From Bartonella massiliensis (GTDB lineage Bacteria; Pseudomonadota; Alphaproteobacteria; Rhizobiales; Rhizobiaceae), in the NCBI RefSeq assembly GCF_902150025.1, contig NZ_CABFVS010000039.1, forward strand, positions 1 through 64,000: DNA of 64,000 nt, given 5' to 3'. Below the pieces are notes generated by a model that saw nothing but the letters and a program-made list of their open reading frames with translations, had not been told where the DNA came from and searched no databases. The position numbers were made by a program, and so were the translations under genes. Every line of letters starts with the position of its first letter. The first letter of the stretch is position 1. Of the stretch, positions 1 through 64,000 are shown piece after piece.

Positions 1-640
1 GCTTGCTTGCATATGTTCAAAAAAAGCATTTTTTATCATAAGATATAACGTTTTGAATTTCATATCGTTGTGATGATATGTTTGTATAATGCCTGACCTA
101 TCATTTTCTAAATTTTTAAAAAGCGTTTTTAAAAACGATTTTATCTTTAAATCTTTTATGCAATCTTATAAATGAAAACCTATAAGCTTATAACAGTTTT
201 AAACGATTATCTTCTTATAGGATAATCTAATGTTACTATAACATCCTTAGATTTTGCGCTCGCAAGTTTGGTAAATGTTAATTTGTTCTTTGTTATGCGA
301 TTAAGAATCCAATCATTAAAATAAGCTGTTTTCTTTAAACGTATGGTATTGAAAATTTCAAACGATTGCGTTTTTAACAATGCGATTTTGAGTGATAAAA
401 ACGTATCATAAAATTTATGAACTGTTATGGATGATAACTGCTTTTCATTTCATTTGAATACACACATGCGTTATAATATTTACATCATGATTTGCTTTTT
501 ATGGTCTATTCATACATGGCAATTGTTTATACAAAATGGTCAAATGAATCATGCATAAAAGGATGGATTCTTAAGTGGACTCATATCAAATAATTGCAAA
601 CAACATATTGACTTTGTTGCATTTTTTGATATTATATCTT
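1..640. other. AT-rich gene-free stretch
   Basis: No reading frame of convincing length or composition is visible on either strand. The stretch is strongly AT-rich with short direct runs of A and T. I see no tRNA, no clear promoter and no recognisable decayed protein. Confidence 0.5.
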
Positions 641-724
641 TTAAGTCGTTCTAGACACAAACCTTTCCATTGCTTGATAAGTTCTAACCCTTCTTTGGAT
701 ATCTTTCTCATCTAAATCTTCCAT

Positions 725-748
725 AAAAAAGCCCCACAAACGTGAGGC
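725..748 (-). terminator. Rho-independent terminator
   Basis: On the minus strand a 7-bp stem with one mismatch (GCCTCAC / GTGGGGC, loop GTTT) is followed directly by six T. It sits about 35 bases past the stop of the small decayed gene at 782-1070, so it probably once ended the lectin-type gene and its small partner. Confidence 0.6.
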
Positions 749-781
749 TGGATTAAAATCTTTTTTTATAATCTCTATTGG

Positions 782-1070
782 CTATGCTCTTTGATCAACT
801 TCTTCAACGCTAAAGCCAAGTTGAAAAAGCGGCGCATATTCGCTTGCCTGTAATTCATACTGACAACGCTTTTCTACAAAATCTCCATTGAGATCAGACG
901 GCATTTCGGTTGTCATACAAACCCTATACGTATCATCTTCTCCCCCCCTCTTCTCCTTCTTGAAGCTCTTTAACAAAGACTCAATAAAAACGCACTGTTT
1001 CAGTTTTATTAAATTCAAGCATGTTCAGATAATCTTGCTTTGTATTTAAATGCTCTGGATAATCGATCAT
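782..1070 (-). pseudogene. small phage-type protein, frameshifted
   Basis: A good start exists at 1070: ATG preceded by AGGAGGG and lying 9 bases after the stop of the lectin-type gene. That frame (MIDYPEHLNTKQ...) runs into TGA at 981-983. A second frame overlapping it continues from about 1018 to the stop at 782, so one frameshift separates two parts of an about 95-residue protein ending EEVDQRA. The N-terminal half looks helical and charged. I do not recognise the family. The Shine-Dalgarno and close spacing say it was co-translated with the upstream lectin-type gene, so it may be a partner or chaperone, but this is inference. Confidence 0.5.
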
Positions 1071-1079
1071 CTACCCCTC

Positions 1080-1446
1080 CTAAACAAAATGACGAAGACG
1101 GCTACATCCACGGGTGCCTAATTGTTCTTTGTCTCTAGCAGAAGAGACGTTAGCACGTGCAAAATGTCCACTCTCTGCACCATGACTCCAACTTCCGCCT
1201 CCTGATAACCACCTCATTTCTAGCCTAGACTGCTCCTATTCGTTATTTGCATAGGAAATGTTCCGGATAAAAACTGCCAAACATAACCGCAACCACCTTC
1301 ACAGCCTATATGAGAGATCATACAACGTTTTGCCGTATCAACGTGACCACCTGAAATCTTAGGAGAAGGTGCCTTCTTTCCTACAATACTCGTCTTATCA
1401 TTTCTGCCAATAGCTGAAGAAAATTCCACATCACTGAGTAAAGACT
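1080..1446 (-). pseudogene. C-type-lectin-fold phage protein remnant (tail/receptor-binding type)
   Basis: Two reading frames together give the C-terminal domain of a phage-type protein. The first, from about 1446, reads DVEFSSAIGRND, then GGHVDTAKRCMISHIGCEGG and YVWQFLSG and stops at 1220. The second reads EMRWLSGGGSWSHGAESG and ends LGTRGCSRLRHFV with stop at 1080. The ISxxGCE..G..WQ, GGxW..G..SG..aR and final GxRG.R.... signatures are those of the lectin fold shared by formylglycine-generating-enzyme-like proteins and phage tropism determinants. A frameshift and in-frame stops at about 1205-1225 break it, and its N-terminal part is missing. No reverse transcriptase or template repeat is visible, so there is no support for a diversity-generating retroelement here. 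Confidence 0.6.
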
Positions 1447-2443
1447 TCTTTTTTCTTTAAGCAGCAGTAGCAAAATCTGCGTTTCAAAATTTAACTGTGA
1501 CGAACCGGTAGTAATGCTATTGCTGCATTTGCTGATGATGTATCGCATCAAGAATAAGGAATGAAGGCACATATTGTTCACCATCACCTTTTTGATTAAC
1601 GCCACGACGACTAAAAGGCAATGTTTGATGAGAAAACAGAGCTATCGTAGGCTCTTTTCCACTTTATATATAGTGTAACTGACCTGCATCTTCAGTAAAA
1701 TTACCACCGCGACCGTAAATCAATTGCGATAAGACACCATAGGCGCTTAATCCGATCCTTTGCATCAACATACGAGATTGAAGCGCTACAGAGTCCAGCT
1801 GTTCGATTAAATGAAGCATTGAATAATAGTCTAAAAGCGCGTTTCTCATTTGATGAGCAGTCACAAACTGTTGCAAGCTATCATCATGCTGAGAATATAC
1901 ATTCTTACCACGGTCTGTCGTGATATAAACGAAATCTGCACTGTAATGATAGCCGTCTGCCAGAACAACCGTTTTCTGGACAAAGATGAAGATTTTCAGC
2001 TCTTTGTCGGATCTCCTTAATACGAATATAGGAAGGTAAATTCTGCGTGAACTCTCTGTAAGCCCAAGATAGATGCCTAACAAACAACGTGATAAATAAT
2101 CATTTTCTTTGATCTCTCTCCCATCATATTTTGTACGAGAAAAAGCATCGTTAATATTACGACAACCTTGTTGAAGAGCCAAAAATTGGGCCCTTTACGA
2201 ATAGGACCTATCTCCTTCAAGGTATCATTAACAAATAAAGTAATTTGGCAGGCTGGTTGTGTTAACTAACAAATAATCGGGCTGGTGCACACTATGCACG
2301 CCAATTCCCATCTCGTTGGGATCAATCAATAAAATATCAATATCTTCAGAAAATGGATAATGGCAATAAAGCATGAGAAAACGTTCGAGAATATTGATCT
2401 CACAAGGGACAACGCCCAAAATAGCAACTGTAGAGTGAAGCAT
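1440..2443 (-). pseudogene. FAD-NAD(P)-binding family protein, multiply frameshifted
   Basis: The start at 2443 reads MLHSTVAILG and then LLIDPNEMGIGVHSVHQPDYLLVNTT, typical of the N-terminal Rossmann part of the FAD-NAD(P)-binding family (Pfam NAD_binding_9), whose members have a GxGPxG loop; here it has become GVVPCE. After a frameshift near 2260 the chain continues as NDTLKEIGPIRKGPNF, NINDAFSRTKYDGREI, DYLSRCLLGIYL, then in another frame YREFTQNLPSYIRIKEIRQ, and again DFVYITTDRGKNVYSQHDDS. Later pieces include LIYGRGGNFTEDAGQLHYI, RGVNQKGDGEQYVPSFLILD and TGSSQLNFETQIL near 1480. At least four frame changes or stops show it is dead. It directly follows the broken MFS gene. Confidence 0.75.
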
Positions 2444-2468
2444 ATTCTTATCTCTCTATTAAAACAGC

Positions 2469-3640
2469 TCAATCTTCATAAAAATACTTCAAAAATTTTA
2501 GTGAAGGTTGAAAATTTATCAGCGCCATCCATCTTTTACAAAGACAATATTGACAAATTTCAGCAGCTGCAAAGAGTGCTACGGCACCACAGATAACTGA
2601 AAATATAACAGTATATGAACCAAATCGCATAAGACCCCTCAATAAAGGTCCCAGTATTTGGCCAAAACTGTAAGTTAATGCAACAAATCCGTATAGATTT
2701 ACGCCATGCGGTACACGTAAATACTTGGCTAGCGGCATAACCAAAGAGGTCGTTCCCATAAAAATGAATCCAAACCCCAGGCAACTGAAAATTACCAAAA
2801 CCGGAAATTGGCTGAAGAGTGTTAAATTAAAATGCACCCGCCTTGGATGATAAGCAAATTGAGCATAAGACAATGTAATACTCTCCACCGATGTGCCGCC
2901 CATAACCCAGATAAAACAACTGAGAACAATGGCACTTCCAACAAGCGACCATAAGTAACTGGAAAGGAGTTGGAAATTAAATGTTTTAGCCATTAGAGGA
3001 AGATATGTCGCGACAATAATATAACCAAATCCGGCTAGCCCATAAAGGAGAGCAAGTTGTTACCAAAAAATATTTTCATGCGCGAACGGTACATTAACAG
3101 AAAGTTGGGATTCATCAATACGCCGTGGGAACAGAAGAAATAACAAGAGCAGCAATATATAAAGACATTAAGCCGACTCCAAACCAAATATTGTCCGCGT
3201 CAAGCGCCTTGCTCAACCCCATAATAACATATTCATTCCCCAGGAGAAGCCCCACTCCTACACCTGCATAAAGCGAAGCAATAATTCGCCCATTATGGCT
3301 ATACTGCATAACCATAATAGAATCAAACTATCATTGCTGCACTCGCAATTCCAGCAGCAAAACGGATCAAAACAACTAAGTAAAAACTTGTTGTTAACGC
3401 CATGGAGATAATAAGTACACTCGTCACTATGGCTGCAGCAAATAACATGCGAGGAGCAAAAAATGTATTCCCAATTCTACCAAACGTAAAGAACATACTC
3501 CCAACTAAATAACCACCATAATTAGTACTGGCTATATAAGAAAGCTGATTAAAGGTAAACAATCCCTTATCCAACATAACTGGAAATATAGATGTATAGA
3601 GAAACCGCTCAATCCCCATCCCAAAAACCATGATAACCAT
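2469..3640 (-). pseudogene. MFS transporter (YbfB/YjiJ family), broken in three pieces
   Basis: Three consecutive minus-strand pieces make one 12-helix-type permease. The first (3640-3323) reads GMGIERFLYTSIFPVML and YIASTNYGGYLVGSMFF, the hallmark start of the YbfB/YjiJ family. The second (3315-3115) reads SHNGRIIASLYAGVGVGLLL after a single-base frameshift. Another frameshift at about 3120 and an in-frame TAA at about 3060 precede the third piece (LAGFGYIIVATYLPL... to the stop at 2469). It would have been an inner-membrane efflux or uptake carrier of unknown substrate. It ends 25 bases before the broken FAD-NAD(P)-binding gene, so the two were probably one operon that decayed together. Confidence 0.8.
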
Positions 3641-4090
3641 ACCGAAGAGAGAGATTTTTAAAGAATTTAAATTTGGATAGTTACTTTTTCCCCCACTCTT
3701 TATTATTCCCTTAACTGTTTATATTCCCATCCTCATCCCATCTCACCATCACAGCCTTTAGCTCAGAGAATAAAAAGCAGATCAATCTATTTTAACAATC
3801 ATCACAACATATTTAACGTTTTAGTGTCAACATCACTGAATCAGTTACATCATAACTGATTGAATTAAATGAATTTTTATGGTATATATGTGAATCTTGC
3901 TTTTTTATTTTGATATCCCAAATGCTTAGGTAAAAAATAGAGATGCAGTCGTCAATTTTACTGCTCTTAAAGTTGTTTGCTTATTTACTACAAAGCTTAA
4001 TAAACAACTCAAATAGTCATTTTCATAAAGAGGTAACTCAATTCTTTTAAGGAATATTGTTATTGAGATGTAATATGGAGTTGAAAAGTT
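3641..4090. other. gene-free stretch
   Basis: About 450 AT-rich bases between the dead MFS gene and tRNA-Arg. I see no coding frame, hairpin terminator or repeat that I could name. Confidence 0.5.
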
Positions 4091-4167
4091 TGGTGCACCC
4101 GACAGAATTCGAATCTGTGACCTCTGCCTTCGGAGGGCAGCGCTCTATCCCGCTGAGCTACGGGTGC
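4091..4167 (-). tRNA. tRNA-Arg (anticodon CCG)
   Basis: The minus strand folds as a standard cloverleaf: acceptor GCACCCG / CGGGTGC, D arm with AGCTCAGCGGGATAGAGC, anticodon stem CTGCC/GGCAG with loop CTCCGAA (anticodon CCG), T arm with GATTCGAATC, discriminator A and an encoded CCA. It decodes CGG arginine codons. It borders the decayed phage-type region, a common location for integration, although no attachment repeat was found. Confidence 0.95.
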
Positions 4168-4438
4168 TTCACGCTAATTACTAAAATCAGTTGTAGTCTT
4201 TTAACTAATGGTACTCTCAGCTTCAATATTTAAATGACCATTTTAATAAAAAAATCACTTATTTGTAAATTATCTAACGATACAATCTTCTTTCTTTTCT
4301 ACGATGATACTTTATCTTGAAATAGCTTCTCTTTTTGTCTTCAATACTCTTTTTATTATAAAAAGGGCTTTTATTGCAACTTCAAAACTCTCAAAAAATA
4401 CGTTACAAGATAAATTACAAGTATCAGGATAATTTTAA
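4168..4438. other. intergenic region upstream of nadK
   Basis: About 270 AT-rich bases between the divergent tRNA-Arg and nadK. It should hold promoters for both, but none matches a consensus clearly enough to place. Confidence 0.35.
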
Positions 4439-5212
4439 ATGACTAAATTACCAAGCCGCTTTCATTTTATTTCTGCAGAGACTGAGGAAGCTATTAAAGC
4501 TACTCATAAATTGATTTCCGTTTATGGTCATTCTTCTCTGGAAGAAACTGATATTGTTGTTGCTATTGGCGGTGATGGAACAATGTTACAAACCGTACGA
4601 GACGTTATGAATACTGGAAAACCTATTTATGGCATGAATCAAGGTTCTGTAGGATTTCTTATGAATGAATTTCATGAAAAAAAATTGCCCAATCGTATTG
4701 CCATTGCCCATAAAAAAGAAATTCATCCCTTGCGCATGATTGCACAAGCTGAATGTCAAGGATCTATAGAAGCGCTTGCAATTAATGAAGTTTCTCTCTT
4801 TCGACAATCTTATCAAGCAGCAAAAATTCGCATCAGTATTGATAATAACGTGCGCATGGAACAATTAAGTTGTGATGGTGTCCTCGTCGCAACACCAGCA
4901 GGATCAACCGCCTATAATTTATCAGCACAAGGGCCTATTCTCCCCCTTATGGCCCCCCTCATGGCCCTTACTCCCGTTAGCCCTTTTCGCCCTAGGCGTT
5001 GGCATGGCGCATTGCTTCCCGATACAGTAACGGTGCGTTTTGATATGCTCGAATCCGACAAACGCCCTGTTAATGCTGCTGCTGATAATGTTGAAGTTAA
5101 ATCTGTCCATTCAGTGACGATTTCAATGGCAACAGAAGTAACAGCTTCAATCCTTTTTGACTCAAGTCATTCATGGGATGAGCGCATTTTATCAGAACAA
5201 TTTCGCTATTAA
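4439..5212 (+). CDS. nadK: NAD kinase
   Basis: 257 residues, the usual length for alphaproteobacterial NAD kinases. It phosphorylates NAD to NADP with ATP or polyphosphate in the cytoplasm. The GGDGT motif at residues 44-48 binds the phosphate donor, NEVSLFR supplies a conserved NE pair, and AGSTAYNLSAQGPI is the family's second glycine-rich signature. TPVSPFRPRRWHGALLP is the typical late motif. The ATG at 4439 has a weak AGGA about 10 bases upstream. Together with nadE about 3 kb away it places two NAD-metabolism genes in this region, though not in one operon. Confidence 0.95.
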   Translation: MTKLPSRFHFISAETEEAIKATHKLISVYGHSSLEETDIVVAIGGDGTMLQTVRDVMNTGKPIYGMNQGSVGFLMNEFHEKKLPNRIAIAHKKEIHPLRMIAQAECQGSIEALAINEVSLFRQSYQAAKIRISIDNNVRMEQLSCDGVLVATPAGSTAYNLSAQGPILPLMAPLMALTPVSPFRPRRWHGALLPDTVTVRFDMLESDKRPVNAAADNVEVKSVHSVTISMATEVTASILFDSSHSWDERILSEQFRY

Positions 5213-5357
5213 TGATTGTATTATGCGCTTTATATGTATATGATTGTTATAGTTTAATTTTTTGTGAAAGCATCTTAACACTCTTTTAAGAGTGTAAAAT
5301 ATTAGTTGTACTTATCATTGAGAGTGCGCAGTTAAAATCACAGAGCAATTGATAAAA

Positions 5358-6761
5358 ATGGTACCATCTTTAAACAATTTTGATGATTTAGGTCTTTCCG
5401 CAAAGGTTATTAAAGCGGTAAAATCAGTGGGATATACAGTGCCAACACCTATTCAAAGTGAAACAATTCCGCATGTCCTTCAAAGAAAAGACGTTCTAGG
5501 AATCGCTCAAACGGGAACAGGTAAAACTGCCTCTTTTGTATTGCCTATGCTTACTCTCCTTGAAAAAGGTCGTGCAAGAGCACGAATGCCCCGTACGCTC
5601 ATCTTGGAGCCAACAAGGGAAATTGCGGCCCAAGTTGAAGAAAATTTCGATAAATATGGCGTAAATCATCGTTTAAATGTTGCTCTTTTAATTGGGGGGG
5701 TTTCTTTTGAACACCAAGATCGTAAACTTGAACGAGGAGCGGATGTTCTTATAGCAACACCAGGGCGTCTTCTTGATCATTTCGAGCGTGGTAAATTACT
5801 CCTGATGGGCGTTGAAATCCTTGTTATTGATGAAGCTGATCGCATGTTGGATATGGGCTTTATTCCTGATATTGAACGTATCTGTAAACTAACCCCTTTT
5901 ACGCGTCAAACTTTGTTCTTTTCAGCAACAATGGCGCCAGAAATTACAAAGCTAACGAAACAATTTTTACATTCTCCCGTATCTGTTGAAGTTACAAAAG
6001 CATCCTCAACAGCGACCACAATTACACAACGGCTTGTCAAATCTGGAAATAAGTCATGGGATAAAAGAGCGGTCTTACGAGAGCTCATCCAAAATGAAGG
6101 GGCTGAGCTGCAAAATGCGATTATTTTCTGTAATCGAAAGAGAGATATCTCCGAACTTTTTAGATCGCTCGTTAAACATAACTTTAATGTCGGGGCACTT
6201 CATGGAGATATGGATCAGTATTCACGCATGAACACGCTCGCTGATTTTAAAAATAATAAACTTACGCTTCTGGTTGCTTCTGATGTTGCTGCCCGTGGTC
6301 TCGATATCCCCGCGGTAAGTCATGTGTTTAATTATGATGTTCCTACACATGCTGAAGACTATATCCATCGAATTGGTCGTACAGGTCGTGCAAATCGTAG
6401 CGGAAAAGCTTTTACAATCGTTACAGACGCTGATCAAAAATACATCAATGCCATTGAGGAAATGAGTCATGAAAAAATTGAATGGCTCAATGGAGATCTC
6501 TCGACTTTAATAACCGATGATCAAACAGAAGATAGTGTTGTAAAGAAAAAATCATTAAAATCATCAAAGAAAACTGCTCCTAAAGAACCTGTTGCCCCCC
6601 CTAAAAAGTCTGTAAAAAAGCATAAAACAGACTATATAAAAAATGCAAAGAGTAAAGAAACCCCATCTGAGCAACAACGCCCACGAAAAAATAAGAATCA
6701 CACACCCCTTGGATTTGGGGATGATGTTCCTGCATTCATGCTGATAAAAACGCGTAAATAA
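5358..6761 (+). CDS. DEAD-box ATP-dependent RNA helicase (RhlE type)
   Basis: About 467 residues. All helicase motifs are present: Q motif (TVPTPIQSETI), Walker A AQTGTGKT, PTREIA, TPGR, DEAD within VIDEADRMLD, SAT, then in the second domain VASDVAARGLDIP and HRIGRTGR. The last about 90 residues are lysine-rich and low in complexity (KKKSLKSSKK and similar), a usual RNA-binding tail of RhlE-like helicases. Such enzymes unwind short RNA duplexes in ribosome assembly or mRNA decay. An in-frame TTG at 5349 could add three residues; ATG 5358 is chosen as the stronger codon, and neither has a strong Shine-Dalgarno. A run of seven G at 5694-5700 lies inside the coding region. Confidence 0.93.
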   Translation: MVPSLNNFDDLGLSAKVIKAVKSVGYTVPTPIQSETIPHVLQRKDVLGIAQTGTGKTASFVLPMLTLLEKGRARARMPRTLILEPTREIAAQVEENFDKYGVNHRLNVALLIGGVSFEHQDRKLERGADVLIATPGRLLDHFERGKLLLMGVEILVIDEADRMLDMGFIPDIERICKLTPFTRQTLFFSATMAPEITKLTKQFLHSPVSVEVTKASSTATTITQRLVKSGNKSWDKRAVLRELIQNEGAELQNAIIFCNRKRDISELFRSLVKHNFNVGALHGDMDQYSRMNTLADFKNNKLTLLVASDVAARGLDIPAVSHVFNYDVPTHAEDYIHRIGRTGRANRSGKAFTIVTDADQKYINAIEEMSHEKIEWLNGDLSTLITDDQTEDSVVKKKSLKSSKKTAPKEPVAPPKKSVKKHKTDYIKNAKSKETPSEQQRPRKNKNHTPLGFGDDVPAFMLIKTRK

Positions 6762-6820
6762 ACTCACGCTTTCCTTTTTTTAAAGTAAAATAAACAAAAT
6801 GCTTTTTAAAAAAGCTTCTC

Positions 6821-8194
6821 TTATTTTCCAGAGAGTCTTTCTATTACCTTTTGGCGCCCTAAAAGCTGTAAAAGCTTTCCCATTTCTGGTCCATGATTCA
6901 TACCTGTAAGTGCTTGACGCAATGGCATAAATAGAGACTTTCCTTTCCGACCTGTTTTTTCTTTTAAAGCTGTCGTCCAAACTTGCCAACTTTCATCCTT
7001 CAAGACACCTTCAGGTAAGAAATCAAGTGACTGCTGTACGAATGCGCGATCCTCTGGTGCAACGGTATCAAAACTCTGTTCATCATGAATGATTTTCCAC
7101 CACAAGACAGCATCATTAACTTTATCAATATTGCCTTTTATCACATTCCAAAAATACTCCGCCTTTTCTCCTTCAATAGAAAGATTTTGAAGACGCATTT
7201 TAACGTCCTCATAATTTAATTCATGAACAAGGTGACTATTTAAAGTATAAAGATCAGCAATATCAAATTTTGCCACCGATTTTGATGTATTTTGTAAATT
7301 AAAATGTTCTAAAAGCGCTGCTTGATGAGGATAGGGATGCACATTTTGTGATGTTCCAATCAAAACAGCAAGACATTGAACTGCTATCGATTCAAATCCT
7401 TCTTCCCGTAGAGAACGAATAGAAAGATCATTGTTACGTTTTGAAAATCCTTTTCCTAAAACTGTCGCTAATAAATTGAAATGACCAAAAACCGGTAATT
7501 CTGCACCCAGAGCTTTAAAAAGAGCAATCTGAGCACCTGTATTTGTAACATGATCATCGCCACGAATAATATGTGTAATGGCCATATCTACGTCATCCAC
7601 AACAGACGGTAATGTATAAAGATAGGTTTTATCTTCACGAATAAGAACAGGATCTGAAAGAGAAGCCAAATCAATCGTCAGCTTGCCCTTTACGGCATCA
7701 TTCCAGCAAACTTCTGTTCGCTTTGTTTGCAAAGGATTATTTTCAAAATTAGGAAGAAGAAAACGCCAATGGGGTTTGCGACCTTGTGATTCAAAGTTTT
7801 TTTTCTCTTCTGCTGTCAACTTCAATGCTGCACGGTCATAAATGGGAGGCAATCTGCGTGAAAGCTGGATTTTACGACGCCGTTCTAATTCTTCCGCTGT
7901 TTCATAACAAGGATAAAGAAGACCACGTTGTTTGAGAATTTCAGCCACTTCATCATATCGATTAAATCGCTTAGATTGGTAATAAATTGCATCTGGTTGA
8001 ATTCCAAGCCACTCAAGGTCAACAGCAATAGCATCGATATATTCCTGTTTAGAACGCTCAATATCTGTATCATCATAGCGCAAAATAAACTTTCCCTTAT
8101 GCGCTTGCGCATAAAGCCAATTGAAAAGCGCACTACGGATATTGCCAATGTGAATATAACCTGTTGGAGAGGGAGCAAAACGAACTTTAACCAT
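6821..8194 (-). CDS. gltX: glutamyl-tRNA synthetase, divergent copy
   Basis: 457 residues starting [18 protein letters not shown]; the frame is open 19 codons further upstream but the HIGH-region alignment places the start at 8194. It is a class I synthetase charging Glu. The HIGH motif is [12 protein letters not shown] follows as in GluRS, and the KMSKR-like loop is GFSKRNND. Many Alphaproteobacteria carry two GluRS, one of which can specialise in tRNA-Gln, with GatCAB then making Gln-tRNA. This copy is much more diverged from the canonical one at 17090-18520. It overlaps no neighbour and ends near the convergent helicase gene. Which tRNA it prefers cannot be read from the sequence. Confidence 0.92.
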
Positions 8195-8204
8195 AAAAGA
8201 ATAC

Positions 8205-9866
8205 TCAATTTTTATCGCGAAAATGATTGACAATAGGATAACGACGATCACGTCCGAAATTCTTGTAACTGATTTTTACACCGGGTGCAGATTGTCGCCT
8301 TTTATATTCAGCACCATAAAGAAGCCGTTCAATTTTCTCAACAGTTTCCCGCACATGCCCACGTTGAACAATATCGTAAATACTCATGTCATTTTCTACA
8401 AGAGATTGTAAGATATCATCTAGAATAGGATAAGGGGGAAGAGAATCTTCATCTTTTTGATTTTCTCGCAGCTCTGCAGAAGGTGCTTTTTCTATAATAT
8501 TGGATGGAATGACAATTCCTTTTGGTCCTTTAAAATTATGTAAGTGATTTTTATTGCGCCACTCAGCTAATGCATACACTTGCATTTTATAAATATCTTT
8601 AAGAGGATTAAATCCGCCATTCATATCACCATATAATGTTGCATATCCCACAGCCATTTCTGACTTATTGCCTGTTGTTACCACCATTGCCCCAAATTTA
8701 TTTGAAAGAGCCATTAAAAGTGTACCACGTATACGACTTTGAAGATTTTCTTCCGTCACATCAAAGGACAAGCCTACAAAAAGAGGCGATGTTATATTCA
8801 AAAAAGCCTCAACAGCTTGCTCAATCGGTATGATTTCATAATGGCACCCCAAAAGATCAACACATTCTTTAGCATCTTGTAATGATTCTTGCGAAGTATA
8901 ATGATAGGGCATCATAATGGTGCGAACCCTCTCAGCACCCAGAGCATCCACCGCCATTGCCGTACAAAGGGCTGAATCAATTCCTCCTGAAAGACCAAGA
9001 ATAACATCCTTAAAACCGTTTTTATTAACGTAATCTTTCAAACCTAAAACACAAGCCTGATAATCAGCGGCTAATTCATTGAAAAGACTTTCATTAGGAC
9101 CTGAAACACAGTGCCATCCCATCGTTGTTCGTTGCCAATGACTTAAAGAAAGATGACTGTCAAAATGTTTCATTTGAAATACCGTTTTGCCTTGTCCATT
9201 CAAGGCAAAAGATCCCCCATCAAAAACCAGTTCATCCTGACCGCCAACTTGATTAGCATAGATAACTGGCAGCCCAGATTGAAGTGCATGTGCACGAACA
9301 ACGTCTATCCGCTTTTGTGTTTTATTACGATAATAGGGAGATCCATTAAGGACCAGAATCATCTCAGCCCCTTTAGTGCCAAGTTCTTTACACAAAGAGG
9401 AATCATTCCAAATATCTTCACAAATCACTATTCCCAATTTTATCCCATGATAATTAATCGGCTCAGGACGTGGTCCAGGAGAAAACAGACGCTTTTCATC
9501 AAACTCAGCATAATTAGGTAAATCAAACTTCAAGCTTTTGGCAATGACTCGCCCTTCATCAAAAAGCATGACACCATTGTAAATATGGCCATTACGCCTT
9601 AATGGGAGACCAATAACAATTCCTGGTCCGCCTACGGTTATTTTTGCTAATTTCTCAACAGCCTCTTCACATGTTTTTGTAAAAGCAGGTTTTAAAATAA
9701 GATCTTCCGGCGGATAAGCACTTATAAAAAGCTCCGTGAATAAAACAAGATCAGCCCCCTCTTTTTTGGCCGCTTGATGCGCTATCACAGCAAGAGAAAA
9801 ATTCCCTTCAATATCACCGACAATAGGATTTAATTGAGCAACTGCTATCCGAAAATCATTTTTCAT
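8205..9866 (-). CDS. nadE: glutamine-dependent NAD+ synthetase
   Basis: About 553 residues with two domains. The N-terminal nitrilase-type glutaminase (residues 1 to about 260) shows the Glu-Lys-Cys set in [27 protein letters not shown] and [11 protein letters not shown]. The C-terminal synthetase has the ATP pyrophosphatase loop [11 protein letters not shown] and [19 protein letters not shown]. It converts deamido-NAD to NAD using ammonia from glutamine. ATG 9866 begins [17 protein letters not shown], the normal family start; an in-frame GTG five codons upstream is an alternative. It is 10 bases upstream of the divergent gltX on the same strand, so the two are likely co-transcribed. Confidence 0.95.
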
Positions 9867-9985
9867 AAGCTTTTGTATCACTTTATCAGTTTGGCAACCA
9901 CAACTTTATTCTTCATCATTGAAAATATTATTTTTTTAAAATTACCATAATGATCTAAAATAAAAGATATTAGGAAGATATTTAT

Positions 9986-11365
9986 CTACTTACCAGCAGC
10001 CAGTGCTAATGGGTCAGTGGCACGATTCTTTTTAAGGAGTTCAGCAACAAGAAAAGCTAATTCTAATGCTTGATCTGCATTTAATCGTGGATCACATTGC
10101 GTATGATAGCGATCAGATAAGTCATCAACCGAAATAGCATGCGCCCCCCCCGTACATTCAGTTACATCACGACCTGTCATCTCAATATGAATGCCACCTG
10201 GATAGGTTCCCTCTCCACGATGCACAGCAAAAAAATTCTCTACCTCTTTTAAAACATAATCAAAGGGACGCGTCTTATAACCATTGGCAGTAATTGTATT
10301 GCCATGCATTGGATCACATGACCATATAACTTCACGCTTTTCCCGTTCAACGGCACGAATAAGTTGAGGCAGATAATTTTCAACCTTATCATAACCAAAG
10401 CGCGTAATAAGCGTAAGTCGCCCAGGTTCATTCTCAGGATTCAAAATATCAATTAATCTTAAAAGCTCATCAGGCTCAATGGAAGGACCACACTTTAAGC
10501 CTATCGGATTTTTAATGCCGCGGCAATATTCAACGTGAGCATGATCAATCTGACGTGTACGGTCACCAATCCATAACATATGGCCGGACGTTGCATACCA
10601 ATTTCCTGAAGTTGAATCAATCCGTGTTAAAGCCTCTTCATAACCAAGCAAAAGTGCTTCATGACTGGTATAAAAAGATGTTTCACGTAATGAAGAATGT
10701 GTTTTGGATGTAATCCCTATGGAACGCATAAAATCAATTGCTTCAGAAATACGCTCTGCTAATAACTCATAACGTTCCCCCTGCGGACTGTTAGAAACAA
10801 AACCCAACATCCATGTATGAACATTTTCTAAATTCGCGTACCCTCCTTGTGAAAAAGCACGCAATAGATTAAGTGTTGCCGCAGATTGGCGATAAGCCAT
10901 AGACATCCGCTGTGGATCTGGAGTACGAGAATCGGCTCCAAATTCAATGCCATTAATAATATCCCCCCGATAAGCAGGAAATTCAACGCCTTCTTTGCTT
11001 TCAATATCACAAGAGCGAGGTTTTGCAAATTGACCAGCAATACGACCAATTTTAACAACGGGTTTAGAACTACCAAAGGTTAAAACAATCGCCATTTGCA
11101 AAAATACACGGAAAAAATCACGGATATTATCAGCTTCATGTTCTGCAAAGCTTTCGGCACAATCTCCTCCTTGCAATAAAAAAGCCCTGCCTTTCGCAAC
11201 AGCCGCTAATTCATTTTTTAAATCACGTGCTTCACCAGCAAAAACCAAAGGAGGATAGCTTCTTAGTTTTTGTTCAACATCTTCTAACATCGACTTATTT
11301 GGATAAGTCGGAACTTGTTTAATTGGCCTTTCTCTCCAAGAGTCAGGCGCCCATTCCTTTATCAT
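9986..11365 (-). CDS. 3-deoxy-7-phosphoheptulonate synthase, class II
   Basis: 459 residues. It condenses phosphoenolpyruvate and erythrose 4-phosphate in the first step of the shikimate pathway. The class II (plant/AroA-II) type is shown by [18 protein letters not shown] at the start, [52 protein letters not shown] and SCDPMHGNT. The length matches the class. The ATG at 11365 is followed by [10 protein letters not shown] as in relatives. It lies between gor and nadE on the same strand with gaps of 69 and 119 bases. Confidence 0.95.
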
Positions 11366-11434
11366 TACGCTCTCTCTAAAAAATTAAGCTTCCAGCTTGG
11401 CATATCAAAAATTTTTTATCACACTAAAGGCTGT

Positions 11435-12826
11435 TTAACTTTCTATCTTCTTCCCATTTTCATATATATAACTTGGTTTATACATCGTTACAAATTCTTC
11501 TGCCATCGTTGGATGCACCGCCATCGTTTCATCAAAGATATCCTTCGTCAGCTTACCCTTGAGAGATATTCCGATAAGCTGTGCCATTTCACCAGCATTT
11601 TCTCCTAAAATATGAGCGCCTACAACAATACGGCTTTCACCATCAACAATGAGCTTCATAAACATTTTCTCTGAACTACCGGAAAGAACATTACGCATAG
11701 GACGAAAAACAGTACGATAAATTTCAAGACGCTTATAATGCTGTATGGCCTCTTCTTCTGAAAGACCGACTGTTCCAATTTCAGGCTGTGAAAAAACAGC
11801 TGTTGTAATTAAATCATAATCAGGTTTTGTAGGAATATTCTCAAATGCTGTCTTAACGAAACACATTGCATCATGTATCGCAACAGGTGTTAATTGAATA
11901 TGACCCGTTACATCCCCCACAGCCCAAATATGGGGGATATTTGTTGTCATTTTTTCATCAACAATAATGCCACCAAACGCATTCACTTCTATACCCGCCC
12001 TCTCAAGTCCTAAACCAACTGTGTTGGGTATACGCCCCATAGCTAACATAACTTGATCGGTCTTGATCGTTTGTCCGTTGGATAAAACAACATCATAACA
12101 ATTTTCCACCGCCTGCACTTTAGAAATTGTTACGCCATAGAGAATAGAAATCCCTTTTTCAATCATTGAATCGCTGAGCAATTGCCGCAAATCATGATCA
12201 AAATCACGGAGAATTAAATCACCACGGTGAAGGAGTGTTGTTTTTACACCTAGCTCATGAAAAATATTTGCAAATTCAACACCAATATATCCTCCACCAA
12301 CAATAACTATTGATTTTGGAAGTTCATCGAGATCAAAAATCTCATTAGATGTCAAGCAAAAATCAGCGCCTTCTATGGTCGCATTTGATGCAACTTTCGC
12401 CCCCGTTGCAATCAAAATTTTTTCCGCAGTTACGCGCTCACCGGTAGCAGAAAGCTCTAATGTGTGATCATCGATAAAAGTAGCACGACTTTCATAAATA
12501 TGTACATTGCTATTTTCTAATCCCTGACGATACAGCCCTTCTAATCTTGATATTTCTTTATTTTTAGCCTCAACCAACTTTTTCCAGCTAAAAATCGGAT
12601 TCGCATATTCCCACCCAAAACCAACGCTTTTCCTAAATTCTTTTGTATATTGTGAAGCATAAACATAAAGTTTTTTGGGAACGCAACCACGAATAACACA
12701 AGTTCCCCCTATGCGATATTCCTCTGCTATAGCAACACGCTTACCAAGACCTCCTGCAAGCCGCGCTGCACGCACCCCACCAGAACCACTTCCAATAACA
12801 AATAAATCAAAATCAAAAGAGCCCAC
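11435..12826 (-). CDS. gor: glutathione-disulfide reductase
   Basis: 463 residues, cytoplasmic flavoprotein of the pyridine nucleotide-disulfide oxidoreductase family. It shows the FAD site GSGSGGVRAAR, the redox-active cysteines in GGTCVIRGCVPKKL, the NAD(P) site VIVGGGYIGVEFANIF followed by HRGDLILRDFD whose arginines mark NADPH use, the second FAD motif AVGDVTGHIQLTPVA, and the C-terminal His-Glu pair in VHPTMAEEFVTMY. This combination separates it from dihydrolipoamide dehydrogenase. It reduces GSSG to GSH and protects against oxidative stress. Confidence 0.94.
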   Translation of the reverse strand: MGSFDFDLFVIGSGSGGVRAARLAGGLGKRVAIAEEYRIGGTCVIRGCVPKKLYVYASQYTKEFRKSVGFGWEYANPIFSWKKLVEAKNKEISRLEGLYRQGLENSNVHIYESRATFIDDHTLELSATGERVTAEKILIATGAKVASNATIEGADFCLTSNEIFDLDELPKSIVIVGGGYIGVEFANIFHELGVKTTLLHRGDLILRDFDHDLRQLLSDSMIEKGISILYGVTISKVQAVENCYDVVLSNGQTIKTDQVMLAMGRIPNTVGLGLERAGIEVNAFGGIIVDEKMTTNIPHIWAVGDVTGHIQLTPVAIHDAMCFVKTAFENIPTKPDYDLITTAVFSQPEIGTVGLSEEEAIQHYKRLEIYRTVFRPMRNVLSGSSEKMFMKLIVDGESRIVVGAHILGENAGEMAQLIGISLKGKLTKDIFDETMAVHPTMAEEFVTMYKPSYIYENGKKIES

Positions 12827-12957
12827 GAACCATTCCTTCTTAATTATATTTGCAACAATAAGCTAAGATCATTTATTTTCAAATGAAAATCTTTTTTCTT
12901 TTGAAGGAACATTTTTGTAATCTAAAAGAACAGACTATGAAATTAAAATATTAAAAA

Positions 12958-12974
12958 CGGCGGAAAAACCGCCG
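12958..12974 (-). terminator. Rho-independent terminator after the DUF2059 gene
   Basis: A perfect 6-bp GC-only stem, CGGCGG / CCGCCG with a five-base loop, is followed on the minus strand by TTTTTAATATTTT. It lies about 50 bases past the stop of the DUF2059 gene and upstream of gor. Confidence 0.8.
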
Positions 12975-13022
12975 CTCTTTAAAAATCAGAAATTGCCCAT
13001 TGCTGTTATGATATCCATCAGG

Positions 13023-13580
13023 CTATTTTTTATTTTCTGAAGATTCTGATTTTGTAGGAATCGCAGAATCATTCAAATTAAGTGTTTCAGACATTTCTTT
13101 TTTTACATTTTCTACAAGATCCTGCATAAGAGCAGAACGCCATACATCAAATGCAGAATAGGAATCACGTGCAATATTAGGAACTTCTGTCAAAAATTTT
13201 TTACCAGTATCAGAATTATAAAATGCTGTGATTGCATCAAGCTCTTTTTGCGTAAAATATTTTGCATACACATGAGCAACCTCTTTTTCTAGATCAGAGC
13301 GCCTTTTAATTAAAGCAAGCGCCTGCTTATCAACGATATCAGAAATAGTTGTTGCCAAATTCGGATCATCACTGATCAGTTCATTTTTGAAATCGTGGAC
13401 TGCATTTGGTAAAAAACTATCAAACTGATCTGTTGCATGAATAGCTCTGATTGCCTTTCGTGCAGAATCCAAATGCTGATCACTCACACCTTGCGCATGC
13501 ACCATTCCAATATTCACAAAAAAAATGGTAATTGCAGCTAAGTATACGAAAAAACGCTGAAAAGAAAAGACCACTCTCAT
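13023..13580 (-). CDS. exported DUF2059 protein
   Basis: 185 residues with a clear signal peptide (basic start MRVVFSFQR, hydrophobic FFVYLAAITIFFVNIGM, cleavage near VHA-QG), so it is periplasmic. The mature part is helical, and the block YFTQKELDAITAFYNSDTGKKF is characteristic of DUF2059, found widely in Alphaproteobacteria. No function is established that I can name. The C-terminus is polar and low in complexity. It has its own downstream terminator and a gap of about 100 bases to rpiA upstream, so it may be the last gene of a short unit. Confidence 0.88.
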   Translation of the reverse strand: MRVVFSFQRFFVYLAAITIFFVNIGMVHAQGVSDQHLDSARKAIRAIHATDQFDSFLPNAVHDFKNELISDDPNLATTISDIVDKQALALIKRRSDLEKEVAHVYAKYFTQKELDAITAFYNSDTGKKFLTEVPNIARDSYSAFDVWRSALMQDLVENVKKEMSETLNLNDSAIPTKSESSENKK

Positions 13581-13676
13581 TTAATGATTACCCCAATTGC
13601 TAATTATAATTTAAATTCGTTATTCTACCCAAAATCTTTTTTATTGTGCTAACACATCACTATGTAAATGTCTTTT

Positions 13677-14381
13677 CTAAAAATCAAATGGCTCTAAAAT
13701 TTTTATTTGACCATCAGCCATAGCGACAATTGCACGTGACGCCAACCCCAAAAAAAGACCATGCTCAACAACGCCAGGAATGGCAAGAAGCGCGTCTGAT
13801 AATAATTTTGGCTGCAAAATACATCCCCAAAACGCATCAAGAATAAAATGACCACCATCTGTTTCAAAAGGCTTTTTTCCATTCATTCGCAATAAAATTT
13901 CTCCAGAAAGTCCTAAATCTTCAGCAACTTTTTCTATGGCTTTGCGTGTTGTATGGATACCAAATGAATTCACTTCTATCGGTAGCGCAAAAGCACCAAG
14001 TTTTTTGACTATCTTTGTCTCATCAGCAATAACAAGCATTGCACGAGATGCCGATGCTACAATTTTTTCATACAACAACGCTCCACCTCCCCCTTTAATA
14101 AGAGACATCTGAGGACCAATTTCATCTGCTCCGTCAATATCAAGATCCAGTTCAGGTATTTGTTCTAAAGTACGAACAGGTACCCCAAACTGACGACAGA
14201 GTTGTTCAGAATATCGTGAAGTAGCAACACCAGTTACTCGCAGCCCCTCCGCAACACGTTCACCAAGAAGACGAATAAATTCATTAACGGTTGAACCAGA
14301 TCCTATACCAAGCCGCATATCATCTTCAATAAATTCAAGCGCTTTAACAGCTGCCATTTTTTTTAACTGCTGAACATCCAT
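13677..14381 (-). CDS. rpiA: ribose-5-phosphate isomerase A
   Basis: 234 residues. It interconverts ribose 5-phosphate and ribulose 5-phosphate in the pentose phosphate pathway. Diagnostic stretches are [12 protein letters not shown] near residue 25, [31 protein letters not shown] with the catalytic Asp/Glu/Lys region (residues about 80-110), and the C-terminal [16 protein letters not shown]. The length is normal. The start [18 protein letters not shown] fits relatives. Confidence 0.94.
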
Positions 14382-14688
14382 GAATAACTTTACCTTTTAT
14401 TATCTGCAAGCAACACACACACCACCCCATTACCATCAACGATAATGATAATAAAAGGCAATCTTTTGACACAATTTATTGCAACTTAACCACCACTTTT
14501 TTGGATAGATGCTACCTATTATAGAAATATATGATAAGAATAAAATAGAATAATCAACAATTATCTTTTCTATTTCTTTAAGCAAATTTGTTGGTATTTT
14601 CCTAAATTCACAATGAAATGGATAAACTGATCAATTTAAAAATGCAAAAATATATCAGAAAAACCTTCCATTATTTTTGTTTGATCAA
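14382..14688. other. gene-free stretch between rpiA and comEC
   Basis: About 300 AT-rich bases. comEC is transcribed toward rpiA across it. I see no coding frame and no clear terminator. Confidence 0.35.
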
Positions 14689-17025
14689 TTATCCAGATAT
14701 AAAAAAATGCGACAAATTATAGTTTTTTTGTGAATACTGTCTGTGCATATTCCATGGTCTATAAAACCCTAGCGAAGACCAAATAATATCTCCACCTTTA
14801 GTCATCATAACGCTTCCTCTTGATCGCAATTGTTGAGGCATAAATATTATTTTTGCCTTGTTGTTGCATGTTTGGTTATGCATTAAACGTGTCTGAATAA
14901 GAATATCTGCCTCTAAGCATTGATCTATTTCTCTCTGTAAAACCATAACTTTTAATCCATTCTCTAATAAAGACGTACATACATAACGATCACAAATAAA
15001 TTGTCCGTGAAACGAAGGACCATATTTTGTGGGTTTAATCGTTTCATTCAAACGAAACGACTTTTTCCATATGGATGTCGTAAATTTAGAAATATGGTAA
15101 CGATCAGTATATAATTTTTTATCATGGATAACGCCTACAAGACGCATATTATCGGCTATAATCAATTGTATAGGTGAATGCATTACACAAATAAACATAC
15201 CAGCTAAGATAAAAAGACTAAAAAAGAGTCTGATAAGTGTTTTGCAAAAAGTCAATCCAACCAAACCTATACTTAATAAAACCAACGCAGATGACGGCAT
15301 AAAACCAGGATTTAAATCAGGAGAAATAGCCTTGATAGTCTGTGCAATCTTTATTACAAGATCAATGCCAAACCCCATAATTTGAAGAGGGAACCATTCA
15401 AATCCTCCTAACATTGCAAGAACTGCCATCAACCCAAAAGGGATAACCAAAATTGAGATGATAGGCAAAGCGAAAGCATTACTAAGAATACTCAAAGATG
15501 CCGTATTAGAAAAATGATAAGCAGCATAAATTCCACTTGCACTCCCTGCAATAAACGAAGATACACATATTGAAAGTATCGATAAGAAAGTAAAATTGAT
15601 CATTCCTCCTTCAACATAAGAAGGGGCTGTTTTTCTTTTACGAAAAAATGACCGTCCACTCCACCAATCAAAAAAAGCAATTAAAGCAGCTGTTGCTGAA
15701 AAGGACATTTGAAAACTAGGGCCTAATATTTCATGGGGTCTAATCGCTAGAGTTATCAACCCAGCAATAGAAAAATTACGCAATGTTACAGCAGAGCGAT
15801 TACACAATATAGCAATCAACATAACCGCAATCATCACAAAACTTCTTTGTGCTGATATTGCTAAACCCGACAAGAGCAAATAAAAAGCTGTTATCATAAA
15901 CGCAACGATAGCAGCAAATTTTTTACTGGAATAATAAGAAGAAAAAACTGGAAAAAGTGCCAAAAAACTACGGATACTCAAAAGAACTATGCCACTCAAC
16001 AGAGCCATATGCAAACCTGATATTGATAAAATATGGGCCAATCCAGCCGTACGTAACGCTTCATTTGTCTCATTTGAAATGCCAGCACGATGTCCTGTTA
16101 TGAGAGCCGCTGCAACACTCCCTTTTTCTCCCTCAAGAACCAATCGGATTCTTTGTGTTATCTTTGTACGTAAACTTTCAACTTTCTGTAGAACGATAGC
16201 GAATATTGCTTCAGGCGTTGCAACGGATATTTTTCTTGGTTTTCCTAAATAAACGCCTTGAGCCCCAATTCCTTTAAAATAATTATGAAAACTAAAATCG
16301 TAGCCTCCTGGACGCACCGGCCCAAAGAACGCACGAAGCTTAACTTTTCCATACAGGCCATCACCAATTGCTAATCCAGATGGCAAATATCTTGCCGATA
16401 AACGAACACGATGAAGACTACGGCGTAATATAGGCTTTTCTGTATTCAAAACATCCAAAACTAAACGAAATTCCCCTTTGGTTCCTGATTCAATAGAAAC
16501 AATTCTTCCCGTCAATGTGGTGACAATATCACTGCTTAACATGGGTGTTGCAATACGCCAGGTTTCTATTTTGGCAGCCAAAGCCCCCAATACGAGACAA
16601 AACAAAAAAATCGTAGGAATCCACATTTTTCGATAAAAATGTGCAATATAGAATATTCCCAAAAAAATACTGACCAACGTCCCCAATTGTCCCCAACTTG
16701 GCTCCTGTTCTAAATGAAAATAAAAAATGATTCCTAGGGAAAAAAAGAATAAAGTTAGCGAAAAAAGGATACCAAAAGAAACTTCTTTATTAACACAATC
16801 CACTAACCATTCTCTAACAAATTTTAAGAACACCAATAAAAAAAGCTTTTGTTGGTTATAACGGCCATTCTTGGCATCATCGCATCTAGAAAAAATACCC
16901 CGCCCTATTTGACACAGCTTTTTTCTTTCTGTAACAGATTTTGCGGATAACCCTTCTTTTTTACTTTGATGAAACATCCGCCCCCCACTTTTAACTCGCA
17001 ATGCAGCTATTGCACACCGCGTCAC
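14689..17025 (-). CDS. comEC: ComEC/Rec2-type competence membrane protein
   Basis: 778 residues from the longest start, though a later start such as residue 17 is possible. Hydrophobic helices begin near residue 80. The DUF4131-like OB region (TGRIVSIESGTKGEFRLVL) is followed by the competence domain: ALITGHRAGISNETNEALRT, then LAHILSISGLHMALLSGIVL, and several membrane segments (LAISAQRSFVMIAVMLIA, PSFQMSFSATAALIAF). Such proteins form the DNA-uptake channel in transformable bacteria. The C-terminal 170 residues show no HxHxDH metallo-beta-lactamase motif, as in many alphaproteobacterial members. It is divergent from gltX with a gap of 64 bases. Confidence 0.88.
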   Translation of the reverse strand: MTRCAIAALRVKSGGRMFHQSKKEGLSAKSVTERKKLCQIGRGIFSRCDDAKNGRYNQQKLFLLVFLKFVREWLVDCVNKEVSFGILFSLTLFFFSLGIIFYFHLEQEPSWGQLGTLVSIFLGIFYIAHFYRKMWIPTIFLFCLVLGALAAKIETWRIATPMLSSDIVTTLTGRIVSIESGTKGEFRLVLDVLNTEKPILRRSLHRVRLSARYLPSGLAIGDGLYGKVKLRAFFGPVRPGGYDFSFHNYFKGIGAQGVYLGKPRKISVATPEAIFAIVLQKVESLRTKITQRIRLVLEGEKGSVAAALITGHRAGISNETNEALRTAGLAHILSISGLHMALLSGIVLLSIRSFLALFPVFSSYYSSKKFAAIVAFMITAFYLLLSGLAISAQRSFVMIAVMLIAILCNRSAVTLRNFSIAGLITLAIRPHEILGPSFQMSFSATAALIAFFDWWSGRSFFRKRKTAPSYVEGGMINFTFLSILSICVSSFIAGSASGIYAAYHFSNTASLSILSNAFALPIISILVIPFGLMAVLAMLGGFEWFPLQIMGFGIDLVIKIAQTIKAISPDLNPGFMPSSALVLLSIGLVGLTFCKTLIRLFFSLFILAGMFICVMHSPIQLIIADNMRLVGVIHDKKLYTDRYHISKFTTSIWKKSFRLNETIKPTKYGPSFHGQFICDRYVCTSLLENGLKVMVLQREIDQCLEADILIQTRLMHNQTCNNKAKIIFMPQQLRSRGSVMMTKGGDIIWSSLGFYRPWNMHRQYSQKNYNLSHFFISG

Positions 17026-17089
17026 CTATGCTAACATAACCTTTCTATAAAGTTCCATAAGTAATATCTCAATTTAAAGGAAAATATTC

Positions 17090-18520
17090 GTGTCTGTTAT
17101 TACTCGTTTTGCCCCCTCACCCACAGGCTTCCTTCATATTGGTGGCGCTCGTACGGCTCTTTTTAATTGGCTTTATGCAAAACATACCGGTGGAAAAATG
17201 CTTTTACGCATTGAAGATACAGACCGAGAACGCTCAACAGAAGCCGCTGTAAAAGCTATTATAGATGGCTTGCACTGGATGGGGCTTAGCTATGATGGTC
17301 ACCCTATTTCACAATTCGAACGTGCAGAACGTCACCGCCAAATCGCCGAACAGTTGGTCAAAAATGGCAAAGCATATTATTGTTATGCCTCACCTGAAGA
17401 GTTAGCTGAAATGCGTGAAAAAGCCCGTGCAGAAGGATGCCCACCACGTTATGATGGGCGTTGGCGCGACCGTGATCCTTCTGAAGCTCCTCAAGGTGTC
17501 AAACCTGTTATTCGTATCAAAGCCCCTGAAGATGGAGAGACGATTGTACATGACCGTGTTCAAGGGGATATTCGTTTTCCTAATAAAGATTTAGATGACT
17601 TTATTATTTTGCGTTCTGATGGTTCGCCTACCTATATGCATGCTGTTGTCGTTGATGATCATGATATGGGGGTCACCCATATCATACGGGGTGATGATCA
17701 TCTAACCAATGCTGCCCGACAAACGATCATCTTTAAAGCGATGGGATGGGATATTCCTGTTATGGCCCATATTCCCCTTATCCATGGTGAAAACGGTGCA
17801 AAATTATCAAAGCGGCATGGTGCGCTCGGTGTTGATGCTTATCGAACAATGGGATACCTTCCTGCTGCTTTGCGCAATTACCTTGTCCGTTTAGGATGGA
17901 GTCATGGTGATGACGAACTTATGTCACTTGAAGATATGATTTCTTGGTTTGATATTGAAGATATTAACAAAGGTGCTGCTCGTTTTGATCTCAAAAAGCT
18001 CGATTCCATCAACGGACACTATATGCGCATGAGTAAGGATCAAGAACTTTTTGATGCCGCTCTTGATATTTTACCAGAAACAGATAGGGGGACACAGATT
18101 ATTGAAAGACTTGATAAACAACGCTGTGCTCAATTTTTCAAAGCAATCCCACATTTGAAAGAACGTTCAAAAAACCTGTGCGAACTAATTGATAATGCCT
18201 CCTTCATTTTTACGCAACGGCCATTACAACTTGATGAAAAAGCACAAATGCTCTTAGATAAAAATGGACAAACCATTTTAAACGATCTTTATCTTGCCTT
18301 AAAAGCTTGCCCTTCTTGGGATACAAAAGTCCTCGATGAAACTCTTCGCTCTTATCTCCAAACACAGAATCTCAAATTTGGATCTATCGCCCAACCACTT
18401 CGTGCAGCTCTTACAGGATGTACTACATCGCCAGGTGTTTTGGATGTGCTTATTTTATTGGGACGTGATGAATCTCTTCATCGCATCAAAGACCAGCTTA
18501 TTACAACCATAGGTTTATGA
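17090..18520 (+). CDS. gltX: glutamyl-tRNA synthetase, canonical copy
   Basis: 476 residues, starting GTG at 17090 with AAAGGA about 9 bases upstream. HIGH motif HIGG in [46 protein letters not shown] and the KMSKR loop AKLSKRHGA are all standard. It charges tRNA-Glu. This is the second GluRS of the window; compare the divergent copy at 6821-8194 on the other strand. It is followed by a 261-base gap and gltA. Confidence 0.96.
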
Positions 18521-18781
18521 TGTATTCTGAATATATCTTCTCAAATAGGTATCTATGGAGATATCTCAACGCGATCTAAAAGATTTTTTTATGTTATATC
18601 ATTGAAATACAGTTTTTATTGAGTAATAATGATCGATAAGAAAATATTTTAGATTGCATATGCTCACTTTTAGAGGCAATCTACCTTTAATATAAGTAAG
18701 AAAAGCTTCAATTATACATCTCCACTCTGATGAAGCAGAGTCTTAATTTTTAGAAAGAGAAGGATCTGAAAGGAATACCGA
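18521..18781. other. gltA upstream region
   Basis: Gene-free AT-rich stretch between gltX and gltA. It should contain the gltA promoter, but I cannot place -35 and -10 boxes reliably. A good Shine-Dalgarno (GAAAGGA) ends it. Confidence 0.35.
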
Positions 18782-20077
18782 ATGTCTGAGAATAACGCAC
18801 ATATTATTGTGAATGATAAAAAAGTAGAGCTTCCCCTGCGTAAAGGCACGAGTGGACCTGATGTCATCGAAATTGCTTCTCTCTACAAAAAAACCGATAC
18901 TTTTACTTATGACCCTGGTTTTACTTCCACGGCTTCTTGTGAATCAAAAATTACTTATATTGATGGCGATAAAGGGATATTGCTTTATCGTGGATATCCT
19001 ATCGACCAATTGGCTGAAAAGGGAGACTTTCTCGAAAGTTGTTATTTGCTCCTTTATGGGGAACTCCCAACACAGCAAGAAAAAAATGACTTTGATCGAC
19101 GTATCATGCAGCATACCATGGTCCACGAACAGTTTTCACGCTTCTTCCACGGCTTTCGTCGTGACTCGCATCCTATGGCCGTCATGGTTGCCTGCCTTGG
19201 CGCTATGTCTGCATTCTATCACGACTCTATTGATATTACAGATCCTCAACAGAGAATGATCGCTTCTGTTCGTCTTATCTCAAAAGTTCCAACACTTGCT
19301 GCTATGGCCTATAAATATAGTATTGGACAAGCATTTGTTTATCCACGCAATGATCTTAGTTATGCTGCAAATTTTCTTCATATGTGCTTTGCTGTTCCTT
19401 GTGAAGAATATAAAGTAAACCCTGTGCTTGCGCGAGCGATGGATCAAATCTTTATTCTTCATGCAGATCATGAACAAAATGCTTCTACATCTACGGTTCG
19501 TCTCGCTGGATCATCGGGTGCTAATCCGTTTGCTTGTATTGCAGCCGGTGTTGCATGCCTTTGGGGACCAGCACATGGTGGTGCCAATGAAGCATGTCTA
19601 AAAATGCTGCAAGAAATAGGTTCTATTAAAAGAATTCCTGAATTTATTGCACGTGCAAAAGATAAAAATGACCCTTTCCGACTTATGGGCTTTGGACACC
19701 GTGTCTATAAAAATTATGACCCCCGTGCAAAAATCATGCAAAAAACCTGTCATGAAGTTTTAAAAGAGCTCAACATTCAAGATGATCCGCTTCTTGATAT
19801 TGCAATAGAACTTGAAAAAATTGCCTTAAGTGATGAATATTTTATTGAGAAAAAGCTTTATCCCAATGTTGATTTTTATTCCGGTATTACATTAAAAGCT
19901 CTAGGCTTTCCAACTGAAATGTTTACTGTTCTTTTTGCATTAGCACGCAGTGTCGGATGGGTAGCACAGTGGAAAGAAATGATTGAAGACCCTGCACAAA
20001 AAATTGGTCGCCCTCGACAACTCTATACAGGTCATGCTATGCGTGACTATGTTTCTATAGATAAACGTACAAACTAA
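18782..20077 (+). CDS. gltA: citrate synthase (type II)
   Basis: 431 residues, the hexameric NADH-sensitive type usual in Proteobacteria. It condenses oxaloacetate and acetyl-CoA at entry to the TCA cycle. Seen are [18 protein letters not shown], the active-site histidines in [14 protein letters not shown] and [28 protein letters not shown] and the catalytic Asp region PNVDFYSGI. The ATG has GAAAGGA upstream. The gene is the usual Bartonella typing locus; as I remember it, the reverse primer site of that scheme matches at 19920-19941, which supports the genus assignment. Confidence 0.97.
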
Positions 20078-20090
20078 AAAATAAATCATT

Positions 20091-20122
20091 CAATAAAGCT
20101 TCAATTTCCTGAAGCTTTATTG
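20091..20122 (+). terminator. hairpin terminator after gltA
   Basis: A perfect 13-bp inverted repeat (CAATAAAGCTTCA / TGAAGCTTTATTG) with a six-base loop begins 14 bases after the gltA stop. It lacks a T run on the plus strand, so termination efficiency is uncertain. Confidence 0.6.
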
Positions 20123-20979
20123 AAAGTGAGCAAAAGCGTCCTTTAAGAATTTTTATAATACCTTATTTTAAAACTCTTTTTACAGAGATAACATCACTAT
20201 AAAAGTTTATAAAAAAATTCTAACTTTTGACTCAATGCGTAAACTGAGAGAGTACTCATTAAAAAAACAAGCCAAACATTTAGCAAAAAAATTGATTTTA
20301 TAATTCTCATTATCCTTTAGATAAGCATATTTATTGTGTCGTATAAAAAACTAATCACATATTTAAATTGAGCAATGTTAAAGTTTCACTCTCTATCTTC
20401 CCCAAAATAAAAAGGCTTACTTTAAGTGTGTTTTTATCTACCAAAAACTTCCTATCCTTCTTAAAAACAATGAAAAAGAAATGAAATATACTCTTAAAGT
20501 TTTCTATACAAAATGATATTTTTTGATAGGAATCATTTAAAAAATCATTTCGATAATGATTGTGTCTTGTGCAACTATTCACCTTAACATAATCGGTTAA
20601 AATTGTGCTTTTTTACAAAAGATTTCACGAATATTAGAAAATAAATTTATTTTTATATCATTAATATTGAAATATTTTATACAAAAGTTAAGAATTGAAA
20701 TTATCTTTATATTTAAATCAATAATTTTTCTTTTAAAGAGCAATTATTGATTTAAATAGAGTTATTAAAACTCATCCTATCATAAACAAAAACTTTCCTT
20801 CTTTTTTGTATTTCTTTTCCCATATTGGATACGAATAAATCATTTTTTTGATTATAATATCCAGCATAATAATCTAAAATAAACAGCAATAAATTTTTTA
20901 CATTGCTCCAAAAGAGCTTACAGATTATACAAATGCATGGTGGTTTCATATTTGCCCGCTTATTGAATAGGAGAACATA
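20123..20979. other. long AT-rich gap before the ABC transporter
   Basis: About 860 bases with no supportable gene; the open frames here are low-complexity Phe/Ile/Lys/Asn artefacts of base composition. The last about 140 bases (from 20842) recur upstream of the second binding-protein gene, so they probably hold the duplicated promoter. Confidence 0.5.
20842..20979 (+). repeat. upstream repeat, copy A (leader of first binding protein)
   Basis: Starting at ATTTTTTTGATTATAATATC, this block is nearly repeated at 22068-22192: shared pieces include CCAGCATAATAATC, CATTGCTCCA, GCTTACAGATTATA, TTTCATATTTGCC and ATAGGAGAACAT just before the start codon. The conserved Shine-Dalgarno AGGAGA and the TATAAT-like box in GATTATAATATC suggest a promoter and leader duplicated with the gene. 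Confidence 0.7.
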
Positions 20980-21732
20980 ATGAGATTATTAGCAGGAGCT
21001 CTTATAATAAGCGCAACACTGTTTACCTTATCAGCCAATTCTCAAACGCTGAAGATTGCAAGTGATGCTTCTTATCCTCCCTTTAGTTATATTGATTCAA
21101 ATAATGAGCTTAAAGGATTTGATATTGATATATCTTATGCCCTTTGTAAAAAAATGAATGTTGAATGTACCATTGTCACGCAAGACTTCGAGGGAATGAT
21201 TCCTGGCCTTCTTGCCAAAAAATACGATGCGATTGTTTCTTCCCTTTCTCCTACAAAAGAACGCTTACAAAAAGTTGATTTTACAGATCCTTACTACAAC
21301 ACAGTACTGGCTGTCATAGTTACCAAAGATTCAGAAATTAAAGACATTTCAACAAAAAGTTTTAGGAGTAAAAATCTTGGTGTACAATCGAATACAACAC
21401 AAGCTGCCTATGCAGAAGACCACTATGCTTCTGAAGGTGCAAATATCAAGCTCTATCCTACAGCAATAGAAGTTCATCGTGATCTTTTAAGTCATCGGCT
21501 TGATATCATCATCTTTGATAAAGTAAAGGCATTAAATTGGCTTGAAAATGAAGGAAAGGATTGCTGTAAACTGCTAGGAACTTTGGAAGAAACAAAATTC
21601 CCTGTCGCAATTGCACTGCATAAAAATAATAATGATCTTAAAAATAGTTTTAATAAAGCAATAGAAGAGATACGCGCCGATGGAACCTATGAGGAAATTA
21701 TGAGAAAATATTTTACATTCAATATCGATTAA
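20980..21732 (+). CDS. amino-acid ABC transporter substrate-binding protein, copy 1
   Basis: 250 residues of the polar amino-acid binding family (SBP_bac_3). A signal peptide MRLLAGALIISATLFTLSANS precedes the mature start QTLKIASDASYPPFSYID. LKGFDIDISYALCKKMNVEC, FEGMIPGLLAKKYDAIVSSL and KVDFTDPYYNTVLAVIV are family hallmarks. It captures a polar, probably basic, amino acid in the periplasm and delivers it to the permeases encoded downstream. Cysteines at CKKMNVEC and DCC may form disulfides. It is almost a twin of the gene at 22193 and has AGGAGA upstream. The exact ligand cannot be told. Confidence 0.93.
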   Translation: MRLLAGALIISATLFTLSANSQTLKIASDASYPPFSYIDSNNELKGFDIDISYALCKKMNVECTIVTQDFEGMIPGLLAKKYDAIVSSLSPTKERLQKVDFTDPYYNTVLAVIVTKDSEIKDISTKSFRSKNLGVQSNTTQAAYAEDHYASEGANIKLYPTAIEVHRDLLSHRLDIIIFDKVKALNWLENEGKDCCKLLGTLEETKFPVAIALHKNNNDLKNSFNKAIEEIRADGTYEEIMRKYFTFNID

Positions 21733-22067
21733 AATTGAATCTTTTCAAGAAACATCTTTTAACTTTTTGTTGTGTAGAAGAGATCGTTAGAAATTCAGAG
21801 TTCTTATCAAGAGAACTCACATTTATAAAAAAATAATTTCTAATTGTTTCTCGATAATGAGACATTATATAGAATCTGAGGATGACAATAGAGTTTTATC
21901 TTCAATCCTATCAAGATTTTTTTTTAGGTTCAAATTGAATAGCCTTATTTTTCGAGAGAAACTCTCAGCTTTTACTCATGAAGTGATTCAAATCGATTAT
22001 TTCATGCAAATTGAGCTATCATAAAAGCAATAAGATATTTATTCTTCTTTAAATCAATAAAAAGATA
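21733..22067. other. gap between the duplicated binding-protein genes
   Basis: AT-rich stretch with no gene and no clear terminator. The repeated leader starts at its right end. Confidence 0.4.
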
Positions 22068-22192
22068 ATTTTTTTGATAATAATATCCAGCATAATAATC
22101 GTGATAAATTTTTTGCATTGCTCCAGAAAAGCTTACAGATTATAAAAACGTGACGATTTCATATTTGCCTGCTTATCCAATAGGAGAACATC
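22068..22192 (+). repeat. upstream repeat, copy B (leader of second binding protein)
   Basis: Second copy of the leader described at 20842-20979. It begins TTTTTTTGATAATAATATCC and ends ATAGGAGAACATC before ATG 22193. Small insertions and deletions separate the copies. Confidence 0.7.
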
Positions 22193-22945
22193 ATGAAACT
22201 ATTAGCAGGAGCTCTTATAATAAGCGCTGCGCTATTCACCCCATTGGCTGATGCGAAAACATTAAAAATCGCCAGTGAAGGCACTTATCCTCCCTTTAGT
22301 TATATTGATTCAAATAACAAACTACAGGGATTTGATATTGATATATCTTATGCTCTTTGTAAAAAAATGAATGTTGAATGTACGATTGTCACGCAAGATT
22401 TTGAGGGAATGATCCCTGGGCTTATTGCGAAAAAATATGATGCTATCGTTGCTTCCCTTTCTCTCACACAAGAGCGCTTACAAAAAATTGACTTTACAGC
22501 CCCCTACTACGACACAGCACTGGCTGTGATTGTTACCAAAACTTCAGGAATCAAAGAACTTTCGACACAAGGCCTTAAAGGCAAGAATCTTGGTGTGCAA
22601 TCAAATACAACACAGGCTTTCTATGCAGAAGACCATTATGCCTCGAAAGAGGTGAAAATAAAACTCTATCCTTCCACAATAGAAGTGAACCGTGACCTTT
22701 TAAATCATCGACTTGATGCGATTATTGTTGATAAATTACAAGCATTAAATTGGCTTAAAAATGAAGGAAAAGAGTGCTGTTTCCTCCTAGGAACCCTAGA
22801 GGAAACAAAATTTCCTGTTGCAATTGCACTGCGTCAAAATGATAATAATTTAAAAAATAAGTTCAATGAAGCAATAAAAGAAATCCGTTTGGATGGAACT
22901 TATGAGAAAATTATGAGAAAATATTTTACCTTCGATATCGATTAA
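22193..22945 (+). CDS. amino-acid ABC transporter substrate-binding protein, copy 2
   Basis: 250 residues, the same length as copy 1 and identical at most positions. Signal peptide MKLLAGALIISAALFTPLADA, then KTLKIASEGTYPPFSYID. Differences cluster in places that may touch ligand or the permease, for example SLSLTQERLQKIDFTAPYYDTA against SLSPTKERLQKVDFTDPYYNTV in copy 1. It lies 79 bases before the first permease gene and is the likelier main partner of it. Both copies look intact, so they may have different ligands or dosage value. Confidence 0.93.
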   Translation: MKLLAGALIISAALFTPLADAKTLKIASEGTYPPFSYIDSNNKLQGFDIDISYALCKKMNVECTIVTQDFEGMIPGLIAKKYDAIVASLSLTQERLQKIDFTAPYYDTALAVIVTKTSGIKELSTQGLKGKNLGVQSNTTQAFYAEDHYASKEVKIKLYPSTIEVNRDLLNHRLDAIIVDKLQALNWLKNEGKECCFLLGTLEETKFPVAIALRQNDNNLKNKFNEAIKEIRLDGTYEKIMRKYFTFDID

Positions 22946-23024
22946 ATATCACTATAATATTTAAATGAAATCCGCTGGCTATTTCTAAAAAATATTATCT
23001 AACTCTTTCAAGAGGAACACAAAA

Positions 23025-23747
23025 ATGATTGAAAGTTTAGCATTGCTATCATTTAGCAATGGGGGATGGGGAATGGTTATACTTTCTAGTGCAGGAATGA
23101 CATTGTCATTAGCATTATGTTGTGGCCTTCTAGGACTTCCTCTAGGGCTTCTCAATGCAATGATGATTCGATCCAATATTAAGATAGCCAAAACTATGGC
23201 ACGTCTCTTTTCAACAGTATTTCGTGGGCTACCAGAGCTTTTGACCTTATTTTTAGTGTACTATGGATTACAAAGCCTTATTCAAAATGCCTTTGACTAT
23301 TTTAATCTTGAAGTCATGTTCAGTATTAATGCTTTTGTTGCTAGTGTTCTTGCACTCAGTATGGTTTTTGCTGCCTTTTCTTGTGAAGTTTGGCTTGGAG
23401 CATTTAACATTTTTGATAAAGGTCAATACGAAGCGGCTAAAGCTTTAGGCCTTTCACGGCCAACCACATTTTTCCGTATTGTCTTCCCTCAACTCATCCG
23501 AAATGCCTTACCAGGACTTTCTAATAATTGGCTTACTTTACTGAAAGATACATCCCTCGTTTCAACTATCGCACTTGTCGACCTCATGCGACAAACGAAT
23601 TTAGCTGTCGCTGCAACCAATGAACCCATGTTATTTTATCTTGTCGCTTGCTTACTCTATTTATTATTTTCGGCGTTTTTTTCTGCAATCCTACGCCATT
23701 TGGAAACATACACTCAAATAGGCTATAAAAAGGTGCTAAGTCAATGA
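23025..23747 (+). CDS. amino-acid ABC transporter permease (HisQ/GlnP type)
   Basis: 240 residues with about five membrane segments. The EAA loop is FDKGQYEAAKALGLSRPTTF followed by FRIVFPQLIRNALPGLSNNW, standard for HisMQ-type permeases. It forms one half of the inner-membrane channel. Its stop overlaps the next start by four bases (ATGA), so translation is coupled with the second permease. AGAGGAACAC precedes the ATG. Confidence 0.92.
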   Translation: MIESLALLSFSNGGWGMVILSSAGMTLSLALCCGLLGLPLGLLNAMMIRSNIKIAKTMARLFSTVFRGLPELLTLFLVYYGLQSLIQNAFDYFNLEVMFSINAFVASVLALSMVFAAFSCEVWLGAFNIFDKGQYEAAKALGLSRPTTFFRIVFPQLIRNALPGLSNNWLTLLKDTSLVSTIALVDLMRQTNLAVAATNEPMLFYLVACLLYLLFSAFFSAILRHLETYTQIGYKKVLSQ

Positions 23748-24451
23748 TTCCTGAGTGGCTTTATTTCCTTTTCAATCCTGATCTTTTAAACCATTATGGG
23801 CCAAGATTTATTGATGGCTTTATTGTTACTATTGAGCTTGTTTCTATTTCTTGTTCTCTTGGTTTTTTTCTTGGTATGCTTATCGCTTTTGCGCGCTTAT
23901 CAAAGAATAAATTTTTACAATATCTTGCAAATGCTTATGTCTATTTTTTCCGCGGTTCTCCTTTGTTAGCCCAACTCTTCCTTTTTTATTATGGGCTTGG
24001 TTCAATGAATAGCTTTTGGCAGCAGATGGGGTTGTGGTGTTTTTTTCAAAGCGCGTGGTATTGTTGTCTTTTTATTTTCACACTCAATTCTGCTGCCTAT
24101 CAATCTGAGATCTTTAAAGGAAGTTTTCTATCCGTAAAAACTGGACAACGTGAAGCATCAAAAGCTTTAGGTTTAAGCAACTCTGTCACATTTTTTAGAA
24201 TTATTCTTCCACAAGCAATGATTGTAGCATTACGCCCCTTAGGAAATGAATTGATTTTAATGATTAAATCCAGTGCCATTGCCTCACTTATTACTGTTTA
24301 TGATTTAATGGGGATTGCCAAACTCACTTATTCACGTACATTCGATTTTCAAGTTTACGTTTGGGCTGCTCTTATCTATCTCTTTATTGTTGAACTCATT
24401 CATCGTTTTATTGTTTTTATCGAACAATACCTTTCTCGATATTTACGATAA
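23744..24451 (+). CDS. amino-acid ABC transporter permease (HisM type)
   Basis: 235 residues, inner-membrane half-channel pairing with the preceding permease. Membrane segments are evident and the EAA loop is VKTGQREASKALGLSNSVTF then FRIILPQAMIVALRPLGNEL. FRGSPLLAQLFLFYYGL is the usual early motif. It starts inside the last four bases of its neighbour. Confidence 0.92.
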   Translation: MIPEWLYFLFNPDLLNHYGPRFIDGFIVTIELVSISCSLGFFLGMLIAFARLSKNKFLQYLANAYVYFFRGSPLLAQLFLFYYGLGSMNSFWQQMGLWCFFQSAWYCCLFIFTLNSAAYQSEIFKGSFLSVKTGQREASKALGLSNSVTFFRIILPQAMIVALRPLGNELILMIKSSAIASLITVYDLMGIAKLTYSRTFDFQVYVWAALIYLFIVELIHRFIVFIEQYLSRYLR

Positions 24452-24531
24452 ATAAAATGATTATAAAAAAACTTTACCAAACCCAAATGTTGAATTAATC
24501 AATTTATTCATCAATGAAAGAATAAAACAAG

Positions 24532-25305
24532 ATGAATTTAGAAAATAATCGATCGCTCTCTTCCAGTCAAAACCCTGTGATTTCCATTCAAAATCTTAAT
24601 AAATGGTATGGCAACTTTCAGGTCCTCCATGATATCAACTTTGATGTTCAAGCTGGTGAACGTATTGTTATTTGTGGACCATCCGGATCAGGAAAATCAA
24701 CATTAATTCGTTGTATTAATCAGTTAGAACAAGCACAAAAAGGTTCAATCTGTGTCCATAATGTTGATATCAATACCGCTCCTGTACAACAACAAAAAAA
24801 TGTTCTGCGAAAGATAGGAATGGTTTTTCAGAATTTTAATTTATTTCCCCACATGAGTGTTATACAGAATTGTATTTTAGCCCCTATGACAGTTCAAGGG
24901 CTTTCCAAACAACAAGCAAAAGAACGGGCAATTCGTTACTTAACGCATGTCGGTATTGAAAAACACTGTGAAAAATATCCTTTACAACTTTCTGGTGGAC
25001 AACAACAGCGTGTTGCGATTGCTCGTGCACTTTGTATGGAACCTGAAATCATGCTTTTTGATGAGCCCACTTCAGCTCTTGATCCAGAAAGTGTGGGGGA
25101 AGTTTTGGAAGTGATGGCGCGATTGGCCGATACAGGGATTACAATGCTTTGTGTAACCCATGAAATGGGCTTTGCACGTAAAGCCTCAGAAAGGATACTC
25201 TTTTTAGAAAATGGAAAAATTGTTGAAGATACAGCCTCTGAAATATTTTTTACCAACCCTAAAAGTCAACGTGCTTGTGATTTTCTTGCTAAAATTAAAC
25301 ATTAA
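24532..25305 (+). CDS. amino-acid ABC transporter ATP-binding protein
   Basis: 257 residues. Walker A GPSGSGKST, Q loop VFQNFNLFPHMSV, signature LSGGQQQRVAIARAL, Walker B IMLFDEPTSALDPE and switch His in CVTHEMGFA are all intact. It energises import by the two permeases, completing a binding protein x2 - permease x2 - ATPase locus. The ATG at 24532 follows an 80-base gap. It converges on lpxB with a gap of 20 bases. Confidence 0.94.
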   Translation: MNLENNRSLSSSQNPVISIQNLNKWYGNFQVLHDINFDVQAGERIVICGPSGSGKSTLIRCINQLEQAQKGSICVHNVDINTAPVQQQKNVLRKIGMVFQNFNLFPHMSVIQNCILAPMTVQGLSKQQAKERAIRYLTHVGIEKHCEKYPLQLSGGQQQRVAIARALCMEPEIMLFDEPTSALDPESVGEVLEVMARLADTGITMLCVTHEMGFARKASERILFLENGKIVEDTASEIFFTNPKSQRACDFLAKIKH

Positions 25306-25325
25306 ACATCAACATATTGATTTAT

Positions 25326-26522
25326 TTATATAATTTTAGTTTTACTTTTTAAAAGAGTGATAATTGTTTGTGCGCCGACAACCCCCGATGGAACTTCAGT
25401 TTTCATTTTCTGTTCCACTCCCTCAAAAGCATCGAGTTGCGCTTGGCGCAATAAAGAATTAGATAAAAGTTGCTCTATCTGTCTTGCTAACATGCCAGGA
25501 CGGATTAATTCATTCAAATATTCCGGAACAATAGGTCTATCAGCAATAATATTTGGAAGAGCAGCACTCCATAACATCATTTTAGGAAAAATGAATAATT
25601 TAGAAAAAAAATCAAGTTTATAGCATAGAACCGTAGGAATTTTTGCTAAGGCTAATTCAAGAGAAACCGTCCCATGGGCTGCAAGAGCAACGTCTGCTTG
25701 TGCGAAAACACGCCATTTCTCATCTTCACCAACAACAATTTCTACTTTACTTTTCCAGCTCTGCACAAAATCACGGATTCTATCTACCAAATGGGGTAAA
25801 GTTGGTAAAATAATCTGTAAATGAGGAATACGTTGTACAAGAATCTCTATTGTTTCTTGAAAAATAGGCATTAAAGAACGAATCTCTAAATTGCGTGATC
25901 CTGGTAAAATAACCAATGTAGGCGATGATGTTTGTTGAGCACCCAAATTTCTTTGTTCTACCTGGCGCTTTTTTTCTGACTGTATTCTCAAAAGGGGAGG
26001 ATATGTCAAAAGACGATGTCCAACATAGGTGGTAGAAGGACCTCCCAAATCCTGCATAACCTTTTCTTCAAAAGGAAAAACCGCTAAAACATGATCAATA
26101 AAGCCGCGCATAGCTTTTGCACGCTCTGGCCTCCATGCCCAAACGGTTGGTGCAATATATTTAATAATCGGAATAGAAGGCGCTAAAGCGCGTACCTTTT
26201 TTGCAACCCGATGCGTGAAATCAGGACTATCAATAATAATTAAACAATCAGGTTGTTCTTGCGCGATAAATTTGGATAAATTGCGAATATGAAGCAACAA
26301 CAACGGTAATTTTTTCAATACTTCTTTTAAACCTATTAAAGCAATATCATGAGAATCAAAAAAACTTTTTAAACCTAATGCCTTTAAATGTGTTCCTCCA
26401 ACACCTATCAAATGAATGTTGCATCCTATCTGTTGTGATAGACTAGAAATTAAATCCGCCCCAAGTAAATCACCAGATTCCTCACCTGCAACCACAGCAA
26501 TCTTAAAAAAACAATCATTCAT
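25326..26522 (-). CDS. lpxB: lipid-A-disaccharide synthase
   Basis: About 398 residues. It joins UDP-2,3-diacylglucosamine and lipid X to form the lipid A disaccharide at the inner membrane. KIAVVAGEESGDLLGADLI is the family start, and IKYIAPTVWAWRPERAKAM and ILPGSRNLEIRSLMPIF are typical GT19 motifs. Start 26522 (MNDCFFKIAVV) overlaps the lpxI stop by 8 bases, and an upstream ATG at 26537 is possible. It is the last gene of the lpxD-fabZ-lpxA-lpxI-lpxB run. Confidence 0.94.
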   Translation of the reverse strand: MNDCFFKIAVVAGEESGDLLGADLISSLSQQIGCNIHLIGVGGTHLKALGLKSFFDSHDIALIGLKEVLKKLPLLLLHIRNLSKFIAQEQPDCLIIIDSPDFTHRVAKKVRALAPSIPIIKYIAPTVWAWRPERAKAMRGFIDHVLAVFPFEEKVMQDLGGPSTTYVGHRLLTYPPLLRIQSEKKRQVEQRNLGAQQTSSPTLVILPGSRNLEIRSLMPIFQETIEILVQRIPHLQIILPTLPHLVDRIRDFVQSWKSKVEIVVGEDEKWRVFAQADVALAAHGTVSLELALAKIPTVLCYKLDFFSKLFIFPKMMLWSAALPNIIADRPIVPEYLNELIRPGMLARQIEQLLSNSLLRQAQLDAFEGVEQKMKTEVPSGVVGAQTIITLLKSKTKII

Positions 26523-27387
26523 GACCAAACTTTTCAAATGTTTCTATAAATAGAGAATATTTGTTGGCTTTTTCTATTGTTGTTTTCACTGATAATATTA
26601 GACTTCTATTTGCCTCCACCGCAATACCAGATAAACCACTCTTTGCAATATTCATTATTGTCACAGGACCAATTGATGGCAAATCAACACGATGATCCTG
26701 TTGTGGTTTTGCACATTTTACAAGAACACCACCTTTAGGGGGAATTTGCCCTCTTTCTCGCATTTCATAAACACGCCATAACATATTATCAGTTCCCTCA
26801 GCGCCCTCTAGGGCAACCACCCTTCCTTGGACAACGACAACGGCTTGCCCAACATCCAATTGACCTAAAAGCTTTGCTGCTTGTGCTGCTAAAAGAATAT
26901 CTTTTTTCTCTTTCTGCGTCGCACGCCTTACTGTTAAATTAAATTCTATAGGCGCTAAAAGATCTGAGACTATTTCGTGAGCACCGATAACACGAAAGCC
27001 GTGCGCTTCAATAACCCGTATAAAAGCTTTTAATAACGCATCATCCCCCCTCCTCAAAGCTCCGATTAACTTAGGAAGAGCTAAAAATGTTGTCCAGTCC
27101 AGTCGCAATTGTGTAAGAAGTGGTCGCTTTTTCACGCCACCTGCTAAAACAATATTATAAACGCCAGATTCTTTTAAGATTTTAACGAGTCGCGCTAACT
27201 CTACAATTGATAGCTCGCAATGCTCATAGCGATAAAGAACAGAATCAGCCTCACCATGCAAAAGCACAAGAAAAGGATTCTCTCCATTCTTCTCAAGAGC
27301 CTGCGCAACAGTAATCGGTAGAACACCACTTCCTGCTATAATAGCAGTACGGCCGGAAAGAACATTTCTGGCACCCCAAATAGGCAT
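26515..27387 (-). CDS. lpxI: UDP-2,3-diacylglucosamine diphosphatase LpxI
   Basis: 290 residues, DUF1009/LpxI family. It hydrolyses UDP-2,3-diacylglucosamine to lipid X by a mechanism unlike LpxH and replaces LpxH in Alphaproteobacteria. Seen are AIIAGSGVLPITVAQALEKN near the start, VLAGGVKKRP, RRGDDALLKAFIRVIE, VQGRVVALEGAEGTD and KCAKPQQDHRVDLPSIGP. It sits between lpxA (gap two bases) and lpxB (overlap). Confidence 0.94.
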   Translation of the reverse strand: MPIWGARNVLSGRTAIIAGSGVLPITVAQALEKNGENPFLVLLHGEADSVLYRYEHCELSIVELARLVKILKESGVYNIVLAGGVKKRPLLTQLRLDWTTFLALPKLIGALRRGDDALLKAFIRVIEAHGFRVIGAHEIVSDLLAPIEFNLTVRRATQKEKKDILLAAQAAKLLGQLDVGQAVVVVQGRVVALEGAEGTDNMLWRVYEMRERGQIPPKGGVLVKCAKPQQDHRVDLPSIGPVTIMNIAKSGLSGIAVEANRSLILSVKTTIEKANKYSLFIETFEKFGHE

Positions 27388-27389
27388 TT

Positions 27390-28214
27390 TTAATCCTTAT
27401 GTTCTTTTATTCTATCACCTTCAAATTTTGGTGTACAATAAAAACGTTTTCCTTCTTCTCTAATAAAATTAACAACGTCAGCAACCGATGGAGAAGAAGA
27501 ATAGAAAGAAGCAACATCATTGACACGTTCTTTAAATGGCTTGCTATGATCAAAAAGCATAGAAACCGCATGACGAAGTGCGTGAATATCTTGACGCTTA
27601 AGCCCTGCACGCTTCATACCTATAATATTGAGTCCGGCAAGTTTTGCCTGCACACCAACAGCTGTTCCATAAGGAATTAGATCACCTACCAGTGCAGAGA
27701 CACCGCCGATAAATGCATGATGTCCAACACGAACAAATTGGTGAACAGCAGCACCACCACCGATAATCACATAATCACCAATCGTAACGTGACCAGCAAT
27801 CATTACGTTATTGGCAAATGTTACATGATTGCCTACATGACAATCGTGAGCAATATGCGCATAACAAAAAAATTGGCAATGATCACCAACAACAGTGACT
27901 CCCACACTTGAATCGGAGCCTCTATGCATTGTTACGCCTTCACGAATCGTACAATTTTTACCAATAGAAAGAGTTGTATCTCCCCCTTTATGTTTATTAT
28001 TTTGCGGCTCTGCTCCCAAAACGGCATGAGAAAAAACCTTACTCTTGGCTCCTAAGGTCGTCTTTCCCATGATTACAACATGACTTGTCAAACTACATTC
28101 ATCACCAATAACAGCCTCTGAACTAATATGGCAAAATGGCCCAACGCGTACATTCTCACCAAGCTGTGCTCCCTTCTCTACAAGGGCAGTTGGATGGATT
28201 CTCGTACCGGACAT
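27390..28214 (-). CDS. lpxA: UDP-N-acetylglucosamine O-acyltransferase
   Basis: 274 residues, a left-handed beta-helix of hexapeptide repeats. It puts the first 3-hydroxyacyl chain on UDP-GlcNAc. Typical pieces: IHPTALVEKGAQLGENVRVG, GTHAIN-equivalent MHRGSD, catalytic His in CYAHIAHDCHVGN, FVRVGHHAFIGG and VQAKLAGLNIIGMKRAG. The C-terminal helical part follows. It is 24 bases after fabZ. Confidence 0.95.
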   Translation of the reverse strand: MSGTRIHPTALVEKGAQLGENVRVGPFCHISSEAVIGDECSLTSHVVIMGKTTLGAKSKVFSHAVLGAEPQNNKHKGGDTTLSIGKNCTIREGVTMHRGSDSSVGVTVVGDHCQFFCYAHIAHDCHVGNHVTFANNVMIAGHVTIGDYVIIGGGAAVHQFVRVGHHAFIGGVSALVGDLIPYGTAVGVQAKLAGLNIIGMKRAGLKRQDIHALRHAVSMLFDHSKPFKERVNDVASFYSSSPSVADVVNFIREEGKRFYCTPKFEGDRIKEHKD

Positions 28215-28238
28215 TTTAAAATTCCCATCAAATATCGT

Positions 28239-28706
28239 TTATTTTTCTTCAACAATCATCGCAGCAATTTCTGCTTCAGCGACGCGGACATCTTCTACTT
28301 TTGCAATACACGAAAAACGCCTCATGCCAGATCTCTTTTTCAAAAGTTGAACATGAATCTTGAGCTGATCACCAGGCATAACAGGCTTACGAAATTTTGC
28401 ATTATCAACCGTCATAAGGTAAACTAAATTTGTTTGTTTATTGCCTAAATTTAAAAGTGCTATTGCTCCTGCCGTTTGTGCCATAGCTTCTAAAATCAAA
28501 ACGCCAGGCATAACAGGCTTTGCGGGAAAATGTCCCGTAAAATGTGGCTCGTTAATCGTTATATTTTTAATACCAATCGCTTCTTGTTCACCATCAATAT
28601 CAACGATACGATCGATTAATAAAAACGGATAACGGTGCGGTAATATCGATAGCAGTTTTTCAATATCAACAGCCTCTAATTTTTTTATTCCTTCCATGCT
28701 GATCAT
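28239..28706 (-). CDS. fabZ: 3-hydroxyacyl-ACP dehydratase
   Basis: 155 residues, hotdog fold. It dehydrates 3-hydroxyacyl-ACP in fatty acid elongation and so balances acyl supply to LpxA and Lpx[16 protein letters not shown] has the catalytic His and [23 protein letters not shown] the catalytic Glu region. Its start is one base after the lpxD stop. Confidence 0.95.
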
Positions 28707-28707
28707 G

Positions 28708-29757
28708 TCAGCTTTTCTCCTTTTTAACTTTTCCCATACTGCGTAATGTTGCTACTTCACGAAACCATTGTTTAAATGGTCGCGCTGGACTACCACCCCA
28801 TTTTTCACCATCCGGAATGTCATTCATAACACCACTGCGTGCTGCAATCTGAACACCTTTACCTATAACAATATGATCCGCTACTCCAACACTTCCACCA
28901 AGCTGAGACATATCCCCTATCGATGTACTTCCTGCAATTCCACATTGAGCAGCAATAAGGCAATAACGACCAATTTTTACATTGTGAGCAATTTGTACAA
29001 GATTATCAATCTTGCTTCCTTCTCCAATAACAGTATCTTGAAACGTTCCCCTATCAATCGTGGTGTTCGCACCAATTTCTACATCATCCTCAATAATAAC
29101 ACGACCAAGCTGTGGAATTTTCTCAATTCCAGAGCCCCCTCCCACATAACCAAAACCATCTTGTCCAATGCAAACGCCAGGATAAAGCTGGACTCTATCA
29201 CCTATTAAAGAACATTGAACAGTTACCTTAGGAGCAATATAACAGTCACATCCAATACGGCAATTTTCACCGATAACAGCTGTAGATGAAACAAGAGTCC
29301 CCGCACCAATCTCAACATTTTTACCGATAACAGCTCCCGCTTCAATACACACATCATGGGCAAACTTAGCCGTTGGATGAATATGGGCATGCAGTGAAAT
29401 GCCCTTGTGCCCAAACCAAGGCATTGGCTTAACAGAATCAGGAAACAAAATACGACCAATCTGAGCAAAATCCCGCTGTGGTGTAGACGTCACTAAAATT
29501 GCCATCGTTTCAGGAACTTTAAAAACAATCTCATTCGTACAAAAAACAGCAACAGCAGAACTGTCCAGTAAAGCATCGGAAAACTTCCGATGCTCTACAA
29601 AAACAAGAGAACCTTCCACAGCACTCTCAAGCGAAGAAAGATTATTGATAACTTTATGAGAAAACTCTGGATTAAGAAGCTTTGCACCCGTCAACTCAGC
29701 AACATTTGCAACTGTCAATTGCCGGGACGGCGTAAAAAAAAATGTATCCGCCATCAA
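28708..29757 (-). CDS. lpxD: UDP-3-O-(3-hydroxyacyl)glucosamine N-acyltransferase
   Basis: 349 residues: an N-terminal uridine-binding domain, a hexapeptide-repeat beta-helix (from about residue 115) and a C-terminal helix. It adds the second acyl chain in lipid A synthesis. [27 protein letters not shown] and the catalytic His in [16 protein letters not shown] are present. The start may be the second Met (MADTFFF). It is 62 bases downstream of bamA. Confidence 0.95.
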
Positions 29758-29819
29758 AACACTTTCTCTCCCAGCTTAAGCTCTTCTCTTTAAGTTTTTC
29801 CTTCTTAAAACCACTCAAA

Positions 29820-32222
29820 TTAGAACTTCGTAGAAATACCAAAGTTCAATTGCTGCAAACGGTCTCCCTCCTGCTTTGTTATTGGCCAAGCATAATCAAA
29901 ACGCAAAGGACCAAACGGAGATTCCCACATCAAACTCACACCAGCAGATGAGCGCCAAGCACTTTTGGTATTGGTAACAGGCGGTTCCCCACTAAAAACG
30001 GCTTTATAATTATTGCCATAAAGCGTAGCAACATCCGCAAACAAAGCACCGCGTAATCCAAACCCTTCAGGCACAACAGGAATAGGAAACTGTACTTCAG
30101 CAGTCGCATTCATATATGTCGTTCCCCCTAAGAAATAAACTTCACCTTGACTGGAAATCTGACGTGGACCTATTCCATTGTATTTGAACCCTCGGATCAT
30201 ATCAGTATTGGCTTTAAACATATCGAAAATACGCATACCTTCTTTGCCTTTGCCCATTCCATGGATATAACCACCCCCAAAGGAAAGCAGACCAACAATA
30301 TCTCTTTGATCAGAAAGAGTCTTGTACATCATCGCCTTACCCGTGGTCTTCAAGAACTTTGCATTCCCGCCAAGTCCTGCATATTCCTGAAGAAGATGCA
30401 CGTACCATCCATCATGGGGATTTCTCATATCGTCAATCGTATTATAGGTCAGACCATAACTAATTGATGAACGTTTCCAAGGGCTGTTCTTTGCCGCTTG
30501 AACAATCGCACCAGAATATTTCCCATATAATTTTATTATATCACTCTCTTTGTCGAAATCATATTCGCCGCCAAAATCATATTCTTCCTGGACATACGAA
30601 TAAGCGACATTCGCAGATAATTGATTATTAATAGGTAACGAAAACCGTAATGATCCCCCTGTCTGTCGTACATCATAAGCTTTATCAGCACGATAAGTAC
30701 TCCGAAAAACATCGACACCCGCCGATAAACGGTACCCTAAGAAATAAGGATCAACAAATGATAAATTATAATTACGAGATTTTTCTTGCCCCGCTCCTAA
30801 CCCTAAACGAACATACTGGCCGCGTCCTCCAAGATTACGCTCAGTAACTGAAACTTCAAGTGACATACCAGGACTTGTTCCCCCCGTGGTATATCCTCCA
30901 GAAAGAGAGAGATCTCCTGTTGAAGATTCAACCACATCTATCACCAAAACAACCTGATCAGGCTTATCGGTAGGAACCATTGAAATATTAACAGCTTTGA
31001 AGAAACCTAAACTTTCTAGACGACGTTTTGCCCGCTGTAATAAAGTTTGGTTGTAGGCATCTCCTTCGTTTAAATCAAGCTCACGGCGAATAACGTAATC
31101 ACGGGTTTTCTCATTGCCACGGATATCAATACGCTGAATATAAGCACGTGTACCTTGTTCAATATTATATAAAATTGAAATTGTATGATTTGCTAAATTA
31201 CGGTTTCCCCGCGGTTCAACTTTAGCAAAAGCATATCCAGAATCAGCAACCTTATTATTAATAATTGCGACAGACTGTTCAATATCCTCTGCACTATAAA
31301 CATTACCTGGCTGCGTTTTAAGCTTGCTTTTCACGGATTGAATGTCAATTCCATCAACATCACTTTCAACCTGAATATCACTAATTTTATAGCGCGGACC
31401 TTCATCAAGAAGGAAAGAAATTTTATATGTATTGCTTGCAGCATCAAAAGTCGCTTTAGAAGAAACAACACGAAAATCTGCATAACCACGATTATAATAA
31501 AAGCGACGTAAAGCTTCTTCATCAGCAGCAAGACGCTCTTCGCTATAAACATCGCCTCCCAACAACTTCGAAAAAATTCCTGAAGATTTTGTTGAAATCA
31601 CATCACGCAAACGACGGCTTGCAAAGACACTATTTCCCCTAAAAGTGATATCACCAATCTTTGTTTTTTGTCCTTCAACGACATTAAATACCACATTAAC
31701 ACGCCCTTTTCCAAGGTTAATCGTTTGAACATGAACCGTGACATGATTACGACCAAGGGTTTTATAAGCTTCACGAATTGTATTTATATCAGCAGAAAGC
31801 TTAGCAGAGTTAAAAGGCTCATTCGGTTTTAAAGAAATAAACCGTTTAAGATCTGGGTCTTTAAAAGATTTATTTCCTTGAAATAACACTTGATTGACAA
31901 CCTCATATTCTTTTACGAATACAACCAATTTATTCCCTACTTGATTTATTTTAACATCATAAAATAAACCTAATGCAAAAAGATTCTTCACAGCCTGATC
32001 AACATCACCACTGGCAATCCCTTGTCCAACCTTAATCCCCATATTATCCCGAATCGCCTGAGAACTTACAAATTTATTCCCACGAACCTCAATAGAACGA
32101 ACTACAGACGCTTGTATTTCTCCAACCGCAGCAATTGACATAAAGACCGCTGCTGGGGCAATCATCCCCATCTTTAACACCAACACAGATGCTGCATTTA
32201 AAAACTTTGAATTCGTAGTCAT
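29820..32222 (-). CDS. bamA: outer membrane protein assembly factor BamA
   Basis: 800 residues. After an N-terminal export signal (cleavage near IQA-SVV) come five POTRA domains, beginning SIEVRGNKFVSSQAIRD and with later ones such as IDIRGNEKTRDYVIRRELDL, then the Omp85 barrel from about residue 430. MIRGFKYNGIGPR carries the conserved VRGF-type loop motif, and the chain ends with a phenylalanine (FGISTKF), as outer-membrane barrels do. It inserts beta-barrel proteins into the outer membrane. Position between rseP and lpxD is canonical. Confidence 0.95.
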   Translation of the reverse strand: MTTNSKFLNAASVLVLKMGMIAPAAVFMSIAAVGEIQASVVRSIEVRGNKFVSSQAIRDNMGIKVGQGIASGDVDQAVKNLFALGLFYDVKINQVGNKLVVFVKEYEVVNQVLFQGNKSFKDPDLKRFISLKPNEPFNSAKLSADINTIREAYKTLGRNHVTVHVQTINLGKGRVNVVFNVVEGQKTKIGDITFRGNSVFASRRLRDVISTKSSGIFSKLLGGDVYSEERLAADEEALRRFYYNRGYADFRVVSSKATFDAASNTYKISFLLDEGPRYKISDIQVESDVDGIDIQSVKSKLKTQPGNVYSAEDIEQSVAIINNKVADSGYAFAKVEPRGNRNLANHTISILYNIEQGTRAYIQRIDIRGNEKTRDYVIRRELDLNEGDAYNQTLLQRAKRRLESLGFFKAVNISMVPTDKPDQVVLVIDVVESSTGDLSLSGGYTTGGTSPGMSLEVSVTERNLGGRGQYVRLGLGAGQEKSRNYNLSFVDPYFLGYRLSAGVDVFRSTYRADKAYDVRQTGGSLRFSLPINNQLSANVAYSYVQEEYDFGGEYDFDKESDIIKLYGKYSGAIVQAAKNSPWKRSSISYGLTYNTIDDMRNPHDGWYVHLLQEYAGLGGNAKFLKTTGKAMMYKTLSDQRDIVGLLSFGGGYIHGMGKGKEGMRIFDMFKANTDMIRGFKYNGIGPRQISSQGEVYFLGGTTYMNATAEVQFPIPVVPEGFGLRGALFADVATLYGNNYKAVFSGEPPVTNTKSAWRSSAGVSLMWESPFGPLRFDYAWPITKQEGDRLQQLNFGISTKF

Positions 32223-32431
32223 TGGCTTTTTTTACCTTACTCTTGTTCCTTAGACATGATGCCTTAAAAAGCTTATGCTATTGCTATAACAACCTTTTTA
32301 CTGCGAGACTTTTTATCCCTTAATTACTCATTATAATATACAACGCCACAACATTTTGCAGACATGGTAAACAACCTTCAATTTATTTTTGCTATTATTA
32401 CCCAATTTATAAAGTCTTTTCCATAATTTAA

Positions 32432-33580
32432 TTAGCTAAACCAACAAAAATAATCATTAAAAAAGACAAAAATTATAAAAAGGAAAAGAAGAGAAAAGCC
32501 TAAACGAACAGCCATTCCCTGAATTTTAGCAGATATCTTCCTCCTCGTGATGACCTCAATGACATGAAATAAAAGATGCCCACCATCAAGCGGTAGAATC
32601 GGAAAAAGGTTAATAAGCCCAACACTGATCGAAAGAAGAGCCGCCAAATTTAACAAAGAGATAAAACCTGTCTCGCTTACTTTCCAAGCAATTTTAACGG
32701 TTTTAGAAGGCCCACTTAGTTGACAACGATCTTCTTTCCCCCCGATTAAACGACTCATAAAAAGAACGGTTTGAGTAGCAATAAACACGGTACGGTTTGA
32801 TGCTTCTTTTACAGCTTTTACAAAATCATAGCGAATATGCTTTATATAAGCTGGATCTAAACGTGCAGGATTACTTAAATCAACAGGTCCCCCCACACCG
32901 ATCATAGCACTTTGTGTTTGATTACCAAACCCATCATCTCGCTCAACGACTTTCGGGGTAATGACCGTTGTAAATTCTCGCCCCATGCGTTCTATTTTAA
33001 ATTCTATCGGTTTTTTTCCATGCAAAGCGACATAATTCATCAAATCTGTAAAACTTTCAACCCGTTGACCATCCATTTCAATAAAACGGTCCCCTAACTC
33101 CAAACCGGACTGAACAGCAGGGCTATCTTTTACTAAAGAACCAACAACCGGTTCAATGATAACACGACCATAAATAAGAAAAAAAAATGTTAGAATAACA
33201 ACAGTCAAAAGAGCATTAAAGAAAGGACCAGCAAAAACAGTTGCTGCTTTTTTCCAAGCATGTGCACGCGCAAATGAACCCTCAACAATCGGAGATGATT
33301 GGGAGGATACGGCATCGATTTTTTCCTCTTCGCCAACAAACTTTACATAACCACCTAAGGGAATAAGCGCTAAGCGCCACTTCGTGCCATGTTTATCTGT
33401 GTAACTGGCGACTTGTGGCCCAAATCCAAGTGAAAAAACCAAAGCCTTAATACCACACCACCGCCCAATAAGATAATGACCAAGTTCGTGCACAAAAATA
33501 ATAATCATAACGATGAAAAGAATACTCAAACTTCTTAAAAGAAAGTCACCCATAGTGACGATATGATTTAAAAATCCCAA
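32432..33580 (-). CDS. rseP: RIP metalloprotease RseP (site-2 protease)
   Basis: 382 residues, inner-membrane zinc protease. The HExxH motif is in IIFVHELGHYLIGRW near residue 30, a PDZ domain spans about 130-215 (SPAVQSGLELGDRFIEMDGQ), and INLFPILPLDGGHLLF supplies the third zinc ligand. It cleaves anti-sigma factors and remnant signal peptides within the membrane. It follows cdsA by 15 bases. No dxr lies between cdsA and rseP as it does in some relatives. Confidence 0.93.
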   Translation of the reverse strand: MGFLNHIVTMGDFLLRSLSILFIVMIIIFVHELGHYLIGRWCGIKALVFSLGFGPQVASYTDKHGTKWRLALIPLGGYVKFVGEEEKIDAVSSQSSPIVEGSFARAHAWKKAATVFAGPFFNALLTVVILTFFFLIYGRVIIEPVVGSLVKDSPAVQSGLELGDRFIEMDGQRVESFTDLMNYVALHGKKPIEFKIERMGREFTTVITPKVVERDDGFGNQTQSAMIGVGGPVDLSNPARLDPAYIKHIRYDFVKAVKEASNRTVFIATQTVLFMSRLIGGKEDRCQLSGPSKTVKIAWKVSETGFISLLNLAALLSISVGLINLFPILPLDGGHLLFHVIEVITRRKISAKIQGMAVRLGFSLLFLFIIFVFFNDYFCWFS

Positions 33581-33595
33581 AATATATTCTCCCCA

Positions 33596-34411
33596 TTAAG
33601 CCATGCTAAAAAGATTAAAAGGTGTGTCCATATCAGACATAAAAGAACCAATTAAATAAAGAAGAAAAGTCGCTCCTACCAGCCCATCCATACGATCCAT
33701 AAATCCACCGTGTCCAGGCAATAACGAACTTGAATCTTTAACAGAAAACCGTCTTTTAAGCCATGATTGTCCTAAATCACTTAATTGTGAAACAATTGAC
33801 AAAACGAGTGTAAGGAGTGGCACAAAAAAACTTGCTAAATTTATATCAAAAAATCCAAAAGCAACCCATATACCACCCAAAGCACCGAAAAATGTACCTC
33901 CAAGTGCTCCTGACCATGTTTTATTAGGAGAAAATTGTGGTGCTAATTTAGCCCCCCCCAATGCACGGCCGATAAAATATCCACCAATATCTGTTCCCCA
34001 CACTATCGTAAATAAGAAAATAACAACTTGGAACCCCAACATCTCATGATCTCGTAAAAAGCATAAAGCTGCAACAGGAAGAGATGCATATAAAAAACCA
34101 CAAAAAACCCAACCACTCTTTTTTATAGAGAGAATAGCCAAAACCACGGCCAAAGAAATTAAACCACAAAAAACCAATGAAGCAGATAATCTCGACACTA
34201 AAAAAAAGCCAAAGAGAAAATAAAAAATACTTGCTAGTATTTTTTGTAAAGCACACCACTTCTCTTGAGTAATACGCATCCACTCATAAAGAATAAAACC
34301 ACCAATACACCATGCAAATACAAAAAAGGTGATTCCTCCCAACCACGTTAGATACAAAGCAATAACACCAAACACAAAAGCTGTCAGAGTACGATAGACC
34401 AAATTAGACAA
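33596..34411 (-). CDS. cdsA: phosphatidate cytidylyltransferase
   Basis: About 271 residues when started from TTG 34411 (LSNLVYRTLTAF), which matches family length; the frame is open further to GTG 34495. Neither has a clear Shine-Dalgarno. It has about seven membrane segments. The CDP-diglyceride synthase signature is in SQLSDLGQSWLKRRFSVKDS with LLPGHGGFMDRMDGL. It makes CDP-diacylglycerol for phospholipid synthesis. Immediately upstream, where uppS should be, there is only a relic. Confidence 0.9.
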   Translation of the reverse strand: MSNLVYRTLTAFVFGVIALYLTWLGGITFFVFAWCIGGFILYEWMRITQEKWCALQKILASIFYFLFGFFLVSRLSASLVFCGLISLAVVLAILSIKKSGWVFCGFLYASLPVAALCFLRDHEMLGFQVVIFLFTIVWGTDIGGYFIGRALGGAKLAPQFSPNKTWSGALGGTFFGALGGIWVAFGFFDINLASFFVPLLTLVLSIVSQLSDLGQSWLKRRFSVKDSSSLLPGHGGFMDRMDGLVGATFLLYLIGSFMSDMDTPFNLFSMA

Positions 34412-34522
34412 AACAACATCCAAACAATAAAAGTAAAAAATACAAACTCTAAAATTGATGCAATAAAAATCCCCTACACAGTATCTTTCTTGCACACTTG
34501 TACAAATTTCTCTTATAATTTA

Positions 34523-35109
34523 TCATAAATGATCTCGCCTACCAAGATAGCGCTTACAAGACAAATAATCAATGAGAGTAGATCAAAATCTTCCTTATTA
34601 AGGTTAATCCTAAAATAAGTTTTCAAATATTTTTTCAAACATAAAATGAAAAAGCAGCTATCTACGCCCTACATAAACTAATTCACATAGGTTTCTTAAT
34701 AGCATTACGATTATTTAAAGCTGAAATTTCATTGCTTTTAAAAACTTTTCTATCAACGCTTCGCCACAAAAAAAATAAGCCCCCCCCCCATAACATCCGC
34801 TTAATCCATCCTATGCGCATGATTTTATCGTTGAATGTAAGAACAATGCATTATTTTTTGCATTATATTTTTTCCAAATTCCATTTTGGAATATTGAAGT
34901 AGTCTTTAAATAATGTTTTTACGCAGTTTAACAAAGGCATACTAAACAAAAATCTCACCACACTGTTAAGAGTATTCTCCAGCAAAGGATATGATTCACT
35001 TCACAGGTTAAAGAATAAAAGCAGAAGCCTTTGCTAAATGCAATCTTTCTTCTATAAAGATGACAAAATGCCCCCTGTATCACACCACACTTGCTATCAT
35101 AATGCGCAT
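34523..35109 (-). pseudogene. uppS: undecaprenyl diphosphate synthase relic
   Basis: The 686-base gap between frr and cdsA, exactly where uppS belongs in Alphaproteobacteria, contains three diagnostic fragments in three different frames. From about 35070, GHFVIFIEERLHLAKASAF aligns position by position with the family start HxAIIMDGNGRWAKxRGx, with the catalytic Asp region DGNGRW changed to EERLHL. From about 34976, NTLNSVVR... and KTLFKDYFNIPKWNLEKI match the LTLFAFSxENWxRPxxEVxxLM block. From about 34590, DYLSCKRYLGRRDHL-stop matches the C-terminal RxRRxGGR end. Stops and frameshifts separate them. The start used here is approximate. The gene is dead, so an essential activity must be encoded elsewhere. 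Confidence 0.8.
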
Positions 35110-35181
35110 ACCCCCTGTTCTTATCTATAAAGATAACTTACACTCTGGGCGTATAATATCTTTTTTTAATGCAAAACGGTC

Positions 35182-35742
35182 CTAAACGTGCATAATTTCA
35201 GATTCTTTCACGGCTAAAATTTTATCGATATCAGCAATCGTTTCATCTGTGAGTTTTTGAACTTTTTCAGATAAATTATGGGCTTCATCTTGTCCAATTT
35301 CACCATCTTTTTCTAACTTTTTCAAATTATCCATACCATCGCGACGAACATGACGTGTAGCAACACGCGCTTGCTCTGCATATTGATGCGCAATTTTTAC
35401 AAGCTCTTTACGACGCTCTTCATTCAATTCAGGCAAAGGAATACGTAAATTTGTACCATCGGTTATGGGATTCAAACCAAGACCAGAATCACGGATAGCA
35501 CGTTCCACAGCTCCTACCATTGTTTTATCCCATACAGAAACGGAAAGCATCCGTGGTTCGGGAACAGAGATATTTGCAACCTGATTGATGTGCACAACAG
35601 AACCATAAGATTCAACAGTCAATGGTTCTAATAAACTGGCCGATGCTCGTCCCGTCCGCAAACCACCCAATTCATGTTTAAAAGCTGTAATAGCACCATC
35701 CATGCGACGTTTCAGATCATCCATAATTGATGTAATATTCAT
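35182..35742 (-). CDS. frr: ribosome recycling factor
   Basis: 186 residues. It dissociates ribosomes after termination together with [23 protein letters not shown] then [32 protein letters not shown] and [20 protein letters not shown] are textbook RRF blocks. The start is ATG 35742, or the internal Met seven codons in. It follows pyrH by 38 bases. Confidence 0.96.
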
Positions 35743-35780
35743 ATTTATGCCTCCTTCAATTTATCTTTTGAAGATTACCT

Positions 35781-36500
35781 TTATTCTGATACTATTGTAA
35801 AGCGTCCAGTTCCATTCAAGACCTTAGCTAAACCGCCTTTTTCATGAATGGAATACACAATAATCGGCACATTATTCTCACGAGCTAAAGTAACCGCCGT
35901 TGAATCCATCACCGATAATCCCCATTGCAAAATTTCAACATGCGTTAATTGATCAAAACGCTTAGCCGTAGGATCTATTTTGGGATCTGCTGAATAAATA
36001 CCATCAACTTGTGTTCCTTTAAGAAGGACATCTGCACCAATTTCCGCTGCACGTAAAGTTGCAGCAGAATCAGTGGTAAAAAATGGATTTCCCGTACCAC
36101 CCGCAAAAATAACAACTTTTCCCTGATTCATATAAGCTATTGCTTTACGTTGTGAGAAACTTTCACAAATTTGTGGCATAGCAATCGCAGAAAGAACTAC
36201 GGTTTCAACCCCTAATTTTGTTAATGATGTTCGCAATGCTAAAGAGTTAATAGCGGTTGCAAGCATTCCCATATGATCACCTGTCACACGATCACCACCA
36301 TGTGAAGCAACAGCAACACCACGAAAAATATTTCCCCCACCGATAACAACCGCAACTTCTATCCCCATTGCCCGCACTTCTGCAATATCAGCGGCAATAC
36401 GGTCAACAACAGAAACATCAATGCCAAAACTCTGCCCCCCCATAAGAGCTTCACCAGAAGCCTTTAAAAGAATACGTTTATACGGAAGCGCTAATGCCAT
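35781..36500 (-). CDS. pyrH: UMP kinase
   Basis: 239 residues, hexameric bacterial UMP kinase of the amino-acid-kinase fold. It makes UDP for nucleotide and sugar synthesis. YKRILLKASGEALMG, VVIGGGNIFRG, DHMGMLATAINSLAL, FAGGTGNPFFTTDSAA and MDSTAVTLARENNVPI are characteristic. It lies between tsf and frr as usual. Confidence 0.96.
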   Translation of the reverse strand: MALALPYKRILLKASGEALMGGQSFGIDVSVVDRIAADIAEVRAMGIEVAVVIGGGNIFRGVAVASHGGDRVTGDHMGMLATAINSLALRTSLTKLGVETVVLSAIAMPQICESFSQRKAIAYMNQGKVVIFAGGTGNPFFTTDSAATLRAAEIGADVLLKGTQVDGIYSADPKIDPTAKRFDQLTHVEILQWGLSVMDSTAVTLARENNVPIIVYSIHEKGGLAKVLNGTGRFTIVSE

Positions 36501-36597
36501 TCATAATCTCCCCAAAAGCACATTATCTTTTTGCTTTTGACACCATGAAGGGCACCACTTCTTTCATGTGACGCCCTCTTAACAATTATATTGTTTC

Positions 36598-36640
36598 AAT
36601 CAGAGATCCTAAAACCAATAATGATTTTAAATCTCTGATT
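36598..36640 (-). other. long hairpin between tsf and pyrH
   Basis: Inverted repeat AATCAGAGAT / ATCTCTGATT (10 bp) enclosing a smaller TAAAA / TTTTA pair. It has no T run on either side, so it is more likely an RNA processing or stability element than a terminator. Confidence 0.4.
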
Positions 36641-36655
36641 AAGAGTTTGCAATAA

Positions 36656-37579
36656 CTAGCCTTTTGCAGCTGCCGCAACCTCTGCAGCAAAATCAGACTC
36701 CTCTTTTTCCACACCTTCACCCAGTGCAAAACGAATAAAGCCTGTAATCTTTGCTGGAGCATCAATTGATTTCTCAGCATCCTTTAAAGCAGCTTCAACG
36801 GTCATATCGGGATTCATAACAAAAGCTTGAGAAAGCAAAACAACCTCTTCAAAAAACTTACGCATACGCCCTTCTACCATTTTTTCAATGATATTTTCAG
36901 GTTTTCCAGACTGACGTGCTTGATCTGAAAAAATTGCTTTTTCACGTTCAACAGCACCAGCATCCACATCTTGTGCTGTAAGCGCTAATGGATTGGTTGC
37001 TGCAATATGCATGGCAACCTGCCGCCCAAAAGCAAGAGCAGCTTCTTTATTTCCCGTTGTTTCAATAGCAACCAAAACACCAAGTTTTCCAAGCCCTTCA
37101 GCCACACTGTTGTGTATATAAGTCGCCACAACACCATTCTCAACAGACAATTTAGCAGAACGACGAAACGTCATATTTTCGCCAATAGTACCAATTGCAT
37201 CTTTAATCGTAAGTTCTACAGTCTTCTCAGAACCTGGATAAAGAGAAATAGAAACAGATTCAACATCACCTGGCGTATCCAAGGCAGCAGTTGCTACATT
37301 GCGCACGATATCTTGAAACCCATCATTGCGTGCAACAAAATCTGTTTCAGAATTAATTTCAACCAAAACTGCATGTGAATCTTTTGATACGACTCCAATT
37401 AATCCCTCAGCCGCCGTACGACCAGCCTTTTTATCTGCTTTAGCTATTCCTTTTTTACGAAGCCAATCAACAGCAGCTTCTATATCACCATTGGTTTCTG
37501 CTAAAGCAGCTTTACAGTCCATCATACCGGCGCCTGATAATTCTCGAAGTTCTTTTACTTGTGCAGCAGTAACGCTCAT
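36656..37579 (-). CDS. tsf: elongation factor Ts
   Basis: 307 residues, normal for Alphaproteobacteria. It is the nucleotide exchange factor of EF-Tu. [20 protein letters not shown] and [20 protein letters not shown], the [10 protein letters not shown] motif (contact to EF-Tu) and [10 protein letters not shown] are visible. It is 102 bases downstream of rpsB, with a hairpin between. Confidence 0.97.
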
Positions 37580-37608
37580 ATTTGCCTCTTTATTCTGTAA
37601 CAGTGAAA

Positions 37609-37631
37609 GCGTGCAAATTTCCTCTGCACGC
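37609..37631 (-). other. hairpin between rpsB and tsf
   Basis: Perfect 7-bp stem GCGTGCA / TGCACGC with a nine-base loop, followed on the minus strand by only three T. Possible partial terminator or processing site that sets the rpsB to tsf ratio. Confidence 0.4.
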
Positions 37632-37681
37632 CTATAACTTTTTCTTTCGATAATAAAAATACCTTAATTAGGCGTTTTATA

Positions 37682-38461
37682 TTACTCAGAAACTGCTGAA
37701 ACCGCATTTTCTTCCAAAACAGGTTCCACAGGAGCTTCAACTTGAGCTCCTAAATCGACACCCATTGCACCTTGCTGGCGTGCAATACCATCAAGAGCCG
37801 CACGAGCAAAAAGATCGCAATAAAGCGAAATTGCACGTGACGCATCATCATTCCCTGGTATTGGATGTGTTACATCATCAGGATCGCAATTGGTATCAAT
37901 AATAGCAATCACCGGAATACCGAGACGCTTTGCCTCTTGGAGTGCAATATTTTCTTTATTTGTATCGATAACAAAGATAAGATCTGGAACAGAACCCATA
38001 TCTTTAATACCACCAAGCGCACGATTAAGTTTTTCACGGTCACGTTCAAGATTTAAACGTTCCTTTTTGGTAAAGCCTTGGGCTTCAGCTGCAAGAATTT
38101 CATCAAGCTTACGCAAACGATGAATCGAATTAGAAATTGTTTTCCAGTTCGTCAACATACCGCCAAGCCAACGTGCATTAACATAATATTGAGCCGAGCG
38201 ATTCGCCGCATCAGAAATAATGTGAGATGCTTGCCTTTTCGTTCCAACGAACAAAATACGACCACCCCGCGCAACAGTATCTGAAACAAGCTTCAGCGAT
38301 TGATGTAAAAGTGGAACGGTCTGAGCAAGATCAATAATATGAATATTATTACGCTGACCATAAATATAGGGGGCCATTTTAGGATTCCAGCGATGTGTCT
38401 GGTGACCAAAATGCACACCTGCTTCTAAAAGCTGGTGCATCGTAAAATCGGGTAGTGCCAT
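37682..38461 (-). CDS. rpsB: 30S ribosomal protein S2
   Basis: 259 residues. [20 protein letters not shown] at the start, [19 protein letters not shown] and [15 protein letters not shown] are typical S2. The start has GGAAAGGATAA upstream. The C-terminal tail is acidic and alanine/valine-rich as in relatives. It heads the tsf-pyrH-frr gene run. Confidence 0.97.
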
Positions 38462-38626
38462 AAATTATCCTTTCCGGTTTAACCTCCGCGGAAAAAGCAG
38501 GAAAACCTACTACCGGCGGATGCTTGCTAGACTCTCTTTAAAGATCATTTACAAACACCCAAACTCCGCGTGTGGAATAGCGCAAACATACTAATATTTG
38601 ATTCTTTTTCAAGTCATTTTCTTCAA
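38462..38626 (-). promoter_or_regulatory. rpsB leader
   Basis: 165-base leader upstream of rpsB, more GC-rich than the other gaps. It contains GC-rich blocks able to pair (CCGCCGG, CCGCGG, CCGG). S2 autoregulates its mRNA in other Proteobacteria, so a structured leader is plausible. I cannot define the fold by eye. Confidence 0.35.
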
Positions 38627-39463
38627 TCATTTAATATTTTCATTTTCACATTGATCAAGATTTTTTCCAAGCTCGAGGAATTCAAGACTATTCAATTTTG
38701 CACGCACTGAAAAAGTGCCATAATCGATATGAAGATCACGCATGACACCATTTTCATTTAAGAGAAAGCTGCTTTGATAAACCGGCAAACCATCTTTATT
38801 TTCTCCATCATCAAAATAAGAGATTATAATAGGCCAATATTCTTCTTCATTCAATTTTTTCATTTTTTCCGTTTCGCTATCAGATAAAAGCGCCGTCTTT
38901 TTCCCGATGACGATACTCTCCTTTATAACTTTATCGGCTTTATTAGTCCCATCAAATACAGTAACATTATAAAAGTGATTGCCTGCTTTTGCATGGCGAA
39001 TAATATTCTTGAGCTGCGTTATTGGAAATTCAGCCATTTCAAGCTTATACTCTTTTTCCTTTGGCTTTTTTAAGGTAACTGTAAGTCCATCTTCAGTACG
39101 TCTAGCTACCCCTTCAGCGCGGTGTGCAACCTCTTCTCCCTCTTGATCGGTAATATTAAAATGGAATGTACGGCTATCCCCCGTTTCATAACTCGTCGTC
39201 TGTTGATCTGTTAAACGTACTGGCATATCATCAATGTGAATACGGCTAATGAAACGAAAACGTGTGTTATAACCCTGGCATGGCGAACCTGTAAGCTCAT
39301 AAACCATTCGCCCTGACATCCCTGAAATTGCCATTTCATGAGAAACGTTATCAAGATGAAAATCATAAATTGCTCGATGAGGCACAATAAAAACAGGCTC
39401 TTCAGCTCTCGCAGTACATAAAAAAACACTATATAAAATTATTATAAATAATAATCTAATCAT
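38627..39463 (-). CDS. EipB-family periplasmic protein (DUF1849)
   Basis: About 278 residues from ATG 39463, which has AGTTAGGA upstream and opens a clean signal peptide (IRLLFIIILYSVFLCTARA). The frame is open 17 codons further. The mature part (VPHRAIYDFHLDNVSHEMAI, ISGMSGRMVYELTGSPC, FRFISRI) fits DUF1849, whose Brucella member EipB is a beta-spiral envelope-integrity protein. Cysteines lie at the conserved GSPCQGY position and near the C-terminus (DQCENE), compatible with the disulfide described for EipB. Function in this organism is inferred from family. Confidence 0.85.
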   Translation of the reverse strand: MIRLLFIIILYSVFLCTARAEEPVFIVPHRAIYDFHLDNVSHEMAISGMSGRMVYELTGSPCQGYNTRFRFISRIHIDDMPVRLTDQQTTSYETGDSRTFHFNITDQEGEEVAHRAEGVARRTEDGLTVTLKKPKEKEYKLEMAEFPITQLKNIIRHAKAGNHFYNVTVFDGTNKADKVIKESIVIGKKTALLSDSETEKMKKLNEEEYWPIIISYFDDGENKDGLPVYQSSFLLNENGVMRDLHIDYGTFSVRAKLNSLEFLELGKNLDQCENENIK

Positions 39464-39611
39464 TCCTAACTTCCAAACTTTATTCCCGTTGCGTAACATT
39501 ATACAATAAAGCAAAAAAGGCTCATTTCTCGATTAACCACACATTTCCTTCAATCAAAAAATAAGTTATGCAATGAATGAATGTATATAGAACAGCTATG
39601 GAGTTTAAACT

Positions 39612-40073
39612 ATGACCAATGTGATTGAAAAAAACTTAGAAAAGCTCGGTATCACTCTTCCTGAAGCAACGCAACCTCTTGCCAATTATATTACTACTTC
39701 ACAAAGTGGCAATCAAATCTTTATTTCTGGACAGCTTCCTCTTACGAATGGAAAACCTACAGCCATTGGTAAAGTTGGTGCAACTGTAAATACTCAGCAA
39801 GCTAAACAAGCAGCCGAAGCTTGTGCTCTCAATATTCTCGCTCAACTTAAAACAACTCTAGGGGACTTAAATAAAATAAAACGCGTAGTAAAAATTACTG
39901 TTTTTGTGGCTGTCGATTCTCATTTTACCGATATCCCTTTTGTTGCCAATGGCGCTTCTGATTTATTTGTTAATATTCTTGGTGAGATTGGAAAACACGC
40001 CCGTTCTGCTATCGGTGTTTCTTCTCTTCCTATGAATGTTCCTGTAGAAATTGAAGCCATCATAGAAATTTAA
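39612..40073 (+). CDS. RidA family protein
   Basis: 153 residues, YjgF/YER057c/UK114 family. These trimeric proteins deaminate reactive enamine/imine intermediates. The block GNQIFISGQLPLTNGKPTA near residue 38 and the end VPVEIEAIIEI are typical. The longer YjgF-like subgroup fits the length. The canonical arginine near residue 105 of RidA is not at the usual place that I can see, so deaminase activity is uncertain. It stands alone, divergent from eipB. Confidence 0.85.
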   Translation: MTNVIEKNLEKLGITLPEATQPLANYITTSQSGNQIFISGQLPLTNGKPTAIGKVGATVNTQQAKQAAEACALNILAQLKTTLGDLNKIKRVVKITVFVAVDSHFTDIPFVANGASDLFVNILGEIGKHARSAIGVSSLPMNVPVEIEAIIEI

Positions 40074-40208
40074 ATTTTTATTAAAGACATTGTTTTCCTT
40101 AAAATATAACTGACGTCAAAATGTTTTTTGTCTTACACTCTGACAAGACTTGCGTTTTTTGGTTTTAAAATTAAAATTCTAAACTTACAATAATAAGGAA
40201 ATATTTGT

Positions 40209-40631
40209 ATGAAACAAGCTTATGACAGTAACAATATTTTTGCTAAATTGATTCGCAATGAAATCCCTTCCGTTCGTGTTTACGAAGATGATGATGTTAT
40301 TGGATTTATGGATATCATGCCACAAGCACCAGGTCATACGCTGGTCATTCCTAAAAAAGGCTCAAGAAACTTACTTGATGCCGATCCTGAAACGTTATTT
40401 CCTGTTATTAAAGCTGTTCAAAAAATTGCCAATGCTGTCAAAAAAGCTTTTCAAGCAGACGGCATAACGGTCATGCAATTTAATGAAGCGGCTAGTCAAC
40501 AAAGCGTTTACCATCTCCATTTCCATATTATACCACGTATGGAAGGAATAGAACTTACCCCTCACAATGAAGTAATAACACCTACAGAAATACTTGAAGA
40601 GAATGCCAAAAAAATTCGTGCTGCCCTATAA
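40209..40631 (+). CDS. HIT family protein (HinT type)
   Basis: 140 residues with the histidine triad YHLHFHIIPR near residue 98 and the N-terminal FAKLIRNEIPSVRVYEDDDV. Such proteins hydrolyse adenosine phosphoramidates or related nucleotides. AATAAGGA lies upstream of the ATG. It converges on clpA. Confidence 0.92.
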   Translation: MKQAYDSNNIFAKLIRNEIPSVRVYEDDDVIGFMDIMPQAPGHTLVIPKKGSRNLLDADPETLFPVIKAVQKIANAVKKAFQADGITVMQFNEAASQQSVYHLHFHIIPRMEGIELTPHNEVITPTEILEENAKKIRAAL

Positions 40632-40653
40632 TATGCCCTCTTGTAAAACATTC

Positions 40654-43005
40654 TTAAGATGTTGTGCTTTTCTTTCCTACAGCTTTTTTATTAAAATTCT
40701 TTGTTTTACTTTTCTTTGGGCCAACAGATATATCGGAAGAGGAAATTTTTAACTGTAACCTTTCTTTTTCGCCATTTGATTTTTGTGTCAATACGCGAAC
40801 GATGCCACCGTTGCGTAACTTTCCAAATAAAATTTCATCCGCTAATGGCTTTTTAATGTATTCTTGTATAACACGGCCTAATGGGCGTGCTCCCATCTGA
40901 GAATCATACCCTTTATTGGAAAGCCATAAAGTTGCAGAAGGACTTAATTCAAAAGAAATTCCTCGATCAGCTAACTGGGCTTCAAGCTGAAAAATAAATT
41001 TTTGTACGATCTGATTAATCGTTAAATGCGATAAAGGTGCAAACGGAATAATTGCATCTAACCGATTACGAAATTCTGGTGTAAATAATCGATTGATTGC
41101 TTCTATATCCTCACCATCACGATTGACTTTTCCAAATCCAATCGCTGATTTTGTCATATCTGAAGCACCAGCATTGGTTGTCATAATTAAAATAATATTA
41201 CGGAAATCAATTTTCTTGCCATTATGGTCTGTTAATCGACCATAATCCATGACTTGCAATAAAATATTAAATAGCTCTGGATGGGCTTTTTCAATCTCAT
41301 CAAGCAATAAGACTGCGTGCGGCTTCTGGTCAACTGCATCTGTAAGGAGACCTCCTTGATCAAACCCTATGTAACCTGGAGGAGCACCGATTAAGCGCGC
41401 TACTGTATGGCGTTCCATATATTCTGACATATCAAAACGTAAGAGTTCAATGCCTAAAGATGATGCAAGCTGTTTTGCAACTTCAGTTTTTCCTACACCT
41501 GTTGGTCCTGAAAATAAATAACTTCCTATTGGTTTATCTGGTTCGCGTAAACCTGCTCGCGCTAATTTAATGGATGACACTAATGCAGAAATTGCTTGAT
41601 CTTGCCCATAAACAACATGCTTGAGTTCTCTTTCAAGCTTACTCAATATCTTCTGATCATTCCGCGAAACTGTTTTTGGGGGAATTCTGGCAATTGTCGC
41701 AACAATCGCTTCGATTTCTTTAACACCTATCGTTTTTTTACGCTGTTTTTGTGGCAAAAGCTTTTGTGCTGCACCACTTTCATCAATAATATCAATTGCT
41801 TTGTCAGGTAATCTACGATCAACCATATAGCGTGAAGATAGTTCTACGGATGCCTTCATCGCCTGATCTGTATATTTGATCTGATGAAAATCTTCAAAGT
41901 AAGGTTTCATCCCCTGCAAAATCTTAATCGCATCAGACACAGAAGGTTCATTAATATCAATCTTCTGAAAACGGCGCTCTAAAGCACGGTCTTGTTCAAA
42001 GAATTTACGATATTCTCTGTAAGTTGTTGACCCAATACATCGCATAGTTCCAGAAGACAATACAGGTTTTAAAAGATTTGCTGCATCCATATTTCCCCCT
42101 AATGTTGCCCCTGCTCCAATTAAGGTATGAATTTCATCAATAAATAAAATAGCACCTGGATAAAGCTCAAATTCTTTAATCACTTGCTTTAATCGTTCTT
42201 CAAAATCACCGCGATAACGGGTACCAGCAACAAGCCCCCCCATATCAAGAGAAAATATCGTGGTATTTGATAAAATTTCAGGCACTTGTCCATCAACAAT
42301 ACGCTTCGCTAATCCCTCAATGATAGCCGTTTTTCCCACTCCAGGATCCCCAACCAAAAGCGGATTATTTTTTGATCTTCGACATAAAATCTGAATCATG
42401 CGTGAAATTTCTCTTTCACGGCCAATTAATAAATCAATTTTTCCATTCCGTGCTTTACAATTGAGATCAACACAATAACTCGTTAAAGCACTTGTTACCC
42501 TTTCACCATTGTCTGAAATCTGCTGATCTAATTGCTCTTCAAGTCCTTCAAGTAACATGGATAACCCATCATCACGTGTGATACCATGTGAAATAAAACG
42601 TACAGCATCATAGCGTGTCATTCCCATCTCTTGAAGAAAATAGGCTGCATGGCTTTCACGTTCAGAAAAAATGGCAACAAGAACATTTGCTCCCGATACT
42701 TCATCTTTTCCTGCTGATTGAGCATGTATCACCGCACGTTGGATAACACGCTGAAAAAAAGCCGTAGGTTTTGTATCCTCATCAGCTTTAATTTGTTCAT
42801 CTAACTCTGAGCGAAGATAGTTGGTTAAGCGCTCTCGCAATTCCTCCACATCTACTTGGCATGCTTGAATAACCGAATTTGCATCAGCATCATCTAATAA
42901 CGCAAGAAGAAGATGCTCTAATGTCGCATATTCATGCCGCGCTTGAGTAGCAATGGTTAATGCACGATGCAAAACTTCTTCAAGGCTAGGTGTAAAAGAT
43001 GGCAT
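40654..43005 (-). CDS. clpA: ATP-dependent Clp protease ATP-binding subunit ClpA
   Basis: 783 residues. Two N-terminal Clp repeats, then two AAA+ modules: Walker A GDPGVGKTAIIEGLA and Walker B FIDEIH in the first, GPTGVGKTEVAKQLA and LLDEIEKAH in the second. There is no long middle domain, which separates ClpA from ClpB. It unfolds substrates for ClpP, with ClpS as adaptor. The lysine/serine-rich C-terminal extension is not needed for function in relatives. It follows clpS by six bases, so the two are co-transcribed. Confidence 0.96.
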   Translation of the reverse strand: MPSFTPSLEEVLHRALTIATQARHEYATLEHLLLALLDDADANSVIQACQVDVEELRERLTNYLRSELDEQIKADEDTKPTAFFQRVIQRAVIHAQSAGKDEVSGANVLVAIFSERESHAAYFLQEMGMTRYDAVRFISHGITRDDGLSMLLEGLEEQLDQQISDNGERVTSALTSYCVDLNCKARNGKIDLLIGREREISRMIQILCRRSKNNPLLVGDPGVGKTAIIEGLAKRIVDGQVPEILSNTTIFSLDMGGLVAGTRYRGDFEERLKQVIKEFELYPGAILFIDEIHTLIGAGATLGGNMDAANLLKPVLSSGTMRCIGSTTYREYRKFFEQDRALERRFQKIDINEPSVSDAIKILQGMKPYFEDFHQIKYTDQAMKASVELSSRYMVDRRLPDKAIDIIDESGAAQKLLPQKQRKKTIGVKEIEAIVATIARIPPKTVSRNDQKILSKLERELKHVVYGQDQAISALVSSIKLARAGLREPDKPIGSYLFSGPTGVGKTEVAKQLASSLGIELLRFDMSEYMERHTVARLIGAPPGYIGFDQGGLLTDAVDQKPHAVLLLDEIEKAHPELFNILLQVMDYGRLTDHNGKKIDFRNIILIMTTNAGASDMTKSAIGFGKVNRDGEDIEAINRLFTPEFRNRLDAIIPFAPLSHLTINQIVQKFIFQLEAQLADRGISFELSPSATLWLSNKGYDSQMGARPLGRVIQEYIKKPLADEILFGKLRNGGIVRVLTQKSNGEKERLQLKISSSDISVGPKKSKTKNFNKKAVGKKSTTS

Positions 43006-43011
43006 AATTCC

Positions 43012-43383
43012 TCACTTCCATTCCATTACACATTGTAACGGATGTTCATTTTGACGCGCACACTCCCTTACTTGTTCTATTTTCATTTCAGCGACTTCAT
43101 AAGTATAGGTTCCACATTCGCCTATCCCATTATAATGAACCTCTAACATAATCTGTGTTGCTTCTTCGAAACTTTTTTTAAAAAAGTTTTTCAAAATGAA
43201 AACAACAAAATCCATAGGTGTGTAATCATCATTAAGTAAAAGGACACGATATAATTTAGGTTTTTGGAGCTTTTGTCTAGCCTTAGGTATTATAACCACA
43301 TCATGCCTACCTTCATCCCAATTCTTGCCCTTTTCATCATGCATAATATGAGACATAGGGTTTATTATGAGTGTTTGTCCCAT
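43012..43383 (-). CDS. clpS: ClpS adaptor protein
   Basis: 123 residues. It binds N-degron substrates and hands them to Clp[21 protein letters not shown] contains the NDDYT/MDFV pocket, and the conserved metal-binding-type helix [17 protein letters not shown] follows. The first 35 residues are a flexible extension. It lies directly upstream of clpA. Confidence 0.95.
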
Positions 43384-43616
43384 TATCGTTTTCCATGCAG
43401 TACATTTTTTTACTAATTTTAAGTTCTTTCACAACTATTGCAATAGCTCTTTCGTATAAGAAAAGACTTTCCCCTATGGTTAGATTTAAATCACTCATAA
43501 AATAATTTCTGTAAACAAATTAGTAATACCATTCGTCTAAACTGCATCAACACGTCACAGAAAAGAAAGCTTTACAGAAGTTTTTTTAAGATAAATGGAG
43601 AAATAGGATACTGCAA

Positions 43617-44987
43617 GTGTATATTAATGGTCAGAAAATTATGCGCTGCTATAAAAAAATAGCAATTTCTTTTGTTATGTTAGCTTTTTCTTATTGTTGG
43701 GCGTTAGCGACACCTTGTTGGGCGTCAGCGACACCTCAAGGAGCCTATCCTGATAAGTATGCGGCCATTGTTATAGATGCCTCTACAGGAAAAACGCTCT
43801 TTCAAGCCAATGCGACACTAAAGCGTTATCCTGCTTCTTTAACAAAAATGATGACATTATACCTCCTATTTGAAGCAATGCAGATGCGTCGTGTGACACC
43901 CAATACACCAATTCCTGTTTCACATTATGCAGCCATGCGCCCACCAACAAAAATTGGATTTAAAGCAGGCCAAACAATTTCTGCAGAAGCTGCCGCTAAA
44001 GCTCTCATTACAAGATCGGCAAATGATGTTGCTGCAGCTATAGCTGAATATCTTGGAGGCAGTGAAAAAAAATTTGCTCGAATGATGACCGCAAAAGCCC
44101 GTAAACTTGGCATGAAACATACGCATTTTGCCAATGCTTCAGGACTGCCGGATGTGCACAATTATTCTACAGCACGAGATATAGCTACTTTGTCATTAGC
44201 CCTCCGTAAACATTTTCCAAAACAATACAAATTATTCAAAATAAAAAGCTTTAATTTCCGTGGACATACCATTAACAGCCATAATAAACTCGTCAAAATA
44301 ATGAAAGGTGTTGATGGAATTAAAACAGGATATACACAAATGTCAGGTTCTAATTTAGCAACTTCAATGCGTCTTGAAGGGCGTTCTATTGTCGCTGTTG
44401 TTATGGGAGGAAAATCATCTACTGCACGTGACGAACATATGGCTAGCTTATTAAATCACTATTTACCAAAAGCAAGCCAAATGAAAAGTGGTAAACATTT
44501 AATGGCCTCTGTACATTATCATTTACCCAATGGCGCCAATACTCCTATACCGACCATTAAAGCTGATCCAAATAATTTTGATGATGACATTTCAACTCTG
44601 TTGACAGCATTTGCAGAACAACCTAAAAGCTCCAATATCGCGATAACGGCTGTAAATAAGGTAATTATACCAATACCTAACCCTCAAAAAACTATACCTG
44701 TTGAGACTCATAAAGTTCTAACCGCCTCTTTGTCCACAAACGCCGGATGGGCTATCCAAATTGGTTCCCTTCCTAGTAAAGAACAAGCTAAGACTTTGCT
44801 TGTAAAAGCAAAAAGTACAGCTTTTTCTACTTTAAAGAACGCATCTTCACATATGCAACTGTTTGAAAAAAAGGGACAGCGTTATTACCGAGCCCGTTTT
44901 ACAGGATTTCAATCAAAAAAAGCAGCATTTGATGCTTGTTCTACATTAAAGAAAGCAAATTTTAACTGCTATACTGTAGCCTACTAA
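43617..44987 (+). CDS. D-alanyl-D-alanine carboxypeptidase with SPOR domain
   Basis: 456 residues from GTG 43617 (TAGGA 8 bases upstream); ATG 43641 is an alternative that gives a shorter signal peptide (MRCYKKIAISFVMLAF...). Penicillin-binding protein S11 family: SxxK in RYPASLTKMMTLYLL, SxN in TRSANDVAAAIAE and KTG in VDGIKTGYT. It trims pentapeptide stems in the periplasm. The C-terminal about 80 residues (GWAIQIGSLPSKEQAKTL ... YYRARFTGFQSKKAAFDAC) form a SPOR domain, which binds denuded septal glycan, so a role at division sites is likely. A 7-residue repeat CWALATP/CWASATP sits at the end of the signal region. Confidence 0.92.
   Translation: MYINGQKIMRCYKKIAISFVMLAFSYCWALATPCWASATPQGAYPDKYAAIVIDASTGKTLFQANATLKRYPASLTKMMTLYLLFEAMQMRRVTPNTPIPVSHYAAMRPPTKIGFKAGQTISAEAAAKALITRSANDVAAAIAEYLGGSEKKFARMMTAKARKLGMKHTHFANASGLPDVHNYSTARDIATLSLALRKHFPKQYKLFKIKSFNFRGHTINSHNKLVKIMKGVDGIKTGYTQMSGSNLATSMRLEGRSIVAVVMGGKSSTARDEHMASLLNHYLPKASQMKSGKHLMASVHYHLPNGANTPIPTIKADPNNFDDDISTLLTAFAEQPKSSNIAITAVNKVIIPIPNPQKTIPVETHKVLTASLSTNAGWAIQIGSLPSKEQAKTLLVKAKSTAFSTLKNASSHMQLFEKKGQRYYRARFTGFQSKKAAFDACSTLKKANFNCYTVAY
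43694..43735 (+). repeat. tandem 21-bp repeat in signal-peptide region
   Basis: Two 21-base units at 43694-43714 and 43715-43735 differ at a single base (TTA versus TCA). They encode the doubled heptapeptide at the signal-peptide end of the carboxypeptidase. Confidence 0.85.
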
Positions 44988-45019
44988 AAGTTTTTGAATT
45001 CTGCGTTAAGGATAGTATT

Positions 45020-45298
45020 ATGACAGATAATGCTTTTGCTTCATTCTATAAAAAAGAAATTTTATTGAAGCAATCATCCCTCCTTTCATTGCGTTCTCTT
45101 CATGATGCTGCTGCAAAGCTTGCTGGTTTAAAATATCATTCAACTACATTAGATACACAATCTCTTGTTAATCTTCTCATTTGCCAAACAATGCGCAACC
45201 GTCGTCTTATAATGCCCCCTGTACGTATTCATTTACGCGTTGCGAGCCAAACTGGTAATGTGCCTATTAAAATCCGTTTAGGAGCAACAAATATTTAA
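45020..45298 (+). CDS. small protein of unknown function
   Basis: 92 residues, starting ATG 45020 with AAGGA about 8 bases upstream and 32 bases after the carboxypeptidase stop. The composition is that of a real protein rather than an AT artefact: a leucine-rich helical first half (SSLLSLRSLHDAAAKLAGL) and a basic second half (RNRRLIMPPVRIHLRVAS). No signal peptide or membrane segment is seen. I do not recognise the family. The close spacing suggests co-transcription with the upstream gene. Confidence 0.6.
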   Translation: MTDNAFASFYKKEILLKQSSLLSLRSLHDAAAKLAGLKYHSTTLDTQSLVNLLICQTMRNRRLIMPPVRIHLRVASQTGNVPIKIRLGATNI

Positions 45299-45310
45299 TT
45301 CTACCAATCC

Positions 45311-45331
45311 TCTCTAAAAAGAGATTTTATT
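45311..45331 (+). terminator. possible short terminator
   Basis: Stem TCTCT / AGAGA with an AAAA loop followed by TTTTATT, 12 bases past the small gene at 45020-45298. The stem is short, so this is tentative. Confidence 0.4.
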
Positions 45332-46834
45332 ATGCATCATTATCTACATCTTAAAAAAACTTTGAGTAGGGACATCTTTCTTAGGTCGTAAAGATTATGT
45401 TGATAGCTTTTTAATAAGAATCCCAGTAGATATCTTCAAGCTTCCAATCAAGCCATTTTTAAGGACATACAAAATATTTTCCCACTTTTGCTTTAATAGC
45501 AAAAACTATCCTTGATATCTTTCTGGAAAAAATGAGCTTACATGGGATGAATAACTTATCACTTTAGAGATTTTTGTAAAAGTTCAATCAAGAAAATTCC
45601 TCTTAATAACGATTCCTCCTGCAACATAAATGTTGTAAAAATAATCCAAGCCTTTTCTCTTGTATTTTTTTTCAACAGACAAAGCAAATTGAGACATACA
45701 AACACTATCGATAAAAAATGAAAAAAAATATCAGATTAAAGATCATGATACGATTTCCATAAAGTTATAATTTATAATAATGAACTGCTTCGACAATTTT
45801 TCTTTGATGAAGCGCCGGCAGAAAAAAACTTAGAGGAAAATGATAATTTATTTTTTTCATATTCAATGAAAAGTTTTTGTAAGATTTTCTTATATTGAAT
45901 CAATAAAACTTATTCGTTTGCTCATCACGAAAAGGATTGGCATATAAACTATTAAAAAAGAAAACAAAATACCTCTACCCCTCTTAAAATGCCAAGATTT
46001 GTCACACAAACATTGGGATTAACAAAATCTGTGTAGGCTTGCTTTTTTATAAGCATAAAAATAAAGTTGATTAATGGATTTACCGTTAAACCATTCAAAG
46101 TACCGTCTCGAAATGACTGTGATGAGTATTGAGAGATGTCTCTTTAAAACACACTCATAAGATAGTGCTCTATTGTATCTATTCTTCATGAAAGTTTTGA
46201 TAACTATTTTTAATGTATACGTTATTATTTATTTTAATTTTTTTGACGCTACTGGATTTACAAAATAAAAGTTGAAGCACAAAGATTTTATAATATACCT
46301 TTTAATTATTGCGAATGAGAGTTTTTTTTAAGGTACTTTTTACCATATTAGATGCTTAAAAGAATCTCATTTAAAAAAAATAAAAATTTTAAAGTTCTCT
46401 CGCACCCCATCATAATCATTCAGTTTTAAAGAAATTGCCCTAGATACCAAGGCGTAATCTTTCATTCCTTAAAAGATATTATTACAGAAATTTTTAAAAG
46501 CCATAAAATTCAGCTAGAAAGTAATGACAGATTGAACCCTTATTTTACTTTACGCTCTTTTATTTTTTCCCAATGAGACTGTTTTTTCATTTCAGGAGAC
46601 AAATCAAACAGACACAAGAAATACTCTCCCTCAAATCTTGCTAGCAGAAGTTATTCCTTGTTAAAAACATAAAATACACCTCCAATTTACTTCAAGCATG
46701 CTGGTGAATTAAATTTGTCTTTTGATTTATAAGCAAAAAACTCAGCCTTTTTAGGAATAACAATGTGATCCTTCCACAAAGATAGCAATCATGGATTACA
46801 AAAAATATTCCAGCCCCAACAAGAGAGCGCACTC
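45332..46834. other. gene-poor region with integrase relic
   Basis: About 1.5 kb with no intact gene. The only recognisable element is the integrase fragment at 46030-46190. A 42-codon open frame on the plus strand at about 46455-46578 is not recognised. Confidence 0.5.
46030..46190 (+). pseudogene. phage-type tyrosine integrase N-terminal relic
   Basis: Plus-strand translation gives CVGLLFYKHKNKVD-stop-WIYR-stop-TIQSTVSK, matching the arm-binding region of P4-type integrases (LxLYKxxDGGxQWxYRYTIxGRRREM), and, one frame over, VLRDVSLKHTHKIVLY, matching L.DVSLKQARELA. Stops and a frameshift show it is dead. It resembles the better preserved relic at 49906-50590. Confidence 0.6.
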
Positions 46835-48226
46835 TTAACAAGATATTGCATTGACTGCAAGACCACCTTTACTTGTTTCTTTATAGCGTTCACTCATATC
46901 ATGCCCCGTCTGGCGCATTGTTTCTATACAAGCATCAAGAGAAACAAAATGATTTCCATTACCATATAATGCAAGAGAAGAAGCCGTTACGGCTTTAACA
47001 GCACCCATTGCATTACGCTCAATACAAGGAACTTGTACAAGACCTGCAACAGGATCACACGTCATTCCTAAATGATGCTCAAGCGCAATCTCCGCTGCAT
47101 TTTCAATTTGCGCCGGTGTTCCACCTAACGCTGCGGTCAATCCCGCCGCAGCCATTGAAGATGCCGTTCCAACTTCACCTTGACACCCAACTTCTGCACC
47201 AGAAATAGAGGCATTATGTTTGATAACACCACCAATAGCTGCTGCCGTTAATAGAAAATTATGTATCCCCTTTTGATTTGAATCATCATTAAACTGAAGA
47301 TAGTAACGCAAAACTGCAGGAACAACACCAGCTGCCCCATTTGTTGGTGCCGTAACAACACGACCACCTGCTGCATTTTCCTCATTAACTGCCATAGCAT
47401 ATACCGAAAGCCAATCATTTGCCCACAGTGGATAATTACAATTTTTCTTTTGATTTTCCAAAAGCGTTTCATGCAGCTTTTTAGCACGCCTTAAAACATG
47501 TAACCCACCAGGCAACTCACCATCTTGTGAAAGACCTCTATCAATGCAGTTTGTCATTGCCGAAAAAATTTCATCAAGCCCTGCATCCAGAGAAGAGGGC
47601 TCTATCTTTGTCTCTTCATTTAAGCGCTTCATTTCAGCAATTGAAAGTCCGGATTTTTCTGCCATTGATAACATTGTACGCGCAGAATCAAATGGGTATG
47701 GCACCTCAAACGCTTCTGGTTGTACATTATCACTCATATGGCTTAATTCATCCTCAGTCACCACAAAACCACCACCAATAGAATAATAAATCTGCCGCAA
47801 CAAAACATTCCCATCCGTATCAAGTCCTTCAAACGCTAGTCCATTGGTGTGTCCAGGTAAGATTTCCTTTCGCTCAAAAATAAGGTCACTTTGTGAATCA
47901 AATTGATAAGCAGGATGACCTTCGGGGTGTACTTTTTTTTCACGGATAACTTTTTCTAACAGGAATACCATGCTATCAGGATCAACAGTAGCAGCTTTTT
48001 CTCCTAAAAGTCCTAATATGATAGCCCTATCTGTCGCATGTCCAATACCTGTGAAAGCTAAAGAACCATAGAGATAAACACGTATACGAGAAACTTGAAT
48101 ATCAGATGACTGAGAAAAGTCTCGTATCTTTTGCAAAAACATATTAGAAGCTGTCATCGGCCCCATCGTATGTGAACTAGAAGGACCAATTCCAATTTTA
48201 AAAAGTTCAAAAACAGATAAAAACAT
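46835..48226 (-). CDS. sdaA: L-serine ammonia-lyase
   Basis: 463 residues, single-chain iron-sulfur type. It deaminates serine to pyruvate. The N-terminal beta domain starts [20 protein letters not shown], and the catalytic alpha domain shows cysteines in [36 protein letters not shown] and the motif [15 protein letters not shown]. These cysteines ligate the 4Fe-4S cluster. It is monocistronic in appearance, flanked by gene-poor DNA. Confidence 0.95.
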
Positions 48227-48294
48227 GCATCACCCCAAAACTACAGCACAGTTTGAGCATACACGCCTTTTTATAACGTTTATCCCATTTAGAA

Positions 48295-48390
48295 TCAAAT
48301 TGCGAGATAAACTAAAAAAATAACAGCAATAAACACAAATGTCGCTCGCCTTGCTACCACCCAACATTTTCTTTCTATAGTGCTTTCCAT
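48295..48390 (-). CDS. possible 31-residue single-pass membrane protein
   Basis: A short minus-strand frame starts ATG 48390 with GAAGG upstream and reads MESTIERKCWVVARRATF then VFIAVIFLVYLAI. A charged, arginine-rich start precedes about 16 hydrophobic residues ending at the C-terminus, the layout of small inner-membrane proteins. It lies 68 bases upstream of sdaA on the same strand. No family is recognised; it could be chance in AT-rich DNA. Confidence 0.35.
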   Translation of the reverse strand: MESTIERKCWVVARRATFVFIAVIFLVYLAI

Positions 48391-48579
48391 TATTAGCCAA
48401 CCTTCAAAACGGACAACGCTCCTAGAGTCATCACTTTACTCTCTTCATTTTCTAAACGTAGTAAAATAAGAGTTAATATACAATAGTAAGAATTCAACTA
48501 AAATGAGAGATTCTTAACCAAGGATATTTTTTATCATGCCAAGGCTCTTCACAACCTATGCTTCATTATATAAAATATT
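48391..48579. other. gap upstream of the small membrane frame
   Basis: AT-rich intergenic DNA following the nitroreductase gene. Nothing further is seen. Confidence 0.35.
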
Positions 48580-49269
48580 CTATGGATATGTTTCAATAAA
48601 ACGTACAAAGCTTTCTAAAGATTCTCGTTCTGTCTCAAAATTGTTTTCTGGAGCGCTCGTATCGCGATAACCAAGTGCCATACCACAAATAATATGGCGA
48701 TCAGAAGGGATGGATAAAAGCTTGCGAAGCTGCTTATGATAATCCGCAAAAGCTGCTTGAGGACAGGTATCTAGTCCAAATCCACGTGCTGCTAACATAA
48801 TGGTCTGCATAAACATCCCCAAATCAAGCCAACTTCCCCTTTCCATATCATGATCCATTGTAAATAAGAGTCCTACAGGTGCATCGAAAAATAAAAAATT
48901 TCGCGCTTTTTGATGAAGCATTTTTTCTTCATCATCTTTTTGAATTCCAAGACTCTGATAAAGATCCAAACCAACTTTTCGACGCCTTGAAATATAAGGC
49001 TCACGCCACTGACGTGGATAATAATGATATTCACGCTCTCCCTTTACACCTGAAAGTACAAGTTGGGAAAGTTCTTGCCCTACTCTTTGTAATATACTTC
49101 CCGTAAGCACAATTACTTGCCAAGGCTGAATATTTGTTCCAGATGGTGTCCGTGCTGCAAGTTTTAAGATTTCTTTGATTGTTTCCAAACTAACTGACTG
49201 ATCAGTAAAAGCACGAATTGACTTTCGTGACAAAATAGATTGAAAAATATTCATAGGAGAATCCGGCAT
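48580..49269 (-). CDS. nitroreductase family protein
   Basis: 229 residues of the flavin-dependent nitroreductase fold. ILSRKSIRAFTDQSVSLETI at the start, AARTPSGTNIQPWQVIVLTG for FMN binding, GSWLDLGMFMQTIMLAARGF in the core helix and IICGMALGYRDTSAPENNFE near the end are typical. It probably reduces nitroaromatics or quinones with NAD(P)H. The physiological substrate is unknown. The start MPDSPMNIFQ is uncertain by five residues. Confidence 0.9.
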   Translation of the reverse strand: MPDSPMNIFQSILSRKSIRAFTDQSVSLETIKEILKLAARTPSGTNIQPWQVIVLTGSILQRVGQELSQLVLSGVKGEREYHYYPRQWREPYISRRRKVGLDLYQSLGIQKDDEEKMLHQKARNFLFFDAPVGLLFTMDHDMERGSWLDLGMFMQTIMLAARGFGLDTCPQAAFADYHKQLRKLLSIPSDRHIICGMALGYRDTSAPENNFETERESLESFVRFIETYP

Positions 49270-49454
49270 TATCTTTACTTTCTTTATGATTTTTTCCTAT
49301 CAAGGACAATATATTGCGCAAATACCTTTGTAACTTTTTTGAAATGCTCTATTTCTTCAAATCACGCCGTGTTAAGACTCCCATAAAGATAGTACAATCT
49401 CTCTCTTTTAATAGAAAGGAAATTATCTAAAAGAAGATGAAATAATTTTCATAA

Positions 49455-49705
49455 TCAATGCTTCACCTCTAACGTCGCTAAGCTCTCAAAAAAGGTCTCT
49501 TCAATTTGTTTTTTAAGCCTTTTTTAAATCTGAAAAAGATCATCAATATCATGCTGAATCTGCTTTAAATTAGTTCGTTTTTTATAAACTCCTGCAATTA
49601 ATTTCTGAAACGTTTTCTCATCATTAAGTGGTTTTCTCGCTATTATCAATATGTCAGATATTGCAAAAAATGAAAATTGAACTTTTTTAGCACGCCGTAT
49701 TTTAT
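49455..49705 (-). pseudogene. unidentified decayed coding fragment
   Basis: Minus-strand frame without a start codon reads SFFAISDILIIARKPLNDEK, continues TFQKLIAGVYKKRTNLKQIQ and HDIDDLFQI, then after one TAA stays in frame as KRLKKQIEETFFESLATLEVKH and ends at 49455. The regular, charged, helical composition and the same-frame continuation past the stop suggest a dead gene rather than chance. The family is not recognised. It lies about 200 bases from the integrase relic and may be of the same phage origin. Confidence 0.35.
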
Positions 49706-49905
49706 TTTAACTTATGACAATAACACTTTGATTTATAATCATATATCTTGTGTTGTTTATATTGAATTAGAACCCCAAATAACGTAAGATTCTCTCATTT
49801 CAAATCTGTTTATCTTGAATCAACCAAAATCATTCCCTTGCACATAAAAAGCGAAGTTAGTGTGTGGATAAAAACTGTATAAGAAAAGACTCAAAATGCC
49901 TTTTC

Positions 49906-50590
49906 ATGAACCATCTTACGTACCAAAGTCTGTTGCAACATTCTAGAGCTGGCAAATAATGTGATGGTGCCGCCGTGCTCTCTCTCAAGCGTAAAGATGG
50001 CGGTGTGAGATGACTTTTATATTATTCCAAGGGGGCTTTACCGTTATATCATTTGCAATCGGTACCGTGAAATGGTTTTGGGTGCGCTTTGAAAGATCTC
50101 TCTTTAAAACAAACCCGTGAATTGGCAGACCAATGACGTTCTATTTTACATGAGGGCGTGCCTTATTAAAGAATGTAATAAACAAAAGCGTAAGGTAATG
50201 GTAAAGAGGGACATCATTTTTTACCATTATGCCTTCATATTTTTTTCAAATTAGGCTGTCTGCTGGTTTCAGAGATTAAACAGACCAAAGATACGCAATA
50301 CGCTTGCTCCCATTTGGCATACAAAAGTTGGAACAGTTCGTAGAGCTCTTATCCGTCTCAAACTTTGTTTCAAACATGCGGTTGCATTAAGATTGAATGC
50401 TGATTTATAAGCAACGACAAAAGCACGTGCTCTCTTATGACGATCCGTTTTTGTATAAAACCATGTAGTTCCACGCCAGAAAGGAATAAGGAATTCCCCT
50501 TCTTTATAATAACACAAAATCCGAGCTGTTATTAAAAATTTACGTGTCAATTCATCCAACTGAATAATATTCATACATTTTATTATTCTG
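49906..50590 (+). pseudogene. phage-type tyrosine integrase relic
   Basis: From ATG 49906 one frame reads MNHLTYQSLLQHSRAGK-stop-CDGAAVLSLKRKDGGVR-stop, and later LKDLSLKQTRELADQ, matching the arm-binding (DUF4102) domain of P4-type integrases. A frameshift gives LIKECNKQKRKVMVK (PIKERNKQKREA). Further on SEIKQT and IRNTLAPIWHTKVGTVRRAL then IRLKLCFKHAVALRLNADL match the core-binding domain, followed by ATTKARALL. Remnants fade around 50590; the catalytic domain is gone. The opposite-strand frame at 50269-50574 is only its shadow. Confidence 0.75.
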
Positions 50591-51060
50591 TCTTCATCGA
50601 TCGCATTGTTATAAGAAATATGTCTATTTTTTATAAAACTTGAGTAAACCCTTTAACCTCCAATTTACTACACTCTAAGATATAAAGAAATGCATTCCTA
50701 TCATACAAACATTGTACAGTAAAAAACCAATCATTTTTTATATTACAGGAAAAGTTACTGATTATTTACTATAAAATTTTTTAAATTTTTATAGAAGATA
50801 TCAATCAAAAATTTTCTTAAAATTCGAAATCAGTCACATTTGTAGAGAAGTCTTTTTTCCTTAAACATAGATTTAAAACTTCACATATCTTGGAAAAAAC
50901 TTTCTTCACTGCTTTCAAAAATTAAAAAACTTTAAAATGAAGCAACAAAAAGATAAGCATCCTTATCAAATAATAAGCTATTAAAGATGTTTTAAATAAC
51001 TATTACCCTATAATTTTTTAATATTGTTCAGAAAAATATGCAACTTCTCCATTTCGAGAT
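50591..51060. other. gene-free AT-rich stretch downstream of rpoC
   Basis: About 470 bases without a coding frame. In many relatives rpsL, rpsG and fusA would follow rpoC here; none is present. Confidence 0.5.
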
Positions 51061-51091
51061 AAAAAAACGTCTGAACTTTCTATTCAGACGT
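51060..51091 (-). terminator. Rho-independent terminator of the rpoBC operon
   Basis: Perfect 9-bp stem ACGTCTGAA / TTCAGACGT with a seven-base loop, followed on the minus strand by seven T. It starts 32 bases after the rpoC stop and ends the cluster. Confidence 0.9.
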
Positions 51092-51122
51092 TTTTATATT
51101 TTTAGGGAATATTACACTAAAA

Positions 51123-54100
51123 TTATTCAGCAACGGCTTCAGTTGTCATATTTGTCAACATAGCCTTAGCTATTTCGTTTTTACTAGACTTACGTTGCTC
51201 ATCAACAATCAAATCATCACGAACTGCTGCAATACGACGGATTTGAGAAATCGTCCCCCCTGTACCGGCAGGAATAAGACGACCAACAATAACGTTCTCT
51301 TTAAGACCTTGTAAAGTATCAATTTTACCAGAAACAGCTGCTTCAGTAAGCACTCGCGTAGTTTCCTGAAACGATGCAGCCGAAATAAATGAAGGCGTTT
51401 GAAGAGATGCTTTTGTAATTCCAAGAAGGATAGGATTACCAGATGCGGGTTTCTTCCCTTCTGCAATCAAATTATCATTGATTTCATCAAGTTCAATACG
51501 ATCAACATTATCACCTGGAATATAACCAGAATCTCCAGATTCAGTAATTTCAACTTTTTGCAACATTTGACGAACAATCACTTCAATGTGCTTGTCATTA
51601 ATAAGAACCCCTTGCAAACGATAAACCTCCTGAATCTCATTAACAAGGTAAGATGCCAAAGCTTCAACACCCTTAATCGCCAAGATATCATGAGGGGCTG
51701 GATTACCATCAAGAATATAATCCCCCTTTTCAATTTGATCGCCTTCTTGGAAGTGAAATAACTTACCTTTTGGAATCAAATATTCTACTGGCTCAAGAGT
51801 TTCATCATTTGGTTCAATAATAATACGACGTTTATTCTTATAACCACGACCAAATCGAATCGTACCACTGACTTCAGCAATAATCGCATGATCCTTTGGA
51901 CGACGTGCTTCAAAAAGTTCAGCTACACGTGGTAGACCACCCGTAATATCCTTCGTCTTGGCACTTTCCATGGGCAAACGAGCAATAACATCACCAGCTT
52001 TAACATGAGCACCAAGCTCAACAGAAAGAATTGTTTCCACTGACATCATATAACGGGCTTCACCTCCCTTATACAATTTAGCAATGGATTCACCTTTTTT
52101 ATCTGCATGGATAATAATAGCTGGTTTAAGATCTGCACCACGTGGATTAGCTCGCCAATCAATCACCAAATGCTTCGTAATCCCTGTAGATTCATCAGCT
52201 GTTTCAGTGACCGATAAACCATCAATCATATCTTCAAAACCTACATAACCTTCAACTTCCGTTAAAATTGGACGTGTATAAGGATCCCATTCTGCTATAC
52301 GCTGGCCACGTTTAACCACATCGCCATCATCAACAAAAATATGCGCACCATAGCTCACACGATGCACAACGCGCTCTTTTCCTAACTCATCCTTGATAAG
52401 GATAGCCATATTACGCCCCATAACAACCAAATGGCCTTCAGAGTTGCGAACCACATTACGATTACGAATCTCCACTCGACCTTCATAAGATGCTTCTAAA
52501 TACGATGAATCAACAACCTGCGCTGTTCCTCCTAAGTGGAAAGTACGCATAGTAAGCTGTGTTCCCGGCTCACCAATTGACTGAGCAGCAATAACACCAA
52601 CGGCTTCTCCCTGATTAACAGGTGTTCCACGGGCCAAATCACGGCCATAGCATTTAGCACAAACACCAAGACGTGTTTCGCATGTTAAAGCAGAACGAAT
52701 TTGAACAGATTGAATTCCCGCTTCCTCAATCTTGACGACATCAGCCTCCTCAATCATCGCTCCACCTTCAAGGATAACCTCTCCAGAAACAGGATGTAAA
52801 ATATCAACAAGTGCTGTACGACCTAGAATTCTTTGCCCAAGAGAGGCAACAATTTGTCCTGCATCAACAATTGGCTGCATAGTAAGCCCTTTTGCTGTAC
52901 CACAATCAACAGCTGAAATAATAGCGTCCTGTGCCACATCAACAAGACGCCGTGTGAGATAACCAGAGTTTGCCGTTTTTAACGCAGTATCAGCAAGTCC
53001 TTTACGCGCACCATGTGTCGAGTTGAAGTATTCGTTAACAGTTAGACCTTCCTTAAAATTTGAAATAATAGGTGTTTCAATAATTTCACCCGATGGTTTT
53101 GCCATCAATCCACGCATACCAGCTAATTGTCTCATCTGATTAGCAGAACCACGAGCCCCAGAATGCGACATCATATAGATCGAATTCATGTGCCGCTGAC
53201 GACCTGTTTTGGGATCAAAATCAACAGCTTGAATCCGTTTCATCATTTCATCTGCAACACGATCGGTACATTTACCCCAAGCATCAACAACCTTATTGTA
53301 TTTTTCACCTTGTGTAATCAAACCATCATTATATTGCTGTTCGTACTCCTTAGCCAACGCTTCTGTTTCTGCAACCAAACGTGACTTGCTATCAGGAATA
53401 ACCATATCATCCTTACCAAATGAAATTCCTGCACGACAAGCATAAGAAAAACCAAGCTGCATAATACGGTCACAAAAAATAACCGTCTCTTTTTGTCCAC
53501 AGTGGCGATAAACATGATCAATCATTTTAGAAATATTCTTTTTCGTCATTTCTTGATTGACAATATCAAATGAGATGTCAGGATTTTTCGGCAAAAGCTC
53601 ACCGATAATCAAACGACCAGGTGTCGTATCATAAAGTTTCGCAACTTCTTTTCCATCCTTACCAAGGTTTTTAACACGACCTTTAATCTTTGTATGAAGC
53701 GTTACAACTTTATTTTCCAAGGCATAATGAAGCTCACCTATATCGGAAAAAGCCATTCCCTCACCTGGTTCTTTTTCAGAAACAATCGAAAGATAATAAA
53801 GACCAAGAACCATATCCTGTGATGGAACAATAATGGGGGCACCATTGGCTGGATGAAGAATATTATTGGTCGACATCATCAAAACACGGGCTTCAAGCTG
53901 TGCTTCAAGAGAAAGCGGAACGTGAACGGCCATCTGATCGCCATCAAAATCCGCATTAAAAGCAGTACATACCAATGGATGAAGTTGAATAGCCTTTCCT
54001 TCAATTAAGATAGGTTCAAAAGCCTGGATCCCCAAACGGTGCAACGTTGGTGCACGATTGAGTAAAACAGGATGTTCACGAATAACCTCATCCAAAATAT

Positions 54101-55334
54101 CCCAAACTTCTGGATGCTCTTTCTCAACAAGCTTTTTTGCTTGCTTTACAGTTGAAGAATAGCCTTTTGCATCAAGTCGCGCGTAAATGAAAGGCTTAAA
54201 TAATTCAAGGGCCATTTTTTTGGGAAGACCACATTGATGTAATTTTAATTCAGGCCCCGTCACAATAACAGAACGCCCCGAGTAATCAACACGCTTTCCA
54301 AGTAAGTTTTGACGGAAACGACCTTGTTTACCCTTTAACATATCTGAAAGAGATTTTAACGGACGTTTATTGGCTCCCGTAATCACACGCCCACGGCGCC
54401 CATTATCAAATAATGCATCAACAGCCTCTTGTACCATACGCTTTTCATTGCGCACAATAATCCCAGGAGCACGTAATTCAATCAGCCGTTTCAAGCGGTT
54501 ATTACGATTGATAACACGCCGATAAAGATCATTGAGATCTGATGTCGCAAAGCGCCCACCATCAAGTGGAACCAGTGGACGTAAATCCGGTGGAATAACT
54601 GGAATTGTTTTCATGATCATCCACTCTGGTTTATTTCCAGATTCAAGAAAATTTTCAACGATCTTAAGTCGTTTAATGAGTTTTTTCTGTTTTAACTCTG
54701 AAGTTGTTTCAGCTAATTCAAGACGCAATTCATTGGCGATTTTATCGAGCTCCATACCAGCTAAAAGCTCGTAAATAGCTTCAGCGCCAATCATAGCTGT
54801 AAACTGATCTTCCCCAAACTCATCAACAGCAAGCATATATTCTTCTTCAGAAAGAAGCTGGTGGAGCTTAAGAGATGTCAGCCCTGGTTCGGTTACAATA
54901 TAATTCTCAAAATAAAGAACGCGCTCAATATCCTTTAAAGTCAAATCTAAAAGTGTAGAAATGCGGCCTGGTAACGACTTAAGAAACCATATATGCGCAA
55001 CAGGTGCTGCAAGCTCAATATGCCCCATACGCTCACGACGTACGCGCGAAAGAGTAACCTCTACACCACATTTTTCACAAATAATACCCTTATATTTCAT
55101 ACGTTTATATTTGCCGCATAGACATTCATAGTCTTTAATCGGTCCAAATATACGTGCACAAAACAAACCATCACGCTCTGGTTTAAAAGTCCTATAATTA
55201 ATCGTCTCAGGTTTTTTAATCTCACCATACGACCAAGACAAAATTTTCTCAGGACTCGCTATAGAAATACGAATAGAGTCAAATGTCTGCGCTGGCGCTT
55301 GAGGATTGAAAAGATTCATGACCTCGTGGTTCAT
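51123..55334 (-). CDS. rpoC: DNA-directed RNA polymerase subunit beta'
   Basis: 1403 residues from ATG 55334, chosen because AAGGAG lies just upstream and [19 protein letters not shown] is the family start; the frame is open five codons further. The zinc ribbon shows [20 protein letters not shown], the catalytic Mg site is [12 protein letters not shown], and the second zinc site is [19 protein letters not shown]. It forms the active centre of RNA polymerase with RpoB. It is the last gene before a strong terminator. Confidence 0.97.
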
Positions 55335-55473
55335 GCTGGTCTCCTTCAAAGATTCTTAGAACCTGTTGTAATATCTCACCCATTTTATAACAGATCTTCT
55401 TTAAAAGACATTTACTTTTAAAAATAATCTGTATCACTTTAATAAGGTTTATTGAACCTCGTATAAGTAATCA

Positions 55474-55499
55474 GAGCGCACTCATTTTCTAGTGCGCTC
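55474..55499 (-). other. hairpin in the rpoB-rpoC gap
   Basis: Perfect 9-bp stem GAGCGCACT / AGTGCGCTC with an eight-base loop, 6 bases after the rpoB stop. No T run follows on the minus strand, so a processing or stability role is likelier than termination. Confidence 0.55.
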
Positions 55500-55505
55500 C
55501 TTTAA

Positions 55506-59657
<4,152 letters not shown>

Positions 59658-59903
59658 CATCGCTCCTTGATCCTTACTCTTCAAGATAGACCAACCTTGA
59701 AAGCCTTACATCATTAACCTGCATATGCAGACCAGTTCACTTGACACCCAATAATGAGCATCTTAACTTTTCTCACCAATACAAGCCATTCATCTCTTTG
59801 GCTCTCATGATGAGGAATGAGGAATCCAACCTATACCCATAACTGTTATGAAACCGTTGGAAAAAGGTTTTTTACTCATTACTTTTCCTCTTTGTTTAAG
59901 AGA

Positions 59904-59935
59904 AAGAAAATCGGCGAACATTTATGTCCGCCGAT
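59904..59935 (-). terminator. attenuator between rplL and rpoB
   Basis: Minus-strand stem ATCGGCG / CGCCGAT, extended by an inner ACAT / ATGT pair, is followed by TTTTCTTTC. It starts 10 bases after the rplL stop. As in Escherichia coli, partial termination here would lower polymerase subunits relative to L7/L12. Confidence 0.75.
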
Positions 59936-59945
59936 ACAATTAAAC

Positions 59946-60317
59946 TTATTTAAGTTCAACTTTAGCACCAGCAGCTTCAAGTTGAGATTTAATTTTTTCT
60001 GCTTCTTCTTTCGAAGCACCTTCTTTAATAGGCTTAGGCGCTCCTTCAACCAGATCTTTTGCTTCTTTAAGACCAAGTCCTGTCAGAGCACGAACTTCCT
60101 TAATAACATTAATTTTTTGTGCGCCACCTTCAACGAGAATAACATCAAATTCCGTTTTTTCTTCAGCAGCTGGAGCAGCCGCACCAGCAACAGCAGCAAC
60201 AGCTACAGGAGCAGCAGCCGAAACACCCCATTTTTCTTCAAGCAACTTAGAAAGCTCTGCAGCTTCCAAAAGAGTTAGATTAGAAAGGTCTTCTACGATC
60301 TTTGCTAGATCAGCCAT
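59946..60317 (-). CDS. rplL: 50S ribosomal protein L7/L12
   Basis: 123 residues. The N-terminal dimer helix ([20 protein letters not shown]), an alanine-rich hinge ([12 protein letters not shown]) and the C-terminal factor-binding domain ([37 protein letters not shown]) are as expected. It recruits translation GTPases at the stalk. It follows rplJ by about 100 bases. Confidence 0.97.
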
Positions 60318-60418
60318 TTTTAAATTCCTTCAATTAAAAGATTTGAACCATTGTTTAAAACTTATTCAAAAAACAGAAAAGCAGCAAAGCTTTCCCATAA
60401 ATATGAATACAAACAGCC

Positions 60419-60937
60419 TTAAGCCGCCTTATCTTCCTGAGCATATGCTCCAATGACACGCGCAACCTGCCCCCCAGGTGCATTAACAACCTGTGCAATA
60501 CGGGTCGCAGGGGTAGAAATCATACCCACAATTTTTGCCCGCAACTCGTTGAGCGAAGGCAATGAAGCCAATGACTTCACAGCGTCTACACTCAAATTCG
60601 TTGCACCCATTGAACCACCAAGGATGACAAATTTGTCATTGCTTTTCGCAAAATCAACAGCAACTTTTGGTGCTGTAATTGGATCTTCTGAATAAGCAAT
60701 AAGCGTCTGCCCAGTAAACAAACTTGCTATCGATTCAGATTCCGTGCCCTGAAGAGCGATTTTAGCAAGACGGTTTTTGGCGACTTTAACGGCACCGCCA
60801 GCTTCACCCATTTTTGAACGAAGATTATTCATCTGCGAAACTGTCAGACCGGAATAATGTGCAACAACAACAGAACCAGACTTCTGAAAAGCCTCGTTAA
60901 GCCATGTAACAAATTCGCGTTTTTCCGCTCTATTCAC
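60419..60937 (-). CDS. rplJ: 50S ribosomal protein L10
   Basis: 172 residues. It anchors L7/L12 dimers and, with them, represses its own mRNA in many bacteria. [33 protein letters not shown] and [20 protein letters not shown] are typical. A long structured leader precedes it. Confidence 0.96.
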
Positions 60938-60959
60938 TGTCTCTCTCCATTTAACAAAT

Positions 60960-61200
60960 TTGCTTCAAACAAATCTGTTGGTTACCTTTGATAGCATAAA
61001 ATCTCTTATGCTATCGATGAGGATCCTGTCCCCTTTTTCACGCACAGCGTTCAAAGGCAACCCTGGCTCAAATCCTTCAAGTCTTTTAACTCTCAGTTTT
61101 TTACCCCAGTCTCATGCAGGTTTTTCTTGATTAAGATACTTAAAAGCATCACCTACAATCTCGGACAGGATATTCCGGAATTTCTTCCGGTATAACCTAA
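60960..61200 (-). promoter_or_regulatory. rplJL leader (ribosomal protein L10 leader type)
   Basis: The rplA-rplJ gap of 357 bases is unusually long and structured. On the minus strand it has a CCGG...CCGG hairpin (61165-61190), the pieces TCCGAGATTGTAGGTGATG and CCTGCATGAGACTGGGG, which resemble L10-binding kink-turn leaders, and a perfect 10-bp hairpin GATAGCATAA / TTATGCTATC near 60990-61015. Autogenous control by the L10-L7/L12 complex is the likely purpose. Confidence 0.6.
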
Positions 61201-61294
61201 GCCTTATAAAGCTTAGATAGCTAAATGCCCGTCAAAACTGACATTTAAAATATAATGTTGATCGTCACATACCTCAAAAAATTACAAATCAGAT

Positions 61295-61999
61295 TTATAC
61301 TGTCTCTGAACGAACTGTTGCTGGATCAACTTTAATACCAACCCCCATCGTTGAAGAAACAGCAACACGCTTAATATATTCACCTTTCGCACCTTGTGGC
61401 TTTGCCTTAATAACTGCACTTGCAAAGGCTTTAATATTTTCTACGATTTTTTCAACGCCAAAAGAAGCCTTCCCAATACCAGCATGCACGATACCGGCTT
61501 TTTCAACACGAAACTCGACAGCACCACCTTTAGAAGCTTTGACAGCACCAGCAATATCAAGTGTTACAGTACCAACTTTCGGATTTGGCATCAAACTTCT
61601 TGGACCCAAAATCTTACCGAGACGACCAACAAGAGGCATCATATCTGGCGTTGCAATACAACGATCAAAGTCAATTTTTCCCCCATTAATGCTTTCAAAC
61701 AAATCTTCAGCACCTACAACATCAGCTCCTGCTGCCTTAGCCTCCTCAGCCTTATCCCCACGAGCAAAAACAGCAACACGAATATTTCGTCCTGTACCGT
61801 TTGGCAAATGAGCAACACCTCGAACCATCTGATCAGCATGACGAGGGTCAACACCCAAATTCATTGAAATTTCAATTGTTTCATCAAATTTAGCAACAGC
61901 ACGCTCCTTAACCATTGAAACAGCATCTTTTAAAGCGTAAAGTTGATTAAAATCAATATCTTTCCGTATATTTTTTATTCTCTTTGCTACTTTTACCAT
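61295..61999 (-). CDS. rplA: 50S ribosomal protein L1
   Basis: 234 residues. [53 protein letters not shown] then [10 protein letters not shown] and [17 protein letters not shown] are diagnostic. It forms the L1 stalk and usually represses the rplKA mRNA. It begins four bases after the rplK stop. Confidence 0.97.
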
Positions 62000-62003
62000 A
62001 ATA

Positions 62004-62432
62004 CTAGCCCACCACTTCTAAGCCCATAGAGCGCGCAGAGCCTTCAACCATACGCATCGCTGCCTCAATGTCATTCGCATTAAGATCTTTCATCTTTGAT
62101 TCCGCAATTGCGCGAATTTTATCGCGAGAAATGCTGCCTACAGACACTTTTCCAGGCTCTTTTGAACCGGACTTCAGTTGTGCTTCCTTCTTTAAAAAGA
62201 ACGATACAGGAGGTGTCTTGAGAGAAAACGTAAAAGACTTATCTTGGTAATACGTAATAACAACTGGAATCGGTGCTCCCTTTTCCATTTCTTGTGTTGC
62301 TGCATTAAACGCCTTACAAAATTCCATGATATTAATACCACGTTGCCCAAGAGCCGGACCAATCGGTGGAGATGGAGTAGCAGCCCCTGCAGGAACCTGC
62401 AACTTGAGCTGACCTATACTTTTTTTTGCCAT
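62004..62432 (-). CDS. rplK: 50S ribosomal protein L11
   Basis: 142 residues. [20 protein letters not shown] and [14 protein letters not shown] at the start and the C-terminal RNA-binding domain ending [10 protein letters not shown] are standard. It forms the GTPase-associated centre. It is coupled with rplA. Confidence 0.97.
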
Positions 62433-62580
62433 AACAATCTGCCTTTAAATTCACTGGTATACTAACAATTAACCTTGCTTGCTACCCGCTGCAGTCATGT
62501 GGTTCGGATCATTAAGCCGACAAAAGCTATAAATCACCTCCCACGTCTTCCTTAAAGTCATTTAAAATCACTCTAAGTAA

Positions 62581-63117
62581 TCAGAGTTTTTCAACCTGAC
62601 CAAATTCCAAATCAACAGGCGTAGGACGTCCGAAAATAAGCACCTCAACCTTAAGACGAGAGCGCTCTTCCTCAACCTCTTGAACAATTCCATTAAACGA
62701 AACAAAAGGACCATCAGCAACGCGGACTTGCTCTCCAACCTCAAACAATACAGAAGATTTCGGAGATTCAACCCCTTCCTGAACTTGTTTGAGAATTTTC
62801 TCAACCTCTCGATCAGAAATAGGAACAGGACGCGCATCCGACCCTAGAAAACCTGTTACTTTAGGTGTATTCTTAATAAGATGATAAACCTCATCTGTTA
62901 ATTCCGCACGAACAAGAACATAACCAGGGAAAAATTTTCGTTCAGCGTCAACCTTTCGTCCACGACGAACTTCTACAACGCGCTCCGTTGGAACAAAAAT
63001 CCTTTCAAATAAATGGTCAAGTCCTTTTTGCTTCGCCTCCTTATCAATAACTTCCGCTACTTTCTTTTCAAAATTTGAATATGCCTGAACAATATACCAA
63101 CGAACCGCCACAGTCAC
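62581..63117 (-). CDS. nusG: transcription termination/antitermination protein NusG
   Basis: 178 residues. The NGN domain begins [19 protein letters not shown] with [13 protein letters not shown] and VTGFLG, and the C-terminal KOW domain reads [20 protein letters not shown]. It couples RNA polymerase with Rho or ribosomes. It follows secE by 14 bases. Confidence 0.96.
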
Positions 63118-63131
63118 ACTTCCTTACATTC

Positions 63132-63350
63132 TCAACTAAAAAGATATTTCAGAAGATCAATAACCCGCCAAACACTAAAATGCATAACCTGATCCACAAC
63201 AAAAAAGAAAGCTGAAGCTAACGCAGTCACCAGCAAAACCATAACAGTAGAAATAACAGTCTCGCGACGCGTTGGCCATTTTACTTTAGCTGTTTCTGCA
63301 TAAACCTGCTTTAAAAAGGTAATCGGATTGTTTTTAGATGCCTTCGTCAC
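63132..63350 (-). CDS. secE: preprotein translocase subunit SecE
   Basis: 72 residues. The amphipathic FLKQVYAETAKVKWPTRRET motif is followed by a single membrane segment VISTVMVLLVTALASAFFFV. It stabilises SecY in the inner membrane. Position upstream of nusG is canonical. Confidence 0.95.
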   Translation of the reverse strand: MTKASKNNPITFLKQVYAETAKVKWPTRRETVISTVMVLLVTALASAFFFVVDQVMHFSVWRVIDLLKYLFS

Positions 63351-63566
63351 ACTATACTCTCTCTCGCCCTATATACTCTCTTCTAATCCCATTGTGTTTT
63401 ATACAAAAACAAATACAAAAAATGCAAAAGCCAACTTCCAGACTGATGCAATTTTTTCACTCCCTATTCAATAGCGTTTCACACACAAAAAAACAAGCCC
63501 CATATAAAAAAAAGCGAAAGAGGCAGTAAAATCTGTTCCCCCATATCTAAAACCCCATTCTCCTTT

Positions 63567-63642
<76 letters not shown>

Positions 63643-63704
63643 AACTCTATCAAAAACTATAACACCTTTAGTAACCCTTCCAGCAATTCTTCCATAAGCA
63701 TTAT

Positions 63705-64000
63705 TTATTCAATGATCTTAGAGACGATACCAGCACCAACTGTACGACCACCTTCACGAATAGCAAAACGCAACTTCTCTTCCATCGCTATCGGGACAAT
63801 CAGAGACACATCCATCGCAACATTATCGCCTGGCATAACCATTTCTGTTCCTTCTGGAAGCGTAACAATACCTGTAACATCCGTTGTACGGAAGTAAAAC
63901 TGAGGACGATAATTCGTGAAAAAGGGCGTATGACGACCGCCTTCATCTTTCGTCAAAATGTAAGCTTCTGCTTTAAAACGCGTATGTGGTGTAACAGAAC
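63705..64000 (-). CDS. tuf: elongation factor Tu, C-terminal part (cut by window edge)
   Basis: The frame runs off the right end. The visible about 98 residues include [39 protein letters not shown] and the end [15 protein letters not shown], i.e. the third domain of EF-Tu. It carries aminoacyl-tRNA to the ribosome. The start is outside this window. Confidence 0.96.

Follow-up and report, generated by a model that had tools for sequence, protein, structure and literature searches.

A uppS relic between frr and cdsA in Bartonella massiliensis and the graded loss of uppS in the genus

The frr-cdsA gap of Bartonella massiliensis

Undecaprenyl diphosphate, the lipid carrier of peptidoglycan, is the product of the cis-prenyltransferase UppS. 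Here we describe a locus at which the gene for this enzyme has died. The window, by which we mean the whole stretch of 64,000 nucleotides analysed, belongs to the 90-contig assembly of Bartonella massiliensis (genome G000). It carries on the minus strand an operon in the order rpsB, tsf, pyrH, frr, a gap, cdsA, rseP, bamA and lpxD (names assigned by eye, except for frr and cdsA, which are backed by Pfam). The features of the region are the following:

35182..35742, minus strand: frr, ribosome recycling factor, intact (Pfam RRF, 1.3e-63)
34509..35159, minus strand: uppS relic (unitary pseudogene), from the MAFFT projection of the intact uppS of strain F02, start to stop codon
34780..34789, minus strand: ten consecutive G (C on the plus strand) inside the relic
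34526..34555, minus strand: C-terminal RERRFG-region fragment KRYLGRRDHL, in register, aligned to residues 226-235 of F02 UppS
33596..34462, minus strand: cdsA, phosphatidate cytidylyltransferase, intact (Pfam CTP_transf_1, 1.4e-48)

The gap measures 719 bases between the stop of frr and the first residue that we used for cdsA, and the cdsA frame is already open from a GTG at 34495. No frame for UppS is present in the gap: at most 60 codons run without a stop, and the sequence has neither the frame of about 240 codons nor the HxAIIMDGNGRWA, FSSENW and RERRFG motifs of a functional UppS. An Rfam scan of 33400-36600 gave no match, and the repeats inside the gap are short. The run of ten C pointed out in an earlier note on this DNA is indeed present within the relic; read as G, it is the longest such run among the 52 frr-cdsA gaps examined, three others having runs of 7 or 8.

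Like the earlier note, we conclude that the gap is a dead and heavily eroded uppS, in other words a unitary pseudogene, between an intact frr and an intact cdsA. This reading holds on the synteny of the slot, on graded relics in relatives and on a chain of DNA alignments. The relic shares with the UppS family (PF01255) its place between frr and cdsA and, by way of intermediate relics, its DNA homology; it differs in having no reading frame, motif or product.

Similarity of the gaps to uppS

We scored 38 gaps (L067, which contains N, was excluded) with a frameshift-tolerant profile built from nine Bartonella UppS proteins, comparing each gap with 100 dinucleotide shuffles. The window gap scores 26.2 against a shuffle mean of 29.3, with 81 of the 100 shuffles reaching its score, and its reverse complement scores 29.7. 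The window relic has decayed past recognition at the protein level. The translated search, which the earlier note had named as a way to overturn its proposal, indeed finds the window gap no better than shuffles, and it is the DNA chain described below that reveals the relic instead.

Ten of the 38 gaps reach a z of at least 4 against this profile. The highest values belong to A05 (71), WD12.1 (49) and melophagi (42), followed by DB5-6 (8.9), bacilliformis (8.4), rochalimae (6.6), clarridgeiae (6.2), washoeensis (4.6), G70 (4.2) and senegalensis (4.0); the scores of the washoeensis and senegalensis gaps are each reached by 1 of 100 shuffles. The rattimassiliensis gap has a z of 3.1 and the other 27 gaps, the window's included, stay below 2. 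As a separate observation, the frr-cdsA gap of B. rattimassiliensis (L043) is 1090 bases long, of which about 420 are extra and lie towards frr.

Alignment of the gap with the uppS of relatives, proposed as a check in the earlier note, leads at the DNA level through DB5-6 to intact uppS. Almost the entire window gap can be aligned with that of DB5-6, at 60% identity (z 31, 0 of 60 shuffles). The DB5-6 gap in turn matches the regions that carry intact uppS in F02 (z 42) and in G004 (z 47). Compared directly with intact F02 and G004, the window gap gives weak scores (z 4.0 and 4.4, 0 of 60 shuffles in each case). Comparisons with the A05, melophagi, bacilliformis and rochalimae gaps gave z values from -0.6 to 1.2, as two separately decayed relics would be expected to give. 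The link between the window and uppS therefore runs through DB5-6 and its neighbours.

In a MAFFT alignment of 18 gaps, F02 uppS falls at window positions 35159 to 34509, and the MAFFT map onto this intact gene gives the register of three UppS fragments that had earlier been read, in order, in the gap. The C-terminal one, KRYLGRRDHL, is in register, whereas the two N-terminal ones are out of register: HFVIFIEERLHLAK (35029-35070), taken for the UppS start motif, maps to residues 35-50 rather than 6-19, and KTLFKDYFNIPKW (34881-34919), taken for the LTLFAFSxENW block, maps to residues 88-105 rather than 51-61. The reported loss of the catalytic Asp was thus read at the wrong place; the site aligned with HxAIIMDGNGRWA is 35109-35144, and there is no intact motif there either. 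Because the profile score lies within the shuffles and two of the three fragments are out of register, we reject the motifs as evidence for the relic.

Presence of uppS in the genus, the order and the class

An intact uppS lies between frr and cdsA in every one of the 14 Bartonella genomes whose PF01255 match is unbroken, and the four outgroup genomes examined likewise show an intact uppS frame in this slot; the opposite case raised in the earlier note, a slot devoid of uppS in all relatives, is not what we find. Among 39 named Bartonella loci, a frame of uppS length in the slot is seen in F02 only. Across 71 Bartonella genomes, PF01255 is over cut-off in 15, including the frame-broken G067, and not over cut-off in 56, of which 7 show weak matches (up to E 1) and 49 no match at all. 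The window's genome is among the 56: the PF01255 search found no match in it and was positive in 14 of 14 control genomes. Several of the genomes without a match over cut-off are single contigs. In G067, counted as over cut-off, uppS lies in two frames and there is a break in the UbiA-family gene as well, which may point to an error of assembly. Genome G018 is 85% complete and also has no MraY-family match, and therefore gives no firm evidence of uppS loss.

Within the class, 290 of the 292 genomes that are at least 98% complete match PF01255. The misses are G000 and G351; apart from the window's genome, the family is thus missing in 1 of 291. G351 (rated 100% complete, 1.2 Mb, 60 contigs) is a possible independent case. 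For the order outside Bartonella, 21 genomes match PF01255 in a set of 24 that is smaller and less filtered than the class set, and the three that do not match are 88 to 94% complete.

A profile of five Bartonella UppS rows, read up to E 10, finds matches in 4 of 10 uppS-minus genomes and none in G000. Three of these matches are stop-riddled pieces, all between frr and cdsA; the fourth (E 0.25) lies elsewhere, within a 647-codon frame. The loss of uppS in Bartonella is graded, with intact, half-decayed and erased states.

The weak PF01255 matches of G087 and G034, which lie in long open frames, were considered as a diverged synthase and rejected. Both belong to one SIMPL (DUF541) family, the G087 protein by a scan and the G034 protein by similarity judged by eye.

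The rest of the carrier-lipid and peptidoglycan pathway

Most of the Bartonella genomes examined are without uppS and have kept the rest of the cell-wall pathway. The MraY family is present in 40 of 41 Bartonella genomes (the miss is the incomplete G018), and the MraY of the window's genome is over the NCBIfam mraY cut-off. Ten dcw-cluster proteins (mraW through murB, named by eye) occur in each of the 14 related genomes compared, of which 10 are uppS-minus, except that ftsI is in two pieces in G016 and the last protein is partly covered in G003. This last protein also has in-frame stops in nine genomes, which we judge to lie upstream of the true start. MurG is kept where examined, and the lipid II flippase MurJ is found in 15 of 15 Bartonella genomes, in two frames in G016. 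The two MurJ frames overlap (G016:C1:328012-329348, a single-contig genome); together with the divided ftsI, they reflect either sequencing error or real breakage.

Each of 41 Bartonella genomes, whether uppS-plus or uppS-minus, carries exactly two trans-prenyl synthases (PF00348), and no third copy that might serve as a replacement is found in any of them. In the window's genome one copy passes the NCBIfam cut-off for farnesyl diphosphate synthase, and the other is closest to octaprenyl diphosphate synthase, below the cut-off of that model. It had been suggested in the earlier note that a copy elsewhere supplies the function; no recognisable gene answers to this, the genome having neither a UppS-family match nor an extra trans-prenyl synthase. 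The UbiA family is present in 71 of 71 Bartonella genomes, with one copy broken in three. At G034:C1:927255-927939 and G025:C1:439587-440359, one of two UbiA-family genes is in pieces, about 10 kb from the long-chain prenyl synthase gene.

A BacA-type undecaprenyl-diphosphate phosphatase (PF02673) is found in 1 of 41 Bartonella genomes and is missing in 9 of 10 uppS-plus genomes too; the absence is seen both at L153 (G003) and across the genus. All 41 do carry a PAP2 phosphatase, and that of the window's genome resembles the undecaprenyl-diphosphate phosphatase PRK11837, below cut-off. The part of a Bartonella bacilliformis drug-target paper cited here lists MurG and a UppP of 22,650 Da (PMC7416641); by its mass, this UppP could be the PAP2 protein.

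For the DgkA-type kinase (PF01219), 12 of 15 Bartonella genomes give no match, namely ten uppS-minus ones (including G000), G004 and G031. The kinase is over cut-off in G007 and G014, which we take to be of a bee-type group (this label and that of a mammal clade, used below, are our assumption from the named species and from genome sizes), and is weak in G003.

Number and timing of the losses

A FastTree phylogeny of eight flanking proteins places F02, with its intact uppS, beside A05, with its relic (support 0.994), and a tree of ten dcw proteins pairs A05 and F02 again (bootstrap 83, SH-aLRT 99). For the proteins of the frr-cdsA region, a single clade of the 16 uppS-minus rows (of 24) is rejected and at least three changes are required (AU p 0.023, a modest value obtained without a mixture model and for a grouping set after the first tree had been seen). 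For the ten dcw proteins in 15 genomes, a single uppS-minus clade is also rejected, with at least two changes (AU p 0.031, likewise modest and without a mixture model). Deep nodes are weak and differ between the trees, and in the dcw tree two nodes inside the mammal clade have a bootstrap of 24.

Because two gene sets reject a single loss, uppS probably died at least twice, two to four times, a count that we hold loosely. The common ancestor of the losing lineages was then probably already able to do without uppS, since the repeated loss of a normally essential gene suggests that the need for it was already covered. Between F02 and G004, uppS has a dN/dS of 0.098, indicating purifying selection. 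Its dS between the two is 1.10, within the range of eight neighbouring genes (0.76-1.20), so a regain by recent transfer is unlikely.

Possible sources of the carrier lipid

Since no extra synthase is found in PF00348 or PF01255, either an existing enzyme doubles or an unknown one was gained. By elimination, IspB, the ubiquinone-chain synthase, is the most likely supplier of the carrier lipid. We rank it first because it is the sole long-chain synthase found, in 41 of 41 genomes, and because BacA is missing even from most uppS-plus genomes, leaving PAP2. A ubiquinone-10 chain (C50) is usual in the class. In the mechanism that we propose, IspB, as the only long-chain prenyl diphosphate synthase left, would also make the carrier chain, and its product would be all-trans, and C50 if it is the ubiquinone-10 chain. 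A PAP2-type phosphatase would dephosphorylate this product, BacA being missing from nearly the whole genus, and MraY would use the all-trans polyprenyl phosphate in place of undecaprenyl phosphate.

The known lipid-carrier enzymes accept all-trans carriers poorly, which counts against IspB. In a comparison of IspB from 38 of the 41 genomes, no position has different residues at the level of at least 90% between 11 uppS-plus (or bee-type) and 27 uppS-minus genomes, and IspA shows no change around its first Asp-rich motif (by eye, seven sequences). A change in IspB accompanying uppS loss is not strictly required by double duty; with no mark of re-tasking in IspB or IspA, the case for dual use rests on elimination. 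The joint explanation, with a uppS pseudogene, repeated loss across the genus and IspB as the carrier source, is one that we put forward tentatively, at slightly less than an even chance of being right as a whole.

The main rival is an unknown synthase, non-homologous or unrecognisably diverged, that was gained by the ancestor of the losing lineages and made uppS redundant, so that uppS decayed repeatedly. Repeated losses together with purifying selection on uppS in two lineages would fit such an inherited spare enzyme, and neither PF00348 nor PF01255 fills the hole. However, the matches to these two families contain no candidate, the weak ones of G087 and G034 being SIMPL proteins, and we consider this synthase unlikely, if deserving of serious weight. 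The uppS-minus species named here are host-associated and blood-dwelling, which counts for uptake of the carrier lipid or a polyprenol precursor from host, vector or serum, as in Rickettsia. In the passages cited, Rickettsia parkeri depends on host isoprenoids (PMC6854040) and Anaplasma marginale has nearly all peptidoglycan genes without UppS (PMC5481527). Against this, a DgkA-type kinase able to phosphorylate scavenged polyprenol is unmatched in most of the Bartonella genomes searched, and B. quintana is described as able to grow in axenic culture in the cited portion of PMC11983613, possibly in a medium with serum or blood. Uptake is the less likely for the mostly unmatched DgkA and the axenic growth stated for one species, and we hold it to be improbable.

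Two further readings would remove the need for a substitute or the loss itself. Peptidoglycan might be dispensable or reduced, so that no carrier is needed; the loss of uppS itself speaks for this, as do the MurJ and ftsI genes in two pieces in the uppS-minus G016. The retention of MraY (40 of 41), of the ten dcw proteins (14 of 14) and of MurJ (15 of 15) argues the other way, as does the discussion of MraY as a detected protein in a B. quintana proteome (PMC11983613), and we think this reading very improbable. Scarcely credible is an artefact of assembly or search. The window's assembly is in 90 contigs, but the slot is assembled and holds the relic, which refutes an artefact for the slot itself. 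A match over cut-off is missing in 56 of 71 genomes, single-contig ones included, and all 14 controls are positive.

Discussion

Anaplasma is obligately intracellular, and mycobacteria keep other members of the PF01255 family. Both offer partial precedents. As reported in the text cited, A. marginale resembles Bartonella in keeping peptidoglycan genes without uppS and differs in that its D-Ala-D-Ala genes are missing as well (PMC5481527). A review states, in the section cited, that uppS occurs in almost all the peptidoglycan-positive species it covers except mycobacteria (PMC5814848); these too keep peptidoglycan genes without uppS, but other, shorter carriers are reported for them. Unlike in either case, no member of the PF01255 family is detected in the B. 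massiliensis genome, and the stages of decay can be traced within one genus. R. parkeri is, like Bartonella, a host-associated alphaproteobacterium with a hole in the isoprenoid supply for its cell wall; according to the cited part of PMC6854040, it is the upstream isoprene units that are missing there, and the C55 carrier is still measured, whereas Bartonella keeps the IspA and IspB synthases and UppS is gone. Among the matches listed from the open-licence literature, the excerpts contain no prior report of uppS loss in Bartonella.

We are fairly confident that a large part of the genus makes its carrier without a recognisable cis-prenyltransferase. The carrier would be either an all-trans polyprenyl phosphate whose chain also serves ubiquinone synthesis or undecaprenyl phosphate made by a synthase of a new class, and the switch probably came before the repeated, independent deaths of uppS.

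The graded loss of uppS alongside a kept lipid II pathway would amount to a natural experiment on whether the carrier must be a cis-polyprenyl. The uppS-minus Bartonella delimit the genomes in which the substitute can be sought. In the passage cited from PMC6339874, UppS counts as an essential target for antibacterials; we predict that UppS inhibitors would be ineffective on the uppS-minus species.
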